DNA of 64,000 bases from Collimonas fungivorans (GTDB taxonomy: Bacteria > Pseudomonadota > Gammaproteobacteria > Burkholderiales > Burkholderiaceae_D), in assembly GCF_001584145.1 (NCBI RefSeq), contig NZ_CP013232.1, positions 1,860,001 through 1,924,000 of the forward strand, written 5' to 3'. The number at the start of each line of letters is the position of its first letter. Position 1 is the stretch's first letter. Position numbers and translations under genes: made by a program. Below the pieces are notes generated by a model. The model saw only the letters and a program-made list of their open reading frames with translations. It was not told the DNA's origin and ran no database searches. Below, piece by piece: positions 1-64,000 of this stretch.

Positions 1-24
1 TGCGATCACAATTTTCAAAAGCAT
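1..24 (-). CDS. 5' end of an unidentified gene, cut by the window edge
   Basis: Only the first eight codons are inside the window (reading MLLKIVIA on the minus strand). The ATG is preceded by a good ribosome binding site (AGGGAG, about 8 nt upstream). It lies 26 bp downstream of the amidohydrolase stop in the same direction, so it probably continues the liv/hydrolase operon. The start resembles Rossmann-like or kinase N-termini such as glycerate kinase (M-KIVIAPDS), but eight residues cannot identify it. Confidence 0.45.
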
Positions 25-50
25 GCCTTGCTCCCTTTCCAATTGAAGGT

Positions 51-1313
51 TCAATTTGCCACGACGGCGCTGGCTAGCATCGCATGCAGCAGCACGTTGG
101 CGCCGGCTTCCAGATGTTCCGGCTTGGCATCTTCGATTTCATTGTGGCTGACGCCATCCTTGCAGGGAACGAAGATCATGCCGGCCGGCGCCACCCGCGC
201 CGCATAGATTGCGTCATGACCGGCGCCGGAAACCACATCCATGGTGGGATAGCCGAGCAGGGCGGCGGCGGCCCGCACCTGTGTTATGCAAACCGGATGG
301 AAAGGGCAGGGCGGAAAATAAGAAACCTGCTGCAAGACGATGTCCAGGCCGCTGGTGGCGCGCAACTTGCCGATATAGGTCCCGAGCTCGGTCGTCATCG
401 CATCCAGCGTAGCGTCGCTGACATTGCGCATATCGACAGAAAACCTGACCTCGCCGGGAATCACGTTGCGGCTGTTCGGCGTCACTTGCACGAAACCGAC
501 CGTGCCGCGTCCGTAAGGACCATGACGCCCGGCGATAGCCACCACTTCCTGCATGATGTAGGTAGCCACTTGCAGCGCATCCTTGCGGCTCTCCATCGGC
601 GTCGGCCCGGCATGCGATTCGAAACCGGTGACGGTGCAGTCGTACCAGGCCTGTCCCAGCACCGCGGGCACCACGCCTATGATGGTATCGGCATGCTCCA
701 GCACCGGACCCTGCTCGATGTGCGCTTCGTAATAGGCGCCGATCGGGTGATCCCCGCAGCGCTGCTGGCCGGCATAGCCTATCCGCTCCAGTTCCTGCTT
801 GACGTTCTTGCCCTCGGTATCGGTGGCTGCGTAGGCGTGCTCCAAGGTGAAGGCGCCGCAAAACACGCCCGAGCCCATCATCACCGGCACGAAACGCGAT
901 CCTTCTTCATTGGTCCAGACCGCAACTTCAATCGGAGCCTCGGTTTCAATCCCATGCTGGTTCAGTGTCCGCACCACCTCCAGGCCAGCCAGCACGCCGT
1001 AGTTGCCGTCGAACTTGCCGCCGGTCGGCTGGGTGTCGATGTGCGAACCGGTGACCACTGGCGGCAGCGCATTGTTGCGGCCAGGCCTGCGCATGAAGAT
1101 ATTGCCGATCTGGTCAACCGTGACGCTCATGCCCATGTTCCTGGCCCAGGTGCCGACCAGGTCGCGGCCCTGTCTGTCGAGATCGCTCAGGGCCAGGCGG
1201 CAGACGCCGCCTTTAGGCGTAGCGCCTATGGCGCCAAGCTCCATCAGCGACAGCCACAGGCGGTCGCCGTCTATGCGCAGGCTTGCGCTTGCCGATATAT
1301 TCTTGTTGTCCAT
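51..1313 (-). CDS. M20-family Zn-dependent amidohydrolase (N-carbamoyl-amino acid hydrolase / allantoate amidohydrolase type)
   Basis: The 420-residue protein belongs to the HyuC/AllC/beta-ureidopropionase branch of peptidase family M20, which cleaves carbamoyl or ureido groups from amino acids and related compounds in the cytoplasm. Visible metal-site motifs are GSHIDTQPTGGKFDG (His and Asp ligands, about residue 90), TNEEGSRF (the Glu-Glu pair), and AHIEQGP. The start is placed at 1313, where an ATG follows GGAG at proper spacing; the longer reading begins with TTG inside the preceding ATPase gene. It is the sixth gene of a minus-strand run after a complete branched-chain-type ABC importer, suggesting that the imported solute is a ureido or N-carbamoyl compound. 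The exact substrate cannot be read from sequence. Confidence 0.85.
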   Translation of the reverse strand: MDNKNISASASLRIDGDRLWLSLMELGAIGATPKGGVCRLALSDLDRQGRDLVGTWARNMGMSVTVDQIGNIFMRRPGRNNALPPVVTGSHIDTQPTGGKFDGNYGVLAGLEVVRTLNQHGIETEAPIEVAVWTNEEGSRFVPVMMGSGVFCGAFTLEHAYAATDTEGKNVKQELERIGYAGQQRCGDHPIGAYYEAHIEQGPVLEHADTIIGVVPAVLGQAWYDCTVTGFESHAGPTPMESRKDALQVATYIMQEVVAIAGRHGPYGRGTVGFVQVTPNSRNVIPGEVRFSVDMRNVSDATLDAMTTELGTYIGKLRATSGLDIVLQQVSYFPPCPFHPVCITQVRAAAALLGYPTMDVVSGAGHDAIYAARVAPAGMIFVPCKDGVSHNEIEDAKPEHLEAGANVLLHAMLASAVVAN

Positions 1314-1339
1314 GCTTGCTCCGTAAATGGTCGATGGCG

Positions 1340-2053
1340 TCAAGCCGGCGTTGGCGCCAGGTTGACGCCGAGATAGCGGTCCTTGGCCTGCTCATCCGCC
1401 AGGAATTCCGCATTGCCGGCGCTATACACGATCCTTCCCTGTTCAACGATGTAATGGCGGTCCGCCAGCTGGGTGCAGACTTCCAGATTCTGTTCGACCA
1501 GGATAATCGCAATGCCACTGGCTTTGATCAGCTTCAGCTGCGCCACGATCTCGTCGACGATCACCGGCGCCAGTCCCTCCACCGGCTCGTCCAGCATCAG
1601 CAGTTTGGGAGCGGTCATTAAGGCCCGTCCGATCGCCAGCATCTGCTGCTCGCCGCCGGACAGCTGGCCGCCGCCGTTCTTGCGCCTCTCTTTCAGGCGT
1701 GGAAAGATCCGGTAGATGTCGGCCAGTTGCCATGGCGATTCGCGGTGCGCTGCCATGGTCAGGTTTTCTTCCACCGTCAGTAGCTTGAAAATGCCGCGAT
1801 GCTCCGGCACCAGGCACAAACCGCGCGCGGCGATACGGAAGGATGGCAGGCCAGTCAGTTCTGCGCCTTGAAACCAGACCTTGCCCCGCGCTGGTTTCAG
1901 CACACCGACAATGCTCTTCAGCGTAGTGGTCTTGCCGGCGCCGTTGCGGCCCAGCAGGGTCACCACTTCGGCCTCTGCGACGGTGATCGAGACGCCTTGC
2001 AGGATATGGCTTTTTCCGTAGTAGCTATGAATATCTTCGAGCTGCAATATCAT
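1340..2053 (-). CDS. livF: Branched-chain-type ABC transporter ATP-binding protein LivF
   Basis: The 237-residue cytoplasmic ATPase has a Walker A motif GRNGAGKTT, the LivF-style signature LSGGEQQML and Walker B LLMLDEPVEGLAP. It is the second ATPase of a HAAT-family (LivHMGF) importer and energises uptake through the two adjacent permeases. Its ATG overlaps the stop of livG by four bases (ATGA), indicating translational coupling. UrtE of urea importers is the close alternative. The neighbouring M20 amidohydrolase makes a ureido substrate conceivable, but no urease genes are present. Confidence 0.9.
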   Translation of the reverse strand: MILQLEDIHSYYGKSHILQGVSITVAEAEVVTLLGRNGAGKTTTLKSIVGVLKPARGKVWFQGAELTGLPSFRIAARGLCLVPEHRGIFKLLTVEENLTMAAHRESPWQLADIYRIFPRLKERRKNGGGQLSGGEQQMLAIGRALMTAPKLLMLDEPVEGLAPVIVDEIVAQLKLIKASGIAIILVEQNLEVCTQLADRHYIVEQGRIVYSAGNAEFLADEQAKDRYLGVNLAPTPA

Positions 2054-2817
2054 GCGCGGCCTCCCGTGATCATGCTGCCCAGGTAAGCACGGCGCACGCG
2101 TTCGTCGCCGCGGATGGAATCGGGTTTGCCTTCCGCCAGGACCTGTCCCTGCTGCATCACCGTAATGCGGTCTGAAATGTCCATCACGATATCCATATTG
2201 TGTTCAATCAGCAGCACGGTATAGCTGGCTCGCAGACCATGGATCAGGCGTTTCATTTCAGCGATGTCGTCGATGCCCATGCCAGAAGTCGGCTCATCCA
2301 GGAAAATCACCTTCGGACGGCCCGCCATCGCCATGCCGACTTCCAGCCTGCGCTGCTGGCCGTGCGACAGTTCGCCTGTGATGCGGGCGGCGACAGTGTG
2401 CAAATTCAATTGCACCAGAAGGGCCTCGGCCAGCTCGCAGGCCGCGGTCAGCGCTTCCGTCCGCCGCCATGGATTGAAGGCCTGGTCCGGCCGCGTTCCT
2501 TGTGCCGCCAGCCGCAGGTTTTCGCGCACGCTCAGGTTGGGGAACAAGCTGGTCACCTGGAACGAACGCGCCAATCCCTTGTGCACTCGTTTGAAACCAG
2601 GCAGATGCGATACTTCCTCGCCTTGCACCAGGATGCTGCCGGCGCTGATCGGCGTACTGCCGGTGAGCGTATGGAACAGCGTGGTCTTGCCGGCGCCATT
2701 GGGCCCGATCACCGAATGCACGGTGCCAGGCATGATGTCCAAGCTGACGCCATTAACTGCAGTGAATTTGCCGTAGCGCTTGGTCACATTGACTGCCTTG
2801 AGAATCGGCGAGTTCAT
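2050..2817 (-). CDS. livG: Branched-chain-type ABC transporter ATP-binding protein LivG
   Basis: A 255-residue ATPase with Walker A GPNGAGKTT, signature LSHGQQRRLEVGMAMA and Walker B VIFLDEPTSGM, typical of LivG/UrtD-type subunits. The start at 2817 has a near-perfect ribosome site (AGGAGGA). The open frame runs 60 codons further upstream, but that part overlaps the livM coding sequence and is not credible. The gene overlaps livM and livF by four bases on either side, so the cluster is a tightly coupled operon. Confidence 0.92.
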   Translation of the reverse strand: MNSPILKAVNVTKRYGKFTAVNGVSLDIMPGTVHSVIGPNGAGKTTLFHTLTGSTPISAGSILVQGEEVSHLPGFKRVHKGLARSFQVTSLFPNLSVRENLRLAAQGTRPDQAFNPWRRTEALTAACELAEALLVQLNLHTVAARITGELSHGQQRRLEVGMAMAGRPKVIFLDEPTSGMGIDDIAEMKRLIHGLRASYTVLLIEHNMDIVMDISDRITVMQQGQVLAEGKPDSIRGDERVRRAYLGSMITGGRA

Positions 2818-3818
2818 GATTGTTCCTCCTTGGCCGGATTGCGATTGATTTGCGCAGCTTCGACCACAGTGCGCCGCCGCAATTTTTGCAGCAGCGATTG
2901 CGTCAGGCCGTACAAGCCCTTGTGCATGTAAAGACTGACGCCAATCAGGAGAAAGCCCAGCAGCATGAGCCAGCGCGGCCACAGGCTGGATAGCCAATTG
3001 CCGATCAGGACATAGAACGCCGCGCCAAGCACGGAGGCAAAAAGATTGCCGGTGCCGCCGATGACGGTCATGATCAGTATCGATTCGCTGGCGTGATATT
3101 CGATGTTGGACAAGGGCGCAATGCCGGTCATCATCGCGTGCAAGCCGCCCGCCAGGCCGGTGACAGCGCCGGATATCACGAACGCCGCCAGCTTGAAGCG
3201 GGTGACGTCATAGCCGACAGCGGCCGCGCGCGTTTCATTGTCGCGTATCGCCAGCAGGGTGCGGCCAAACACGGAATCGACGACGCGCTGCAGCAGCCAG
3301 AATGTGGCTACGAACAGCACGGCGACGAAGGCGTAGTATTGCCATGGCGAGCCAGTCGCCATCAACCGATGGCCGAACAGGGCCAGGTCCGGCCGCGGTA
3401 TATTCAGCAAGCCATTGTCGCCGCCGGTGATGTCCTTCATCGTATAAGCGAGGAAGTAAAACATCTGGGCAAAGGCCAGCGTCAGCATGACAAAATAACT
3501 GCCGCGCTGGCGAATCGAAAACCAGCCCACCAGCAACGCTACCAAGGCCCCCGCCAGCATCGCGCAGAACAGGGCCGGTAGCAGCGGCAGATGCCAATGC
3601 AACAGCGACAGGCCGCCCGCATAACTGCCGATACCGAGGAAAATTCCTTGGCCGAAGGACATCAGCCCGGTATAGCCAAGCAGCAGGTTGCAGCCTAGCG
3701 CTGCCAGCGCGAAAATCAAGACTTCGGTCGCCAGTGTGCCGGACCCGAGGCTCAACGGCAGGATGAGGACTGCGGCGATCACCAGCAGGGTGAAGCGGAA
3801 ATGGACAAGATTCTTCAT
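2814..3818 (-). CDS. livM: Branched-chain-type ABC transporter permease LivM
   Basis: A 334-residue integral membrane protein with about eight to ten hydrophobic segments. It has the LivM-family features LGYTGLMSFGQGIFLGIGSYA near residue 50 and the EAA-like region RFKLAAFVISGAVTGLAGGL. It forms the inner-membrane channel together with LivH. The ATG at 3818 follows AGGGAG; a start seven codons earlier lacks this. The Arg/Lys-rich tail (residues about 315-334) is cytoplasmic. The gene sits 10 bp after livH and overlaps livG by four bases. Confidence 0.9.
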   Translation of the reverse strand: MKNLVHFRFTLLVIAAVLILPLSLGSGTLATEVLIFALAALGCNLLLGYTGLMSFGQGIFLGIGSYAGGLSLLHWHLPLLPALFCAMLAGALVALLVGWFSIRQRGSYFVMLTLAFAQMFYFLAYTMKDITGGDNGLLNIPRPDLALFGHRLMATGSPWQYYAFVAVLFVATFWLLQRVVDSVFGRTLLAIRDNETRAAAVGYDVTRFKLAAFVISGAVTGLAGGLHAMMTGIAPLSNIEYHASESILIMTVIGGTGNLFASVLGAAFYVLIGNWLSSLWPRWLMLLGFLLIGVSLYMHKGLYGLTQSLLQKLRRRTVVEAAQINRNPAKEEQS

Positions 3819-3828
3819 TGCGCTCTCC

Positions 3829-4689
3829 CTAGCTGGCACGGCCGAACAGGCCGTTAGGGCGCAACAGCATGACCGCTGCCATGGCGATGTAGATCATCAG
3901 GTGCGCGCCTTCCGACCAGATCGTGCTCATCAGGCTTTGCAGCACGCCCACCAGGATGCCGCCGGCCAGCGCACCGAAGAAACTGCCAAGGCCGCCGATC
4001 ACCACCACCACGAATGCGATCCCCAAAGCTTCCACGCCCATGAACGGTTCAACGCCGCGTATCGGCCCCGCCAAGGCGCCGGCGAGGCCGGCGGTGGCGG
4101 CGCCCAGCGCAAACACCAGGCTGAAGATGCGATCGATATTCAGTCCCAGCAATCCGACCATCTCGGTCGATTCGCTGCCGGCGCGCACAATCGAACCAAG
4201 CCGGGTGCCTTCCAGCAGCCACCACAGCAGCAAAGCCATGACGGCAGTAAACGCGATCACGAACAAGCGGTATTTGGGATAGACGAAATCGCCGGCGACG
4301 ATCACTCCTTGCAGCAGGTCGGGCGGGGAAATATTATTGCCCAGCGGCCCCCAATAGGAAATCACCGCTTCCTGCAACACCAAGGCCAGGCCGACCGTGA
4401 ACAGGATATGAAAATGATGCGGCAGCTGATAGATATGCCGCAGCACGAATTTTTCCACCAGCCAGGCGAATGCGCCTACCGTCAGCGGCGCCGCCAGCAG
4501 CGTCCACCAGAAACTCATGCCTAGCTCGCCGAGCTGGAAGCACAGGTAGGCGCCGAGCAGGAAGAAGGCGCCGTGCGCGAAGTTGACGAAACGCAGCAGG
4601 CCGAAGACGATGCTCAGGCCCACCGCCAGCAGGAAATACAGCATGCCGATACCGATGCCGTTGACGATTTGCAGCAGATATATATTCAT
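3829..4689 (-). CDS. livH: Branched-chain-type ABC transporter permease LivH
   Basis: A 286-residue permease starting MNIYLLQIVNGIGIG. Recognisable LivH elements are GLLRFVNFAHGAFFLLGAY near residue 35, the SESTEMVGLLGLNIDRIF coupling loop, and AGALAGPIRGVEPFMG. The frame stays open far upstream of 4689, but that extension is an out-of-frame reading of the binding-protein gene. The ATG at 4689, 77 bp after that gene, is the credible start although its ribosome site is weak (GAGA). It pairs with LivM in the membrane. Confidence 0.9.
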   Translation of the reverse strand: MNIYLLQIVNGIGIGMLYFLLAVGLSIVFGLLRFVNFAHGAFFLLGAYLCFQLGELGMSFWWTLLAAPLTVGAFAWLVEKFVLRHIYQLPHHFHILFTVGLALVLQEAVISYWGPLGNNISPPDLLQGVIVAGDFVYPKYRLFVIAFTAVMALLLWWLLEGTRLGSIVRAGSESTEMVGLLGLNIDRIFSLVFALGAATAGLAGALAGPIRGVEPFMGVEALGIAFVVVVIGGLGSFFGALAGGILVGVLQSLMSTIWSEGAHLMIYIAMAAVMLLRPNGLFGRAS

Positions 4690-4766
4690 GACGTCTCTAT
4701 ATGTGTAAGCGGGCGGACCTGCCGCGCACCCAGGGGAACCCGGGCCGCGAACAGGTCCGGCCGTCT

Positions 4767-5969
4767 TCAGCCAAGTTTGCACATGGTCTTGTCGAGCGGC
4801 AGGAAGGACTTGCCGAAGGAAACGATGTCGGCGTAATCGTTCTTGTTGCGCATCTTCGCTTTCGGCTTGCCTTTGAGCAGGTAGTAATTCTTGATCACCT
4901 GATGATCGCCCTTGCGGATCTCCTCGGTACCGGTCAAGCCTTCGTACTTCATCCCTTCCATCGCCGCGATCACTGCTTTCGGATCGCTGCTGCCAGCCTT
5001 GATCATGGCGTCCAGCATGATCTTGGTGCAGATGTAGGAGCCGGCCAGGCTGTAGTTCGGATCCATCTTCAGGCCGGCGTTGACGATCGATACGAATTCC
5101 TTGTTGAATGGCGCATCGATGCCATGCCAGTACTGCGCGCCGAAATACACGCCGTCGCAAATATCGGCGCCAAGGGCTTCGAACTGCTCCAGGCCCGAGG
5201 CCCAGGCCACCAGGATGGTCATATTGTTTTTCATGCCGAAGCTGACCGCCTGGCGCAGCGCATCCGAGGATTGCGAACCGAAATTCAGCAGTAGCAAAAC
5301 GTCCGGCTTGCTGGCGATGGCATTGGTCAGGTAGCCGCTGAATTCCTTTTCCGCCAGCGAGTGATAGCTGTTGCCGACATGCTCTATGCCTTTTTCCTTG
5401 AAGATCGCCTTGGCCGCATTCAGCAAACCGTCGCCGAATACATATTGCGGCGTGATGGTGTACCAGCGCTTGGCTTTCGGCAGCTTTTCCAGCAGTGGCC
5501 GCACGGTTTGCTCGATGGCGCCGAAGGTCGGCACCGACCAGCGGAAGGTGGCGCGATTGCATTCGCTGCCAGTGATTTCGTCGGCGCCAGCGGTGGTGAC
5601 GAAAATGCTGTTACCCTTCTCCGCTTCCTTGCCCATGGCCAGCGATTCCGATGACAGGATTCCGCCGGCGAAAAATCGAGTCCCTTTTTCTATCGACTCC
5701 TGCAACTTGCGCACTGCGGTCGCCGGTTTGCCTTCGGTGTCGATCACGCTGTAGGCGAGCTCCTTTCCCAGCACCTTATTGTATTTTTGCAACACGAGTT
5801 TCATGCCCATCTCGGCATATTTGCCGTTAGCGGCAAACGGACCCGACATCGGCAGGGGGCAGGCAAACTGAATCGCACCCGCGTTCTGAGCGAAGGCCGG
5901 ACGATTGAGCAAGAGGGAAGTGGGGGTTGCCGCCAGGGCTGTAAATTGCAGGAAATGTCGACGCTTCAT
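4767..5969 (-). CDS. ABC transporter substrate-binding protein, LivK/UrtA-like
   Basis: A 400-residue periplasmic binding protein (type I fold, Peripla_BP_6). The N-terminus MKRRHFLQFTALAATPTSLL contains a twin-arginine-like RRHFL pattern and ends near AFAQNAG, so export by Tat or Sec is expected. The mature part opens with IQFACPLPMSGPFAANG, the usual ligand-site loop of this family. It is the first gene of the minus-strand operon, with a GGAGAG ribosome site, and is transcribed divergently from the GntR regulator gene. The ligand is not identifiable; short amides, branched amino acids or ureido compounds are all possible. Confidence 0.88.
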   Translation of the reverse strand: MKRRHFLQFTALAATPTSLLLNRPAFAQNAGAIQFACPLPMSGPFAANGKYAEMGMKLVLQKYNKVLGKELAYSVIDTEGKPATAVRKLQESIEKGTRFFAGGILSSESLAMGKEAEKGNSIFVTTAGADEITGSECNRATFRWSVPTFGAIEQTVRPLLEKLPKAKRWYTITPQYVFGDGLLNAAKAIFKEKGIEHVGNSYHSLAEKEFSGYLTNAIASKPDVLLLLNFGSQSSDALRQAVSFGMKNNMTILVAWASGLEQFEALGADICDGVYFGAQYWHGIDAPFNKEFVSIVNAGLKMDPNYSLAGSYICTKIMLDAMIKAGSSDPKAVIAAMEGMKYEGLTGTEEIRKGDHQVIKNYYLLKGKPKAKMRNKNDYADIVSFGKSFLPLDKTMCKLG

Positions 5970-6029
5970 GAGAACTCTCCAACGAAGTTAGTATCCAGGT
6001 GTCCGCGGTACCGCTTTTTTTAGGAAATG

Positions 6030-6080
6030 CGGATTTCGCTATTTATACGTATAAATATGATAAATTGAAAGCGAAATCCG
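6030..6080. promoter_or_regulatory. Nested dyad between livK-like gene and gntR, candidate operator
   Basis: CGGATTTCGCT (6030-6040) and AGCGAAATCCG (6070-6080) form a perfect 11-bp inverted repeat. Directly inside it lies the perfect 16-bp palindrome ATTTATACGTATAAAT (6041-6056). The array sits in the divergent intergenic region, about 60-110 bp from the livK-like start. It is the obvious binding place for the divergent FCD/GntR regulator, although the regulator-operator assignment is inferred. Confidence 0.65.
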
Positions 6081-6256
6081 TTATGCAAATCCCGTGCCAA
6101 AGATCGGCCGGGAAGAAAGCCCGATACTTGCTTGGTATGCATGCAGGTGGCCGTGCTGGAAGCGCAGTGCTACAGGTAGAATGCCTGGCGACGCAGAAAA
6201 TTACTGAAAGAAAGATTGGCGAGATGGGAAAAAAACCAATGGAGGATGCACTAAAC

Positions 6257-7030
6257 ATGAGCATCCGGCACCAAAAACGTGCGGACCTAGTGGCCGAGGA
6301 AATCAAGCGGCTGATTACCGAAAAGAATCTTTGCCCCGGCGACAAGTTGCCGCGTGAAAACGAATTGCAGACGACTTTCGGCGTCAGCAAAAGCACCATA
6401 CGCGAAGCGCTGAAATCGCTTGAGGTGCAAGGCTTGATCAAGGTAACCACCGGGCCAACCGGCGGCGGCACCATCGTTGAGGTGCCGCTGGCTCGCACCT
6501 TTCAGCTGATGCAGAACTATCTGTTTTTCAAGGATGTCAGCATCGACGACATCTATGCCGTGCGCCAGTTGCTGGAGCCGGAATTGGCGGCGGGCGCGGT
6601 CGCGCATCTGACCGAGGCAGATTTCGAAGCGCTCAACCACAGCATCGCCTGCTGCGATCCTGCTGCCGGCCATGGCAATCTGCTTGCCGAGCGCCAGGAA
6701 GACGTCAATTTCCACGACATTCTCGGCGCCGCCAATCCCAATCCTTTCCTGCGCTTTTGCTGCGCCCAGATCAATGAAATGATTCGCCAACTGATCGTCT
6801 TCGAGAACAAGACCACCGCAGCAGAACACAAGCGCTTCGGCGACGCCAACGTCAAGATCCACACCGCGATTGCTGAGGCAGCGCGCGCACGCGACGTGCC
6901 AAAGGTACGCGAGCTGATGGCCGCGCACATGGTAGAGGCGACGCGCTACGTCAAGCGCATGCAGGGGCGGGTGCAGGGGCGCTTGGTGCTGGATTCGGAC
7001 GTGTCGCAGCGCGTCCCCCCTAAGCGATAA
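6257..7030 (+). CDS. FadR/FCD-type GntR-family transcriptional regulator
   Basis: A roughly 257-residue one-component regulator. The N-terminal winged helix reads LVAEEIKRLITEKNL..GDKLPRENEL followed by GVSKSTIREALKSLEVQGLI, a textbook GntR domain. The C-terminal half is a helical FCD ligand domain, with DVNFHDIL and the two His-containing segments expected for metal/organic-acid binding (HTAIAEAARARD, ELMAAHM). The ATG at 6257 follows GGAGGA by 11 nt. An ATG at 6224 is also possible, and the frame is open back to 5999, which would cover the operator and is rejected. It is divergent from the liv-type operon and probably represses it until a pathway ligand binds. Confidence 0.88.
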   Translation: MSIRHQKRADLVAEEIKRLITEKNLCPGDKLPRENELQTTFGVSKSTIREALKSLEVQGLIKVTTGPTGGGTIVEVPLARTFQLMQNYLFFKDVSIDDIYAVRQLLEPELAAGAVAHLTEADFEALNHSIACCDPAAGHGNLLAERQEDVNFHDILGAANPNPFLRFCCAQINEMIRQLIVFENKTTAAEHKRFGDANVKIHTAIAEAARARDVPKVRELMAAHMVEATRYVKRMQGRVQGRLVLDSDVSQRVPPKR

Positions 7031-7510
7031 CTAGGTGTGCCGAGTACTGGCTCTTTTCCAGGTTGCCGACAAGTAGCCGTTAATATTTCGAAATATTTCT
7101 GGTCGCCTGCCTCGACATATCTTCATGTCATCTTAATGTTATTCAATTAAGTCCGCTTTATACTTAAGCTGTCATTAACCATGGCAGTATCCCCCGATGT
7201 TCCTTCATGCCCGCAACCGACAGGTTGGCGGGCTTTTTTTTGCTCGCGGTACCGGGCACAGGCCATGTGCCGGCCCGGCCCCAGTCCTGAGTCCGAATCA
7301 ATTATTGCCACGAGAATCACCAAGCCGCCGTACAGAAAGGGTAGCCCTTAAACCTCGCCGAGGGCTCCGGGGAAACCGAGTGGGTGGCAGCGACGCAAAC
7401 CAGTGCAGTTTACATTTTGAATTAAATGTATTAAATTGGTCCAACCATTAAACCGGTATACTAAATGTCGAATAATTAATAATATTAAAAATCAATATTT
7501 GGAGACTGTT
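7031..7510. other. 480-bp gene-free region with palindrome, hairpin and AT-rich leader
   Basis: No credible gene. Contents are a perfect 16-bp palindrome AATATTTCGAAATATT (7082-7097), CTGTCAT-like units discussed under findings (7125-7142, 7169-7175), a terminator-like hairpin (7208-7243), a 6-bp-arm hairpin GGCACA/TGTGCC (7256-7272) and an AGCCCT/AGGGCT hairpin in a GC-rich block near 7340-7375. It ends in an AT-rich segment (about 7410-7500) leading to the lipoprotein gene. The GC-rich block could be a structured leader, but it matches no riboswitch class I can recognise. Confidence 0.5.
7208..7243 (+). terminator. Rho-independent terminator-like hairpin
   Basis: GCCCGC pairs with GCGGGC around an inner AACC/GGTT stem with GACA loop, followed by eight T residues. 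It lies 180 bp after the gntR stop. It may end that transcript or a very short independent RNA, because CTGTCAT and a CAGTAT -10-like hexamer lie just upstream. Confidence 0.75.
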
Positions 7511-10498
7511 ATGAATCTGGATGAAAAACGAAATTTTCTTGCCATGCCAGTACATGTCTTTTTATATATATCCATAGCTTTTGCCTTAGGCGCCTGCGGC
7601 AGCGGAGATTCGATCCCGAGCGGACAAACCGTCAACTCCACTCCCGACAGCGTTGCGCCTAGCACTACCCCACCGAACACCACGCCACCTGGCACTACAT
7701 CGCCTAGTACCACGCCACCTGTGGTCACGCCACCGGTCACCACGCCGTCTGATCCCGCTGCGACGCCCACTGCGATCTACGTGTCGCCGTCTGGAAGCGA
7801 TGCCGCGAGCGGAGACAAGTCAGCTCCTAAAGCGACATTGGCGGCAGCGGTTTCAAGTGCGATCAAGGCGAATTTAAAAGAAGTGATTGTTGAAGACGGT
7901 ACGCATTACCTGGCGCAACCGCTGCTGCTGGGGCCGAGCGCCTCAGGCATCTTCATCCATGCTGACAGTGGAACGCATCCTGTCGTTAGCGGCGCCAGGC
8001 CGTTGAGTGGCCTGACGTGGACGACCTACAAGGGAAACATCATGCAGGCAAGCGTGAGCGGGGCCGCATTTGATCAGCTCTTTGTCAACGGGGCCGGCCA
8101 GGTCCGCGCACGTTATCCGAACTATCAGCCGGGTGCGACTGTAGTATTCAACGGTTTTGCCAGCCAGGCAGCGATACAGGCGCGCGCCGCGGCATGGAAA
8201 AGTCCGGCAGGAGGCTTTTTGCATTCGATGATGAACGCGGCCTGGAGCGACCAGAACCAGAATATTCTCGGCGTCAATGCAAACGGTACGCTTAAGCTGA
8301 GCAGCCCTATAGGCAACAATCGCTTGTCGCAAGGGACCGATACATCGACGGAGTACGTCGAAAATATTTTTGAAGAACTCGATGTGCCCGGTGAGTGGTT
8401 TTACAACACGCAAACCGCTACCCTCTATTTTTATCCGCCAGCAGGGGTGGACCTGAAGTCGGCCAAGTTCGAAGGTACGGCGCTCGAAAACCTGATCAAT
8501 ATTCAGGGTACGGAAGCGAATCCCGCGCAAAATATTCACATCGACGGGCTGACTTTCACCGCCACCAGCCACACCTTCATGAAAACCACGGAACCGTTGC
8601 TGAGAAGCGACTGGACCATCTATCGGAGCGGCGCCGTCCTGACGGAAGGCGCTTCCAATATAGAAATTTCAAACAATGTCTTCCAGGGGCTGGGCGGCAA
8701 CGCCATCTTCGTCAGCGGCTATAACCGCAACATCAATATCCACACCAACGAAATCTACAATATCGGCGCCAGCGCGATTGCGTTTGTCGGCAGGCCAGAT
8801 GCGGTGCGGTCGTCTACTGCAGCGAATGCGGTGCCGCCGATGAATTACAACACGGCGGCGAATTACGCTTCCCTGGATATGACGAAAGGCCCGAAGAGTA
8901 ACAATTATCCATCCGGCTCCTTTGCCTCGGACAACCTGATACACGACATCGGCACCAAGGAAAAGCAGGTGGCTGGCGTCGAAATTTCGATGGCCTCCAA
9001 GATCACGGTGCAGCACAACAGTATTTACAATACGCCGCGCGCCGGCATCAACATCGGCGACGGCACCTGGGGCGGCCACTTGATCGCCTATAACGATGTA
9101 TTTAATACGGTGTTGGAAACGGGCGACCATGGCGCGTTCAATGCCTGGGGACGGGATCGGTACTGGAGCCCTGATTCAAATGCAATGACCGCGGAAATGC
9201 TGAAGAATCCGACGATCTGGAATCTTGACGCCGTAGACCAGACTGTTATCCAGAACAATCGCTTCCGCTGCGACCGCGGCTGGGATATCGATTTCGATGA
9301 CGGCACGTCAAATTACCTGGTCCAGAACAATGTGCTTCTCAGCGGCGGCAAAACCATTGCCAACGACCTGAAGGGCGGCTTGAAATTCCGCGAAGGCTTC
9401 ATGCGCATCGGCAGCAACAATATCATCCTGAACAATTCGTTCTATCCGCAGGTATGGTTTGCCGGCAGCGGCGATGTTTTCCAGCACAACATCGTCATGG
9501 GGGCGCATCAGCCGGCAATACTATCCAATTTCGGAAAAACCGTGAACAGCAATCTGTTCATGACCAATGCCGATCTGGTCGCCTCGCAGAATATTTCACC
9601 GGGAAGCTGGGAGACGGCGTCTGCGGTTGGCAACCCGTTGTTTACCAGCGCCGCAACCGGGGACTACAGTGTGCCGGCCAATTCTCCCGCTGTGACAAAC
9701 ATAGGATTTGTGAGCTTCGCAACGAATCAGTTCGGCGTCCAGAATGCGGCCCTGAAAGCCAAGGCACAAACGCCAGCGCTGCCTGTACTCGACTTTGGCG
9801 GATCCGCCACGCCGACCTCCGATAAAACCACTTTGATCGGCGCCACGATTGAATCCATTACCACGGTCGCGCAGCAGTCGGCCGCGGGCTTGCCGACGGT
9901 CCAGGGAGTACTGGTTGACGCGGTACAGGCGGGAAGCCCGGCGGCGACCTCTGGTTTGCTGGCAGGGGACGCGATCATAGGCAGCGTTGCGGGCGGCAAG
10001 AGCACGCCTGTCAATACAGTGAAAGATTTGATCAATGCCTATAACGCAGCCGGCAGCAGCGGCAGCCTGACACTGACAATCTATCGCAATCAGCAGCCGA
10101 TGACGCTGACGCTGGCTTTTCAGATTATCTACAACGACGATTGGGCCGGTATTGCCTATACGGGGGGCTGGAAGTATTCGAGTAACCGCAACCAGGCATC
10201 CGGCGACTATAACTTTGATGTCCACTACACCACAACCGACGGCGACTCCGCCACGATCACGTTCACCGGAACGGGAATTGCGGTGCTCGGCCCGACAGAC
10301 GTCAATGCCGCAGTGACGGCAACTGCGCTGCTGGACGGCGCTACAACTTCTTCCATTGCGATTCCGGCCGCGGCCAAGTATACGGCGCAGCAGCCAATGA
10401 TCACGCTGTCCAAGCTTGCCGCGGGTACGCATACCTTGAAGATTACAAAAAATAGCGGCATTTACTTGCAAATCGATGCCGTGACTATCGATAAATGA
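7511..10498 (+). CDS. Large lipoprotein with right-handed beta-helix, PDZ-like and C-terminal beta-sandwich domains
   Basis: A 995-residue protein. The N-terminal signal ends in the lipobox ALGAC near residue 30, so it should be lipid-anchored. A Thr/Pro-rich linker (about 45-90, repeats of TTPP) leads to IYVSPSGSDAASGDKSAP, the typical opening of secreted polysaccharide-lyase-like beta-helix proteins. Parallel beta-helix repeats fill about 110-690, with many N-rich turns such as NNVFQGLGGNAI and NSIYNTPRAGINIG. Next comes a PDZ-like module (about 820-900: VLVDAVQAGSPAATSGLLAGDAI), then a C-terminal domain with WKYSSNR and LAAGTHTLKITK that resembles a carbohydrate-binding jelly roll. ATG 7511 follows GGAG. 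The combination suggests surface glycan binding or cleavage; no catalytic residues can be assigned. Confidence 0.8.
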   Translation: MNLDEKRNFLAMPVHVFLYISIAFALGACGSGDSIPSGQTVNSTPDSVAPSTTPPNTTPPGTTSPSTTPPVVTPPVTTPSDPAATPTAIYVSPSGSDAASGDKSAPKATLAAAVSSAIKANLKEVIVEDGTHYLAQPLLLGPSASGIFIHADSGTHPVVSGARPLSGLTWTTYKGNIMQASVSGAAFDQLFVNGAGQVRARYPNYQPGATVVFNGFASQAAIQARAAAWKSPAGGFLHSMMNAAWSDQNQNILGVNANGTLKLSSPIGNNRLSQGTDTSTEYVENIFEELDVPGEWFYNTQTATLYFYPPAGVDLKSAKFEGTALENLINIQGTEANPAQNIHIDGLTFTATSHTFMKTTEPLLRSDWTIYRSGAVLTEGASNIEISNNVFQGLGGNAIFVSGYNRNINIHTNEIYNIGASAIAFVGRPDAVRSSTAANAVPPMNYNTAANYASLDMTKGPKSNNYPSGSFASDNLIHDIGTKEKQVAGVEISMASKITVQHNSIYNTPRAGINIGDGTWGGHLIAYNDVFNTVLETGDHGAFNAWGRDRYWSPDSNAMTAEMLKNPTIWNLDAVDQTVIQNNRFRCDRGWDIDFDDGTSNYLVQNNVLLSGGKTIANDLKGGLKFREGFMRIGSNNIILNNSFYPQVWFAGSGDVFQHNIVMGAHQPAILSNFGKTVNSNLFMTNADLVASQNISPGSWETASAVGNPLFTSAATGDYSVPANSPAVTNIGFVSFATNQFGVQNAALKAKAQTPALPVLDFGGSATPTSDKTTLIGATIESITTVAQQSAAGLPTVQGVLVDAVQAGSPAATSGLLAGDAIIGSVAGGKSTPVNTVKDLINAYNAAGSSGSLTLTIYRNQQPMTLTLAFQIIYNDDWAGIAYTGGWKYSSNRNQASGDYNFDVHYTTTDGDSATITFTGTGIAVLGPTDVNAAVTATALLDGATTSSIAIPAAAKYTAQQPMITLSKLAAGTHTLKITKNSGIYLQIDAVTIDK

Positions 10499-10508
10499 AA
10501 GGGGGAAA

Positions 10509-10522
10509 TGGCAACGTTGCCA
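10509..10522. promoter_or_regulatory. Perfect 14-bp palindrome upstream of porin gene
   Basis: TGGCAACGTTGCCA is a perfect dyad with a central CG, the form favoured by LacI/GalR-family repressors. It lies just after the beta-helix gene stop and 94 bp before the porin ATG. A second stem (CCTGTCT 10554-10560 / AGACAGG 10572-10578) follows it. No LacI-type gene is nearby, so the operator role is inferred only from shape. Confidence 0.45.
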
Positions 10523-10615
10523 GGTGAATAGAGGTATCTGGCGAAGGTTTGATCCTGTCTTTAAAAATTAGAGACAGGTGATTGAACAAAATTTAACTAT
10601 AAAAGGGGACTCAAC

Positions 10616-11689
10616 ATGAAAAAACATACATTGCAGTACATGCAGGCGGCCGCGGCTCTGCTGGTTGGCGCAGCCTGCGGCCAGGCACAAGCGCAGACCA
10701 GCGTCACTATCTACGGCCGGGTCGATGCCGGCGTCGATTACCAAAGCAGCGTCGCCCTGAAAGACGCCAACGGCAACCCGACCGGGCAGACCGGCGGCAA
10801 GCTGGCGGCTTCCGGCAATCAATGGGGCACCAGCATGATCGGTTTCAAGGGCACCGAAAACCTGGGCAGCGGACTGAGCGCGTTCTTCCTGCTGGAATCC
10901 GGCTTCGACGCCACCAAAGGGGTCACCAACGGCAACGCCTTGTTCAATCGCCGTTCGTATGTCGGCCTGAATGGCAGCGCCGGTTCGATCAAGTTCGGCA
11001 AGAATCTGTTCATCGTCAATGACGTCTGGTATCTCGATCCGACCGGTCAGCAATTCATGGGCACCGCCAGCCTGGTCAAGGGCCGCAACTGGCCGGGCGC
11101 CAACAACGTCATCGAATACCAGACGCCAACCTGGAGCGGATTCAACGCCACCGCCCAGACCAGCCTGGGCGAACAGGCCGGATCCAGCAAGAATGGCCGC
11201 AGCGACGGTATCTCCCTTGTGTACATCAACGGCGGTCTTGAGTTGCGCGGCATTTATGACGTGATCCGCGATACCAACGGCCGCTATACCGATGTTTATA
11301 CGGCGTCCAAGGATCTGATCCTGGGCGGCACCTACACGATAGACAAGCTGAAACTGTATGCCGGCTACGAAAACATCTCAGCCCCCGATACTGCAGCGCC
11401 TACCGATCCGGACAAGCTGAGCCATTACTGGATCGGCGCCAACTATACGTTGACGCCGGCCCTGACCCTGATCGGCGGCGCCTTCCACGCCAAGCTCAAT
11501 CATGACGCCGGCAGCGCCAGCCTGTTCATGGTCGGCGCCAACTACAACTTGTCGAAACGGACTTTGCTGTATGCGGCTGTCGGCACGGTGCGCAACAAGG
11601 GCAATGCCGATTTCGGCACCGAGTTCGACAGTCCTTTGCCGGGACATGCGCAAAACGGCGGTTACGCGGGCATCAGCCATACCTTCTAA
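10616..11689 (+). CDS. General porin, Burkholderiales type
   Basis: A 357-residue outer-membrane 16-strand porin (Porin_4 family). A Sec signal peptide ends at AQAQT; the mature chain starts SVTIYGRVDAGVDY, as in most Burkholderiales porins. Internal family marks are GFKGTENLGSGLSAFFLLESGF, NRRSYVGLNGSAGSIKFGKN and the C-terminal strand GGYAGISHTF ending in Phe, the BAM recognition residue. A GGGGA ribosome site precedes the ATG. It is followed by a strong terminator, so it is probably monocistronic. It allows diffusion of small hydrophilic solutes; specificity is unknown. Confidence 0.93.
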   Translation: MKKHTLQYMQAAAALLVGAACGQAQAQTSVTIYGRVDAGVDYQSSVALKDANGNPTGQTGGKLAASGNQWGTSMIGFKGTENLGSGLSAFFLLESGFDATKGVTNGNALFNRRSYVGLNGSAGSIKFGKNLFIVNDVWYLDPTGQQFMGTASLVKGRNWPGANNVIEYQTPTWSGFNATAQTSLGEQAGSSKNGRSDGISLVYINGGLELRGIYDVIRDTNGRYTDVYTASKDLILGGTYTIDKLKLYAGYENISAPDTAAPTDPDKLSHYWIGANYTLTPALTLIGGAFHAKLNHDAGSASLFMVGANYNLSKRTLLYAAVGTVRNKGNADFGTEFDSPLPGHAQNGGYAGISHTF

Positions 11690-11733
11690 GCCGCAAACGT
11701 TTGTCTCGCCGATCTTGCCGGGTCTCCGAGGTT

Positions 11734-11778
11734 AGAGGCAACACTGATCCTTCTGAAAGTGTTGTCTCTTTTTTTTTT
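11734..11778 (+). terminator. Terminator of the porin gene
   Basis: AGAGGCAACACT (11734-11745) pairs with AGTGTTGTCTCT (11758-11769), 12 bp with one G-T wobble, followed by a run of about ten T. It starts 44 bp after the porin stop codon. Confidence 0.9.
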
Positions 11779-11964
11779 GACAAAGCTTAGATCTTTATCG
11801 ACAAATGTCCGTGCGTGGGCAGGACCTGCCGCACTATCAAGGGCGGCTTATACCTTGACGTGGGGTGGCAGTTCGGGATGTTTTCAGCCAGGTCCGCTGC
11901 CTTGCTGGAGATGGGGGTTTTTATGCATAATGACTGCACCATCCTGTCAAGAGGCCAACTTCCC

Positions 11965-12381
11965 ATGAGTGACACGCAAGAACGAATCGCAGCCAGTTTC
12001 AAAGCGCAAGGCCTGATGGCGACCCTTGGCGCGCAGCTTGTCTCGGTCGCAGACGGCGAGGTGCAGATAGAATTGCCGTTTTCCACGCAACTGTCCCAAC
12101 AGCGCGGTTATGTTCATGCAGGCGCAATAACAAGCATTGTCGACAGCGCTTGCGGCTATGCGGCGTTGACCAAGGCGCCGTCCGGTTGCGATGTCGTTAC
12201 CGCCGAGTTCAAGATCAATTTCGTTCGGCCTGCGATTGGCGAACGGTTTTTGGCGACCGGGAAGGTGCAGGCATCGGGCAAGCTGCTTGCGGTCTGCACA
12301 GGAGAAGTCCGGGCCTTGTCGGGAACCGAGTGGAAAGTGGTTGCCATCATGCAGGCAACCATCGTCAACATCAGTGCCTGA
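11965..12381 (+). CDS. PaaI-like hotdog-fold thioesterase
   Basis: A 138-residue protein of the PaaI/4HBT family, which hydrolyses acyl- or aryl-CoA thioesters in the cytoplasm. The diagnostic segment is QQRGYVHAGAITSIVDSACGYAA: the H-x-G region followed by the acidic residue on the hotdog helix. FKINFVRPA is the conserved central strand. The ATG at 11965 gives the usual family length; the frame is open upstream to 11815 and an ATG at 11923 exists, but neither has a better ribosome site. It is followed 34 bp later by a serine hydrolase gene in the same direction, possibly one operon. Confidence 0.82.
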   Translation: MSDTQERIAASFKAQGLMATLGAQLVSVADGEVQIELPFSTQLSQQRGYVHAGAITSIVDSACGYAALTKAPSGCDVVTAEFKINFVRPAIGERFLATGKVQASGKLLAVCTGEVRALSGTEWKVVAIMQATIVNISA

Positions 12382-12415
12382 CGCCTATGCGCGATCAAGC
12401 CGGGAGGAATGCAGC

Positions 12416-13573
12416 ATGCCGCAGAGCACGATAGACGGATTCGCCCACGATCAATTTTCGGCGGCGAAAGAAGCGTTCGAAGCCAACTTCGCCAGCGGAG
12501 AGGAACTGGGCGCCTCGTTCTGTGCGACAGTGGAGGGCGAGACGGTGATCGATCTCTGGGGCGGCTTCGCGGACGAGGAGAAGAGCCGTCCCTGGAGCCG
12601 CGACACCATCGTCAACGTCTACTCCACCACCAAGACCATGACGGCGCTGACTGCGCTGCTGCTGGCTGACAGGGGCGAGCTCGACTTCGCGGCGCCGGTC
12701 GCCAGGTACTGGCCCGAGTTCGCCGCCAACGGCAAGGATCGCATCACCGTGGCGCAGCTGATGAGCCATTCTTCTGGCCTTTCCGGCTGGCGTCCGGCTG
12801 TCAGCGGCGCGGATTTCTACGATTGGGACAAGGTGACTTCGATGCTTGCCGCCCAGGCGCCGCTATGGGAGCCGGGAACGGCCTCCGGTTACCATGTCTA
12901 TACCTTCGGCTTCCTGATCGGCGAGGTAGTGCGCCGCATTACCGGCAAGAGCCTCGGCACGGTATTCCGCGAAGAGATCGCGGAGCCGCTGGGCGCGGAC
13001 TTCTGGATCGGCCTGCCGCCATCGGAAGATCATCGCGTAGCCGACCTGGTGGGGTTTGAACTGCCGCCCAGCACGGCTGATTTGCAGCTCACCGAAGTCC
13101 AGAAAATTACCTTTATCGATACCCAGACCGATGTGCCGTCCACCCGCACCCGCGCCTGGCGCGGCGCCGAGATCCCGGCCGCCAACGGCCACGGCAACGC
13201 CCGTTCCATTGCCGAGATCCACGCTCTGCTGGCCAACGGCGGCATCGCCAAGGGCAAGCGAATCATGTCCGAGGCCGGTTGCCGCAAGGCGCTGGAGCAG
13301 CAGATTGAAGGGGCCGACCTGGCCATGCGCGGCATGCAAGTCCGCTTCGGCCTGGGTTTTGGCCTGCCGAGCCCGATCCTGAAACTCGTGCCACCACACC
13401 CCAACTCTCTTTTCTGGTCTGGCGGCGGAGGCTCCTTCATCCTCATCGACGTCGATGCGCGCACTACCTTTTCCTACGCCATGAACAAGATGCAGCGCGC
13501 CATGGTCGGCGACGAACGTTCCTTTCGCATCATCCGCGCCATGTGGCAGGGACTGGATGCAGGGCGAACTTGA
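12416..13573 (+). CDS. Beta-lactamase-fold serine hydrolase (EstB/LACTB-like)
   Basis: A 385-residue cytoplasmic protein of Pfam Beta-lactamase (class C-like fold, family S12). The S-x-x-K nucleophile motif is STTK in NVYSTTKTMTALTALLLADRGELD (near residue 64). The Tyr of the second motif is probably YHVYTFGFLIGEVVR near 160, and the third box is represented by WSGGGGSF near 340. No signal peptide is visible, favouring an esterase/carboxylesterase rather than a true antibiotic-hydrolysing enzyme. The ATG at 12416 follows GGGAGGA; the longer open frame overlaps the thioesterase gene and is rejected. Substrate is unknown. Confidence 0.85.
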   Translation: MPQSTIDGFAHDQFSAAKEAFEANFASGEELGASFCATVEGETVIDLWGGFADEEKSRPWSRDTIVNVYSTTKTMTALTALLLADRGELDFAAPVARYWPEFAANGKDRITVAQLMSHSSGLSGWRPAVSGADFYDWDKVTSMLAAQAPLWEPGTASGYHVYTFGFLIGEVVRRITGKSLGTVFREEIAEPLGADFWIGLPPSEDHRVADLVGFELPPSTADLQLTEVQKITFIDTQTDVPSTRTRAWRGAEIPAANGHGNARSIAEIHALLANGGIAKGKRIMSEAGCRKALEQQIEGADLAMRGMQVRFGLGFGLPSPILKLVPPHPNSLFWSGGGGSFILIDVDARTTFSYAMNKMQRAMVGDERSFRIIRAMWQGLDAGRT

Positions 13574-13582
13574 ACCAGCGGT

Positions 13583-14476
13583 TTACACTGATTTTGCGAT
13601 GTACTCGCGCAGCCATTGATGTGCTGGATCGCGATGGCAACGCTCGTGCCAGAGCATGGCCATCTCATAGCCCGCTACTTCAACCGGCGGCTCGACAACT
13701 TGCAGCTCGCTAGTGTCGCGCACCAGGCGCGAAGGCAGCATCGCCACCAGGTCAGTGTTTGCCAGCACCGACCTGACAAACAGGAAGTGCGGAACGGAAA
13801 GCACCACCCGGCGCGCCAGACCTGCCTCCGCCAGTGCTTCATCGGTGACGCCATGGAATCCTCCGCCATCCGGCGACACGATCACGTGATCGAGCTTGCA
13901 GAATTGCGCGAGTGTTGGACGTTTTTTCAGGCGCGGATGCCCGGCGCGGCCAACCAGGACATAACGCTCGGTAAAAAGCATCCGGCGCCGCAATCCTGGC
14001 GGCGATCCCTCGCTGGTATGGAATGCAAGGTCAATCTCCCCCTGTTCCGCTTGCCTGGCTATGCGCGGCGGAACCAGTTCAAGGACCGCCAGCCGGGTGC
14101 CAGGCGCCGCTGAACGCAAGCCGTTCAAGGCGGGCAGTACTATCGTCGATTCGCCATAGTCGGTCGCAGCAACGCGCCATGTCTGACTGGCCTGGGCCGG
14201 GTCGAACGGGCTGGCGGGCGACACCGCCTGCTCGAGTGCGGCAAGCGCCTGCCGCAAAGGCTCGCGCAATTCGTCGGCCCGCGCGGTGGGCCGCATTCCT
14301 CGCGGCCCGGGCAACAGCAGCGGGTCGCCGAAGATATCCCGCAGCTTGGCGAGATGAACGCTGATCGATGGCTGGGAGAAGTTCAGGCGCTCTGCCGCGC
14401 GGGTCACATTGTGTTCTGCAAGCAGGACATCCAGCGTCACCAGCAGGTTCAGGTCGAGTTGTCGGAGATTATTCAT
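13583..14476 (-). CDS. LysR-family regulator, NodD/LinR-like branch
   Basis: A 297-residue LysR-type regulator. The helix-turn-helix lies at residues about 20-45 in NVTRAAERLNFSQPSISVHLAKLRD. The LxxLxxFGDPLLLPGPRGMRPT region is typical of the NodD/NahR/LinR subgroup that often responds to aromatic compounds. The C-terminal effector domain is complete. It is divergent from a flavodoxin-fold quinone reductase gene and separated from it by 86 bp holding an 11-bp dyad, so it probably controls that gene. It converges with the serine hydrolase gene. Confidence 0.9.
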   Translation of the reverse strand: MNNLRQLDLNLLVTLDVLLAEHNVTRAAERLNFSQPSISVHLAKLRDIFGDPLLLPGPRGMRPTARADELREPLRQALAALEQAVSPASPFDPAQASQTWRVAATDYGESTIVLPALNGLRSAAPGTRLAVLELVPPRIARQAEQGEIDLAFHTSEGSPPGLRRRMLFTERYVLVGRAGHPRLKKRPTLAQFCKLDHVIVSPDGGGFHGVTDEALAEAGLARRVVLSVPHFLFVRSVLANTDLVAMLPSRLVRDTSELQVVEPPVEVAGYEMAMLWHERCHRDPAHQWLREYIAKSV

Positions 14477-14489
14477 GTCTATACCTGGA

Positions 14490-14513
14490 ATATTGAGAAT
14501 TCATTTTCAATAT
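14490..14513. promoter_or_regulatory. LysR-type operator candidate
   Basis: ATATTGAGAAT (14490-14500) and ATTTTCAATAT (14503-14513) form an 11-bp inverted repeat with one mismatch and a 2-bp centre. It lies 14 bp upstream of the lysR ATG and about 50 bp upstream of the reductase start, the position expected for LysR autoregulation and target control. Confidence 0.65.
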
Positions 14514-14562
14514 ACCTGACAGGAACCTAAGCTGCATGTTCCTAATCGTTGAAAGCCCAATC

Positions 14563-15339
14563 ATGAATATTCTTCTTGTCTATGCCCACCCCGAACCGAA
14601 GTCCCTGAACGGTTCGCTTAAGGACTTCTCGGTCAAACACCTTGAGGATGCCGGACACGTCGTCCAGGTTTCGGATTTGTACGCAATGAAATGGAAAGCA
14701 TCGCTGGACGCCGACGACAGCACGGATCGGCCAGCCGATGCCCGTTTTGTTCCATCGCTTGACTCCAAGCGCGCGTTCGAGCATGGCCTGCAAAGCGAGG
14801 ACATCGCGCTGGAACAGGACAAGCTGCGCTGGGCGGATGCCGTCATCCTGCAGTTTCCCCTGTGGTGGTTCTCGATGCCGGCGATCCTGAAGGGCTGGGT
14901 AGAACGGGTCTATGCTTACGGCTTCGCATACGGCGTAGGAGAGCACTCCGATGCGCGCTGGGGCGACCGCTATGGCGAAGGCACGCTGGCGGGGAAGCGT
15001 GCGATGCTGGTCGTCACTATGGGCGGATGGGAGTCGCATTACAGTGCGCGAGGCATCAATGGTCCGATAGACGATGTTTTGTTCCCCATACAGCACGGGG
15101 TGCTGTATTACCCCGGCTTCGACGTTTTGCCGCCGTTCGTGATCTATCGCACAGGCCGGACCGACGAAGCAAGATTTGCAAAGATCCGCGATGCGCTCGG
15201 GCAGCGTCTTGACGACCTTTGGCAGGCCGCACCGATACCGTTCCGTCCGCAAAATGCCGGTGCCTACAACATCCCTGAACTCACGCTGCGGCCTGAAGTT
15301 GCGCCGGACCAGGCGGGGTTCGCTGCACATATCGGATAA
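14563..15339 (+). CDS. NAD(P)H dehydrogenase (quinone)-like flavoprotein
   Basis: A 258-residue protein of the Flavodoxin_2 family (NQO1/MdaB/KefF-like). The opening MNILLVYAHPEPKSLNGSL binds the FMN/FAD phosphate, WADAVILQFPLWWFSMPAILKGWVERV is the family's central signature, and GKRAMLVVTMGGW follows. It should reduce quinones or electrophiles by two electrons in the cytoplasm. ATG 14563 matches the family start; an ATG nine codons earlier is less likely. It is divergent from a LysR gene that likely induces it, a common arrangement for quinone or aromatic-stress responses. Confidence 0.87.
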   Translation: MNILLVYAHPEPKSLNGSLKDFSVKHLEDAGHVVQVSDLYAMKWKASLDADDSTDRPADARFVPSLDSKRAFEHGLQSEDIALEQDKLRWADAVILQFPLWWFSMPAILKGWVERVYAYGFAYGVGEHSDARWGDRYGEGTLAGKRAMLVVTMGGWESHYSARGINGPIDDVLFPIQHGVLYYPGFDVLPPFVIYRTGRTDEARFAKIRDALGQRLDDLWQAAPIPFRPQNAGAYNIPELTLRPEVAPDQAGFAAHIG

Positions 15340-15670
15340 GCAGGTTTGCCCATGTTGAGATGAGGTGTGACACGACACTAGATTGCATCGCTGAAGTACG
15401 CGACTGCAGCGCCACAAATCTTGGGAGTGTCAGTGGGAACGGGCCGGAAATGATCCTGCGTCCGGCATTTGTTAATATACGAAAATGAGAGATGCGCGAA
15501 AGCCCGCATGATTGCGGGCTTTTTTTTGTTTTTTGATGCTGCCGGAAACATGTTTCCAATCGAGCACGAAAAGTGGACAACGGCGGCGGACAACGGCGTA
15601 TATGCTTTGATTCTCCATGCCCGTCAAGTTTGGCAAGGGCTGGACAGTTTCGTATTTTTTAGACCCCACT
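15340..15670. other. 331-bp intergenic region containing a terminator
   Basis: No gene is supported. The only clear element is the terminator hairpin at 15499-15527. Upstream of it is an AT-rich TTAATATACGAAAATG stretch that could hold a weak promoter. The 140 bp before pldA lack a strong ribosome site or recognisable operator. Confidence 0.5.
15499..15527 (+). terminator. Rho-independent terminator
   Basis: AAAGCCCGCA (15499-15508) pairs with TGCGGGCTTT (15513-15522) around a TGAT loop, with eight T in the 3' arm and tail. It is 160 bp after the quinone reductase stop and 145 bp before pldA. Confidence 0.85.
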
Positions 15671-16714
15671 ATGCAAAAAAACATCAAGAAAATCGTTTTT
15701 TCATTAAGCTGCATGTCGCCGGTGCTGCTGCATGCGGCTGAACTGGAACAGCAACTCGCGCGTTGCTCCGTATTAGGCGACGCCAGCGCGCGGCTGGGCT
15801 GCTTCGATGCGCTGGCCAAGGCTACAGCGGATGCGCCGGTTCCCGCTGCTGCCGTTGATTCCCAGGCCACACCTGCATCGCCGCCGGCCGTGGCCACGGT
15901 CAAGAAGGCAAGCGAGCCCAGCGATTCGCCGATTTCGCATACGGTGCAGAGCTGGGAACTCGATCCCAGTTCCAAGCGCGGCGTGTTCGCCCTCAAGTCC
16001 TACCTGAACAATTATGTATTGCTGGCCAATTACAGCACCTCCACCAACGACGCGCCATTCGCCAGCGACGCCAACGGCCTCAAACCGCAGCACACTGAAT
16101 TGACCTACCAGCTCAGCTTCAAGATGAAGATGGCGGAAAACATCGCCGGCAGTCCGGTCGACCTGTGGCTGGCTTATACCCAGCAAAGTTTTTGGCAAGC
16201 TTACAACCGGGCCGATTCCAGCCCGTTCCGGGAGACCAATTACCAGCCTGAACTGATTGCAACGCTGCCATTGAGCGCCAAGATCGGCGATTTCAACTTC
16301 CGCTATCTGAATTTCGGGCTGGTGCATCAGTCCAACGGACAGTCCTCTACCTTGTCTCGCAGCTGGAACCGTTTTTATACTGAACTGGGTGCCGAATACG
16401 GCAACCTGGCGCTGTCGGCGCGGATCTGGAAGCGCCTCGACAATGCAAAAGCCAACAACGACAACATCGATATCGTCGACTACATGGGCCACGGCGACGT
16501 GCGCGCTGCCTACCGCCAGGACGGTTACGAGTATTCGCTGACCGCGCGCCGCAATTTCCAGACTGGGCACGGCGCGCTCGAGGCCGGCTGGGCGTTTCCG
16601 GTCACGACCAACCTGAAAGGTTACCTGCATCTGTTTTCGGGTTATGGCGAAAGCCTGATCGACTACAACTATTCGCAAAAATCGATCGGCGCGGGATTTT
16701 TGGTCGATTTCTAA
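15671..16714 (+). CDS. pldA: Outer-membrane phospholipase A (OMPLA)
   Basis: A 347-residue outer-membrane beta-barrel phospholipase A1/A2. The signal peptide ends around LLHAAE. The periplasmic N-terminal part carries CSVLGDASARLGCFDALAKA, a segment seen in betaproteobacterial OMPLAs. The catalytic motif is NFGLVHQSNGQSSTLSRSWNR (near residue 220), containing the His and Ser of the H-x-S nucleophile pair and downstream Asn/Arg. FRETNYQPEL is the preceding conserved strand. The C-terminal strand ends in Phe. The enzyme is normally silent and is activated by dimerisation when the outer membrane is perturbed. ATG 15671 lacks a strong ribosome site; the frame begins at 15617. Confidence 0.9.
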   Translation: MQKNIKKIVFSLSCMSPVLLHAAELEQQLARCSVLGDASARLGCFDALAKATADAPVPAAAVDSQATPASPPAVATVKKASEPSDSPISHTVQSWELDPSSKRGVFALKSYLNNYVLLANYSTSTNDAPFASDANGLKPQHTELTYQLSFKMKMAENIAGSPVDLWLAYTQQSFWQAYNRADSSPFRETNYQPELIATLPLSAKIGDFNFRYLNFGLVHQSNGQSSTLSRSWNRFYTELGAEYGNLALSARIWKRLDNAKANNDNIDIVDYMGHGDVRAAYRQDGYEYSLTARRNFQTGHGALEAGWAFPVTTNLKGYLHLFSGYGESLIDYNYSQKSIGAGFLVDF

Positions 16715-16815
16715 AGCGCTGGCAGGATTCAATGGCGACGTGCAGACCTGGAAAAATGCGGGTCTTGTGAGGTATATCGTACTGTCGGTTTACGGTTTGT
16801 GCCTATACTTGTGCC

Positions 16816-17724
16816 ATGGGAAAAATCTACATCGGCATCTCCGGCTGGCGTTATGCGCCGTGGCGCGGCGTATTTTATCCGGATGGCCTGAAGCAGGCCG
16901 ACGAGCTGGCGTTCGCTTCGCGCGCCTTGCCGTCGATTGAACTCAACGGTTCGTTTTACGCGCTGCAACGGCCGGAAAGCTACAGCGCCTGGTACCAGGC
17001 GACGCCGCCGGGATTTGTCTTCAGCCACAAAGGCAACCGTTTCATCACCCACATCCAGCGCTTGCGCGACATTGAAGGGCCGCTGGCGAACGTGTTCGCC
17101 TCCGGCGTCCTTAACCTGCGCGAAAAGCTGGGGCCGTTCCTGTGGCAGTTCCCACCCAGCTTTCGTTATGATGCCGGACTGGTCGAACATTTCCTCAGCC
17201 TGCTGCCGTCCGATACGGAACAGGCGCTTGCTCTGGCGCGTCATCGCGAGCCGCGCATGCACGGCCACAGTGCCCTGGCCATCGACAAGAAACGCAAATT
17301 GCGCCATGCGATGGAAATCCGCCATGACAGCTTCGTCGACGCATCCTTCATCGCGCTGCTGCGCAAATACCATGTGGCGCTGGTGGTGGCGGACGCGGCC
17401 GGGAAATGGCCTTACCAGGAAGACGTAACCGCGGATTTCATGTACCTGCGCCTGCATGGTGAGAAAGAATTGTATTCGGGCGGTTATACCGAAGAGGCGA
17501 TTGACCGCTGGGCGGAACGCATCCGCACCTGGAGCAAAGGCGCGCAACCGAGAGAAAGCAAATTGACTTCCGGTACCGCGCCCTCGCAGCGTGCCAGCCG
17601 CGACATCTACTGCTACTTCGATAACGACGTCAAAGTGAAAGCGCCGTTCGACGCGCACCGCCTGATCGACAAGCTGGGACTGGAGCTGGACCTGGCGCCG
17701 CTCGGCGCTCAGACCGGCTCGTAG
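16816..17724 (+). CDS. DUF72 (YecE-like) family protein
   Basis: A 302-residue cytoplasmic TIM-barrel-like protein of DUF72. Recognisable marks are GISGWRYAPWRGVFYP at residues 5-20, VELNGSFY-type segment IELNGSFYALQRPESY, FVFSHKGNRFITH, and YLRLHGEKELYSGGY near residue 215. Its biochemical role is not established; some members have been linked to Fe-S or nucleic-acid metabolism only by context. No informative neighbours. The 3' end overlaps the small minus-strand gene by 16 bp. Confidence 0.85.
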   Translation: MGKIYIGISGWRYAPWRGVFYPDGLKQADELAFASRALPSIELNGSFYALQRPESYSAWYQATPPGFVFSHKGNRFITHIQRLRDIEGPLANVFASGVLNLREKLGPFLWQFPPSFRYDAGLVEHFLSLLPSDTEQALALARHREPRMHGHSALAIDKKRKLRHAMEIRHDSFVDASFIALLRKYHVALVVADAAGKWPYQEDVTADFMYLRLHGEKELYSGGYTEEAIDRWAERIRTWSKGAQPRESKLTSGTAPSQRASRDIYCYFDNDVKVKAPFDAHRLIDKLGLELDLAPLGAQTGS

Positions 17725-18035
17725 CCTGTTTTGCTTAAAACGCTGATCCGCTCTTTTCCTTGTGTACGAAGATGAGCGACAGCTTTTATAAACAAGGCAT
17801 TCTTGAAATCGGCTTGTCCCAGGATTTTATATTTTGCTTTTCCGAAAATACGCCATCGCTTGTCATTCTTTTTCTTCAAGATATGAGCATCAAGGGGAGC
17901 GTCGCTATAACTGCGGGCGATATAACTCAAACCGTTTTCAGAAAACTCATAGATATCGTATTCGTAGTAATAATCGTACATTCCATTTTCATCAAGCTCA
18001 CTCTTGTCGATGTGGTGTGTACTCGTGATTTCCAT
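17709..18035 (-). CDS. Hypothetical protein, Tyr/Asp-rich, AT-rich gene
   Basis: A 108-residue protein of unknown function with no signal peptide or membrane segment. It contains the acidic/aromatic stretch YDYYYEYDIYEF (residues 20-31) and a basic C-terminal half with KKKNDKRWRIFGKAKYK. An excellent ribosome site (AGGAGAGG) precedes the ATG, so it is likely expressed. The gene is markedly more AT-rich than its neighbours, suggesting recent acquisition. It converges with the DUF72 gene and overlaps its end. Confidence 0.7.
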   Translation of the reverse strand: MEITSTHHIDKSELDENGMYDYYYEYDIYEFSENGLSYIARSYSDAPLDAHILKKKNDKRWRIFGKAKYKILGQADFKNALFIKAVAHLRTQGKERISVLSKTGYEPV

Positions 18036-18188
18036 ATCCTCTCCTGCGTTTCAGGGCCTTCGCATGGTGCCTGGCAAGGCGCAATCCTGGCAAAGATTAT
18101 ACGGCCCCGTCGTGTGCTTCCGGACTTGCTCTCACTCCGCGGGAAAGGCGTAGACTGATATCCCTTTTCATAGCAAGCGGTTGATTTC

Positions 18189-18788
18189 ATGAAACGCATT
18201 CATCACGTGCCCGGGCAACTTTATTTGCCTGGCTTCGAAGCACCGCCGCAGCCAACCGACCGCTTGTTCTTTGCGCTCATTCCAACCCCGGATGCTGCTG
18301 CTGCCATCGTACGGCAGAGGGGGCTGTTGCGCGACGAGTATGGGGTGACAGGCAAGCCGATCGGGATGACTCGCCTGCATGTCACCTTGATCCACCTGGG
18401 CGACTATCTGGAACTGCCGCAAGGCGTCGTCAAAGCGGCAATGACGGCGGCGGAGAGCGTCAAGGCGGCGCCGTTCGATGTCGTTTTCGACCAGGCCAAG
18501 AGTTTTCACGGCAGGCCGCGCAAACGCCCTTTGGTCCTGCTGGGCGACGATGGCGTCGCTGCTCTGGAAAAATTCCAGAAGACGCTCGGCAAGGCGCTGG
18601 AGAAAGCCGGCTTCGGAAAAGCAAATCCACATTACACGCCTCACGTCACCCTGTTGTACGACAATCGCCTGGTTCCGCCAGGAACGATCGAACCCATCAG
18701 CTGGACCGCGCGCGAATTTGTCCTTGTGCATAGCCTGCTTGGCCAGACCCGGCACATACAACTGGGGCGCTGGGCATTATCGTCCTGA
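18189..18788 (+). CDS. thpR: RNA 2',3'-cyclic phosphodiesterase (2'-5' RNA ligase family)
   Basis: A 199-residue protein of the 2H phosphoesterase superfamily. The two catalytic H-x-T-x motifs are HVTLIHLGDY (residues about 64-67) and HVTLLYDNR (about 155-158), the full two-histidine active site. RLFFALIP-like segment RLFFALIPTPDAAAAI opens the fold. It hydrolyses 2',3'-cyclic phosphate RNA ends and can ligate 2'-5' bonds. The first ten residues contain a PGQLYLPGF segment common in betaproteobacterial members. It appears monocistronic. Confidence 0.9.
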   Translation: MKRIHHVPGQLYLPGFEAPPQPTDRLFFALIPTPDAAAAIVRQRGLLRDEYGVTGKPIGMTRLHVTLIHLGDYLELPQGVVKAAMTAAESVKAAPFDVVFDQAKSFHGRPRKRPLVLLGDDGVAALEKFQKTLGKALEKAGFGKANPHYTPHVTLLYDNRLVPPGTIEPISWTAREFVLVHSLLGQTRHIQLGRWALSS

Positions 18789-19086
18789 TGTTCCAAAGCC
18801 ATATGCCGGGTGCTTCGGATTGCTAAAAAAGCAGCGTTTCACTGTTCGAATATAGCCCGCGCGTCGCTGGAACGGTCTTTCTACGCTAAAATACAGGGTT
18901 GGGTCGGCATCTGCTCATGGGTTTGAGGCAGAAATGCAGCTTTCCCGCAAATCGACCTATCCCCCAAACCAGCGAAAAACCAACGTTTTTGATAGTGAAA
19001 ACGCCGGAAAACTGCGAGTATTGACAGTGTCAGGCCCGATATCCATACGGATATGCAGCGGCTGGCGAACATATGCGAGAAGCACC
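18789..19086. other. 298-bp leader region before queE
   Basis: The queE reading frame is open back to 18934 but this part lacks family similarity. TAAAAT (18887-18892) and TTGACA (19021-19026) are isolated promoter-like hexamers without good partners. I looked for a preQ1 riboswitch core and found none. Confidence 0.4.
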
Positions 19087-19722
19087 GTGACCTACAGCAT
19101 CAAGGAAATTTTCTACACATTGCAAGGCGAGGGCACCCATGCCGGCCGCCCTGCAGTGTTTTGCCGCTTCAGCGGCTGCAACTTGTGGACCGGCCGCGAA
19201 GAGGACCGCAGCAGCGCGGTCTGCCAGTTCTGCGATACCGATTTTGTCGGCACCGACGGCGAAGGCGGCGGCAAGTTCAAGGACAGCGCGGCGCTGGCCG
19301 ATACTATCAATGCGCTCTGGCCGGAGACCTACGCCGCCAGCAAGTTCGTGGTGTTCACCGGCGGCGAACCCTTGCTGCAGCTGGATGCGGCGCTGATAGA
19401 CAGCATGCATGCGGCCGGTTTCGAGATCGCCATCGAAACCAACGGCACGTTGCTGCCGCCGCCAGGCATAGACTGGATCTGCGTCAGCCCGAAGATGGGT
19501 TCGGTGCTGAAGCTGCGCAAGGGCAATGAGCTGAAAGTGGTGATCCCTCAGCTCGGCCAGTCGCTGGCGGCATACGAATCGCTTGATTTCGAACATTTCT
19601 ATGTGCAGGCCATGGATGGCCCGCAACTGGCGCACAATCTGGAACTGGCGATTGAGACCTGCAAGCGCAACCCGAAATGGAAGCTGAGCCTGCAAACCCA
19701 CAAGCTGCTGCAGATTCCCTGA
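19087..19722 (+). CDS. queE: 7-carboxy-7-deazaguanine synthase
   Basis: A 211-residue radical SAM enzyme that converts 6-carboxytetrahydropterin to 7-carboxy-7-deazaguanine in queuosine synthesis. The iron-sulfur cysteines are in CRFSGCNLWTG and VCQFCDTDF, the extended C-x14-C-x2-C form of proteobacterial QueE. GGEPLLQLD is the SAM-binding GGE motif. The start is the GTG at 19087 (VTYSIKEIFYTLQGEG), which gives normal family length; upstream in-frame ATG 18934 would add 51 unsupported residues. It is the first gene of queE-queD-tadA-ldcA, so QueE and QueD, which act consecutively, are co-transcribed. Confidence 0.92.
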   Translation: MTYSIKEIFYTLQGEGTHAGRPAVFCRFSGCNLWTGREEDRSSAVCQFCDTDFVGTDGEGGGKFKDSAALADTINALWPETYAASKFVVFTGGEPLLQLDAALIDSMHAAGFEIAIETNGTLLPPPGIDWICVSPKMGSVLKLRKGNELKVVIPQLGQSLAAYESLDFEHFYVQAMDGPQLAHNLELAIETCKRNPKWKLSLQTHKLLQIP

Positions 19723-19749
19723 ACAGATTTTTTAAAGAAACGATTACCC

Positions 19750-20199
19750 ATGCTTACCATCACCCGCAAACTTGAATTCGACGCCGGCCACCGGATCCCC
19801 GACCACAAGAGTCAGTGCCGCAACCTGCACGGCCATCGTTATACGCTGGAAATCACCCTGGTCGGCGCCGTGATTGAAGTCGAGGGCAGTTCCGACAACG
19901 GCATGATCATGGATTTTTCCGACATCAAGACGCTGGCGAAACAGCATCTGGTGGATGTCTGGGACCACGCTTTCCTGGTCTACGAAAAAGACACGGCGGT
20001 GCGTGATTTCCTGGCGACGCTGCCGGACCACAAGACCGTCATCATCGACCGTATCCCGACAGTGGAAAACCTGGCGCGCACCGCCTACGATATCCTCAAG
20101 GCGGCTTACAAGGACCACTACGGCACCGGCTTGCATCTGCAAAAACTGGTGCTGCACGAAACGCCTAATTGCTGGGCCGAGATTTCCGAAGACCGTTGA
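19750..20199 (+). CDS. queD: 6-carboxytetrahydropterin synthase
   Basis: A 149-residue PTPS/QueD enzyme that converts 7,8-dihydroneopterin triphosphate to 6-carboxytetrahydropterin. The Zn-binding histidines are in FDAGHRI and CRNLHGHRY, and the catalytic Cys is in SQCRNLHGH. MIMDFSDIK and WDHAFLV are further family motifs. It lies 27 bp after queE and supplies its substrate. Confidence 0.93.
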   Translation: MLTITRKLEFDAGHRIPDHKSQCRNLHGHRYTLEITLVGAVIEVEGSSDNGMIMDFSDIKTLAKQHLVDVWDHAFLVYEKDTAVRDFLATLPDHKTVIIDRIPTVENLARTAYDILKAAYKDHYGTGLHLQKLVLHETPNCWAEISEDR

Positions 20200-21614
<1,415 letters not shown>

Positions 21615-21650
21615 TTTCTGCGGGCAGAGGCAGCTGCTTTCCAATTAATT

Positions 21651-21849
21651 CGACTCTCGTATATTGAACCTACCGCATCGCCATTGGATAATCATGATGT
21701 CGAAGCGGTCGGGCAGAGTGATGCCGATTAGACTGAGTGCGGTTGAGCACGTGGGTCAGATAGGTGCCTCTGCCCGTTTCATTTTATAAGTCCGAACGGT
21801 ATCTTGGGCCATCGCCTGGCGCGTAAGCCCGCATACGAGAAAGGTCAAA
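21651..21849 (+). ncRNA. Candidate IS110 bridge RNA region
   Basis: This is the left noncoding end of the element. GGGCAGAG (21711-21718) can pair with CTCTGCCC (21768-21775), closing a loop that contains GGGTCAGATA (21753-21762), exactly complementary to the element's right end (22854-22863). ACGGTATCT (21796-21804) is identical to 22850-22858. IS110-group recombinases are known to use an RNA made from this end whose loops pair with donor and target DNA. The assignment here is inferred from position and these short matches. Confidence 0.4.
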
Positions 21850-22860
21850 ATGGAAACGGTGTGCGCAGTTGTTGGTATCGATGTGAGCAAGAAGAAGCTC
21901 GATATTGCCTTGCTGGTCAACGGCAAGACCAAGGCCAAGGTGGTGGATAATTCGGCCGAGGGATACAAATTACTCCTGGAGTGGTTAAGCAAGGCGAAAG
22001 TCGCTAAAGAAACGCTGCATGTCTGCATGGAGGCCACTGGGATTTACTATGAACCGGTGGCATTGGCGCTGCATGACGCAGCAATGAGCGTTAGCGTGGT
22101 CAATCCGGCCTGCATCAAAGGCTTCGGCCATAGTGAGAATATCCGCAACAAGAACGATACTGCCGATGCCGGACTCATTGCGCGCTATTGCGCTGCCATG
22201 AAGCCCGCGCCTTGGGTGCCGCCACCGCTGGAACAGCGCCAGTTGCGGGCTTGGTCGATGCGAGTACAAGCATTAAAGGATATTCGCCAACAGGAAGAAA
22301 ACCGGCTTGAAGCGAACACCTTCACCGGTATGAGCGACGTCGCCGACCATGTGAAGCAACACATCGCCTGGCTAAGCGCTGAGATCAAAAAATTGGAGGG
22401 TGACATCGATGATCACATCGATCGACATCCCGGCCTCAAGCATGATGCCGAGCTCATCACGAGCATCCCAGGTATCGGCGGCACTACGGTGGCGAGGATC
22501 TTAGGCCAGTTGGGTGACATCCGGAGATTTGACAGCGCCAAGGCATTTGCCGCATTTCTCGGCGTAACTCCGAAACAACGCAGCTCCGGCACCTCCATCA
22601 AAGGTCGAACCATGATTAGCCGAGTTGGAAGCATGTCTATGCGGGCGGCGCTTTATATGCCTAGCTTAGTAGCATGTCGACACAACCCGCTACTACGTCG
22701 CTTTGCTGAGCGACTATTGGCCACCGGTATGGCAAAAAAAGCTGTAATCGGGGCCGTGATGCACAAAATGACACATCTGATTTACGGAGTGGTCCGTACT
22801 GGCAAGCCCTTCGATCCCAATTATTTAGCGAACGGCCTTGCTATTCAAGACGGTATCTGA
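21850..22860 (+). CDS. IS110-family transposase
   Basis: A 336-residue DEDD-type recombinase. The N-terminal RuvC-like domain starts CAVVGIDVSKKKLDIALL (first Asp), with CMEATGIYYEP (Glu) and NKNDTADAGLIARY (the Asp pair). The C-terminal Transposase_20 domain contains ITSIPGIGGTTVARILGQLGD and AFLGVTPKQRSSG with the catalytic Ser in the GTSIKGRTMISRVGS segment. It appears intact and therefore potentially active. Confidence 0.95.
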   Translation: METVCAVVGIDVSKKKLDIALLVNGKTKAKVVDNSAEGYKLLLEWLSKAKVAKETLHVCMEATGIYYEPVALALHDAAMSVSVVNPACIKGFGHSENIRNKNDTADAGLIARYCAAMKPAPWVPPPLEQRQLRAWSMRVQALKDIRQQEENRLEANTFTGMSDVADHVKQHIAWLSAEIKKLEGDIDDHIDRHPGLKHDAELITSIPGIGGTTVARILGQLGDIRRFDSAKAFAAFLGVTPKQRSSGTSIKGRTMISRVGSMSMRAALYMPSLVACRHNPLLRRFAERLLATGMAKKAVIGAVMHKMTHLIYGVVRTGKPFDPNYLANGLAIQDGI

Positions 22861-22866
22861 CCCTAA

Positions 22867-23727
22867 TTAATTGGCGGCTGCCAGCAGCCATTCTCTGAAG
22901 GCTTGCATCGCGGGGGTGGCTTGTTTTGATTTGAGGCGGGTCAGCCAGTAGCTGCCGCTGGCGATTTCGATGTCGAACGGGCGGGTCAGGCGGCCGTGCT
23001 GCAATTCGCGGGCGAACATGCGGGCCGGCAGCAGCGCTACGCCGGCGCCTTGGGCGGCGGCTTCGGCCATGGTGAGCGAGGAATCGAATACCGTGCCTCG
23101 CAGCAGCGGGCAGGGCAGGTCTGCGGCGGCGAACCATGCGGCCCATTCGTCGGTGCGGTAGGAGCGCAGCAATATTTGCCCGGCGAGGTCGGCCGGATCG
23201 CGTAGGAAAGAGGCGATGGCGGGCGAACACATCGGCGACAGCGGCGCCGCCAGCAGCTCTTCAGCTTCTGTCGAGTGCCAGGCGCCGTCGCCGAAACGGA
23301 TGGCGTAGTCCAGGCCCTCGCCGGCGATGTCGACTCGGTTATTGTTGGTGAACAGGCGGAAGTCGACGAACGGGTGGGCTTGCTGGAAATCGCGCAGGCG
23401 CGGGATCAGCCAGCCGACGGCGAAGGTGCCGACCGCGCCCACCGTCAGTACTTCGCGCAGCCGGCGGCCGTCGCCGAACTGCTGCAGCACGGCTCCTATG
23501 CGTCCGAACGATTCCGCCAGCACCGGCAGCAGGGCGATGCCCTCGTCGGTCAGCGCCAGCCCGCGCGGCAGCCGGCGGAACAGTTGCACGCCCATTCTTT
23601 CTTCAAGATTTTTTACCTGCTGGCTGATCGCGGCTTGCGTGACGTTCAGCTCGGAGGCCGCGCGGGTGAAGCTGAGCAAGCGCGCAGAAACTTCGAAAGC
23701 GCGTAGGGAATTCAAGGGGAGGTGCAT
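22867..23727 (-). CDS. LysR-family regulator, AmpR/GcvA-like
   Basis: A 286-residue regulator with start MHLPLNSLRAFEVSARLLSFTRAASELNVTQAAISQQVKNLEE (given in parts: HTH about residues 18-40), the classic AmpR/GcvA N-terminus. The ATG at 23727 follows GGAGAAA. It is divergent from a class A beta-lactamase, the standard ampR-bla or penR-penA arrangement, so it probably controls that gene. Its last codons border the IS110 right end; the Asn-stop may have been altered by the insertion, although the overall length is normal. Confidence 0.88.
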   Translation of the reverse strand: MHLPLNSLRAFEVSARLLSFTRAASELNVTQAAISQQVKNLEERMGVQLFRRLPRGLALTDEGIALLPVLAESFGRIGAVLQQFGDGRRLREVLTVGAVGTFAVGWLIPRLRDFQQAHPFVDFRLFTNNNRVDIAGEGLDYAIRFGDGAWHSTEAEELLAAPLSPMCSPAIASFLRDPADLAGQILLRSYRTDEWAAWFAAADLPCPLLRGTVFDSSLTMAEAAAQGAGVALLPARMFARELQHGRLTRPFDIEIASGSYWLTRLKSKQATPAMQAFREWLLAAAN

Positions 23728-23799
23728 GGTGTTTCTCCGTCTTTGCAATAGTATTTCTTATGCCTTACCTTGGATATTGTAGCTTGAGCGGCAGCCGGG

Positions 23800-23815
23800 T
23801 CAACGTTATCGTTGA
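23800..23815. promoter_or_regulatory. Dyad between ampR-like gene and beta-lactamase
   Basis: TCAACG (23800-23805) and CGTTGA (23810-23815) form a perfect inverted repeat with a TTAT centre, 30 bp upstream of the beta-lactamase ATG in the 118-bp divergent region. It is a plausible LysR-type binding site. Confidence 0.5.
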
Positions 23816-23845
23816 TGCCTTCTTCACTAAATCCAGAGGGAAAAC

Positions 23846-24754
23846 ATGAAACGACGCCAGTTTGCCGGAAACCTGGGGGCAGCCTTGGGAGCGCTGGTCT
23901 TAAGCGGCTACACTCAGAAATCCTGGGCCTCGGCCGCCGCTGCCGCTAAGCCGGTCGCCGATCCGGTCACCCGGCAATTGCGCCAGATAGAGGCCAAGAG
24001 CGGCGGCCGCCTCGGCGTTGCCATCCTCGACACCGCTAGCGGACAAAGCCATGCCTATCGCGGCGATGAACTGTTTCCCATGTGCAGCACCTTCAAATTG
24101 CTGGCGGCGGGATTGACGCTGCATCGTGTGGACCAGGCGCAGGAGCAGCTGGCGCGGCGCATCCGCTACGAAACTGCCGAGCTGGTTCCGTATTCTCCCG
24201 CCACCGAGAAACATGCCGGCGGCGATGGCATGTCGGTGGCGGAACTGTGCGAAGCAACCCTCACCCTGAGCGACAATACCGCCGCCAACCTGCTGCTGCA
24301 CAGCTTCGGCGGCCCGACTCAGCTGACGGCCTACCTGCGTTCCCTGGGCGACAAGGTGACCCGGCTTGACCGCATCGAGCCTGACCTCAACCAGGCCACC
24401 CCGGGCGATCCGCGCGATACCACGTCGCCCAGCGCGATGCTGTCCACCATGCAACAACTGCTGCTGGGAAATGCTTTGTCGGCCGATTCCCGCAAACAGC
24501 TGGCCACCTGGCTGCTGGCGAATAAAACCGGCGACAAGCGCTTGCGCGCCTTGCTGCCGGCCGGCTGGCGGGTAGCCGACAAGACTGGCTCTGGCGCCTA
24601 CGGCAGCACCAACGACATCGGCATGCTGCTTCCGCCCGGCCGGGCACCGCTGCTGGTAGCGGCTTACCTGACCGGGACCAAGGCGTCGGAAGCAACGCGT
24701 AATGCAACCCTGGCAGAAGTCGGGCGCCTGGCGGCGTCGCTGGCGGCGAAGTAA
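23846..24754 (+). CDS. Class A beta-lactamase
   Basis: A 302-residue periplasmic serine beta-lactamase with all class A motifs: STFK (nucleophile Ser81, Lys84 here), SDN (142-144), E178-x-x-x-N182 in RIEPDLNQA (the omega-loop general base) and KTG (246-248) followed by SGAYGSTND. The N-terminus MKRRQFAGNLGAALGALVLS is a Tat-type signal with twin Arg. A Cys precedes the catalytic Ser (MCSTFK, Ambler 69), but the position equivalent to Ambler 238 is Gly, so the disulfide of KPC/SME carbapenemases is absent. It is divergent from an AmpR-like regulator and is probably inducible through peptidoglycan-fragment signalling. The spectrum is unpredictable from sequence. Confidence 0.94.
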   Translation: MKRRQFAGNLGAALGALVLSGYTQKSWASAAAAAKPVADPVTRQLRQIEAKSGGRLGVAILDTASGQSHAYRGDELFPMCSTFKLLAAGLTLHRVDQAQEQLARRIRYETAELVPYSPATEKHAGGDGMSVAELCEATLTLSDNTAANLLLHSFGGPTQLTAYLRSLGDKVTRLDRIEPDLNQATPGDPRDTTSPSAMLSTMQQLLLGNALSADSRKQLATWLLANKTGDKRLRALLPAGWRVADKTGSGAYGSTNDIGMLLPPGRAPLLVAAYLTGTKASEATRNATLAEVGRLAASLAAK

Positions 24755-24860
24755 GGCGATAGGTCGGAAATCTGGCCGGATTCATGGAAATAGTCGCGGC
24801 AGGCGTTGGTTTTATGCCGGTTCATGCAGTGCACAAATGTGGATACTGCGGGGGATACTG

Positions 24861-24866
24861 TATAAT
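24861..24866 (+). promoter_or_regulatory. -10 element before the ABC-F gene
   Basis: A perfect TATAAT sits 50 bp upstream of the ABC-F start, preceded by two direct copies of GGATACTG (24841-24848 and 24853-24860). The -35 is poor (TGTGGA-like), so the repeats may bind an activator or simply be chance. Confidence 0.5.
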
Positions 24867-24916
24867 GCCGCGACTATCTAACCCCATGATTCAATTAAGA
24901 AAAGACCAAATCTAAG

Positions 24917-26518
24917 ATGTTGTCCACCGCAAATATCACGATGCAGTTCGGCCCCAAGCCGCTGTTTGAAAACATTTCCGTCAAATTCGGCGATGGCAAC
25001 CGTTATGGCCTGATCGGCGCCAACGGCTGCGGCAAGTCGACCTTCATGAAGATCCTGGGCGGCGACCTGGAGTCGTCGGGCGGCAACGTGATGCTCGATC
25101 AGAACGAGCGCCTGGGTAAATTGCGCCAGGACCAGTTCGCGTTTGAAGAAATGCGCGTGCTGGACGTGGTGATGATGGGACACACGGAAATGTGGGCGGC
25201 GATGGCTGAGCGCGACGCGATCTATGCCAATCCGGAAGCCACCGACGACGACTACATGAAGGCGGCCGACCTGGAAGCCAAGTTTGCCGAATACGACGGT
25301 TATACCGCCGAAGCGCGCGCCGGCGAACTGCTGCTGGGCGTGGGTGTCTCGATCGACCAGCACCAAGGCCCGATGAGCAATGTCGCGCCGGGCTGGAAAC
25401 TGCGCGTGCTGCTGGCGCAGGCGCTGTTTTCGAATCCGGATATCCTGCTGCTCGACGAGCCGACCAACAACCTCGACATCAATACCATCCGCTGGCTGGA
25501 AGATGTGCTGAACCAGCGCAATTCGACCATGATCATCATTTCCCATGATCGCCACTTCCTGAACCAGGTGTGCACCCACATGGCCGACATGGACTACGGC
25601 ACCCTGAAGGTTTATCCGGGCAATTACGACGACTACATGCTGGCTTCCTCGCAAGCGCGTGCGCAGCAGCTGTCGGTGAACGCCAAGGCCAAGGACAAGG
25701 TCGCCGAACTGCAGGATTTCGTGCGCCGCTTCTCGGCCAACAAATCGAAGGCGCGCCAGGCGACATCGCGCGCCAAGCAGATCGAAAAAATCAAGGTCGA
25801 GGATGTCAAGCCTTCGAGCCGCGCCAATCCTTTCGTGCGTTTCGACGGCGAGAAAAAACTGCATCGGCTGGCGGTGGAAGTGCAAAGCATCAGCAAGACG
25901 TATGACCGGCCGATTTTCAAGAACTTCAACATCATGGTCGAAGCCGGCGAAAAAATCGCCATCATCGGCGCCAACGGCGCCGGTAAAACCACCTTGTTGC
26001 GCAGCATCGGCGGCAGCGACATCGCCGGCCTGGCGGCCGACAGCGGCCTGGTGAAGTGGGCGGAAAATGCCAACGTCGGCTACATGCCGCAGGATCCGAC
26101 TGACGATTTCGCCACCGACAAGACGCTCACCGACTGGATGGGGCAGTGGACCCAGGAAGGCGACGATGACCAGGCCGTGCGTTCCAGCCTGGGCCGCCTG
26201 CTGTTCAGCGGCGACGACGTCAAGAAGTCGGTCAAGGTGCTGTCCGGCGGTGAAAAGGGCCGCATGATGTACGGCAAGCTGATGCTGGGCCGCCATAACG
26301 TGCTGCTGCTGGACGAACCGACCAACCACATGGACATGGAGTCGATCGAGTCGCTCAACATCGCGCTGGAAAAATATGCCGGCACCCTGATCTTCGTCTC
26401 GCATGACCGCGAGTTCGTCTCATCGCTGGCCACCCGCGTGCTGGAAGTCAAGGAAAACGAAGTGGTCGACTTCCAGGGCTCCTACGAGGATTACCTGAGC
26501 AGCCAGGGCATCGAGTAA
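24917..26518 (+). CDS. ybiT: ABC-F family ATPase, YbiT-like
   Basis: A 533-residue cytoplasmic protein with two ABC domains and no membrane part. Domain 1 has Walker [10 protein letters not shown] (about 34-42) and [11 protein letters not shown]; domain 2 has GANGAGKTT (about 354) and [11 protein letters not shown]. The linker between them is rich in Lys/Arg ([21 protein letters not shown], about 270-290) and inserts into the ribosomal E site in this family. ABC-F proteins relieve ribosome stalling; YbiT is the closest well-known member by length and start ([12 protein letters not shown]). It is monocistronic, with a strong terminator. Confidence 0.92.
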
Positions 26519-26573
26519 ATCGCCAGGCGCGGGAATCCCTGCGCCATGAAGTAACAGAAAAAGCAAAAAAACA

Positions 26574-26605
26574 GCGTGGCAGAATTTATCTGCCACGCTT
26601 TTTTT
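26574..26605 (+). terminator. Terminator of the ABC-F gene
   Basis: GCGTGGCAGA (26574-26583) pairs perfectly with TCTGCCACGC (26589-26598) around ATTTA, followed by seven T. The A-rich left side lets it serve the converging minus-strand gene's end as well. Confidence 0.93.
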
Positions 26606-26618
26606 ATCGCTGCGTTGT

Positions 26619-27182
26619 TTACTGTTGCGGCCGTTCGCCCAGGTACAGCAACTGATCCAGCCGGCCGCGCAGGCTGCGGGCGATTTCCTCGCCCTTGGCC
26701 TTGAGCACCGCCTCCAGGTACTGCTGGCGCAGTTCGCGGAAATCCTGGACGCTGCTGGCGCGTTCGACCTTCAGCTGCAGGCCGTAGCCGCGCAAGCCGA
26801 TCATGCTCTTGATGGTGTCATTATAGAAATGATAAATCGCTTCAAACTGGGTTTGTCCCGGCGGCAGCACCTGCTCAGCCGGCATGGATGCAGCAGTGGG
26901 CGGCGCCATGTTTTTCGATGCCGGAGTTTCAACTGGAGCGGGGCTGCTGCCCGTGTTTGCCTTGGTGCTGCCGCTATCGGCGGTGGCCTGGATCAGGCCA
27001 GCTTGCAGCAACTCGTCGAGGTGTTCCTGGCCCAGGCCGAGGCCGGCTACCTTCCGCAGCAACTCGTCGTTGCCGGTCTTGCCATCCACCAGCAGCAGCA
27101 GGGTACGCAGGCGCGGCGCCACGGTTTGGCCGCGTGTTGCTATTTCGGTACGGCCGCGATCGGTTTTGTCGTAAATTATCAT
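26619..27182 (-). CDS. Conserved hypothetical protein
   Basis: A 187-residue soluble protein of unknown function. The N-terminal third (TEIATRGQTVAPRLRTLLLLVDGKTGNDELLRKV) resembles a winged-helix-like domain with a GLGQEHLDELLQAGLI segment. A Pro/Ala/Ser-rich linker (about 75-105) separates it from a helical C-terminal domain with YHFYNDTIKSMIGLRGYGLQLKVERA. This layout is seen in hypothetical proteins of Oxalobacteraceae as far as I recall, but no function is known. It converges with the ABC-F gene and is divergent from nadA. Confidence 0.7.
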   Translation of the reverse strand: MIIYDKTDRGRTEIATRGQTVAPRLRTLLLLVDGKTGNDELLRKVAGLGLGQEHLDELLQAGLIQATADSGSTKANTGSSPAPVETPASKNMAPPTAASMPAEQVLPPGQTQFEAIYHFYNDTIKSMIGLRGYGLQLKVERASSVQDFRELRQQYLEAVLKAKGEEIARSLRGRLDQLLYLGERPQQ

Positions 27183-27441
27183 GTTGTCCCTGTGTTCTTA
27201 TATGTATCCAGCAAAATGCTCGGACATTTAACCCGGCAGATTTTTTTTATGACAATTATGAAATCATAGTACGGGAGTTCATTCTTGCTTGCAATAAGGT
27301 AATGCTCACACGCGATGTCAAGGTTGGCGCTAGAATTCCTGTCTCGACGCCTCCCGTTTGCCGTTGCAAAATGCCTTGTTGCAGCTTCTGTCGTATCATT
27401 GCGTATTCCCGCAGCTCATGACCCTCTCATCCATCGTAGCC

Positions 27442-28584
27442 ATGCAAACCCACGCCATCAAAACCGTTGAATTCGAGCGGCCGCAAATGGACTCAGGCAG
27501 CAGCAGTTGCACCGCTCATGCCTGGGCTCGCGTCCCTGACACCCCCACCCCTGACCAGAAAATCGCCCTCAAGGAGCGCATCAGGCGCCTGCTGAAAGAA
27601 CAGCAGGCAGTGCTGGTCGCGCATTATTACGTTGATGGCGATTTACAGGACCTGGCAGAAGAAACAGGTGGCTGCGTCTCCGATTCGCTCGAGATGGCGC
27701 GCTTCGGCCGCGACCACCCGGCCCAGACGCTGGTGGTTGCCGGCGTCAAGTTCATGGGCGAGACTTCAAAAATACTGAGCCCGCACAAACGCGTGCTGAT
27801 GCCCGACCTGGACGCCACCTGCTCGCTCGACCTGGGTTGCCCGGCTGACGAATTTTCCGCTTTTTGCGATGCGCATCCGGATCGCACCGTGGTGGTATAC
27901 GCCAACACCAGCGCTGCGGTCAAGGCGCGCGCCGACTGGATGGTGACATCGTCCATCGGCCTCGACATCGTGGCCCACCTGCACGCGCAGGGTAAAAAGA
28001 TCCTGTGGGCGCCGGACAAACACCTGGGCGGCTATATACAGAAACAGACCGGCGCCGACATGCTGCTGTGGCAGGGTTCCTGCCTGGTGCATGACGAGTT
28101 CAAGGGCGTCGAACTGGAATTGCTGCGCCAGCAGCACCCGAAGGCCAAGATCCTGGTGCATCCGGAATCGCCGGAAGCGGTGGTGGCGCAAGCCGATGTG
28201 GTCGGCTCCACCACCCAGCTGATCGCCGCGGCCCAGAGCCTGGACGCCGATGAATTCATCGTCGCCACCGATAACGGCATCCTGCACAAGATGCGCATGG
28301 CGGCGCCCGGCAAACGTTTTATCGATGCGCCGACCGCCGGCAACAGCGCCACCTGCAAGAGCTGCGCGCATTGCCCGTGGATGGCGATGAACGGCTTGCA
28401 GAACCTGGCCGATGTGCTGGAATTCGGCGGCAATGAAATCCACGTCGACGCTGAAACCGGCCGCAAGGCGGTGGTCTGCATCGACCGCATGCTGGATTTC
28501 GCGGCCCAGCGCAAAGCCAATGTGCGCCCGTCCAGCGACCTGGCGCAAGAACAAAAACTGTTTTCAGGAATCGGTCCAGCATGA
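27442..28584 (+). CDS. nadA: Quinolinate synthase A
   Basis: A 380-residue Fe-S enzyme that condenses iminoaspartate with dihydroxyacetone phosphate to quinolinate. The three cluster cysteines are visible in [15 protein letters not shown] (Cys near 128-133), the GSCLVHDEF region and [36 protein letters not shown] near residue 50 is the substrate-binding motif. Start choice: ATG 27442 ([15 protein letters not shown]) fits related proteins; ATG 27418 is possible and neither has a strong ribosome site. The gene overlaps nadC by four bases; NadB is encoded 5 kb away. Confidence 0.93.
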
Positions 28585-29471
28585 GTACATCCACCAGCAA
28601 CTCAGTTAGCAATTTGGAGAATCGTTTCGCGCCGTTTGACGCTGCGCTGCAAACGGCGTTCGACAACAATATCCGCACCGCGATTGCCGAAGACGTCGGC
28701 AGCGGCGATCTGACCGGCAAGCTGGTTCCCGAGCAGCAGATGGTCAAGGCGCGCGTGATCGTGCGCGAGCAGGCCGTGCTGTGTGGCGCGCCATGGTTCG
28801 AAGCCGTGATGCGGCAGCTGGATGAACGCATCCGCATCGACTGGTCGTATGCCGAGGGCGACCTGATGAGCGCCGACAGCCAGGTCTGCCTCATCGATGC
28901 CCCGGCCCGGGCCTTGCTGACTGCCGAACGCGGCGCCTTGAATTTCCTGCAGCTGCTGTCCGGCGTGGCCAGCGCCACCCGCGTTTACGTCAACGCCATT
29001 GCCGATACCAAGGCGCATATCCTCGATACCCGCAAAACCCTGCCCGGCCTGCGCCTGGCGCAGAAATACGCAGTGCGCGTCGGCGGCGGCCACAACCAGC
29101 GGCTGGCCCTGTACGACGGCATCCTGATCAAGGAAAACCATATCGCCGCGGCCGGCGGCATCGCTGCCGCCATGCAGGCGGCGCACAAGCTGGATGCGGA
29201 CGTTACGGTACAGATCGAAGTGGAGAACCTGGTGCAGCTGGATGAAGCGTTGAGCGCCGGCGCCAATTCGGTCCTGCTCGACAATTTCAGCCTCGACGCC
29301 ATGCGCGACGCCGTCAAGCTGACCGACGGCAGGGCGCTGCTGGAAGCCTCCGGCGGCATCAATATGGATACGGTGCGGGCCATAGCGGAAACCGGCGTCG
29401 ACCGGATTTCGATCGGCAGCCTGACCAAGGATATCCGGGCGACCGATTATTCACTGCGGATCATTGGATAA
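28581..29471 (+). CDS. nadC: Nicotinate-nucleotide pyrophosphorylase (quinolinate phosphoribosyltransferase)
   Basis: A 296-residue enzyme that converts quinolinate and PRPP to nicotinate mononucleotide, the step after NadA. Family motifs include [28 protein letters not shown] (substrate Arg/Lys), [20 protein letters not shown] and [25 protein letters not shown] for phosphate binding. The ATG lies within the nadA stop (ATGA overlap), implying coupled translation. Confidence 0.95.
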
Positions 29472-29508
29472 AACCTGGCGGAACGGGCATGCAGCGGCAA
29501 TAAAGCGC

Positions 29509-29706
29509 TCAGTGAATGAGTTTTGCTGCAGTGAATGCCAGGGCTGTCAGCGAGACGGCGGTTCCGATAAACCATCTTAGAAGAGTGGCCTCAAGCCTGG
29601 ACACATCTTCTTTGGTGGCCATATGGTCCAGGCGTGTTTCAATGCGCGTCAGGCGGTCACGCGCCTCGCCGGCAAATTCTTCAAGTTTGATGATCCTGGT
29701 TTCCAT
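29509..29706 (-). CDS. Small coiled-coil membrane protein
   Basis: A 65-residue protein with an N-terminal amphipathic coiled-coil (residues 1-42, METRIIKLEEFAGEARDRLT then RIETRLDHMATKEDV) and one C-terminal transmembrane helix (about 45-62). This resembles the short DUF1640/holin-accessory-like proteins frequent in Burkholderiales. Function unknown. The ribosome site is weak, but the heptad pattern and anchor are unlikely to arise by chance. Confidence 0.6.
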   Translation of the reverse strand: METRIIKLEEFAGEARDRLTRIETRLDHMATKEDVSRLEATLLRWFIGTAVSLTALAFTAAKLIH

Positions 29707-29836
29707 GCAGAGATGTTAACTGCAGCTTGTGCCAGGATCAAGCCCTCCAAGCCGCGATTTGAATCGGTTTAGGCATTTACCGTATAGGCTGGGCAGGGCA
29801 AGCAACCCGGCCGTATACGGCATGTTACCTGGTACG

Positions 29837-31114
29837 TTACTGGACTTTCCCTTGAGCAAAATCCATGATCAGCCGCGTCGATAAATACAGGCGCGGAACG
29901 ATGGTGTTCAGCAGGACGTATTCAGCGTCGTTCGAATGCGCGCCGTAACCGCTCAGTCCCATTCCTTCCACCACCGCAGCTTTCGATTTTAATGCCGCGA
30001 ACGCCGCATCGGTGCCGCCGCCGCTGGCTACGTCTACCACGGTCATCGGCAGGTCCAGTTCCTGGTAGATCTTCTGGCCGTAAGCCGAGACGGCGCGCGA
30101 AGCGGCGTTGGTTTCCAGTGGCGGCCGCCGCATTTCAAATGTCAGGTGCACCTTGGCGTCCGGGATCAACTGTTTCTTGACGCGTTCTTGCAGCTGTTCC
30201 TGCAGCTGCTGGAAATCGCTCACTTTCAAGGCGCGGGCGTCGGCTTGCGCACTGGCGCTGGCTGGAATCACGTTGCGGTTGGTGCCGGCTTGCGCCACGG
30301 TCCAGTTCAGTTTCAGGCCGCGTTCCGGCTGCGACAAGGAGCTCAGCTGCAGCACCTGGTGCGACAGTTCATACAAGGCGTTGATGCCTTTTTCCGGTGC
30401 CGCCCCGGCGTGCGAGGATTTGCCTTCAACCTTCAGGTAAGCCGCGGCGATGCCGCTGGTCGCCAGCCGCAGCTGGCCTTGGGCGCCGCCGCCTTCATAG
30501 GAAAACACGGCATCCTGTTCGGCCCCCAGCCTGGTATGCAGGCTGCGGCCGCCAGGCGAACTGATTTCTTCGTCGCCGTTGATCAATACCGTCAGCGTGT
30601 CGTAATCCTTGAAACCGATTTTTTGCAGGATGGCGATGGTGTGCAGTATGGTGGCGACGCCTTGCTTGTCGTCGGCGATGCCGAGGCCGTAGGCCTTGTC
30701 GCCGTCAACCCGGAACTGCTGGTCCTTCAGCATGCCGCGCAGGTACACCGTATCCATGTGTGCGATCAGCATGATCTTGCGCTTGCCGGTGCCCTTGAAA
30801 ACCGCGTGTACGATCTGCCCGATCTTTTCCGGAGTGTCGCCCATCCGGTAGATTTCCGGCGCGTCCAGCAGTTCGGCCTTGCCGCCCAGCTGCGTCAGGC
30901 GATCGCGGATCAAGGCGGCGATCCTGGCCAGGCCTTCAAGGTCGCCGCTGCCCGATTCGATATTCACCAGGTCGCGCATGGTGTCCATCATCGCCGGCTT
31001 CTCTTTTTGCGCCAGGTCGTATACCGGCGCCACCGGCGCCGCCTGGACCAGGCCGGCGCTCAATAGCAGGGCGGCAAGCAGGCTTTTTTTCAGGGAAAAG
31101 GATGTCTGTTTCAA
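29837..31114 (-). CDS. M20-family peptidase, glutamate carboxypeptidase-like, exported
   Basis: A 425-residue periplasmic metallopeptidase of the CPG2/ArgE group. The start is a TTG at 31114, preceded by GGAGA at good spacing; the reading frame continues upstream into the transporter gene but is not credible there. A Sec signal (FSLKKSLLAALLLSAGLVQA) precedes the mature chain. Zn-site motifs: LIAHMDTVY (His, Asp), GIADDKQGVATILH (bridging Asp), NGDEEISSPGGRSL (catalytic Glu pair) and the dimerisation segment GKSSHAGAAPEKG. It probably cleaves glutamate or other C-terminal residues from conjugates. The upstream MHS transporter gene, 55 bp away in the same direction, may import the product. Confidence 0.87.
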   Translation of the reverse strand: MKQTSFSLKKSLLAALLLSAGLVQAAPVAPVYDLAQKEKPAMMDTMRDLVNIESGSGDLEGLARIAALIRDRLTQLGGKAELLDAPEIYRMGDTPEKIGQIVHAVFKGTGKRKIMLIAHMDTVYLRGMLKDQQFRVDGDKAYGLGIADDKQGVATILHTIAILQKIGFKDYDTLTVLINGDEEISSPGGRSLHTRLGAEQDAVFSYEGGGAQGQLRLATSGIAAAYLKVEGKSSHAGAAPEKGINALYELSHQVLQLSSLSQPERGLKLNWTVAQAGTNRNVIPASASAQADARALKVSDFQQLQEQLQERVKKQLIPDAKVHLTFEMRRPPLETNAASRAVSAYGQKIYQELDLPMTVVDVASGGGTDAAFAALKSKAAVVEGMGLSGYGAHSNDAEYVLLNTIVPRLYLSTRLIMDFAQGKVQ

Positions 31115-31169
31115 CTTCTGTCTCCGTTGGTTTGAATGAGGTGCTGCATGAGGTACTGCGTTTTTGTTG

Positions 31170-32483
31170 CTAGAGCTGCTGCAGGTTGGTATCGCGTGTC
31201 TCGCGCATGCACAGCACCGCAGCCAGGCTGAGCGCCGCGGCCACCGATACATAGGCGCCGACATAAGCCAGGCCGCCACGCTGCGCCAGCAGCTGCGCGA
31301 TATAGGGCGCCACCGATGCGCCGAGGATGCCGCCGATGTTGTATGCCACACCGGCGCCGGTATAACGCACGCTGGTGGGAAACAGTTCCGGCAGCAGTGC
31401 TCCCATGGGTGCGAAAGTCACGCCCATCAGGAACAGGAAGATGATCAGGAACAGGGCAATCGCTACCATATTGCCGCTGCCGAACAGCGGTTGCATGGTG
31501 AAGCCCGCCGCGATCGCCGCCAGGGTGCCGACGATCAGCACCGGGCGCCGGCCGAAACGGTCGCTGGCCATGGCCGAGAACGGCGTGGCCAGCGCCATGA
31601 ACACCACTGCCAGGCATAGCAGCGCCAGGAATTCCTGGCGCGGGATATGCAGGGTAGTGACGCCATAGGACAGCGAGAACACGGTCGCGATATAGAACAA
31701 GGTATAGCAGACAATCATTGCCACGGCGCCCAGCATCACCGGCCGCCAGTGATGCTGGAACAGGGTGACAGCCGGCACTTTCACGCGCTGGTGCTTCTCC
31801 AGTGCCGCGGCAAACACCGGCGTTTCGGCAATCTTCAGCCGCACATACAGGCCCAGCACCACCAGCACCGCGCTGAAAATGAAAGGGATGCGCCAGCCCC
31901 AGCTCTTGAACTGCTCATCCGACAGGCTCAAGGCGAGGGCGAGGAACAGGCCGTTCGCCATCAGGAAACCGACTGAAGGGCCAAGCTGCGGGAACATGCC
32001 GTACCTGCCGCGTTTTCCCGGCGGCGCATATTCGGTGGCCAGCAGCGCTGCGCCGCCCCATTCGCCGCCCAGGCCAATGCCCTGGGCAAACCGCAGCAGG
32101 CACAGCAGGACCGGCGCCAGCGCACCGATAGAGGCGTAACTCGGCAGGAAACCGATCAGCGTGGTGGCTACGCCCATTACCAGCAGCGACAGCACCAGCG
32201 TTGATTTGCGTCCGATGCGGTCGCCGAAATGGCCGAACAGGAAGGCGCCGACCGGGCGCGCGATAAAGGCGATGCCGAAGGTGACGAAAGCCGACAGCGC
32301 TTGCGCCGTCGGTGAGTCATGCGGGAAAAATACCGGACCGATGACCAGCGCCGCCGCGGTTGCGTAGACGTAGAAGTCGTAGAATTCTATGGCGGTGCCA
32401 ATGAAGCTGGCGAAGATCACGCGCCTGGCGCTGTTCTGCGCAGGGCTTGGGGCAGATGTGATTGGCTGCGACGCTGCACTCAT
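31170..32483 (-). CDS. MHS-family MFS transporter (ProP/ShiA-like)
   Basis: A 437-residue 12-helix inner-membrane symporter of the metabolite:H+ symporter family. The start MSAASQPITSAPSP is followed by RRVIFASFIGTAIEFYDFYVYATA, the MHS signature in helix 1. The loop-2 motif is GHFGDRIGRKSTLV and the matching half repeat is AMASDRFGRRPVL. SD GAGGAGA precedes the ATG. It is co-directional with and 55 bp upstream of the M20 peptidase gene, suggesting a scavenging unit. The substrate (organic acid or compatible solute) is unknown. Confidence 0.88.
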   Translation of the reverse strand: MSAASQPITSAPSPAQNSARRVIFASFIGTAIEFYDFYVYATAAALVIGPVFFPHDSPTAQALSAFVTFGIAFIARPVGAFLFGHFGDRIGRKSTLVLSLLVMGVATTLIGFLPSYASIGALAPVLLCLLRFAQGIGLGGEWGGAALLATEYAPPGKRGRYGMFPQLGPSVGFLMANGLFLALALSLSDEQFKSWGWRIPFIFSAVLVVLGLYVRLKIAETPVFAAALEKHQRVKVPAVTLFQHHWRPVMLGAVAMIVCYTLFYIATVFSLSYGVTTLHIPRQEFLALLCLAVVFMALATPFSAMASDRFGRRPVLIVGTLAAIAAGFTMQPLFGSGNMVAIALFLIIFLFLMGVTFAPMGALLPELFPTSVRYTGAGVAYNIGGILGASVAPYIAQLLAQRGGLAYVGAYVSVAAALSLAAVLCMRETRDTNLQQL

Positions 32484-32562
32484 CGTTTCTCCTCATTTTT
32501 TAGTTTGAAGTCCAAGCATAGCCGAGATGAAGCGGAAGCGACACTGTTGCAGATCAGACCAG

Positions 32563-33783
32563 CTAGGCCAGCGGCGCCGGCAGCCGCTCCAGCACGCGTA
32601 CCTCGGAATCGAAGATGATCCAGGCTTGCACCACGAAGCCGGCCAGTGCCAGCACCAGGCAGGCCGGTTCGCCCCAGCGTGCGCCGACCAGGCCGCCCAG
32701 TGCGGCGCCGATCGGCCGCGCGCCGGTATTGACCGTCAGGAAAATCGCCGAGACCCGTCCCAGCATGGCGCCGGGCGTGACGGTCTGGCGCAGCGTGGTC
32801 GAGGTGATGACCCAGATGATCGGGCCGACGCCGAACAGGAAGAAGGCCACGGCCGCCAGCACACCACTCGGCAGCAACAGCGTCGCCACCATGGTGATGG
32901 CCGCCAGCACCGAGATCGCCGGGCCGATCTGGATCGCGCGGCCGAACGGCAGCCTGGCCACCACCCGCGGCGTCAGCAGCGCGCCCAGCATCATGCCGAC
33001 GCCATAGGCGCCGAGCGTCATGCCGACCTCGCCGGCGCTGAGGCCGAGCTTGCGCACCGCGTATGGTACATATGCAGCCTGCAGCACGAACCAGGAAATG
33101 TTCCAGGCCACGGCGGTCAGCAGGATCGGCCGCAGCAGCTTGTCGCGCCAGACCATGTGCGCGCCGTCGCGCAACTCCAGCAGCGGATGGCGCGGCGCTG
33201 CCGGCGCCCGCTGCGGTTCGCGCAGTTGCAATAGCAGCACCACGGCCGAGCCCGACAGGATGGCCGCCAGCACGAATGCGGTCGAGGCGCCGGCCCATGA
33301 AGTCAGCGCGCCGCCGAGGGCGGGACCGGCGGCAAAGGCGGTGCTGCGCGCCAGTTCCAGCCGGCCATTGGCTTTCGCCAGCAGTTCGCGTCCTACCAGC
33401 GCCGGCACGATGGCAGGAGCGGCGACGCTGAAACCGACAGTGCCGACGGCGCCGATGAAGCCGAGCACCGCCAGCAAGCCGATCGAAAGGTGACCGGACA
33501 GGAGCGCCGTCAGCACGCCCAGCAAGGCCAGCATGCGCAGCACCTCGGCGATTACCATCAGGCGCTTGCGCGAGGTGCGGTCGGCCAGCAGGCCGAATGG
33601 AATCGAGAGCAGGAGAAACGGCAGCGACTGCACCGCGGCCAGCGTACCGATTTCGCCGGGGCCGGCGCCCAGCAACAGCACTGCCATGATGGGCGTGGCC
33701 GCCAGGCTGAGCTGTTCGGCCGATTGGGCGGCAAGGTTGGACCAGGTGAGGGCGACCAGGGAAGGAGGGAGTTTTGACGTCAT
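32563..33783 (-). CDS. MFS transporter, EntS/MFS_3-like
   Basis: A 406-residue 12-helix membrane protein. LAAQSAEQLSLAATPIMAVLLLG forms helix 1. FGLLADRTSRKRLMV is the A-like loop motif, and PFGRAIQIG with GVGPIIWVITSTTLRQTVTPGAMLGRVSA belongs to the C-terminal half, as in the MFS_3/EntS exporters. The ATG at 33783 is the likely start; a GTG 13 codons upstream is possible. Substrate unknown; no siderophore genes are nearby. It appears monocistronic, between the MHS transporter and nadB. Confidence 0.82.
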   Translation of the reverse strand: MTSKLPPSLVALTWSNLAAQSAEQLSLAATPIMAVLLLGAGPGEIGTLAAVQSLPFLLLSIPFGLLADRTSRKRLMVIAEVLRMLALLGVLTALLSGHLSIGLLAVLGFIGAVGTVGFSVAAPAIVPALVGRELLAKANGRLELARSTAFAAGPALGGALTSWAGASTAFVLAAILSGSAVVLLLQLREPQRAPAAPRHPLLELRDGAHMVWRDKLLRPILLTAVAWNISWFVLQAAYVPYAVRKLGLSAGEVGMTLGAYGVGMMLGALLTPRVVARLPFGRAIQIGPAISVLAAITMVATLLLPSGVLAAVAFFLFGVGPIIWVITSTTLRQTVTPGAMLGRVSAIFLTVNTGARPIGAALGGLVGARWGEPACLVLALAGFVVQAWIIFDSEVRVLERLPAPLA

Positions 33784-33880
33784 GAAATTCTTTGGTGTTC
33801 TTGGAGAACGGAAGTGTCGCACCGTCGCCGGCGGCGAGCACTCCGTTTCTTGGTGCGCAATTCGTCTGCGCGCAGAGCAG

Positions 33881-35491
33881 TTAGCGGCGCTCCGGCGTCA
33901 GCACGCTGGGCAAAGCCTTGGCCAGCGTTTCCGGATAATCCTGGCTGTAGTGAAGGCCGCGGCTCTCGTGGCGCGACAAGGCGCTTTCAACGATCAGCGA
34001 CGCCACTTGCACCAGGTTGCGCAATTCCAGCAAATCGCGGCTGATGCGGAAGTGCGCATAATATTCGTCGATTTCTTCCTTCAGCAGGCGGATCCGGTGC
34101 TGGGCGCGCTCCAGGCGTTTGTTGGTGCGCACGATGCCGACGTAATTCCACATGAAGCGGCGCAATTCGTCCCAGTTATGGGAGATCACCACTTCCTCGT
34201 CGGCGTCGGTCACGCGGCTTTCATCCCAGGCCGGCAGCGGGACGGCTTTCGGCGTCTCTTGCTGGGCGATGAACTTGGCGGTGGCGCGGCCCACCACCAC
34301 GCATTCCAGCAGCGAATTGCTGGCCAGGCGGTTGGCGCCGTGCAAACCGGTATAAGCGGTTTCGCCGACCGCATACAAACCGGGCAGGTCGGTGCGGCCG
34401 TTCAGGTCGGTGACGATGCCGCCGCAGGTAAAGTGCACTGCAGGCACCACCGGGATCGCCTGCTTGGTGATGTCGATGCCCAGCTCCATGCAGCGCGCGT
34501 AGATGGTGGGGAAATGCTCTTTCAGGAATTCCGGCGACTTGTGGGTGATGTCGAGGTCGACGTGGTCCAGGCCGCGTTTTTTCATCTCGAAGTCGATCGC
34601 CCGCGCCACCACGTCGCGCGGCGCCAGCTCGGCGCGCTCGTCGTGCGCCGGCATGAAACGCATGCCGGCATCGGCGCCTTCGGTGTCCGGCAATTTCAGC
34701 ACGCCGCCTTCGCCTCGTATCGCTTCGGTAATCAGGAAAGACTTGGCGTACGGGTGGTACAAGCAGGTCGGATGGAACTGGATGAATTCCATGTTGGCGA
34801 CCCGGCAGCCAGCGCGCCAGGCCATGGCGATGCCGTCGCCGGTGGCGCTGTCGGGGTTGGTGGTGTACAGGTAGACCTTGCCGGCGCCGCCGGTGGCCAG
34901 CACCGTGTGGTTGGCGGCCAGGGTCAGCACCTTGCCGGTCTTGACGTTCTTGGCGTACAGGCCGAGGCAGCGCGGTGCGCTCTTGCCGGTTTCGCCGGTG
35001 GCTACCTTCTTCGACGTGATCAGGTCGATCGCGTAGTGATCTTCCAGCAGCGTGATGTTCGGATGGGCGCGTACCTTTTGTTCCAGCGTCACCTGCACCG
35101 CATGGCCGGTGGCGTCGGCGGCGTGGATGATGCGGCGCTGGCTGTGGCCGCCTTCGCGCGTCAGGTGGAAGCCCAGTTCGGCGCTGGCGTCGGGTGTGAA
35201 GGGCACGCCCTGTTCAATCAGCCATTCGATGGCGGCGCGGCCGTTCTCGACGATGAAGCGGGTCGCGCTTTCATCGCACAAGCCGGCGCCGGCGACCAGG
35301 GTGTCGTTGATATGCTGTTCATGACTGTCGCCGGAATCGAGCACGGCGGCGATGCCGCCCTGGGCCCAGTTGCTGGCGCCGTCGAGCAGCGCGCGTTTGG
35401 AGATGACGGCAACCTTGTTGTTTTCGGCAAGGTGCAGCGCGACCGACAGGCCGGCCAGGCCGCTGCCGATAATGGCGACATCGAATTTCAT
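33881..35491 (-). CDS. nadB: L-aspartate oxidase
   Basis: A 536-residue FAD enzyme that oxidises L-aspartate to iminoaspartate, the first step of NAD synthesis. Dinucleotide motif [20 protein letters not shown] opens the protein. [15 protein letters not shown], the active-site [16 protein letters not shown] region and [19 protein letters not shown] are NadB hallmarks. The C-terminal helical domain includes [21 protein letters not shown]. NadA and NadC, its pathway partners, are encoded 5 kb away on the other strand. Confidence 0.95.
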
Positions 35492-35521
35492 GGTGGATGC
35501 TTGGTTATTGTTTTAATCCGG

Positions 35522-35544
35522 ATCGCCCCAGAGCCTGGGGCGAT
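35522..35544. promoter_or_regulatory. Perfect 10-bp hairpin upstream of nadB
   Basis: ATCGCCCCAG (35522-35531) and CTGGGGCGAT (35535-35544) pair perfectly around a 3-nt loop. It sits between the purT stop and the nadB start (30 bp upstream of the ATG). No T-run follows on either strand, so it is not a standard terminator. It could be a leader hairpin or repressor site of nadB. Confidence 0.55.
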
Positions 35545-35577
35545 GTCTCTACTACCCTCTGTTACTGTGCTGCGGGT

Positions 35578-35610
35578 TATTCCACGATTATTCCACGATT
35601 ATTCCACGAT
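35578..35610. repeat. Three tandem 11-bp units at the purT 3' end
   Basis: TATTCCACGAT is repeated three times without variation (35578-35588, 35589-35599, 35600-35610). On the coding strand it duplicates the last codons and stop of purT, so translation ends in the first unit and the other two are downstream. This looks like slippage or duplication at the gene end. Confidence 0.9.
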
Positions 35611-36809
35611 TACCGGTTTGACTTTGGCCGCAGCCTGTTTGGCCCTGATGCGCGCGGTCTCGACATCGTCAGCCGTGGCCAGCGCCACGCCCATGCGCCG
35701 CCGTGCGAAGGATTCCGGCTTGCCGAACAGGCGGATATCCACGCCTGGCACCCGCAGCGCGTCGGCCACGCCTTCAAACGCGATGCCCTTGGCGTCATGC
35801 TGGCCATAGATCACAGCTGAAGCCGCCGGGCTGCGCAAGGCGACGTTGACTGGCAGGCCGAGGATAGCCTTGGCGTGCAGCTCGAATTCGCTTTGCTGCT
35901 GGCTGGCCATGGTCACCATGCCGGTGTCGTGCGGGCGCGGGCTCACTTCGGAGAACCAGACCATTTCGTTCTTGACGAACAGCTCAACCCCGAACAGGCC
36001 GAGGCCGCCCAGGTTGTCGGTGACTTTCTTGGCGATGTCGCGCGCCCTGAGCAGCGCTTCCGGATGCATCGGATGCGGCTGCCAGGATTCGACGTAATCG
36101 CCTTGCACCTGGATGTGGCCGATCGGCTCGCAGAAATGGGTGGCGATGCTGCCGTCCTGCTGTAGCGCGCGCACCGTCAGCAACGTGATTTCATAATCGA
36201 AATCGATGAAGCCTTCGACGATGACGCGACCCGAATCGACCCGGCCGCCGGCGGCGGCGTAGGCCCAGGCGGCTTCGATTTCAGCGGCGCTGTCGATCTT
36301 CGACTGGCCTTTGCCCGAGGACGACATGACCGGCTTGATCACGCATGGAAAGCCGATTGCCGAGCAGGCGGCTTTCAGTTCGTCCAGGTTATTGGCAAAA
36401 CGGTAGGGCGATGTCGCCAGCGCCAGCGTTTCGCCGGCCAGGCGCCGTATGCCTTCGCGGTTCATGGTCAGCCAGGCGGCGCGCGCGGTGGGGATGACGG
36501 TGACCTTGCCGGCAGCTTCCAGCGCGACCAGGGTTTCGGTGGCAATCGCTTCGATTTCCGGCACGACCAAGTCGGGTTGCTCCAGCGCAATCAACGCTTC
36601 CAGCGCTGCGCCGTCGGCCATGTTGATCACGTGCGAACGGTGCGCGACCTGGTGGCCGGGGCGTTCGGGTAGCGGTCGACGGCAATGACTTCGACGCCTA
36701 GCCGCTGCAGCGAGATGATGACTTCCTTGCCGAGTTCGCCGGAGCCGAGCAGCATGACTTTGGTGGCGGAAGGGGAAAGCGGGGTGCCGATTGTGATTGG
36801 TGTCTTCAT
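35599..36809 (-). pseudogene. purT: Formate-dependent phosphoribosylglycinamide formyltransferase, frameshifted
   Basis: PurT is an ATP-grasp enzyme that makes formyl-GAR from formate in purine synthesis. Here it is split: the first part ([20 protein letters not shown], then [20 protein letters not shown] and AVDRYPNAP) stops early at a TGA. The rest ([20 protein letters not shown] onward, with [14 protein letters not shown]) continues in another frame. Adding one base in the CCCC run near 36658-36661 restores the expected [19 protein letters not shown] and a 403-residue protein of normal length. The rest is well preserved, so either a recent one-base deletion or an assembly error is likely. 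Confidence 0.85.
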
Positions 36810-36974
36810 ATTGGAAAGGAGCTGCGGCGCCTGGTTGCCATGCGCCGCGAATGTGCTGTTAGTCGTTGATCGGTGAGGTGGGTAATGGCGGTGAAAAATT
36901 CGTAAAGAGGGTATTTTATCGTTGGCCAGCGCCCGACAATAGCAAATATCAGGGCACAAGGACAGTTGGCAAAA

Positions 36975-37005
36975 TGAAAAAAGCCGCCAGAATCATCCGG
37001 CGGCT
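36975..37005 (-). terminator. Terminator of the minus-strand MHS transporter gene
   Basis: Read on the minus strand, AGCCGCC and GGCGGCT pair around a 10-nt loop and are followed by a T-run. It begins 49 bp after the stop codon at 37054. Confidence 0.85.
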
Positions 37006-37053
37006 CTTGTTGCGCTGCTCAGGCATAGCCGTAAGCATATGCCATATCGTTCA

Positions 37054-38739
37054 TTAGCGCTCGGCTTGGTAGATATCGTAGTCCTTGGTTTCCTTGACAA
37101 ACAGCATGCCGATCACGAAGGTGGCGACGGCAATGATGATCGGATACCACAGGCCGTAGTAGATATCGCCCTTGAACGCCACCAGGGCGAAGGCGGTGGT
37201 CGGCAGCAAGCCGCCGAACCAGCCGTTGCCGATGTGGTAAGGCATGGACATCGAGGTATAACGGATGCGGGTAGGGAACATTTCCACCAGCATCGCCGCG
37301 ATCGGGCCGTAGACCATGGTCACGTAGATCACCAGGATGAACAGCAGCAGCAGCACCATCGGCTTGTTCATCTGCTCCGGATCGGCCTTGCTTGGATAAC
37401 CCGCGCCCTTGATGTCGCCGGCCAGTTCAGCCGAGAACGCCTTGTCCTTGGCGGCGGCGTCTTCTTTCGACAAGCCCTTGGCGTCATACGAAGTCAGGAT
37501 CTTTTCGCCGATCTTGATGGTGGCCACCGAACCGGGAGCGCCGATGACGTTCTCGTAGTTCACCGAAGCCGCCGACAGCTTGGCTTTGGCGATATCGCAG
37601 GACGACGTGAATTTCTTGGTGCCGGTAGGATTGAACTGGAACTGGCAAGTGGCCGGATCGGCAGTGACGATCACCGGTGCGTTTTTCAGCGCGGCTTCCA
37701 GCGCCGGATTGGCGTAGTGGGTCAGGCCGGAAAAGATCGGGAAGTAGGTCAGCGCTGCAATCAGGCAGCCGGCCATGATGATCGGCTTGCGGCCGATCTT
37801 GTCGGACAGCGTGCCGAAGACCACGAAGAACGGCGTGGCCAGCAGCAGGGCCAGTGCGATCAGGATGTTGGCGGTCGACATATCCACCTTCAGCGATTGC
37901 GTCAGGAAGAACAGCGCATAGAACTGGCCGGTGTACCAGACCACGGCCTGGCCGGCGGTCAGGCCGATCAGGGCCAGGATCACCAGCTTCAGGTTTTTCC
38001 ATTGGCCGAAAGCTTCTGTCAGCGGCGCCTTGGAGGTCTTGCCTTCAGCTTTCATCTTGGCGAAAGCCGGCGATTCGTTCATCGACAGCCGGATCCAGAC
38101 CGATACCGCCAGCAAGACGATCGACACCAGGAAAGGAATGCGCCAGCCCCATGACGAAAACGCTTCTTCACCGACTGCGCTGCGCACCCCCAGGATCACC
38201 AGCAGCGACAGGAACAGGCCCAGCGTCGCGGTAGTCTGGATCCATGAAGTGAATGCACCGCGCTTGTCGTCCGGTGCATGCTCGGCGACATAGGTCGCCG
38301 CGCCGCCATACTCGCCGCCCAGCGCCAGGCCTTGCAGGATGCGCAGGGTGATCAGGATGATAGGAGCGGCAATGCCGATCGTGGCGTAGTTCGGCAGGAT
38401 GCCGACGATGAAGGTCGAGGCGCCCATGATCAGGATCGTCACCAGGAAGGTGAACTTGCGGCCGATCATGTCGCCCAGGCGGCCAAACACCAGCGCGCCG
38501 AAGGGCCGCACGATAAAGCCGGCGGCAAACGCCAGCAAGGCAAAGATGAAGCCGGTGTTTGGATCGGTGCCGGAGAAGAACTGCTTGGCGATGATGGCCG
38601 CCAGCGAACCGTACAGGTAAAAGTCATACCATTCGAATACGGTGCCCAGCGACGAGGCAAAAATGACTTTGCGCTCCTCCGGTGTGATGCCTCGTGCAGC
38701 AGGTTTAAGCCCGCCAGCGGTAGGTTGTGTTGTGGCCAT
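37054..38739 (-). CDS. MHS-family MFS transporter with large periplasmic insert
   Basis: A 561-residue membrane symporter of the metabolite:H+ symporter family. ASSLGTVFEWYDFYLYGSLA is the MHS helix-1 signature and GRLGDMIGRKFTFL the loop motif, repeated as GTLSDKIGRKPIIM. Between the seventh/eighth and later helices lies an insert of roughly 110 residues (about 350-455) with two cysteines (CQFQFNPTGTKKFTSSC) and charged segments, absent from ProP-like members. The protein is about 120 residues longer than the MHS protein at 31170. Substrate unknown. Confidence 0.85.
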   Translation of the reverse strand: MATTQPTAGGLKPAARGITPEERKVIFASSLGTVFEWYDFYLYGSLAAIIAKQFFSGTDPNTGFIFALLAFAAGFIVRPFGALVFGRLGDMIGRKFTFLVTILIMGASTFIVGILPNYATIGIAAPIILITLRILQGLALGGEYGGAATYVAEHAPDDKRGAFTSWIQTTATLGLFLSLLVILGVRSAVGEEAFSSWGWRIPFLVSIVLLAVSVWIRLSMNESPAFAKMKAEGKTSKAPLTEAFGQWKNLKLVILALIGLTAGQAVVWYTGQFYALFFLTQSLKVDMSTANILIALALLLATPFFVVFGTLSDKIGRKPIIMAGCLIAALTYFPIFSGLTHYANPALEAALKNAPVIVTADPATCQFQFNPTGTKKFTSSCDIAKAKLSAASVNYENVIGAPGSVATIKIGEKILTSYDAKGLSKEDAAAKDKAFSAELAGDIKGAGYPSKADPEQMNKPMVLLLLFILVIYVTMVYGPIAAMLVEMFPTRIRYTSMSMPYHIGNGWFGGLLPTTAFALVAFKGDIYYGLWYPIIIAVATFVIGMLFVKETKDYDIYQAER

Positions 38740-38919
38740 GCCGGTCTCCTTGATTATTTATATTTGGTACAGCTGAGTTGGAGTGTGCAGCCAAAACCTT
38801 ACGCGGGACTTGCTTGAAACTTACGAGAAACTTACGTGGTGGAAATGCTCAAAGGGAAAAGTTGCTACCTGTTAACAATAACAGCTGTGCAGGCCTGCCG
38901 GGAACGCTACAATGGCTAC

Positions 38920-38983
38920 GTCTTCTACAACTCTCCCGAGTTTGGATTCAGCCCGTGACCGCAAGGTTCACGGGCTTTTTTTT
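38920..38983 (+). ncRNA. Small-RNA-like unit, family copy 1
   Basis: A 64-nt unit starting GTCTTCTACAACTCTCCCGA and ending in a terminator, GCCCGTGA / TCACGGGC enclosing CC-GCAA-GG, then eight T. A -10-like TACAAT ends 6 bp before the presumed start. No plus-strand gene lies upstream for it to terminate. It shares its layout, TTTGGATTCAGCCCG core and CCGCAAGG cap with the units at 42471 and 42849. Confidence 0.6.
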
Positions 38984-39011
38984 GCTGGTCCGGCATAGGT
39001 AAAACCGGCAG

Positions 39012-39044
39012 TTGTCATGGCGCAGTCATGCCGCTGTCATGTTA
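39012..39044 (+). promoter_or_regulatory. PHO-box-like array, three 11-bp units
   Basis: TTGTCAT (39012), CAGTCAT (39023) and CTGTCAT (39034) occur at exact 11-bp spacing, each followed by a 4-bp spacer. The PhoB consensus is 11-bp direct repeats of CTGTCAT plus four bases. The third unit matches 7/7 and the others 6/7. A -10-like TAGCAT (39051-39056) follows at the distance usual for PhoB-activated promoters. The first feature downstream is a noncoding terminator at 39179. Confidence 0.55.
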
Positions 39045-39178
39045 GGCGGGTAGCATACGAGGTGTTGATTTAGTGCTCACTTATAAAGCCCGGCCAGGGT
39101 TTTTCGAAGAGTGTTTTGCCATCAGCAGGTTGGCCGGTAGCCTCGATCACCGGCACCAGTTTTGTTGCATCCAGATTA

Positions 39179-39207
39179 ACCCGCTGCCGCAAGGTGCGCG
39201 GGTTTTT
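39179..39207 (+). terminator. GNRA-capped terminator hairpin
   Basis: ACCCGC (39179-39184) pairs with GCGGGT (39198-39203) with an inner CC-GCAA-GG cap, then five T. The preceding TTTTGTTGCATCCAGATTAA is a diverged version of the TTTGGATTCA core of the small-RNA-like family, so it may end a fourth member. Confidence 0.7.
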
Positions 39208-39325
39208 CGTTTTCGGGCCGTTATAATGTTTTGTCCACACGCCACAGCCGTTTATCCCGGAAACCCATGCAAATTCCTGCTGATGATTTGAGCCAGATTG
39301 TTTTGCCGGAAATGCCCGAATCGAT

Positions 39326-39967
39326 TTGCCGGCCGGCTTGCGTTATACGGTCGACGCCGCTCAACTGGAGCGGCTGCAGGCCAGCGGCATTGTCTTGCCG
39401 GATACCCTGGGGCGCGCGGTGCTGAAACGCCAGGTGGAGTTCGCCGCCGGCAGGTTCTGCGCCCGCGAGGCGCTGCAAAAGCTCGGCCACGACAGCCAGG
39501 CGACGCTCGCCATCGGCCAGCATCGGGCGCCGCTGTGGCCCGCCGGCTACCTGGGCTCGATCAGCCACGGCGACGGCCTGGCGCTTGCGGTCGCGGCCAG
39601 CACCCGGGATTGGCGCGGGCTGGGCATCGATATTGAACGGATCCTCACCGACGAGGCGGCACGGCCGCTGCACGAACATCTGATGAAGGCGCCGGAGCTG
39701 GCTATAGGCGAAGCTGCCGGCCTGGCTCTCGGAGAATGGCTGAGCCTGGTTTTTTCGGCCAAGGAAAGCCTGTTCAAGGCGCTTTATCCTTTTGTCGGGC
39801 GTTATTTCGATTTCCTCGACGCCGAAGTGTGCGAATTGCAAGAGCGGCAATCCTGCATCACGCTGAGGCTGGCGCTTACCTTGTCGCCGTCATGCGTCAA
39901 AGGCAGCCTGTACGACGTCCGCTACAGTTATTTTCCCGGCAATGTAGCGACGCTGTGCCTGCTCTGA
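39326..39967 (+). CDS. 4'-phosphopantetheinyl transferase, EntD/Sfp-like; probable N-terminal frameshift
   Basis: A 213-residue enzyme that transfers the phosphopantetheine arm of CoA to carrier proteins. Core motifs: GSISHGDGLALAVAA, GLGIDIERIL (Mg-binding Asp and Glu) and LVFSAKESLFKALYP (the K-E-x-x-x-K box). The open frame starts at TTG 39326. An ATG at 39267 with a GGAAA ribosome site begins MQIPADDLSQIVLPEMPESI in another frame. Adding one T to the TTT run near 39325-39327 joins it to LPAGLRYTVDA, giving a longer, more natural N-terminus. The true gene therefore probably spans 39267-39967. No polyketide or NRPS genes are in view. Confidence 0.8.
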   Translation: MPAGLRYTVDAAQLERLQASGIVLPDTLGRAVLKRQVEFAAGRFCAREALQKLGHDSQATLAIGQHRAPLWPAGYLGSISHGDGLALAVAASTRDWRGLGIDIERILTDEAARPLHEHLMKAPELAIGEAAGLALGEWLSLVFSAKESLFKALYPFVGRYFDFLDAEVCELQERQSCITLRLALTLSPSCVKGSLYDVRYSYFPGNVATLCLL

Positions 39968-40043
39968 CAGCCGCGGCAATTGGCGCCAGGCACTGGATAT
40001 TTGCGGGGCGGCATCTATAATAAAAAGTCTTCTGGAGGGTTTT

Positions 40044-40292
40044 ATGAAGGCTGCCAAGATCATCGAGATGTGGGGTAGGGCAAGTCGCCAGGTACCGCTC
40101 ACCAGCGACGACGATATCGTACAGATGTTTGCCAACGAAATCGCAAAATTGTCTTACAAGCTGACAGAGGAAGAACTTTACCGGCTGATCGCGGTGGGGG
40201 CGCTGGTTTACCAGCGTGGTTTCCGCGAATTCGACGGCAACATCATGGCGGACCTGCTGATCAGGACTTTGCGCGACGGTGGGCGAGCGTAG
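40044..40292 (+). CDS. Small hypothetical protein
   Basis: An 82-residue soluble, helix-rich protein (MKAAKIIEMWGRASRQVPLT) with an acidic middle (TSDDDIVQMFANEIAKL, LTEEELYRLIAVGAL). A strong ribosome site (TGGAGGG) precedes the ATG and a terminator hairpin follows 40 bp after the stop, so it looks like a genuine single-gene unit. I do not recognise a family. Confidence 0.7.
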   Translation: MKAAKIIEMWGRASRQVPLTSDDDIVQMFANEIAKLSYKLTEEELYRLIAVGALVYQRGFREFDGNIMADLLIRTLRDGGRA

Positions 40293-40332
40293 GGCGGATC
40301 CGGTTCCGATACATTCCCGTTTCTCCAATAAA

Positions 40333-40367
40333 AAAGCCTGCTTCCTCATCGGTCGCAGGCTTTCAGA
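40333..40367 (+). terminator. Terminator-like hairpin
   Basis: AAAGCCTGC (40333-40341) pairs with GCAGGCTTT (40355-40363). The loop TTCCTCATCGGTC closely resembles that of the hairpin at 42755-42783 (TTACCTCACGGTC), so the two are probably related copies. It can end the 82-residue gene and, read in reverse with its A-tract, the opposite small gene. Confidence 0.7.
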
Positions 40368-40382
40368 ATGTTGGCTAAAGCT

Positions 40383-40415
40383 TAGACGGGGTCGCCTAGA
40401 CGGGATCGCCTAGAC
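40383..40415. repeat. Tandem 14-bp units at a small gene's stop codon
   Basis: TAGACGGGGTCGCC (40383-40396) and TAGACGGGATCGCC (40397-40410) differ by one base and are followed by a partial third unit TAGAC. The array begins at the stop codon of the minus-strand 73-residue gene, similar to the duplication at the purT end. Confidence 0.8.
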
Positions 40416-40631
40416 CCGTACGATTTTTTCGCCGGTCTGGTCAATCACGAATTTTCCTTCCGCATACGGAGTCAGCGCACGTCCGTCCGCCAGCTTGTAG
40501 ATTTCACGTCCCGGCAGGGAAGCGACGGTGCCGTTTGCTGCAGCCCTTTCAATTGAGTCTTTATAGCACTCGACATGATAGGCGTTCCCTGTTTCTTTGC
40601 CTTTGGCGTCGAATTTTTCTGTTAAATCCAT
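40410..40631 (-). CDS. Small hypothetical protein
   Basis: A 73-residue soluble protein (MDLTEKFDAKGKETGNAYHV) with mixed charge; LADGRALTPYAEGKF and DQTGEKIVRV suggest a small beta structure. A good ribosome site (AAGGAGA) precedes the ATG. I do not recognise a family. Its stop codon begins the tandem 14-bp array. Confidence 0.7.
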   Translation of the reverse strand: MDLTEKFDAKGKETGNAYHVECYKDSIERAAANGTVASLPGREIYKLADGRALTPYAEGKFVIDQTGEKIVRV

Positions 40632-40820
40632 AAAATGTCTCCTTGTGCGCGAGGTTGGAATACCTGCGGTAACGATACCAGATTTTATTTAACGGCGGAG
40701 TAATCAATCCACTGTAATCAATGCGCCGCGCCCTCCGCTTTGCTGCTGGCGATTGCCGCTATCCTCGGCGGCGCGTACCATGAGGGTCTCAGCAAGGCAA
40801 ATTCTACAGAGGAAGCAGTA

Positions 40821-41183
40821 ATGAACGACGGTTTGACAAGAGATGAATACGACGCCCTGGAACAGATCCGCAAGGGCGCGCACGGCAGGGTGACTGCTTG
40901 CGTGGCAAGGAACACCAAGCGCCTGGCCGGACTCAAGTACATTGCATATGAAAAGAACGGCGGCCTGTCATTGACCGAGAAAGGGCAGCAGACCCTGTTC
41001 ATCAGGAATTGCATTGAAGGCCTGCGCGCGGTGGCCAGCGATCCTGGCGCCAAGCTGGCGGCTGACGTCGCCATGTTCCTCGGCAAAAAAGGGCATGTCA
41101 GCGCCCGGCCTGCCGGCGACGGTTACGATATCACCGAAAAAGGGCGCGAATCCCTGGCGGATATCGATTCTTCGGCGGCTTGA
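40821..41183 (+). CDS. Hypothetical protein with two winged-helix-like repeats
   Basis: A 120-residue protein (MNDGLTRDEYDALEQIRKGA). The phrases GLSLTEKGQQTL (about 57-68) and GYDITEKGRESL (about 102-113) repeat the wing-plus-TEKG ending common in winged-helix DNA-binding domains, and helical segments precede each. A DNA-binding role is possible but unproven. The ATG at 40821 follows AGAGGAAG; the frame opens upstream at 40740 without a better start. Confidence 0.65.
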   Translation: MNDGLTRDEYDALEQIRKGAHGRVTACVARNTKRLAGLKYIAYEKNGGLSLTEKGQQTLFIRNCIEGLRAVASDPGAKLAADVAMFLGKKGHVSARPAGDGYDITEKGRESLADIDSSAA

Positions 41184-41283
41184 GCGGCCATACCGGCGCG
41201 GCACAGCTTATGCTCGTGGTATCAAGTTTGTGCGCTTAGTAAAAAATCATATAAATCAAACACTTGATTAAAATTCTTGATGG

Positions 41284-41318
41284 TTATCCACAGGACTGTC
41301 CACAATTTCTGTGGGTAA
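41284..41318. promoter_or_regulatory. Cluster of DnaA-box-like sequences
   Basis: A perfect DnaA box TTATCCACA (41284-41292), a 7/9 match CTGTCCACA (41296-41304) and an inverted 8/9 match TGTGGGTAA (41310-41318). GTTATCCACAG and CTGTGGGTAAC also form an imperfect 11-bp dyad. A 70-bp AT-rich stretch lies just upstream (about 41225-41280). It precedes the oxidoreductase gene by 35 bp, so DnaA-dependent regulation is possible. Confidence 0.5.
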
Positions 41319-41352
41319 CTTTCGGTCCATCATGCAATTGAAAGAGAAACCC

Positions 41353-42393
41353 ATGTTGAACATAGGCCTATTAGGCTACGGCTTTGCCGGCGCCACTTTC
41401 CACGCACCGCTGATCGGGCATTCCGGCCGCACCGCGCTCGGCGCGATCGCCAGCAGCCAGGCCGAGGCCGCCGCCCAGGCTTGGCCAGAGGCGCGCATCG
41501 TTGCCGATCTCGACGCCTTGCTGGCCGATGGCGGACTCGACTGCATCGTGATCGCGACGCCGAACGATACCCATTTTGAATTCGCCCGGCGCACGCTGGC
41601 TGCCGGCAAGCATGTGGTGGTCGACAAGCCGGTCACCCTGAGCGCGCAAGAGGCGCGCATCCTGGCGCGCACGGCAGCCGACAGCAAGCTGTTGCTGGCG
41701 CCGTTCCATAACCGGCGCTGGGATGGCGATTTCCGCACCGTGCAGGCGCTGATCGCCAGCGGCCGGCTGGGCCACGTCACGCATTTCGAGTCGCATTTCG
41801 ACCGTTTCCGGCCCGCGGTGCGGCAGCGCTGGCGCGAAGACGCCTCAAACGGTGGCGGCCTGCTGTATGACCTTGGGCCGCACCTGGTCGACCAGGCACT
41901 GACATTGTTTGGCGCCCCGCAAAACGTCAGCGCGACTATCGGCACCTACCGCGAACACGCCAAGGCTGACGATTATGTCCACTTGCAGCTGGGCTATGCG
42001 GACAAGCAGGTGGTATTGCATGCCAGCGCCCTGAGCGCGCTGGAGGCGCCGCGTTTCACGATCCACGGCCGCCGCGGCAGTTATCTGAAAACCGGGCTCG
42101 ACAGCCAGGAAGACCAGCTCAAGGCTGGTTTGCGCCCCGGACATCCGGGCTGGGCCAAAAACCCGCCGGGCTTGATTCGCGAAGTCGACGGCGAACTTGA
42201 CCTGCGTGGCGAACTGGCCACCCTGGATGGCGCTTACGTGGAATTTTACCGGGCCCTGGCTGCCTCGATCCAGGAAGGCGCGCCGTTTCCGGTCACTGTG
42301 GACGCCGCGGTCGACGTCGCCGAAATCCTCGAGCTGGCGCGCCAAAGCGCCACGGAAGGGCGCCGCCTGCCTTATGTGGCGACTGGATGGTAG
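41353..42393 (+). CDS. Gfo/Idh/MocA-family oxidoreductase
   Basis: A 346-residue NAD(P)-dependent dehydrogenase. The Rossmann motif is IGLLGYGFAGATFHAPLI near the N-terminus. VVDKPVTLSAQEARIL (E-K-P-like) and RRWDGDFRTVQALI follow, and GGGLLYDLGPHLVDQALTLFG carries the conserved D-x-x-x-H active-site segment. It resembles E. coli YdgJ/YhhX-type proteins acting on sugars or inositols. ATG 41353 follows GAGAAA. It is followed by a small-RNA-like unit rather than an obvious own terminator. Confidence 0.88.
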   Translation: MLNIGLLGYGFAGATFHAPLIGHSGRTALGAIASSQAEAAAQAWPEARIVADLDALLADGGLDCIVIATPNDTHFEFARRTLAAGKHVVVDKPVTLSAQEARILARTAADSKLLLAPFHNRRWDGDFRTVQALIASGRLGHVTHFESHFDRFRPAVRQRWREDASNGGGLLYDLGPHLVDQALTLFGAPQNVSATIGTYREHAKADDYVHLQLGYADKQVVLHASALSALEAPRFTIHGRRGSYLKTGLDSQEDQLKAGLRPGHPGWAKNPPGLIREVDGELDLRGELATLDGAYVEFYRALAASIQEGAPFPVTVDAAVDVAEILELARQSATEGRRLPYVATGW

Positions 42394-42433
42394 CGCTATC
42401 ATCCTGGTGAATAACTGTTATGCGTTAAATAAA

Positions 42434-42463
42434 TTGGCTGTCCCCGGGCCGGGTCTATATAGT
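42434..42463 (+). promoter_or_regulatory. Promoter of small-RNA-like copy 2
   Basis: TTGGCT (42434-42439) and TATAGT (42458-42463) are 18 bp apart; TATATA (42456-42461) is an alternative -10 at 16 bp. The presumed start G is 42471. Confidence 0.55.
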
Positions 42464-42470
42464 TGCACCT

Positions 42471-42537
42471 GTCTCCTCCAACACCTCCCAAGGTTTGGAT
42501 TCAAGCCCGCGCCGCAAGGTCTCGCGGGCTTTTTTTT
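42471..42537 (+). ncRNA. Small-RNA-like unit, family copy 2
   Basis: A 67-nt unit starting GTCTCCTCCAACACCTCCCA. The 5' part can form a hairpin (TCCAA..ACC with GGT..TTGGA) exposing a C-rich loop. The terminator is GCCCGCG / CGCGGGC around CC-GCAA-GG, then eight T. CTCCTCC is complementary to Shine-Dalgarno sequence. It is near-identical to copy 3 (42849) and close to copy 1 (38920). Confidence 0.65.
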
Positions 42538-42591
42538 GCCTGCGGGATTTGTGGCGATGTGGTGTAAATACACACGGCCTTTGGCTTTAGC

Positions 42592-42620
42592 TTGCATTTC
42601 CTGAAAGTTCTGTGTATAAT
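42592..42620 (+). promoter_or_regulatory. Strong sigma70-like promoter without a downstream gene
   Basis: TTGCAT (42592-42597) and a perfect TATAAT (42615-42620) with 17-bp spacing, one of the best-looking promoters in the window. It leads into noncoding DNA that ends in a terminator. Confidence 0.75.
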
Positions 42621-42626
42621 TCAGAA

Positions 42627-42787
42627 ATTGCCTGTCGCATATCAAGTAATTCAATGCGATCCGGGCCAATACAAGAGTAGATTCGTTACACGTCGGGGCC
42701 ACTTTCCAGATAGGACTGGGTTTCGGGAATCTTCTCCTGTATTGAAGAATATGAAAACCTGCTTACCTCACGGTCGCAGGTTTTTTT
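42627..42787 (+). ncRNA. Probable noncoding RNA of about 160 nt
   Basis: Bounded by the promoter at 42592-42620 and the terminator AAACCTGC (42755-42762) / GCAGGTTT (42776-42783) with seven T. The longest ATG reading inside is eight codons. A TCTTC..GAAGA hairpin near 42730-42750 exposes TCCTG. The terminator loop resembles that at 40333-40363. Confidence 0.6.
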
Positions 42788-42813
42788 GCGTCTGGTACCG
42801 TATTTTTACTATA

Positions 42814-42842
42814 TTGCGGTGCGCCATATTTCACCTTATAGT
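42814..42842 (+). promoter_or_regulatory. Promoter of small-RNA-like copy 3
   Basis: TTGCGG (42814-42819) and TATAGT (42837-42842) with exactly 17-bp spacing, placing the start at about G42849. Confidence 0.6.
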
Positions 42843-42848
42843 GGATTT

Positions 42849-42912
42849 GTCTCCTCCAACCCCCTATGGTTTGGATTCAGCCCGCGCCGCAAGGCTCTGC
42901 GGGCTTTTTTTT
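42849..42912 (+). ncRNA. Small-RNA-like unit, family copy 3
   Basis: A 64-nt unit starting GTCTCCTCCAACCCCCTATG, followed by the core GGTTTGGATTCAGCCCGCG and a terminator around CC-GCAA-GG with eight T. It differs from copy 2 mainly in the loop of the first hairpin. The preceding element is another terminator (42787), so this unit cannot be ending an upstream gene's transcript. Confidence 0.65.
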
Positions 42913-43008
42913 GTCCGTCGGAAAAGAGAAATCAAGCCAGCCTAGGTATCGGCATTTGTTGGCAGGTAGTGACGTTAACTTTCACGCATCGCAGTTGCCT
43001 ATATCGCT

Positions 43009-43167
43009 TCACTGGTGCGGCTTGGTCGTCCGGCTGCGTTGCAATCGGGCGTCGGAACGGACGTTGCGGTTGTAGCTCGACAGGAAACCGCGTGTCTTGA
43101 GTTCCTTGTGCAGCAGGAAAGCGGCGAGCAGGGCGGCAAAAGTGATGGAGGCGAGGATGATTAACAT
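43009..43167 (-). CDS. Small membrane protein, 52 residues
   Basis: ATG at 43167 opens a 52-codon frame reading MLIILASITFAALLAAFLLH (one transmembrane helix), followed by a basic cytoplasmic tail with KELKTRGFLSSYNRNVRSD and many Arg. The stop is at 43009-43011. The ribosome site is weak (AAAGA). The anchor-plus-basic-tail design and the codon pattern make it a plausible real gene, possibly in an operon after the LysR gene 60 bp upstream. Confidence 0.55.
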   Translation of the reverse strand: MLIILASITFAALLAAFLLHKELKTRGFLSSYNRNVRSDARLQRSRTTKPHQ

Positions 43168-43227
43168 TTTTTGTCTATCTTTCGAGTGATACCCGATAGC
43201 AGCAAAATTCGCGCCAGCTATGCCGTT

Positions 43228-44097
43228 TCAGCTTTCCTGGCGCGCCATCAGGGTATCCAGCAGCCAGCTGCCGGCCGGCCCCAGCCCGCGCTGGCGCGAC
43301 CAGACGGCGTCGACCTGTATGCTTTTCGGCCAGCCGCGCACTTGCAGTTCGAGCAGGCTGCCGGCGGCAAAACGCTTGGCCATCCAGTGCGGCAGTTCGG
43401 CCCAGCCAAACCCCAGTTCCGTCATTTCCAGCAGCAGCAGGTAGCTGGACGCGGTCCAGCATTTGCCGCGCCGGCGCTGCACCGCGTCATCGGCAAAGGT
43501 GCTCAGGCGCAGTTCGCGCGCCGCATGCAGCATCTCGGTCGAGATATGCCTGGCTTTTGCCAGCGGGTGCTGCTTGCCGACATACAGGCCGATCGCCGAG
43601 CGGTCAGGCACCGACTCGAAGCCGATATCCGGCGGATAATCCGCCTGCGCCGCCACCAGTCCCAGGTTGGCGCGCCCTTCCTGCACCAAAGACACCACGT
43701 CGTTACGCTCCGCAATCATGCACTCCAGCTCCAGCTCGGGATAGCGCTGTTCGAAACTGGTGAGGATATGCTCGAAGCGGTCCGACTGGTAGGTGTCGGA
43801 CAGCACCAGCGTCAGTTGCGGCTCCAGTCCGCCTGCCAGCCGGTGCGCCGATCGTTCCAGCCGGTCGGCAGCTTCCATCACCTGCTGCGCGTGGACCAGC
43901 ATGGCCCGGCCTTGTTCGGTCAGCGTCGGGCGGCGGGTGCTGCGGTCGAACAAGGTCAGTCCGAGGTCGATTTCCAGGTTGGCGATCGCTTCGCTGACGG
44001 TGGACTGCTGTTTGCCCAGTTTGCGCGCCGCGGCGGAGAACGAACCCAGCGTGGCAGCCTCGGCAAACATGAAGAGCGTTTCCAGCGAATGGCGCAT
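43228..44097 (-). CDS. LysR-family regulator, AceR-like position
   Basis: A 289-residue LysR-type regulator. The HTH is in TLGSFSAAARKLGKQQSTVSEAIANLE (residues about 16-42), and a normal effector domain follows. It is divergent from a PACE-family efflux gene, the same arrangement as aceR-aceI in Acinetobacter, so it probably activates the pump gene in response to its substrate. The 108-bp gap holds an ATC-N9-GAT site. Confidence 0.88.
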   Translation of the reverse strand: MRHSLETLFMFAEAATLGSFSAAARKLGKQQSTVSEAIANLEIDLGLTLFDRSTRRPTLTEQGRAMLVHAQQVMEAADRLERSAHRLAGGLEPQLTLVLSDTYQSDRFEHILTSFEQRYPELELECMIAERNDVVSLVQEGRANLGLVAAQADYPPDIGFESVPDRSAIGLYVGKQHPLAKARHISTEMLHAARELRLSTFADDAVQRRRGKCWTASSYLLLLEMTELGFGWAELPHWMAKRFAAGSLLELQVRGWPKSIQVDAVWSRQRGLGPAGSWLLDTLMARQES

Positions 44098-44115
44098 GGC
44101 TGCTGATTCCTATAT

Positions 44116-44130
44116 ATCGGTTTATCCGAT
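44116..44130. promoter_or_regulatory. LysR-type box between lysR and PACE pump gene
   Basis: ATCGGTTTATCCGAT: ATC-N9-GAT, the NodD/LysR half-site spacing, with perfect 5-bp arms. It lies 19 bp before the lysR start and about 75 bp before the pump gene start. Confidence 0.6.
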
Positions 44131-44205
44131 GGTTATCAGTTTTATAGTATCAGGAAAATCGAAGAAAATAAGACCATCAGATCTTTCTGTGGCAATGGAG
44201 CTTAT

Positions 44206-44643
44206 ATGAATGCAAATAAAACATGGCGCGAGCGTGCTGTCCACGCGCTGATTTTCGAGGTGCTGGCGGTGGCGCTGACCGCGCCGGTATTGTCGTGGGT
44301 GATGAAGATGCCGATGGCGCACGCAGGTTTGCTGACGCTGATGATCTCGCTGGTGGCGATGACCTGGAACATGATTTTCAACAGCCTGTTCGACCGCATC
44401 GAGCGCCATTGGCGCCTGGTGCGCACCATGGCCATGCGGATGGTGCACGCCACCGCGTTCGAAGCAGGGCTGGTGGCGATCGTGGTGCCTTTGGTGGCGT
44501 GGTGGCTGGACATGAGCCTGCTCGACGCCCTGATCCTGGATATCGGCTTGCTGCTTTTTTTCCTGCCTTACACCTTTGTCTTCAACCTGGTGTACGACAA
44601 GCTGCGCGCTTCCCTGCTGAGGAAGCGCATGTTTGCCGGCTAG
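44206..44643 (+). CDS. PACE-family multidrug/biocide efflux transporter (AceI-like)
   Basis: A 145-residue inner-membrane protein with four transmembrane helices formed by two bacterial transmembrane pair domains. The first is RAVHALIFEVLAVALTAPVL, with the membrane Glu (Glu18) expected in helix 1; the second is MRMVHATAFEAGLVAIVVPL. WNMIFNSLFDRIE and YTFVFNLVYDKLR are the two paired W/Y-N-x-x-[FY]-[ND]-x-x-[FY]-D signatures. PACE proteins export cationic biocides such as chlorhexidine or short diamines using proton exchange. Confidence 0.92.
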   Translation: MNANKTWRERAVHALIFEVLAVALTAPVLSWVMKMPMAHAGLLTLMISLVAMTWNMIFNSLFDRIERHWRLVRTMAMRMVHATAFEAGLVAIVVPLVAWWLDMSLLDALILDIGLLLFFLPYTFVFNLVYDKLRASLLRKRMFAG

Positions 44644-44699
44644 CGATCATCCATCGCATGCACGTAATGCATGCGGCGGACCAAAGCAGGGTTTTGGAG

Positions 44700-44954
44700 T
44701 TACTGGAAATAGCCGCTGCCGATAACCAGCGGCTTGCCGACGATGCCGGCGCTGATCAGGCGTCGTGCGACGCCTTCGATTTTTGTCTGGAACGCCCGGT
44801 AGGTGCCGAGCAAATCAAGCTTGGGGTCTTTCGAATGCGACAGGTCCGAGAGTGTGGTTGCCGGCACCAGGCACTGATACTGCTGGAATTCGACCGTCAC
44901 CGAAAACAGGATGCCGGCGTTGGTCAGGCGAGGTGCGGCAAGTACGTTGTCCAT
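44700..44954 (-). CDS. Small conserved protein, DUF1488-like
   Basis: An 84-residue soluble protein. The pattern ILFSVTVEFQQYQCLVPATTL, then a linker and TYRAFQTKIEGVARRLISAG, resembles the DUF1488 family (small alpha-beta protein, unknown function). ATG 44954 has GGAG six bases upstream; a GTG at 44966 would add four residues. It converges with the PACE gene. Confidence 0.65.
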   Translation of the reverse strand: MDNVLAAPRLTNAGILFSVTVEFQQYQCLVPATTLSDLSHSKDPKLDLLGTYRAFQTKIEGVARRLISAGIVGKPLVIGSGYFQ

Positions 44955-45140
44955 CATGGTCTCCACGATAATACGGTTGCGCAGAGTCAGACGGGATCGG
45001 ATAGGGCAGGTTATCTGGCTGCTTGTCCATGGTGCCCGGAAACCGGCCGGCTGGCAAGGACAATACAGGGCCGGCGTCTGGTGCCGAGTAGATTTATCAC
45101 GGGCGGCGGCTTGCGGGCCGGGGCTGGAGAGGCTGCCGGC

Positions 45141-46242
<1,102 letters not shown>

Positions 46243-46309
46243 CCAATCCTCAATTTTACAGAATTGCGATACGGCCCCCTCCGTTTACCAATTTCCAGTC
46301 AACTTTTCT

Positions 46310-47038
46310 TCAATGCGATGCCCCCAGAAACTGCTGCAGTTCGATGGTCTTGGGGTTGGCGAAAATTTCTTCCGGCGGACCGATTTCATGCACTTTCCCT
46401 TGATGCATGAACACCACGCGATCGCAGACTTCGCGCGCAAACCGCATTTCATGGGTCACCATCAGCAAGGTCATGCCTTCCTCCGCCAGTCCGCGCACCA
46501 CTGCCAATACTTCGTTCACCAGTTCCGGGTCGAGCGCAGAGGTGATTTCATCGCACAGCAGGGCTTGCGGCTGCATCGTCAGCGCACGGGCAATCGCTAC
46601 CCGCTGCTGCTGCCCGCCTGACAGCTGGTCCGGATAGGCGTCGAATTTTTCCGCCAGGCCGACCCGCGCCAGGTTCTCCTGCGCCGACTTGCGCGCTTCG
46701 CTCTCCGTGGCACCCTTGACGATTATCGGCGACAGCATGACGTTGCGGCCGACCGTCAGGTGCGGAAACAGGTTGAACTGCTGGAAGATCATGCCGACCT
46801 TCAGGCGCAGCGCCCGCAGCTCCAGCTCGGTCTTGCCCAGGTGTGCGCCGGCGACGCTGATATTGCCTTCGTCTATGCTTTCCAGGCCGTTGATACAGCG
46901 CAGCAGGGTGCTCTTGCCGGAGCCACTCTTGCCGATGATGGCGATCACTTCACCGGCTTCGACGTCGAGTCTGATGCCCTTCAGCACCTGGTTGTCGCCG
47001 AAGCTTTTTTTTACATTGTCAATGGCGATTAGCGGCAT
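46310..47038 (-). CDS. Polar amino-acid ABC transporter ATP-binding protein
   Basis: A 242-residue ATPase of the GlnQ/HisP/ArtP type. Walker A GKSGSGKST (about 34-42), Q-loop MIFQQFNLFPHLT, signature LSGGQQQRVAIARAL and Walker B LLCDEITSALDPE. ATG 47038 follows GGAAAGGA, inside the end of the permease gene (20-bp overlap). It powers the import system made with the two upstream permeases and the binding protein. Confidence 0.92.
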   Translation of the reverse strand: MPLIAIDNVKKSFGDNQVLKGIRLDVEAGEVIAIIGKSGSGKSTLLRCINGLESIDEGNISVAGAHLGKTELELRALRLKVGMIFQQFNLFPHLTVGRNVMLSPIIVKGATESEARKSAQENLARVGLAEKFDAYPDQLSGGQQQRVAIARALTMQPQALLCDEITSALDPELVNEVLAVVRGLAEEGMTLLMVTHEMRFAREVCDRVVFMHQGKVHEIGPPEEIFANPKTIELQQFLGASH

Positions 47039-47675
47039 TGAATTTCCTTTCCAGAGACTGGCTGTATTTGGACAGCGGCCAGCACAGCGCAAAATACATC
47101 AGCGCCACCAGTGCATACACGGTGAACGGCTGAAACGTGGCGTTGGTGATCATGGTGCCGGCTTTCGACAGTTCGACGAAGCCGATGATGGAGGTCACCG
47201 CCGTGCCTTTGACGATCTGCACGCTGAAGCCGACCGTAGGCGGAATCGCGATGCGCAGCGCCTGCGGCAGGATCACGTGGCGCATCTGCTGCAGGTAGCT
47301 CATGGCCAGGCAAGACGAGGCTTCCCACTGGCCGCGCGGGATGGCGTCGACGCAGCCGCGCCAGATTTCCGCCAGGAAGGCGCTGCTCCAGCAAGTCAGC
47401 GCCAGCGCGGCGGCCAGCCAGGCCGGCACTTCCAGGCCAAACAGGGCGAGCCCGAAAAAAGCCAGGAACAGCTGCATCAGCAAGGGCGTGCCTTGGAACA
47501 GCTCGATGTACATCTTGGTCAGGCGCCGCAGCCAGGCTTGCTTCGAGGTGCGCATGAAGAGGACGATCAGCCCCAGCAGGCCACCCAGGGCAAACGAGGC
47601 CAGCGACAGCAAGACAGTCCAGCGCAGCGCCAGCAGCAGGTTGCGGACGATATCCCAGACAGAGAATGAAATCAT
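47019..47675 (-). CDS. Polar amino-acid ABC transporter permease (HisM/GlnP family)
   Basis: A 218-residue membrane protein with about five helices. The HisMQ-type segment LELFQGTPLLMQLF-like IELFQGTPLLMQLFLAFFGL lies near residue 62, and the EAA coupling loop is EASSCLAMSYLQQMRHVILPQALRIAIPPT (about 115-145). It overlaps the other permease by four bases and the ATPase by 20. Confidence 0.9.
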   Translation of the reverse strand: MISFSVWDIVRNLLLALRWTVLLSLASFALGGLLGLIVLFMRTSKQAWLRRLTKMYIELFQGTPLLMQLFLAFFGLALFGLEVPAWLAAALALTCWSSAFLAEIWRGCVDAIPRGQWEASSCLAMSYLQQMRHVILPQALRIAIPPTVGFSVQIVKGTAVTSIIGFVELSKAGTMITNATFQPFTVYALVALMYFALCWPLSKYSQSLERKFNAANRH

Positions 47676-48352
47676 GCGGCCTCCTTGGCGGCGGGCCGGC
47701 CGAACAGGCGGTCGCCGGCCAGCCGCAACAGTTGCCGCAAGCCGATCGCCAGCAGCAGGTAGATCGCGGTCGACAGCAGGTAGGATTCAAATGAGCGGAA
47801 GTTGCGGCCCTGGATGAAGTTGGCGGCATACGCCAGTTCTTCCACCGCAATCTGCGAACATACGGCGGAACCGAGCATCACGATCACTACCTGGCTCGAC
47901 AGCGCCGGCCAGATTTTCTGCAGGGCGGGCGGCAGGATCACATGCCGGAATATCTGCATCCTGGTCATCGCCAGGCTGAGGCCGGCTTCGATCTGGCCGC
48001 GGGCGACGGCGGCGATGCCGGCGCGGATGATTTCGCAGCTGTAGGCGCCGAGATTGATCACCATCGCCAGCAGCGCTGCCTGCATTTCGCCTATCTGCAC
48101 GCCTATCCCCGGCAGTCCGAAGAAAATGAAAAACAGCTGGATCAGGAACGGTGTGTTGCGGATCAGCTCAACATAGGCGCTGACCAGCGGCCGCAGCCAA
48201 CGTGGTCCCTGGGTGCGGGCCCAGGCGCCGAAGATGCCGACCGCCACCCCCAGCACGCCGCCGATGGCGATCAGTTCGATCGTCACCAGCACGCCTTTGA
48301 CCAGCACGGCGGGGTAGTCGAACGGCGCCAGGAAATCGAAGTGATAACTCAT
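47672..48352 (-). CDS. Polar amino-acid ABC transporter permease (HisQ/GlnP family)
   Basis: A 226-residue membrane protein. YVELIRNTPFLIQLFFIFFGLP (about 60-80) is the diagnostic RNTP motif, and the EAA loop is EAGLSLAMTRMQIFRHVILPPALQKIWPAL (about 130-160). It forms a heterodimeric channel with the following gene product. The gene begins 36 bp after the binding-protein gene. Confidence 0.91.
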   Translation of the reverse strand: MSYHFDFLAPFDYPAVLVKGVLVTIELIAIGGVLGVAVGIFGAWARTQGPRWLRPLVSAYVELIRNTPFLIQLFFIFFGLPGIGVQIGEMQAALLAMVINLGAYSCEIIRAGIAAVARGQIEAGLSLAMTRMQIFRHVILPPALQKIWPALSSQVVIVMLGSAVCSQIAVEELAYAANFIQGRNFRSFESYLLSTAIYLLLAIGLRQLLRLAGDRLFGRPAAKEAA

Positions 48353-48387
48353 GTCTGCCTTAGGCTAATCGATGCGGCAAGCGGCGC

Positions 48388-49167
48388 TTACAGGTTGGCC
48401 GGCAAAGGCAGGCCCAGCCACTTCACGCTCAGCGCGTTCAGTTCGCCGTCCTTCTTGGTTTGCGCCAGGATGGCGTTGACCTTGTCGAGCAGTTTCGGTT
48501 CATCCTTGCTGAGGCCGATCGAGCACGGCGAATTCTTGATCAGGAATTTGGTTTCCGGTTTCTTCGGTGGATTCTTGGCGATGATCGCTGCCGCCACCAC
48601 GTTACCGGTCGCTACCAGCTGCACCTGGCCCGAGAGGAAGGCGCTGATGGTGCCGTTGTTGTCTTCATAGCGCTTGATGGTGGCGCTGGCGGGAGCGATC
48701 TTAGTCAGTTCCAGGTCTTCCACCGCGCCGCGGGTCACGCCTACGGTCTTGCCGGCCAGGTCGGCCGCGCTGCTGACCTTCTGGTCGGCGCCGCCGAACA
48801 CGCCGTTATAAAACGGCGCGTAGGCGTCGCTGAAGGCGATCACTTTTTCGCGTTCCGGATTTTTACCCAGGCTGGAAATGATCAGGTCGACTTTCTTGGT
48901 TTGCAGGTAAGGCACCCGGTTGGCGCTGGTGACCGGGATCAGTTCGATCTTGACTCCCATTTTCTTGGCGATCAGGGTGGCGACATCGATGTCCAGGCCC
49001 TGCGGCTTGAGGTCGCTGGTGACCGAACCGAACGGCGGGAAATCCTGCGGCACGGCGACCTTCAGTACGCCGCTCTTGACGATGTCGTCAAGCGCATCGG
49101 CTCTGGCCGTGCTGCTGAAAAGGGCTGCGGCGGCGGCCAAGGCGAGCAAAATCTTTGGAAATTTCAT
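48388..49167 (-). CDS. Amino-acid ABC transporter substrate-binding protein
   Basis: A 259-residue periplasmic protein of SBP_bac_3. The signal peptide ends at STARADA. VAVPQDFPPFGSV and PQGLDIDVATLIAKKMGV form the first lobe with the usual binding loop; GKTVGVTRGAVEDLEL is the second-lobe phosphate-like loop region. It is the first transport gene of the operon, one base after the GntR regulator stop. Confidence 0.9.
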   Translation of the reverse strand: MKFPKILLALAAAAALFSSTARADALDDIVKSGVLKVAVPQDFPPFGSVTSDLKPQGLDIDVATLIAKKMGVKIELIPVTSANRVPYLQTKKVDLIISSLGKNPEREKVIAFSDAYAPFYNGVFGGADQKVSSAADLAGKTVGVTRGAVEDLELTKIAPASATIKRYEDNNGTISAFLSGQVQLVATGNVVAAAIIAKNPPKKPETKFLIKNSPCSIGLSKDEPKLLDKVNAILAQTKKDGELNALSVKWLGLPLPANL

Positions 49168-49168
49168 C

Positions 49169-49891
49169 TTAAAACTCCTTCAGCGGGGGTGATGTTGCAA
49201 AGTCGGCATTCTCGGAAAGTGGGGCCAGCGCCTGTCGTAGCGGCGACAGGGAATCGCTGCGCAGCGATTGGTCCAGGCCTGCTTCGACATTGCATAAATG
49301 GTTGTGCATCAGTTGCTCCGCCAGCTCCAGGTCGCCGCCTTCCAGCGCGGCGACGATGCCGACGTGTTCGGCGCAGGATTGCCTGGCGTGGTGCGAGGAC
49401 TGGTATTGCATGGCGGTCAGGGTGGTGCGGGTAGTGAGGTCGCGCAGGGTATCGGCCAGCAGGGTATTGCCGAACGATTCGCACAGGCAGACATGGAAAT
49501 CGCCCAGAAGGAAGCTGCGGGTGGCGACATCGTCGCCTTCCAGCGCAGCCTGTTCACGTTCGACATGCTGGCGCAGTTTGCGGATGGCATCGGCGCCGAT
49601 CGGCCGCGCATGGCGCAGCAGCCCCAGCTCCAGCACCCGGCGCGCTTCGAAAGCGTCGCGCGCATCTTCCGGCGTCGGTTCGATCACATACCAGCCGCGG
49701 CGCGCGCTGACGGTGACGATGCCGCGTGTCACCAGGCGCGTCAGGGCTTCGCGGATCTGGGTGCGGCTGACCCCGAACAGTTCCGCCAGCTGCTGCTCCC
49801 CCAGCCGGGTGCCGGGGGCGAGCTTGCGCGCCAGCATCGCTTCGGTAATCCGTTCGGCGATTTGGGTGGACGATTTGGCGGCGGCGGTCAT
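49169..49891 (-). CDS. FCD-type GntR-family regulator
   Basis: A 240-residue regulator with a GntR winged helix: IAERITEAMLARKLAPGTRLGEQQLAELFGVSRTQIREALTRLVTR (in parts; residues about 10-55). An FCD domain follows, ending in SSHHARQSCAEHVGIVAALEGGD, which supplies metal-binding His residues. It is the promoter-proximal gene of the ABC importer operon (1 bp from the binding-protein gene) and probably regulates the whole unit, including itself, through the repeat array at 49933-49979. Confidence 0.88.
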   Translation of the reverse strand: MTAAAKSSTQIAERITEAMLARKLAPGTRLGEQQLAELFGVSRTQIREALTRLVTRGIVTVSARRGWYVIEPTPEDARDAFEARRVLELGLLRHARPIGADAIRKLRQHVEREQAALEGDDVATRSFLLGDFHVCLCESFGNTLLADTLRDLTTRTTLTAMQYQSSHHARQSCAEHVGIVAALEGGDLELAEQLMHNHLCNVEAGLDQSLRSDSLSPLRQALAPLSENADFATSPPLKEF

Positions 49892-49932
49892 GCTGCTGTA
49901 TCAGCAAGTCGTATGCCAGGCGCCTTCCCGGA

Positions 49933-49979
49933 CTGATGCACCAATCTGATATACAAGTTTGGTGTATCAGTTCACCAAA
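49933..49979. promoter_or_regulatory. Overlapping inverted repeats upstream of gntR, operator array
   Basis: CTGATGCACCAA (49933-49944) is inverted as TTGGTGTATCAG (49959-49970), 11/12. CTGATATAC (49946-49954) is inverted as GTGTATCAG (49962-49970), 8/9. TTTGGTG (49958-49964) is inverted as CACCAAA (49973-49979), 7/7. The shared right arm lets alternative dyads form 42-88 bp upstream of the gntR start. Confidence 0.65.
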
Positions 49980-50117
49980 TTGGTAAGCGCTGCCGCTTAT
50001 TGACACTTAATGTCACTAAAAAGGGGCGCGGCTGCGCTTTTTTGGCACTCGCCCGGCATTGCCCGCCGCTGATATAAAATCGGAAACATCAATCAATACT
50101 GAACCAGGAGCAGGAAC

Positions 50118-50597
50118 ATGACTCAGATAGTGAATGCCGATTTTGCCAATGCCCGCCACGCCAGCGCCATCGTGGAACTGCTGGACGGCTACGCCATGGA
50201 TGCCATGGGCGGCGGCCAGCAGCTGGCCGATTTCGTCAAAAGCAACCTGATCGCCGCCATCAGCAAAAGGAACGATGTCCACGTGGTGCTGGCTTTTGTC
50301 GATGACGAGCCAGCGGGGGTGGCGATCTGCATCGAAGGATTTTCGACATTCGCCTGCCAGCCGCTGCTGAATATCCACGACCTGGCGGTCGCCGCGAAAT
50401 TTCGCGGCCGCGGGATTTCCAAGCTGCTGATGGCGCAGGTCGAGCAGGTGGCGCTTGGCCTGGGCTGCTGCAAGATCACGCTCGAAGTGCTGGAAGGCAA
50501 CCTGCGCGCCCAGGCGCTGTACAAGTCGACCGGGTTTGCCGGCTACGAACTCGATCCGGCCATGGGCAAAGCCATGCTGATGCAGAAAAAACTTTAG
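50118..50597 (+). CDS. GNAT-family N-acetyltransferase
   Basis: A 159-residue acetyl-CoA-dependent acyltransferase. The CoA-binding motif A is VAAKFRGRGISKLLMAQVE (near residue 95-112; R-G-x-G-I-[SG]). ITLEVLEGNLRAQALYKSTGFAGYEL is the conserved motif B. A strong ribosome site AGGAGCAGGAA precedes the ATG. The substrate is unknown. The TAG stop codon is formed at the junction with the MITE: its TA is the target dinucleotide and its G is the first base of the MITE inverted repeat. Confidence 0.87.
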   Translation: MTQIVNADFANARHASAIVELLDGYAMDAMGGGQQLADFVKSNLIAAISKRNDVHVVLAFVDDEPAGVAICIEGFSTFACQPLLNIHDLAVAAKFRGRGISKLLMAQVEQVALGLGCCKITLEVLEGNLRAQALYKSTGFAGYELDPAMGKAMLMQKKL

Positions 50598-50754
50598 TGT
50601 CCTGAGTTAGAAGTTCGTCGAAGAAAAGCGATGAAATCGGTGCCATACGTCGTTGCAAATACTCGCAAGGGGCCACACCCTTGCTCCGTTTTGCGCCTAG
50701 CCTGACACCGATTTCATCACTTTTCTTATTCAACGAACTTCTAACTCAGGACAC
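50597..50754. mobile_element. 158-bp MITE with about 50-bp terminal inverted repeats
   Basis: The ends GTGTCCTGAGTTAGAAGTTC GT are perfect inverted copies for 22 bp. After a small indel the similarity continues through GATGAAATCGGTG, giving arms of roughly 50 bp. A central GCAAGGG/CCCTTGC hairpin completes a fully foldable element with no coding capacity. TA flanks both sides (50595-50596, 50755-50756), compatible with a TA target duplication as made by IS630/mariner-type transposases. It separates the acetyltransferase and mscS genes. Confidence 0.85.
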
Positions 50755-50820
50755 TAATCCGACGCCAGCCGGAAACAATGGGGGCGGCGCCGGATTCGAC
50801 CAACCAATGGGAGTCCATGG

Positions 50821-51888
50821 ATGAATCTGAGCATTTTCCCCGAGTTGCAATACCTGGAAACCAGCCTGTACGTATTCGGCGCTGCCTTGCTGGCAGCAGT
50901 ACTGGCCGGCGTGCTGCATCGCGTGGGCATCATGCTGCTGCGGCGGCTGGTGCGCAACCGGCCTTACATCACCAACGCCAGCTTTATCGCTTACCGCGCC
51001 AGCCAGGTGTGCCTGATGCTGTTCGCGGTGCGCCTGGTGCTGACCGGGGCGCCGGACGATACGCCATGGCTGGTGCCGCTGTCCTACCTGACCTCGGTGG
51101 CGCTGATCATCGCCTTGACCTGGCTGGCGATGCGCTGCATCCGCACCTTGAGCGCCACCGTGGTCCAGCTCAACCCGGTGAGCGCCGCTGATAACCTGAA
51201 AGCCCGCCGCATCCTGACCCAGACCAGGGTCCTGACACGCAGCGCCTACTTCATTGCGGCGCTGCTTGGCCTGGGGTTTGTCTTGCTGACCTTGCCCGGT
51301 GCGCGCCAGTTCGGTGCCAGCCTGCTGGCCTCGGCCGGGGTGGCGGGCCTGGTCGCAGGGATTGCGGCGCGGCCGGTGCTGGGCAATTTCATCGCCGGCA
51401 TGCAGATTGCGTTTTCGCAGCCGATCCGCATCGACGATGTCTTGATCGTCCAGGGCGAGTGGGGGCGGGTCGAGGAAATCACCGGCACCTTCGTGGTGGT
51501 GCGGATCTGGGATGAACGGCGCCTGATCGTGCCTTTGCAGTGGTTTATCGAAAATCCTTTCGAGAACTGGACCCACACCTCTTCCACCATCCTCGGCACG
51601 GTGTTCCTGTGGCTCGATTTCAGCGTCCCGGTGCCGGCCGTGCGGACCGAATTCGAGCGCATATGCAAGCAATCTTCCTTGTGGGATGGCCGGGTTTGCG
51701 TCTTGCACGTGACCGACGCCAATGAACGCGCCATGCAATTGCGGCTGCTGGTCAGCGCCAGGGATTCCGGCACCGCCTTCGATCTGCGCTGCGCCATCCG
51801 CGAGGCCATGCTGGCTTTCATTGCCGGGAACTATCCGGACAGCCTGCCGCGGTTGCGCGCAGCGCTCGATCCCCGGCCTGCCGCTTAG
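50821..51888 (+). CDS. MscS-family mechanosensitive channel protein
   Basis: A 355-residue membrane protein with about four to five N-terminal helices. The pore-lining helix and beta domain are LLASAGVAGLVAGIAARPVL, then GNFIAGMQIAFSQPIRIDDV and EWGRVEEITGTFVVVRIWDERRLIVPLQWF (about 170-250), the standard MscS core. It lets ions out on hypoosmotic shock or has a specialised role. ATG 50821 follows GGGAG. It converges with the LysR gene, overlapping by four bases. Confidence 0.9.
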   Translation: MNLSIFPELQYLETSLYVFGAALLAAVLAGVLHRVGIMLLRRLVRNRPYITNASFIAYRASQVCLMLFAVRLVLTGAPDDTPWLVPLSYLTSVALIIALTWLAMRCIRTLSATVVQLNPVSAADNLKARRILTQTRVLTRSAYFIAALLGLGFVLLTLPGARQFGASLLASAGVAGLVAGIAARPVLGNFIAGMQIAFSQPIRIDDVLIVQGEWGRVEEITGTFVVVRIWDERRLIVPLQWFIENPFENWTHTSSTILGTVFLWLDFSVPVPAVRTEFERICKQSSLWDGRVCVLHVTDANERAMQLRLLVSARDSGTAFDLRCAIREAMLAFIAGNYPDSLPRLRAALDPRPAA

Positions 51889-52805
51889 GCGGTTGCGGCA
51901 GGATCGCCGCACTCACCGATGATCCACTGGCGGAACAAGTCGATGGCGGCGGTCGTCCGCTGTGCGTTGGGGCGCACCAGGAAGTAGCCATTATCGGTCT
52001 GCACCGGGTTGGCAGCGGCGCGCACCAGCTGGCCGCCGCGCAGCAAATCCTCGACCAGCGGCAGCCAGCCCAGCGCCAGGCCCTGTCCGGCGATGGCGGC
52101 CTGGATCACCAGCGGGTAGTTGTTGAAGCTGAGGTCGTGCGCGCCATCGCTGGCCGCCAGCTGGTGCCGGGCGAACCAGCTGTCCCAGCTCAGCCAGCGC
52201 ATCGGTTCCTCGCTTTCCAGGTGCAGCAGCGGCAATGCCGTCAGTTCGCTGATATCTGCGCCAGCGGCATGGCTGGCCAGGAAACCCGGGCTGCACACCG
52301 GAACCACGATTTCGGGGAACAGCAGTTCTGCCTCGCAGCCCGGCCACCGACCGGCGCCGAAAGCGATCGCTACGTCGACCGCTTCCTCGCGGATGTCGAA
52401 AGCTTTCTGTGACGTGACTATGCGCACGTCGAGGTCGGCCACCAGTTTGCGCAGGGCGCCCAGCTGGGGCATCAGCCAGTAAGCGGCGAAGCCGAAGTCG
52501 GTTGCCACCGTCAGCATCCGGCGCGAACGCTGCGCGCGGATTTGCGCCACGGCGCTGCCGATGGTGCCTAGGCTCTCGTGCACCGCTTCGAACAGGCGCA
52601 CGCCGTCAGCGCTCAATGAGACGCCGCGGTGGGCGCGCTTGAACAGAGGTACGCCCAGGTCTTCTTCCAGCATGCCGATGCGGTGGCTGACCGCCGGCTG
52701 AGTGGTGCCGAGTTCCTGCGCCGCCGCGGTGAAATTCAAGTGACGAGCCGCGGCTTCGAAGAACACCAGGTTTTGCAAGGGCGGCAATCGGTGCGGCTTA
52801 GCCAT
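51885..52805 (-). CDS. LysR-family regulator of the choline-sulfatase locus
   Basis: A 306-residue GcvA-like LysR regulator. The HTH is in NFTAAAQELGTTQPAVSHRIGMLEEDLGVPLFKR (in parts; residues about 25-58). It is divergent from betC with 107 bp between, the usual arrangement of the bet-linked LysR regulators that respond to choline sulfate or choline. Confidence 0.88.
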   Translation of the reverse strand: MAKPHRLPPLQNLVFFEAAARHLNFTAAAQELGTTQPAVSHRIGMLEEDLGVPLFKRAHRGVSLSADGVRLFEAVHESLGTIGSAVAQIRAQRSRRMLTVATDFGFAAYWLMPQLGALRKLVADLDVRIVTSQKAFDIREEAVDVAIAFGAGRWPGCEAELLFPEIVVPVCSPGFLASHAAGADISELTALPLLHLESEEPMRWLSWDSWFARHQLAASDGAHDLSFNNYPLVIQAAIAGQGLALGWLPLVEDLLRGGQLVRAAANPVQTDNGYFLVRPNAQRTTAAIDLFRQWIIGECGDPAATA

Positions 52806-52814
52806 AAGCTCTCT

Positions 52815-52828
52815 TTATGGTTGCATAA
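52815..52828. promoter_or_regulatory. Dyad between lysR and betC
   Basis: TTATG (52815-52819) and CATAA (52824-52828) form a perfect inverted repeat with a GTTG centre, 10 bp upstream of the lysR start. It is a plausible binding site of the divergent LysR protein. Confidence 0.5.
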
Positions 52829-52912
52829 CGATTTACGGGCTTCACACCCATGAAATCACGATGCTAGACTAATTCATTACATAAAGCCAATCAATGCCAG
52901 GAGAGAAAAACG

Positions 52913-54448
52913 ATGAGCCGCAAGCCGAATATTCTGATCCTGATGGCAGACCAGCTGACGCCAGCCGCGCTGGCGGCTTACGGCAACCGTGTCTGCAAGA
53001 CGCCCAATATCGACGCGCTGGCGGAGGATGGCGTGGTATTCGATTCCGCCTACACCAACAGCCCGCTATGCGCGCCGTCGCGTTACGTATTCATGGCCGG
53101 CAAGCTGCCGTCGGCGATCGGCGCCTACGACAACGCCGCCGAGCTGGGCGCGGAGGTGCTGACCTTCGGCCATTACCTGCGCCACGCCGGCTACCGCACC
53201 ATCTTGTCCGGCAAGATGCATTTCTGCGGCGCCGACCAGCTGCACGGCTTTGAAGAGCGCCTGACCACCGACATCTATCCCGCGGATTTCGGCTGGACTC
53301 CTGACTGGGACCATCCGCAGCAGCGCCCGAGCTGGTACCACAACATGAGTTCGGTGATCGACGCCGGGCCATGCATACGCACCAACCAGCTCGATTTCGA
53401 CGAAGAGGTAGTCGCCGCCGCCCGGCAAAAACTGTTCGACATTGCACGCGATGGCGATGAGCGCCCGTTTTGCATGCTGGTTTCGATGACCCACCCGCAC
53501 GACCCCTACGCCATCCCCGAGCAATACTGGAACCTGTACCGGGACGAAGACATCGACATGCCGCGGGTAAACCTGGCGCCCGAACAGCTCGATCCGCACT
53601 CGCGGCGCCTGCGCCACGTCAGCGACATGGACCGCACGCCGGTCACGGAGCAGCAGGTGCGCAACGCCCGCCGCGCATACTACGGCGCGGTTTCCTATGT
53701 CGACGAACAGATCGGCCGCATCCGGCAGACGCTGGAGCAGACCGGCATGGCCGGCGATACCGTCATCCTGCTGCTGGCCGACCATGGCGACATGCTGGGC
53801 GAGCGCGGGCTCTGGTACAAGATGAATTTCTTCGAAGGCGCCGCCCGCATACCGCTGATCGTGCATGCGCCGGACCGCTTCCGGCCGCAGCGGGTGGCGG
53901 CGTCGGTCTCGCTGACCGATATCTTGCCGACCCTGGTCGACCTCGCTTTCGACGGCGCCGCGCCGCCGTATCCCGAGGCAATCGACGGCCGCAGCCTGCT
54001 GCCGCACCTGCAAGGCAGGGCGGGGCACGACGAAGTGATCGGCGAGTATTGCGGCGAGGGTGCGCTGGCGCCGATTGTGATGATACGGCGCGGTCCCTAC
54101 AAATTCATCCACTCGGCGGTCGATCCCGACCAGCTATACCACCTTGTGCGCGATCCCGACGAGCTGGAGAACCTGGCGACCGATCCAGGCTCCCTGGCCG
54201 CGCTTGAACAATTCCGCCAGGAAGCCGGTCATCGATGGAACCTGCCCAAGCTGCACGACCAGGTAGTCGCCAGCCAGCGCCGGCGGCGCTTCCACTTTGC
54301 AGCGCAAAGTACAGGCACGGCCCGGCACTGGGATTACCAGCCGGTGCAAGACGCCAGCCTGCGTTTCATGCGCAATCACATCGACCTTGACGCACTGGAG
54401 GCGATGGCGCGTTTTCCGGCGGTTTCGGGTAAAAGTTCGAGTAAATAA
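52913..54448 (+). CDS. betC: Choline-sulfatase
   Basis: A 511-residue type I sulfatase that releases choline and sulfate from choline-O-sulfate. NILILMADQLTPAAL holds the first metal Asp residues. The formylglycine motif is LCAPSRYVFMAGKLP (Cys of C-x-P-x-R near residue 54), and DTVILLLADHGDMLGERGLWYKM is the second metal site. Length and the C-terminal YQPVQDASLRFMRNHIDLDALE segment match BetC. The ribosome site GGAGAG precedes the ATG. Followed after 17 bp by a choline-binding protein gene. Confidence 0.93.
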   Translation: MSRKPNILILMADQLTPAALAAYGNRVCKTPNIDALAEDGVVFDSAYTNSPLCAPSRYVFMAGKLPSAIGAYDNAAELGAEVLTFGHYLRHAGYRTILSGKMHFCGADQLHGFEERLTTDIYPADFGWTPDWDHPQQRPSWYHNMSSVIDAGPCIRTNQLDFDEEVVAAARQKLFDIARDGDERPFCMLVSMTHPHDPYAIPEQYWNLYRDEDIDMPRVNLAPEQLDPHSRRLRHVSDMDRTPVTEQQVRNARRAYYGAVSYVDEQIGRIRQTLEQTGMAGDTVILLLADHGDMLGERGLWYKMNFFEGAARIPLIVHAPDRFRPQRVAASVSLTDILPTLVDLAFDGAAPPYPEAIDGRSLLPHLQGRAGHDEVIGEYCGEGALAPIVMIRRGPYKFIHSAVDPDQLYHLVRDPDELENLATDPGSLAALEQFRQEAGHRWNLPKLHDQVVASQRRRRFHFAAQSTGTARHWDYQPVQDASLRFMRNHIDLDALEAMARFPAVSGKSSSK

Positions 54449-54465
54449 GCTGGAGGAGAAACATC

Positions 54466-55410
54466 ATGCCGAGAAAAGCTGTTCCGTCGATACTGGCTTG
54501 CCTGCTGTTTTTGCATCACAGTGCTTTTGCGGCTGAGGCCGACGCCTGCAAGCTGGTGCGCATGGCCGATCCCGGCTGGAGCGACATTACCGCAACCAAT
54601 GCCATCGCCGGCATCTTGCTGGGCGCGCTCGGTTATGAGCAGAAGGTGGATCACCTGTCGGTTCCCATCACTTTCGTCGGCTTGAAAAAGGGCCAGGTCG
54701 ATGTCTTCCTCGGTAACTGGATGCCGGCGCAAAAGCCGCTGGTGGAAACACAGCTCAAGGATGGCGCCATCGACGTCTTGCATGCCAACCTGGTCAACGC
54801 CAAGTTCACGCTCGCCGTTCCCAGCTACGTCGCCGCAGCGGGCGTCAAGTCTTTCACCGACCTGGCCAGGTTCGCCGGTAAATTCGACAGCAAGATTTAC
54901 GGCATCGAAACCGGTGCGCCGGCCAACCAGAACATCCAGGCGATGCTGGCAGCCAAGTCGTTCGGGCTGGACGGCTGGAAACTGGTGGAGTCGAGTGAAC
55001 AAAGCATGTTGAGCCAGGTCGCACGCAAGGTCTCGGCCAAGGAGTGGATCGTATTCCTGGCCTGGGAGCCGCACCTGATGAATACCCGCTTCCAGCTCAC
55101 TTACCTGGATGGCGGCAATGCCTATTTCGGCCCCAACTACGGCGGCGCCACCGTGAACACCTTGGCGCGCAAAGGCTACGCGGCGCAGTGCCCGAACGCA
55201 GGCCGCCTGTTCAGCCAGATGGAATTTACCGTCGACCTGGAAAACAAGATTATCAACGAGGTGCTGACGCAGAAAGTGGATGCGAAGACCGCCGCGGCGC
55301 GGCAGTTGAAACAGCACCCCGAGCTGTTGCAGGCATGGCTAAATGGCGTCAAGACACGTGGCGGCGAAGATGGTTTGCCGGCAATGAAGAAGATGCTTGG
55401 CTTGAACTAG
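54466..55410 (+). CDS. choX: Choline ABC transporter substrate-binding protein
   Basis: A 314-residue periplasmic protein of the OpuAC/ChoX family. The signal peptide ends at SAFAAEA. MADPGWSDITATNAIAG carries one of the aromatic cage residues; GQVDVFLGNWMPAQKP, GIETGAPANQN and VFLAWEPHLMN are the other ligand-site segments of ChoX. It delivers choline released by BetC to an ABC importer. No permease or ATPase gene follows in the window, so its partners must be elsewhere. Confidence 0.9.
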   Translation: MPRKAVPSILACLLFLHHSAFAAEADACKLVRMADPGWSDITATNAIAGILLGALGYEQKVDHLSVPITFVGLKKGQVDVFLGNWMPAQKPLVETQLKDGAIDVLHANLVNAKFTLAVPSYVAAAGVKSFTDLARFAGKFDSKIYGIETGAPANQNIQAMLAAKSFGLDGWKLVESSEQSMLSQVARKVSAKEWIVFLAWEPHLMNTRFQLTYLDGGNAYFGPNYGGATVNTLARKGYAAQCPNAGRLFSQMEFTVDLENKIINEVLTQKVDAKTAAARQLKQHPELLQAWLNGVKTRGGEDGLPAMKKMLGLN

Positions 55411-55423
55411 CGGCAGTCTCGCA

Positions 55424-55507
55424 GTAGGGTGGGCAGGTTTTTCTGCCCACGCGGACGCTCTAGCTCAAACGAGCAAGATTCCGCGTGGGCACAGGTGCTC
55501 ACCCTAC
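55424..55507. repeat. 84-bp palindromic REP/MITE-like element
   Basis: Outer arms GTAGGGTGGGCA (55424-55435) and TGCTCACCCTAC (55496-55507) match 11/12. Inner arms TGCCCACGCGGA (55444-55455) and TCCGCGTGGGCA (55480-55491) are perfect. The whole unit can fold into a cruciform between choX and ppc. It has no coding capacity; such GTAGGGTGGGCA-ended repeats are common in proteobacterial intergenic DNA. Confidence 0.8.
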
Positions 55508-55517
55508 ATGGAGCGCG

Positions 55518-58391
55518 TCAGCCGGTGTTGCGCAGACCGGCGGCAATGCCGTTGATGCTCAGGTGGATGCCGCGTTTCACCCTTTCTTCCGTCGTGCGGC
55601 CGGCGGCGGTCACGCTGCGGTGGCGCTTGATCAGTTCGACCTGCAAGTGGTTCAGCGGATCGAGGTAGGCGAAGCGGTTTTTGATCGAACGCGCCAGCAG
55701 CGGATTGCCCGACAGGCGGTCCTTGGAGCCGGTGATGGCCGACAGGATGCTGCTGGTGCGCTCATGTTCATCGACGATGCGCTTGAAGATGCTGTTGCGC
55801 AGCTTGCGGTCGGTGACCAGCCCGGCGTAGCGCGAGGCCACCGCCAGGTCGGTCTTCGACAGCACCATGTCCATGTTCGACAGCAGGGTGGCGAAGAACG
55901 GCCATTCCTTGTACATGGCGCGCAAGGTCGCCAGCTTCTGGGTCTTGAGCTTGCTGTCCTTTCCTTCTTCCAGCCAGCTTTCGATGGCGCTGCCGAAGCC
56001 GTACCAGCCCGGTAGCAGCAGGCGGCACTGGCCCCAGGAAAAGCCCCAGGGGATCGCGCGCAAGTCTTCGATGCGGCGCGTCGATTTGCGCGAGGCAGGG
56101 CGCGAACCGATGTTCAGTTCGGCGATCTCGGCAATTGGCGTCGCTGCAAAGAAGTAGTCGGTGAAACCGGGGGTTTCATAGACCAAGTTGCGATAAGACT
56201 GGTAAGCGCGCTCCGACAAGCCGTCCATCAATTGTTCAAATTCGCCCAGCTGCTTGGCCTGTCTGGTGTTGGCATTGTTGGGCATCAGGCTCGCTTCCAG
56301 CGTCGCCGCCACCAGCAGCTCCAGGTTGCGGCGGCCGATTTCCGGGTTGGAAAACTTGGAAGCGATGATCTCGCCTTGTTCGGTCAGGCGGATCTGGCCG
56401 TTGACGGTGCCCGGCGGCTGCGCCAGGATCGCCTGGTAGCTCGGGCCGCCGCCGCGGCCGACGGTGCCGCCGCGGCCATGGAACAGGCGCAGCTTGACGC
56501 CGGCGCGGTCGAACACGCGCACCAGCTGGATCTCGGCCTTGTACAGCTCCCAGTTGGAAGTCAGGAAACCGCCGTCCTTGTTGGAGTCGGAATAACCCAG
56601 CATCACTTCCTGCAGCTTGCCTTGTTTGGCGATCAGCCGTTCCACCGGCGCCAAAGCCATGAACTGCTCCATGATGGCGGCGGCGCGGCGCAGGTCGGGA
56701 ATGGTTTCGAATAGCGGGATCACCATGACTTCCAGCTCGCCGACGGCAGCCTTGCCCTTGCCCGCAACGGCATCAGGCCGCAGCAGGCCGGTTTCCTGTT
56801 GCAGCAGCAGGACTTCCAGCAAGTCGGACACGGTCTCGGTGTGCGAGATGATGTAGTTGCGGATCGAACGCGCGCCATAGCGCTGGCGCATCTCGCCGGC
56901 CGCGCGCAAGATCGACAGTTCGGACACGGTTTCGTCCGAATACTCGATATAGGGCGAGTACAGCAGGCGCGGCTTGGCCAGTTCGCCCAGCAGCAGGTCG
57001 ATCTTCTGTTCTTCGCTGAGCTTGTCGTAGGCACCTTCCACCTGGGCTTGGGCGAACAGCTCTGTCAGCACCCGCTCGTGGACGTCGGAGCTCTGGCGCA
57101 TGTCGAGCGAAGCCAGGTGGAAGCCGAAAATCTCGGAAGCGCGCTTGAGCGTCGCCAGCCGCGGCTTGACCAGGGCGCTGCCGTGGTGGGCGCGCAGCGA
57201 GTCTTCGACGATCTGCAATTCCTGGGTGAATTCCTGCGGCGTCGCATAGTGGGCGGCGGCGCCGACTTCCTGGCGCAGGATGTTGGTGGCGCCGAGTTCG
57301 CGCGCGGTCGAGGCCAGCCGCGCGTAGATGCCGATCAGGGCGCGCCGGTAGGGTTCGTCGGAACGATGGTCCGAAGTGTCGGGCGAGCTTTCCGCCAGCG
57401 CCAGCAATTCCTGGTTGACGTTGACCATCAGGGTCGAGACCGACAGCTCCGCACCCAGGGCATGTACTTCTTCCAGGTAGAAATCGAAAATGGTGGTCGA
57501 TTGCCGCGACAGGGCGCGCTGCATGGTGCCGGCGTTGACATTGGGATTGCCGTCGCGGTCGCCGCCGATCCAGCTGCCCATCTGCACGAAGGGCGCCAGT
57601 TCGGTGCTGGCGCCGCCGCTGGCCTGGCGCGCACGGGTCGGGAACTGGGTGGCGATTTCACCTTCGATGTCGTCATACAGCGCCGGCAGTTCGCGCAGGA
57701 AGGTGATGCGGTAGTAAGACAGCGCGTTCTCGATTTCGTCGGCCACCGTCAACTTGGTATAGCGCAGCATCCGGGTTTGCCACAGGGTGGCGATGCGGCC
57801 GCGCAGCAGTTCGGTGTTGTCGCGCAGTTCTTTCGCGGTCAAGGGGCGGTCGCGCTCAGCCAGCAGGCGAGCGATCTCGCGCTCGGCATCGAGGATGCTC
57901 TTGCGCTGCACTTCGGTCGGGTGGGCAGTCAGGACCGGTGAAATCAAGGCGTCTTTCAGGAAGCTGCGCACGGTAGCGCCGGAGACGCCGGCGTCGTCCA
58001 GCTTGCTCAGGGCATGCGCAACGCTGCCGGGCTGGGCTGCCGATCCGGCCAGCAAGTGGGCGCGGCGGCGCCGGTTGTGGTGCTGGTCTTCGGCGATATT
58101 GGCCAGGTGCGAGAAATAGGAAAACGCGCGCACCACCGAATTGGTCTGGTCGCGCGTGAGTTTTTTCAGCAGCTTGTCGAGGTCGGCGCCGGCCTGCGGA
58201 TCCGATTCGCGGCGGAAGCGCACCGCGGTCTGGCGTATGGTTTCCACGACTTCAAATACCGCGTCGCCCTCCTGATCGCGCAGCACATCGCCCAGCAGGC
58301 GGCCCAGCAGACGGATGTCTTCTTTGAGCGGAGCATCTTTGTTGGGAGCGGGTTTTTTTACCTGGACAGCAGAATTCAATTGTTTTGCCAT
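55518..58391 (-). CDS. ppc: Phosphoenolpyruvate carboxylase
   Basis: A 957-residue cytoplasmic enzyme that makes oxaloacetate from PEP and bicarbonate. Catalytic segments: VLTAHPTEVQRKSILD (active His), GSWIGGDRDGNPNVNAGTM, MLGYSDSNKDGGFLTSNWELY and FHGRGGTVGRGGGPSYQAI. The C-terminal NTG ending after LSINGIAAGLRNTG is the conserved QNTG-type terminus. It is about 70 residues longer than E. coli PPC, mostly at the N-terminus (PAPNKDAPLKEDIRLLGRLL). ATG 58391 is preferred over an in-frame TTG at 58406. It is divergent from hemC. Confidence 0.95.
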   Translation of the reverse strand: MAKQLNSAVQVKKPAPNKDAPLKEDIRLLGRLLGDVLRDQEGDAVFEVVETIRQTAVRFRRESDPQAGADLDKLLKKLTRDQTNSVVRAFSYFSHLANIAEDQHHNRRRRAHLLAGSAAQPGSVAHALSKLDDAGVSGATVRSFLKDALISPVLTAHPTEVQRKSILDAEREIARLLAERDRPLTAKELRDNTELLRGRIATLWQTRMLRYTKLTVADEIENALSYYRITFLRELPALYDDIEGEIATQFPTRARQASGGASTELAPFVQMGSWIGGDRDGNPNVNAGTMQRALSRQSTTIFDFYLEEVHALGAELSVSTLMVNVNQELLALAESSPDTSDHRSDEPYRRALIGIYARLASTARELGATNILRQEVGAAAHYATPQEFTQELQIVEDSLRAHHGSALVKPRLATLKRASEIFGFHLASLDMRQSSDVHERVLTELFAQAQVEGAYDKLSEEQKIDLLLGELAKPRLLYSPYIEYSDETVSELSILRAAGEMRQRYGARSIRNYIISHTETVSDLLEVLLLQQETGLLRPDAVAGKGKAAVGELEVMVIPLFETIPDLRRAAAIMEQFMALAPVERLIAKQGKLQEVMLGYSDSNKDGGFLTSNWELYKAEIQLVRVFDRAGVKLRLFHGRGGTVGRGGGPSYQAILAQPPGTVNGQIRLTEQGEIIASKFSNPEIGRRNLELLVAATLEASLMPNNANTRQAKQLGEFEQLMDGLSERAYQSYRNLVYETPGFTDYFFAATPIAEIAELNIGSRPASRKSTRRIEDLRAIPWGFSWGQCRLLLPGWYGFGSAIESWLEEGKDSKLKTQKLATLRAMYKEWPFFATLLSNMDMVLSKTDLAVASRYAGLVTDRKLRNSIFKRIVDEHERTSSILSAITGSKDRLSGNPLLARSIKNRFAYLDPLNHLQVELIKRHRSVTAAGRTTEERVKRGIHLSINGIAAGLRNTG

Positions 58392-58470
58392 AATGGACGA
58401 GTGCAATCAGCTTTTCTGGGGTGGGGGACGAAGGATTCGGAACCTGTTAACTTGTTAAGCGGGCGCTGTC

Positions 58471-58500
58471 TATATAAGTCTTTTGATATAAGCTGTACAA
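58471..58500 (-). promoter_or_regulatory. Promoter candidate for ppc
   Basis: On the minus strand TTGTAC (58500-58495) and TATATA (58476-58471) are 18 bp apart, giving a leader of about 70 nt before the ppc ATG. Confidence 0.6.
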
Positions 58501-58655
58501 CTGAGACAGTACACGGCGCATGCTAAAATCCGCCGCGAAAATGTTGCATTTTGTGCCGCGTTTTGACGAACAGCCTTGGCGGTTGGGTAAACCTGCCTTG
58601 GCGCTATCGATATTGACCGCGTTGTCTGGTGGCTAGCTAAAATCTGAAAGAACTT

Positions 58656-59597
58656 GTGTCGAAAATATCCTCCCCTTCCAAGTTGGTGATCGCATCGCGT
58701 GAAAGCCCGCTGGCCATGTGGCAAGCGGAACACGTGCGCGAACGGTTATCTGCATTATATCCAGACTGTAATATAGAAATCCTCGGTATGACCACCCGCG
58801 GCGATCAAATTCTTGATCGTACCTTGTCCAAGGTCGGCGGCAAGGGCCTGTTCATCAAGGAACTGGAAGTGGCGATGGAGGAAGGCCGCGCCGACCTGGC
58901 CGTGCATTCGCTGAAGGACATGCCGATGGAGCTGCCGCCAGGGTTTGTGCTGAGCGCGGTGCTGGAGCGCGAAGATCCGCGCGATGCGTTTGTGTCGAAC
59001 GACTACGCCAGCCTGGAGCAGCTGCCTGCCGGCGCCATCGTTGGCACCAGCAGCCTGCGTCGCCAGGCCTTGATCGCTGCGCGCTTCCCCTTGCTGCAGA
59101 TCAAGCCTTTGCGTGGCAATCTCGGTACCCGCCTGGCCAAGCTCGACCGCGGCGAATATGCCGCCATCATCCTGGCCGCGGCTGGCCTCAAGCGGCTTGG
59201 CCTGGCCGACCGCATCACAGCCCCGATCGAGCCCGAGCAGAGCTTGCCGGCGCCGGGGCAGGGCGCGATGGCGATCGAGATCCGCGCCGACCGCGCCGAC
59301 CTGCAGGAGCTGCTCGCGCCCCTGAACCATTTGCCTACGGAACTGGCGGTCACAGCTGAGCGCACCTTGTCGCGCGCCTTCGGCGGCAGCTGCCAGGTGC
59401 CGCTGGCGGCGTTTGCCACCATCGACGGCGACCAGATGCGCTTGCGCGCCATGATCGCGACGCCGGACGGCCTGCGGGTTGCGGTTGCCGACGCCAGCGG
59501 CGCCGCCGACGCGCCGGAAGTACTGGGAGAAACCATCGCCGCAGCACTGGAGGCGCAGGACGCCGGAGCCATCCTGGCGCTGTGCAAGGAGGCCTAG
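58656..59597 (+). CDS. hemC: Porphobilinogen deaminase (hydroxymethylbilane synthase)
   Basis: A 313-residue enzyme that links four porphobilinogens into hydroxymethylbilane. [36 protein letters not shown] and [14 protein letters not shown] are the active-site regions. [14 protein letters not shown] carries the Cys that holds the dipyrromethane cofactor. The start is a GTG at 58656 after GAAAG. It is the first gene of hemC-hemD-hemX-hemY; TTGACC/TAAAAT-like hexamers (58613, 58638) lie just upstream but with poor spacing. Confidence 0.94.
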
Positions 59598-60376
59598 TGC
59601 CACCTGCCTTGCGCCCGGTCGTCATTACCAGGCCGCTGCAGCAAGCCTCGGCGCTGGCGCAGCAGATCGCGGCGCGCGGCCGCCAGCCGGTGATTTTTCC
59701 CTTGCTGGAAATCCTGCCGCTAAGCGACAGCACACCGTTGCAAGCCGTCCTCGGCCAGCTCGCCAGCTTTGCACTGGTGGTGTTTGTCAGCCCCAACGCG
59801 ATCGACGCCGCGTTTCGCCACATCGCTGGCTGGCCCGGGCAGCTGCCGGTCGGCATCGTCGGCGAGGGCAGCAGGGCGGCGCTGGCGCGCCACGGCCTGA
59901 CGGCGCACAACACCACCATCTTCAGTCCGCCCGATCCGGCCAGGACCGATTCCGAAGGTTTGCTGCAAGCACTTGACCTGGACGCCTTGCGCGGCCGCCA
60001 GGTGCTGCTGGTGCGCGGCGAAAGCGGCCGCGAATTTTTTGCCGACAGTTTGCTGGCGGCGGGTATCAAGGTGCAGGCCGTAGCTGCTTACCGACGCCAG
60101 GCGCCGGTGCTCGATGCCTCCTTGAGAACCCGCCTGCAATCCTTGCTGGATAGCGAAAACGACTGGATATTGACCAGCTCGGAAGCGCTCAGGCACCTGG
60201 TCGACCTGGTGCAAGCGCTTGCGGGCGGCGCCGGTGTTGCAAAAATCCAACAGCAGAAACTCCTTGTCCCGCATGCCCGTATTGCCGAAACGGCACATGT
60301 GCTTGGATTTACTGACGTTACTCTGACCGGCTCAGGCGACGAACGGCTACTCGACGCGTTACAATTCCCGCTATGA
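59597..60376 (+). CDS. hemD: Uroporphyrinogen-III synthase
   Basis: A 259-residue enzyme that cyclises hydroxymethylbilane with inversion of ring D. The family is sequence-variable; recognisable parts are PVVITRPLQQASALAQQIAA at the N-terminus, FVSPNAIDAAF, VGIVGEGSRAAL and VLLVRGESGREFFADSL. The GTG start at 59597 is preceded by AGGAGG and overlaps the hemC stop by one base, so the two are translationally coupled. Confidence 0.9.
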   Translation: MPPALRPVVITRPLQQASALAQQIAARGRQPVIFPLLEILPLSDSTPLQAVLGQLASFALVVFVSPNAIDAAFRHIAGWPGQLPVGIVGEGSRAALARHGLTAHNTTIFSPPDPARTDSEGLLQALDLDALRGRQVLLVRGESGREFFADSLLAAGIKVQAVAAYRRQAPVLDASLRTRLQSLLDSENDWILTSSEALRHLVDLVQALAGGAGVAKIQQQKLLVPHARIAETAHVLGFTDVTLTGSGDERLLDALQFPL

Positions 60377-61557
60377 ACGAATCGATACCCACTCCAGAAT
60401 CGAACCAGCCTGCTGGTCCTGCCGTCGGCGCCACGGCATCGCCATCGTCGCAGCCCTTGCTGCAGCCTTACAAGGTCAACCAGGACAAGGGTTCCAAACG
60501 CTCGCTTGGCCTGGTGTACGGCATATTGCTGCTGCTGGCCCTGCTGCTGGCGGCGCAATGGTGGGCGACGCGCAACGAGAACGGCAAGCTGCGCCAGGAG
60601 CTGGCGCGCCGCCTGCAGGTCGGCGACAGCACCAATACCGAAACCAAGGTGCTGGTGAAGTCGGTGCAGGACGAAGCCAAGGAATTGCAAGGCAAGGTCA
60701 GCGTGCTGGAAAACAAGCAGGTCGAGTCGCAAAGCCAGCAACTGGCGCTGGAGCAGCTGTATAAGGACCTGTCGCGCAACAGCGATGACTGGACCCTGGC
60801 GCAGGTGGAAGACGTGCTGTCGACCGCCAGCCAGCAATTGCAACTGGCCGGCAACGTCCAGGGCGCGCTGATCGCGCTGCAGAATGCCGACAAGAACCTG
60901 TCGCGTTCCGACAAGCCGCAATTCATCATCGTGCGGCGCGCCATCGCCAGCGATATCGAAAAACTGAAAGCCTTGCCGACGCTGGACGTCACCGGCATCG
61001 CCGTGCGCCTCGACAGCATCATCGGCCAGATCGACGGCATGCCCTTGCTGTCCGATGAAAAACCGATCGTCGGCATCAGCAAGCCGAACAACCAGGCGGT
61101 GGCCAGCAGCAAGCCAAAGGCCGCCGGTTCCGGCAATATCGCCAAAACCCAGGTGGTGGCGGACGCCGTGGTGACCGACTGGAAGAACAGCCTGAAGGAC
61201 AAGTGGCAAAGCTGGAGCAGCGAGATGTGGACCGAAATCAGCCAGCTGATCAGGGTGCGCACCGTCGACACGCCCGACGCCTTGCTGCTGTCGCCGACCC
61301 AGGCTTATTACGCCCGGGAGAACCTGAAGCTGCGTTTGCTCAATGCTCGCCTCGGCCTGCTGTCGCGTAACGAGTCGGCATTCCGCAGCGACCTGATCGC
61401 CGCCCAGGAAACCATCACCAAATATTTCGACACCCGGGCCAAGCAGACCCAGACCGTGCAGACCTTGCTCAAGCAGGTCCAAAGCAGCAATCTTTCGATC
61501 ACCATGCCGGCGCTGGATAGCCCCGCGGCGATCCGTACTTACAAAGGCAAGCCATAG
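60373..61557 (+). CDS. hemX: HemX family protein
   Basis: A 394-residue inner-membrane protein annotated in the uroporphyrinogen-III C-methyltransferase HemX family, although it lacks a methyltransferase fold. A Pro/Ser-rich cytoplasmic N-terminus leads to one membrane helix (LGLVYGILLLLALLLAAQWW, about residues 40-60). A long periplasmic coiled-coil follows (NGKLRQELARR to LALEQLYKDLS) and a helical C-terminal domain. It overlaps hemD by four bases (ATGA). Its role in haem synthesis is structural or regulatory and not well defined. Confidence 0.88.
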   Translation: MNESIPTPESNQPAGPAVGATASPSSQPLLQPYKVNQDKGSKRSLGLVYGILLLLALLLAAQWWATRNENGKLRQELARRLQVGDSTNTETKVLVKSVQDEAKELQGKVSVLENKQVESQSQQLALEQLYKDLSRNSDDWTLAQVEDVLSTASQQLQLAGNVQGALIALQNADKNLSRSDKPQFIIVRRAIASDIEKLKALPTLDVTGIAVRLDSIIGQIDGMPLLSDEKPIVGISKPNNQAVASSKPKAAGSGNIAKTQVVADAVVTDWKNSLKDKWQSWSSEMWTEISQLIRVRTVDTPDALLLSPTQAYYARENLKLRLLNARLGLLSRNESAFRSDLIAAQETITKYFDTRAKQTQTVQTLLKQVQSSNLSITMPALDSPAAIRTYKGKP

Positions 61558-61561
61558 TCCT

Positions 61562-62758
61562 ATGCGATTCTTTCTCCGGCTTGTTGCTCTGTTTGCAGTC
61601 GCCATCGGCCTGGCCGTGCTGGCGCGTTACAACCCCGGTAATGTGGTGATGTTTTTCCCGCCGTACCGGATCGACCTGTCGCTGAACTTCTTCGTCATCT
61701 CGCTGGCGATCCTGTTCATCATCCTGTACGTGCTGATCCGGGCGATCCGGGTTACGCAGAAATTGCCGGGCCGGGTGATCGGCTACCGCCGCCACAAACG
61801 CGAAACCACTGCCAACAACGCCTTGCGCGATGCACTCAAGTCCTTGTTCGAAGGCCGTTTCGGCCAGGCTGAAAAAGCCGCCACGCGCGCTGCCGAACTG
61901 CAGGATAACCTGGGCGTGGCAGCCTTGATCGGCGCCCGCGCCGCCCATCGCATGGGGCAGCCGGAACGGCGCGACATCTGGCTGGCCAGCATCGAAGACG
62001 ACGAGCCGCTGAAAACCGCGCGCCTGATCACCACGCTGGACTTGCTGGTGGACGAGCACAAGTCGCAGGACGCGTTGCATGCCGTGAATGAGCTCAACGC
62101 CCGCGGCACGCGCCACATCCACGCCTTGCGGCTGGCGCTGAAAGCCAACCAGCAAGCCAAGAACTGGCCGGAAGTGCTGCGCCTGGTGCGCACCCTGAAC
62201 AAGCACGATGCCTTGCATCCGGCCTTGTCGACACGCTTGCGCGAGCTGGCTTACGACGGTTTGCTGTCGGACGAAGCGCACGACGCCGAATCGATCATCC
62301 GGCTGTGGGGCACGGTGCCGAACGAAGACCGTACCAAGCCCTTCATCGCCATGCGCGGCGCCCAGGCTTTCAACAAGAGCGGTTTGCACGCGGAAGCGCG
62401 CGCCCTCGTCGAAAAATCGCTGGCGACAGAATGGGACCAGCGCTTGCTGGCGGTCTATCGTGATGCGGCTGCAGCCGAGGCCTCGCCCGAGCTGCTGTCG
62501 CAAATCGAGCATTGCGAACACTGGGCCGTCAGGGCGCCCAACGACCCCGAGCTGGCGCTGACTTTGGGCACGTTCTGCTTCAAGCAAAAATTATGGGGCA
62601 AGGCCCAGCGCCACCTGGAGCAGGCTTTGTCGGATGCGGTAGCGCCGGCCACGGTGCGCGAAGCGCATCTGAAACTGGGGCAATTGCACGAGGCGATCGA
62701 CCAGCAGGCGCTGGCAGCCGAGCATTATCGCCAGTGCGCGCTGGCTACCACGCTATAA
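61562..62758 (+). CDS. hemY: HemY-type TPR membrane protein
   Basis: A 398-residue inner-membrane protein (proteobacterial HemY, unrelated to protoporphyrinogen oxidase). Two N-terminal helices (about 1-20 and 40-62) flank PGNVVMFFPPYRIDLSLNF. The rest is TPR-like helical repeats, such as RFGQAEKAATRAAELQDNL and LWGKAQRHLEQALSD. It follows hemX by 4 bp and ends the hem operon. Confidence 0.9.
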   Translation: MRFFLRLVALFAVAIGLAVLARYNPGNVVMFFPPYRIDLSLNFFVISLAILFIILYVLIRAIRVTQKLPGRVIGYRRHKRETTANNALRDALKSLFEGRFGQAEKAATRAAELQDNLGVAALIGARAAHRMGQPERRDIWLASIEDDEPLKTARLITTLDLLVDEHKSQDALHAVNELNARGTRHIHALRLALKANQQAKNWPEVLRLVRTLNKHDALHPALSTRLRELAYDGLLSDEAHDAESIIRLWGTVPNEDRTKPFIAMRGAQAFNKSGLHAEARALVEKSLATEWDQRLLAVYRDAAAAEASPELLSQIEHCEHWAVRAPNDPELALTLGTFCFKQKLWGKAQRHLEQALSDAVAPATVREAHLKLGQLHEAIDQQALAAEHYRQCALATTL

Positions 62759-62794
62759 CGGGAACATCGCCGTAGCCTTGCGCTACGCTGAAAT

Positions 62795-62845
62795 GGGGCA
62801 GGGTTGATTACGCAGTCTGGCAGCGTAAGACCCTGTCCCTTTTTT
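62795..62845 (+). terminator. Terminator of the hemCDXY operon
   Basis: GGGGCAGGGT (62795-62804) pairs with ACCCTGTCCC (62830-62839) and TTACGC (62808-62813) with GCGTAA (62823-62828), making a long hairpin followed by six T. Confidence 0.88.
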
Positions 62846-62885
62846 CTTGGCTGCCGCTATTTTCAAAGATGGAATTGCCGCGATT

Positions 62886-62914
62886 TTGTTGAAAGCACAA
62901 TCGTCGCCTATACT
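62886..62914 (+). promoter_or_regulatory. Promoter of the DUF21/CBS gene
   Basis: TTGTTG (62886-62891) and TATACT (62909-62914) are separated by exactly 17 bp, 33 bp before the TTG start codon. Confidence 0.6.
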
Positions 62915-62946
62915 TGTAATCCGTCATTACCCATGAAAGAGATTCA

Positions 62947-64000
62947 TTGAACAACCTGTTATTGGTTATCGCAGCATTATTTCTGGTAGCACTCAACGGT
63001 TTTTTTGTTGCTGCCGAATTCGGTTTAGTCAAATTACGCCAGACCCGTATCCGCGCCATCGCCAAGACCCAAGGCTTGCGCGGGCGCATCCTGGCGCTAG
63101 TGCATCGCCAGCTGGACGCTTATCTGTCCGCCTGCCAACTCGGTATTACACTCGCCTCGCTGGGCCTGGGCTGGATCGGCGAGCCGGCGTTCGCCGGCCT
63201 GCTGCAGCCTGTATTCGGCTGGGTTGGCATCAGCTCGCCGGAACTGATACACGGCATTTCCTTCTTCTTCGCTTTCTTCCTGATTTCCTTCCTGCACATC
63301 GTGATCGGCGAACTCGCGCCCAAGACCGTCGCGATCCGCAATCCGGAAGTGATAGGCCTGTGGTGCGCCTTGCCACTGTACGGTTTTTACTGGGCCATGT
63401 ACCCGGCGATCTGGGCGCTCAACGCCAGCGCCAACTGGATCCTGCGCCTGGCCGGCCTGGCCGGCGCCCATGGCCACGACGCCCAGTATTCGGCGGATGA
63501 GCTGAAACTGATCCTGCGCGGCAGCCACGCCGGCGAAAAATTCAACCGCGACGAATGGAACGTGCTGGCGCAATCGCTCGATTTCAGCGAGCTCGAAGTA
63601 TCCGACCTGATGCGCCCCATCAACGAGATCACGGCCCTGCACCAGGCGCGCAGCCTGCAGGAAAACCTGCAGACCATCTATCGCCACCGCTTCAGCCGTT
63701 ATCCCTACTTTGACCAGAGCGGCGTCAATGTACTGGGCGTGATCCATCTCAAGGATCTGTTCATCGCGCAGCAGGAAGGCAAGTCGATCGAAAGCCTGAA
63801 CGCTTATCTGCGCCCGGTGGAATATGTATCGTCGCGCATGCCGGCGCTGGAACTGTTCCGCCGCTTCCGTACCGGTTCGCCGCATTTCGCCATCATCGGC
63901 AAAAAAGGCAGCAAGCCGGAAGGTTTCATCACCTTGGATAACCTGCTGGGTGCGATGGTAGGGGAGATCCGCGATGAATTCCGGCGCAACGACAACGAAT
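62947..64000 (+). CDS. CNNM/CorC-type membrane protein (DUF21 plus CBS domains), 3' end outside window
   Basis: A TTG-initiated frame (MNNLLLVIAALFLVALNGFF), open for 351 codons to the window edge. Residues 1-190 form the DUF21 membrane domain: VAAEFGLVKLRQTRI, ACQLGITLASLGLGWIGEPAF and IVIGELAPKTVAIRNPE are its conserved parts. A paired CBS region follows (LMRPINEITALHQARSLQEN, then YPYFDQSGVNVLGVIHLKDL). The C-terminal transporter-associated domain is beginning at the end. Such proteins handle Mg/Co ions or are annotated as hemolysin-like. The start codon is preceded by AAAGAGA. Confidence 0.9.
   Translation, partial: MNNLLLVIAALFLVALNGFFVAAEFGLVKLRQTRIRAIAKTQGLRGRILALVHRQLDAYLSACQLGITLASLGLGWIGEPAFAGLLQPVFGWVGISSPELIHGISFFFAFFLISFLHIVIGELAPKTVAIRNPEVIGLWCALPLYGFYWAMYPAIWALNASANWILRLAGLAGAHGHDAQYSADELKLILRGSHAGEKFNRDEWNVLAQSLDFSELEVSDLMRPINEITALHQARSLQENLQTIYRHRFSRYPYFDQSGVNVLGVIHLKDLFIAQQEGKSIESLNAYLRPVEYVSSRMPALELFRRFRTGSPHFAIIGKKGSKPEGFITLDNLLGAMVGEIRDEFRRNDNE

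What the first reader, a model, noticed from the sequence alone, without database searches (positions are those of the whole stretch)
38920..42912. Three near-identical ~65-nt promoter-terminator units: a likely multicopy small-RNA family with an anti-Shine-Dalgarno 5' end
Units at 38920-38983, 42471-42537 and 42849-42912 share GTCTYCTMCAAC at the 5' end, TTTGGATTCA..GCCCG in the middle and a terminator whose stem is capped by CC-GCAA-GG (GNRA loop), then T8. Each has a -10 hexamer (TACAAT, TATAGT, TATAGT) ending 6-7 bp before the conserved G. Copies 2 and 3 also have a -35-like hexamer at 17-18 bp. No plus-strand gene precedes copy 1, and copy 3 follows another terminator, so they are not gene terminators. 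The loop of the first hairpin varies in C-rich sequence while the scaffold is constant. CTCCTCC is complementary to ribosome-binding sites. By analogy with CCUCCUCCC-type 'cuckoo' RNAs of alphaproteobacteria (established knowledge), they could repress translation of several mRNAs; that role is inference.
Basis: partly seen in the sequence, partly recalled or inferred. Interest (0 to 1): 0.78.

Follow-up and report, generated by a model that had tools for sequence, protein, structure and literature searches.

The report
Known small RNAs beside new hairpin
The three repeated units belong to an already known family of small RNAs that probably shut down translation by covering ribosome-binding sites, and between two of them lies a different, apparently undescribed hairpin RNA whose core also turns up next to transfer-RNA genes of bacteria and viruses.

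Summary
Units 2 and 3 match Rfam RF02278, 'Betaproteobacteria toxic small RNA', above its cut-off. Unit 1 is a diverged relative (40.2 bits, cut-off 50). The genome (Collimonas) holds eight copies over the cut-off plus unit 1, and the family is widespread in Oxalobacteraceae. So these are new members of a known kind, not cuckoo RNAs.

Two things go further. Unit 1 keeps its fold and promoter across Collimonas but lacks the anti-Shine-Dalgarno tail. Each paralogue has its own conserved upstream element.

Between units 2 and 3 (hairpin 42666-42745) is a separate RNA with no Rfam match. It shows strong compensatory change (18 of 27 pairs), is almost confined to Oxalobacteraceae in my samples, forms arrays of 2-5, and sits by tRNA-Gly/Cys genes, thrS, a serine acetyltransferase gene or RF02278 copies. 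Its core hairpin also occurs in viral contigs, half of the strict matches within 250 nt of a tRNA gene. Its function is unknown; I favour a protein-binding RNA.

The parts
38869..38884 (+). Inverted repeat CTGTTA-N4-TAACAG upstream of copy 1 (CTGTCA-N4-TGACAG in most relatives): operator-like dyad, perfect in 10 of 12 orthologues, one arm changed in 2 (L042, L043)
38908..38913 (+). -10 hexamer TACAAT of copy 1 (TACAAT in 10 of 12 orthologues, TAAAAT in 2)
38920..38983 (+). Copy 1: diverged RF02278-like sRNA, 40.2 bits (below cut-off), 5' tail GUCUUCUACAAC
42424..42438 (+). Conserved element upstream of copy 2 (GTTAAATAAATTGGC), includes part of the -35-like TTGGCT
42458..42463 (+). -10 hexamer TATAGT of copy 2
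42471..42537 (+). Copy 2: RF02278 sRNA, 55.8 bits
42592..42620 (+). Likely promoter of the unassigned RNA: TTGCAT (42592-42597), 17 bp, TATAAT (42615-42620); 77% mean identity in 14 genomes, -10 altered in some of them
   Evidence: read; not among the sites of the scan
42666..42745 (+). Unassigned structured RNA (model R1): long hairpin with near-invariant bulged A and CA-GAUA-G loop; 98.4% mean identity in 14 genomes
   Evidence: no Rfam match
42756..42786 (+). Terminator-like hairpin and T run of the unassigned RNA
42797..42818 (+). Conserved element upstream of copy 3 (21 of 22 positions invariant in 14 genomes), overlaps the -35-like TTGCGG
42837..42842 (+). -10 hexamer TATAGT of copy 3
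42849..42912 (+). Copy 3: RF02278 sRNA, 58.7 bits

Best explanation
The three units are most likely independently transcribed sRNAs of the RF02278 'double-hairpin' (toxic sRNA) kind in a Collimonas chromosome. Copies 2 and 3 carry the standard CU-rich 5' tail and a C-rich first loop. Most likely they pair, with Hfq, to purine-rich ribosome-binding sites of many mRNAs and block initiation, as reported for relatives. Copy 1 is a paralogue with the same fold but a changed tail, so it probably has other targets. Paralogues differ strongly in their promoter regions, so a similar repressor may be delivered under different conditions. Shown here: family match (copies 2 and 3), predicted fold, copy number, conservation of promoter regions. 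Inferred from published relatives: transcription, Hfq use, RBS pairing, growth inhibition.
For: Rfam matches over cut-off for copies 2 and 3, sub-threshold for copy 1. 8 copies over cut-off in this genome; 14 of 15 genus genomes, 126 of 145 family genomes and 114 of 300 order genomes have a match over cut-off. Two-hairpin fold better than shuffles. Conservation is high at -50..-28, at -14..0 and in the RNA, and lower between and around them, separately for each paralogue. Perfect 7-nt matches to the standard tail at 9 of 393 sampled gene starts, against mean 2.5 and maximum 8 for 60 permuted tails. Literature passages: CU-rich regions predicted over the RBS, slower growth on overexpression of ncS27 in B. 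cenocepacia (PMC5688073); four RF02278 RNAs listed in Herbaspirillum seropedicae (PMC7011215); the similar S17 of Bordetella co-precipitates with Hfq and represses a target (PMC11722255).
Against: No transcript data from Collimonas. In the same count an upstream background window gave 5 of 393, so the excess at gene starts is modest, and start sites were called crudely. Copy 1 fails the family cut-off and its tail shows no excess (2 of 393; permuted mean 2.2). The loops of copies 2 and 3 show no excess either (1 and 3 of 393; background 5 and 3). S17S overexpression impaired E. coli growth only modestly (PMC11722255), so 'toxic' may not hold for all relatives.
Confidence: 0.87

Rival explanations
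1. The units are only intrinsic terminators, or read-through products of neighbouring genes.
For: Each ends in a GC-rich stem and T8; copy 2 lies 77 nt behind an oxidoreductase gene on the same strand.
Against: Separately conserved promoter regions; conserved 5' tail and first hairpin; family match over the whole length; the gene before copy 1, an MFS transporter, is on the minus strand.
Confidence: 0.03
2. Copy 1 is a decaying pseudogene rather than a paralogue with new targets.
For: Below the family cut-off; tail varies between species (GUCUUCUACAAC, GUCUUCUACAC, GUCUCCUACAGC, GUCUCCUCAAC); no excess of matches at gene starts.
Against: Found in 12 of 14 genomes of the genus at the same place (11 by pattern; one more, G013, by covariance model, read), with the loop UCUCCC(C)GAG, promoter and dyad largely conserved (-50..-28 identity 0.88, RNA 0.93).
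Confidence: 0.25
3. The RNAs belong to the cuckoo RNAs of alphaproteobacteria (family recalled, no call).
For: CU-rich anti-Shine-Dalgarno motif, several copies.
Against: No CCUCCUCCC in any of the three; full-length match to a different, betaproteobacterial family.
Confidence: 0.02
4. The RNA between copies 2 and 3 is a sponge that pairs with the RF02278 RNAs.
For: Shared neighbourhood: 14 of 14 Collimonas clusters and 8 of 42 other loci scanned for both, with an RF02278 match downstream on the same strand (in two of the eight, L062 and L077, the RF02278 matches are below cut-off).
Against: Predicted duplex with each of the three sRNAs is no better than with shuffled sequence: 67, 138 and 59 of 200 shuffles as good. 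R1 occurs at 34 of the 42 other loci without an RF02278 match, and in a 1.7-Mb genus member (G010) with only one weak RF02278 match.
Confidence: 0.06
5. The R1 elements are DNA-level repeats (REP or MITE type), not RNAs.
For: Palindromic, dispersed, tandem arrays.
Against: Pair cells show 217 G-U/U-G against 19 A-C/C-A, a strand bias that points to selection on the RNA strand (the alignment was fitted to the model, which leans this way); near-invariant unpaired bases; likely promoter and a terminator in the window; low copy number (4 places in this genome).
Confidence: 0.07

Closest known systems
RF02278 Betaproteobacteria toxic sRNA (double-hairpin RNAs ncS03, ncS05, ncS27, ncS62 of Burkholderia cenocepacia; Hsnc059/063/086/107 of Herbaspirillum seropedicae)
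   Same: Whole-length covariance-model match, two hairpins, CU-rich tail and loop, several copies per genome.
   Different: More copies here (8 over cut-off; 9-15 matches in 14 of 15 genus genomes, against three to five stated for Burkholderia in PMC5688073, which also says they are not in tandem); copies 1-3 lie within 4 kb; copy 1 lacks the anti-Shine-Dalgarno tail.
Bordetella S17S
   Same: Conserved 5' end (Site 1) and loop (Site 2) predicted to pair over ribosome-binding sites; Hfq-bound; the paper itself notes the likeness to RF02278.
   Different: S17S is argued to be processed from a longer RNA; the units here have promoter hexamers directly before the conserved G.
anti-hemB, RF02837
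   Same: Weak model similarity, 18-20 bits for all three copies.
   Different: Far below its cut-off of 49.5; its model has an extra hairpin.
GOLLD and ROOL RNAs (for the RNA between copies 2 and 3)
   Same: Structured RNAs of unknown function, often near tRNA islands of phages (PMC12286853, passages seen).
   Different: Those are very large and complex; R1 is one 80-nt hairpin, mostly chromosomal where I found it. No Rfam family matched R1.
CsrB/RsmZ-type protein-sequestering RNAs and the E. coli 3'ETS-leuZ tRNA-operon spacer (both recalled, no call)
   Same: Repeated binding hairpins; RNA from a Gly-Cys tRNA operon.
   Different: The near-invariant loop of R1 is CA-GAUA-G, not a GGA loop; no pairing partner was found.

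Membership tests
RF02278 (copies 2 and 3) | covariance-model score at or over the gathering score of 50 | tested here: met
   55.8 and 58.7 bits
RF02278 (copy 1) | covariance-model score at or over the gathering score of 50 | tested here: not met
   40.2 bits, E 1e-5; filed as a diverged relative, not a full member
RF02278 | two hairpins, the second terminator-like | tested here: met
   predicted fold of all three
RF02278 (copies 2 and 3) | unpaired CU-rich 5' end complementary to ribosome-binding sites | tested here: met
   GUCUCC unpaired in the predicted fold; modest excess of matches at gene starts
RF02278 (copy 1) | unpaired CU-rich 5' end complementary to ribosome-binding sites | tested here: not met
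   GUCUUCUACAAC; 2 of 393 starts, permuted mean 2.2
RF02278 | short independent transcript | not testable with these tools
   promoter regions conserved, no RNA data
RF02278 | growth inhibition on overexpression | not testable with these tools
   reported for relatives only
anti-hemB RF02837 | score at or over 49.5 | tested here: not met
   18.1-19.9 bits
cuckoo RNAs (definition recalled) | CCUCCUCCC motif | tested here: not met
   absent from the three units
any Rfam 15 family, for the RNA at 42666-42745 | match at E up to 1 or 10 | tested here: not met
   two chance-level matches, 14.4 and 16 bits against cut-offs of 60; no match overlaps R1 in the related loci scanned

The most novel reading that the evidence does not exclude
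The RNA between copies 2 and 3 is a member of an undescribed RNA family of Oxalobacteraceae: an 80-nt hairpin with a near-invariant bulged A and a CA-GAUA-G loop, single or in arrays of 2-5, found by tRNA-Gly/Cys operons, thrS, a serine acetyltransferase gene and RF02278 sRNAs. Its core hairpin is also carried by phages, often beside tRNA genes. It would work by presenting the bulge-and-loop module to a host protein (a tRNA-linked or regulatory RNA-binding protein), with arrays raising the number of binding sites, and phages would use the same module to borrow or occupy that protein.
Probability: 0.45. Interest if true: 0.75.

Novelty: new member of a known kind. Interest (0 to 1): 0.5.

Why it matters
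For RF02278 it shows an amplified, locally clustered set in which paralogues keep a similar RNA but separate conserved promoter regions, and one paralogue with a changed tail that falls below the Rfam cut-off. That makes target divergence within one sRNA family testable. The larger point is the unassigned RNA inside the interval: a strongly covarying, tandemly repeated hairpin shared between chromosomes and viral tRNA regions, with no Rfam entry found. If it binds a host protein, that protein is something bacteria and their phages both handle through RNA.

Tried and rejected
Considered and rejected: ordinary terminators; cuckoo-RNA membership; anti-hemB membership; R1 as a sponge for RF02278 RNAs; R1 as DNA repeats. 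A wider reading that R1 is always tRNA-linked was dropped: only 1 of the 4 R1 places in this genome is beside tRNAs. The 47-nt phage core query found no match in the annotated phage or plasmid collections at E up to 0.1 (short query, low power), so no named phage can be given. Target counting gave only modest support. Three weak RF02278 matches in this genome were not counted (26.9, 24.1 and 18.3 bits): at E up to 1, 11 of 14 control genomes also ring; the 26.9-bit one (L010, E 0.006) may still be a real diverged copy. Reverse-strand R1 matches (36 bits or less) are taken as shadows of the palindrome and were kept out of alignment A4 by an E-value limit, which also left out a partial match in L151 (38.6 bits). 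Six of the 73 sources given (L134, L135, L137, L146, L156, L160) were not given. Papers: PMC3317161 (Kimelman 2012) is not held; its content is known only from passages that cite it. 'Undescribed' for R1 rests on Rfam 15 and on the listings of full-text searches, none of which names such an RNA; of those papers only passages of PMC12286853 were seen, and supplements could not be read.
Full report
OBSERVATION. RF02278, 'Betaproteobacteria toxic small RNA', matches 42848-42912 with 58.7 bits and 42470-42537 with 55.8 bits (cut-off 50). The first unit, 38919-38983, scores 40.2 bits, E 1e-5. All three fold as two hairpins, z -5.0, -4.2 and -3.4 against shuffles. The -10 hexamers and spacings are as described; no clear -35 is seen for copy 1. 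The GCAA-capped stem is not peculiar to the units, since another terminator at 39180-39207 has it.

COPY NUMBER AND DISTRIBUTION. The window's own genome (5.6 Mb, one contig) has 8 copies over cut-off and copy 1 below it. In the genus, 14 of 15 genomes have a match over cut-off, with 9-15 matches each at E up to 0.01; the exception is a 1.7-Mb genome with one weak match (at that threshold 1 of 14 control genomes rings). In the family sample 126 of 145 genomes have a match over cut-off, up to 20 matches at E up to 1e-4 in one genome. In the order sample 114 of 300 do; outside the family none exceeds 5 matches at that E. These large searches used stricter filters, so they are lower bounds.

ANATOMY. 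In 14 Collimonas genomes (window plus 13 fetched) the same cluster recurs. Copies 2 and 3 were found in 14 of 14, copy 1 in 12 (11 by pattern; one more by covariance model, read), and a fourth copy, not found in this window, in 9. Each of the four has its own conserved upstream block: mean majority identity at -50..-28 is 0.88, 0.93, 0.98 and 0.92 for copies 1-4, against 0.65, 0.80, 0.76 and 0.66 at -130..-50, 0.62-0.83 at -28..-14, 0.84-0.95 at -14..0, 0.93, 0.96, 0.88 and 0.79 in the RNA, and 0.40-0.63 behind it. Copy 1 has a dyad CTGTCA-N4-TGACAG. It is perfect in 10 of 12 orthologues; in this window both arms differ from the majority together (CTGTTA-N4-TAACAG), in two others only one arm differs. 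Copy 4 has GTATGC...GCATAC in its consensus. So the RNAs are similar but their control regions differ.

COPY 1. Its tail reads GUCUUCUACAAC instead of GUCUCCUCCAAC, with other changes in related species, while the loop UCUCCC(C)GAG, stem and promoter are largely kept. In 393 genes called from 464 kb of this genome, the standard tail has a perfect 7-nt match just before 9 starts (60 permuted tails: mean 2.5, maximum 8) and copy 1's tail before 2 (permuted mean 2.2). A window further upstream gave 5 for each, so the excess for the standard tail is modest; the first loops of the three copies gave 4, 1 and 3, no excess over background (5, 5 and 3).

HOW IT WORKS. Direct evidence comes from relatives. 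In B. cenocepacia four RF02278 RNAs are transcribed, their CU-rich parts are predicted to cover ribosome-binding sites, overexpression of ncS27 slows growth and silencing has the opposite effect (PMC5688073, passages). A review states that ncS27 affects many predicted targets in amino-acid and sugar use (PMC10987360, passages). Herbaspirillum seropedicae has four RF02278 RNAs among its listed sRNAs (PMC7011215, passages). Bordetella S17S, whose 5' region differs by 2 nt from an RF02278 RNA, binds Hfq and represses a target; it only modestly impaired E. coli growth (PMC11722255, passages). The same mechanism is the best guess here. Transcription, Hfq use and targets in Collimonas are inferred.

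THE RNA BETWEEN COPIES 2 AND 3. Aligning this gap in 14 genomes showed a block that is not RF02278. Mean identity is 0.98 over the hairpin 42666-42745 (72 of 80 positions invariant) and 0.94 over its terminator, against 0.55 just behind copy 2 and 0.68 in the 5' leader. A likely promoter TTGCAT-17 bp-TATAAT lies before it, with 0.77 identity and an altered -10 in some relatives. The whole folds at -44.2 kcal/mol, z -4.58. No Rfam family matches it, and none overlaps R1 in the related loci scanned.

R1 RELATIVES. A covariance model R1 was built from 23 sequences. It finds matches in 15 of 15 Collimonas genomes (the listed counts include reverse-strand shadows), in 30 of 141 family genomes and 11 of 44 genera (two of the 30, G053 and G093, are weak), in 4 of 300 order genomes of which one, weak, lies outside the family, and in 1 of 274 class genomes, its own. 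An exact core pattern in the named genome collection gave 43 stretches: Collimonas, Herbaspirillum, Duganella, Undibacterium, other Oxalobacteraceae, and three MAGs named only as Betaproteobacteria, Proteobacteria and Gallionellaceae. On 99 matches (94 distinct rows) 95.2% of pair cells are standard pairs, 18 of 27 pairs have changes on both sides, and none of 500 shuffles reaches the observed values; sliding the partners gives 35-50%. G-U cells number 217 against 19 A-C, which points to selection on the RNA strand. These counts lean towards the model because the alignment was fitted to it. A bulged A in CAC and a CA-GAUA-G loop are nearly invariant, though a few loci differ in the loop.

R1 SURROUNDINGS. 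Collimonas: about 130-155 nt behind the last tRNA of a Gly-Cys-Gly cluster, single or in arrays of up to 5 (L074, L076, L086, L160, L164-L168); pgsA lies before the tRNAs in L074. Another genus (g15): 14-31 nt before a tRNA-Gly (L063, L065). Herbaspirillum and a Duganella MAG: arrays of 4-5, about 270-330 nt upstream of thrS in the three loci examined for it, L129, L161 and L138 (family scan of L129 only). Genus g27, by identical elements probably Herbaspirillum: about 160 nt upstream of a serine O-acetyltransferase (L108; over the EpsC cut-off, under the cysE one). RF02278 follows R1 on the same strand in 14 of 14 Collimonas clusters and in 8 of 42 other loci scanned for both: L060, L062, L077, L102, L121, L141, L144, L145 (48 loci were given, of which five repeat a place and two, L107 and L135, hold the same element; thresholds differed between the three scans, and in L062 and L077 the matches are below cut-off). 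Many other loci have none of these neighbours within the stretch held.

PHAGES. The strict core occurs in 14 viral-contig stretches and a looser one in 13, 18 loci in all. ARAGORN finds a tRNA within 250 nt in 7 of the 14 strict ones, against 4.7% of positions in the same loci; 3 of the 14 share one sequence and 2 another, so 6 of 11 distinct ones. None of the four loci found only by the looser pattern has a tRNA in the stretch held. An Oxalobacteraceae contig with the core next to five tRNA genes also encodes a phage portal protein. A 47-nt phage query found nothing in the annotated phage or plasmid sets.

READING OF R1. It does not look like a pairing sponge for the RF02278 RNAs. Repetition, near-constant loop and bulge, and freedom of context suggest a protein-binding RNA. 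That is inference; no partner is known.

VERDICT. The finding itself is a new set of members of a known family, with one diverged relative. The unassigned hairpin RNA is the part most worth following.

Noticed in passing
window 42592-42786: Separate promoter-hairpin-terminator RNA without an Rfam family, between copies 2 and 3; relatives in arrays and by tRNA genes, core also in viral contigs.
   Followed up: yes
L164, L167, L074, L076, L129, L161, L124, L127, L138: Tandem arrays of 3-5 R1 hairpins, period about 90-140 nt; in L129, L161 and L138 upstream of thrS.
   Followed up: partly
L205-L222, L132: Viral contigs (and a contig with a phage portal gene) with the R1 core hairpin, five of the viral ones within 10-50 nt of tRNA genes.
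   Followed up: partly
L104 (genome G010): A 1.7-Mb genus member with no RF02278 match over cut-off keeps one R1 element about 220 nt behind tRNA-Cys.
   Followed up: no
window 39180-39207: Another GCAA-capped terminator very like those of the units but with no RF02278 match.
   Followed up: no
window 38744-38751 (minus strand): The MFS transporter gene next to copy 1 has AAGGAGAC before its start, a 7-nt match to the standard RF02278 tail.
   Followed up: no
L077 1294-1361: One locus matches both RF02278 (44.6 bits) and anti-hemB RF02837 (28.9 bits), both below cut-off, so the two families may share an origin.
   Followed up: no
L041-L043, L046, L049-L053: A fourth RF02278 copy about 2.3-2.5 kb behind copy 3 in nine relatives, with an operator-like dyad, not found in this genome's cluster.
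   Followed up: partly
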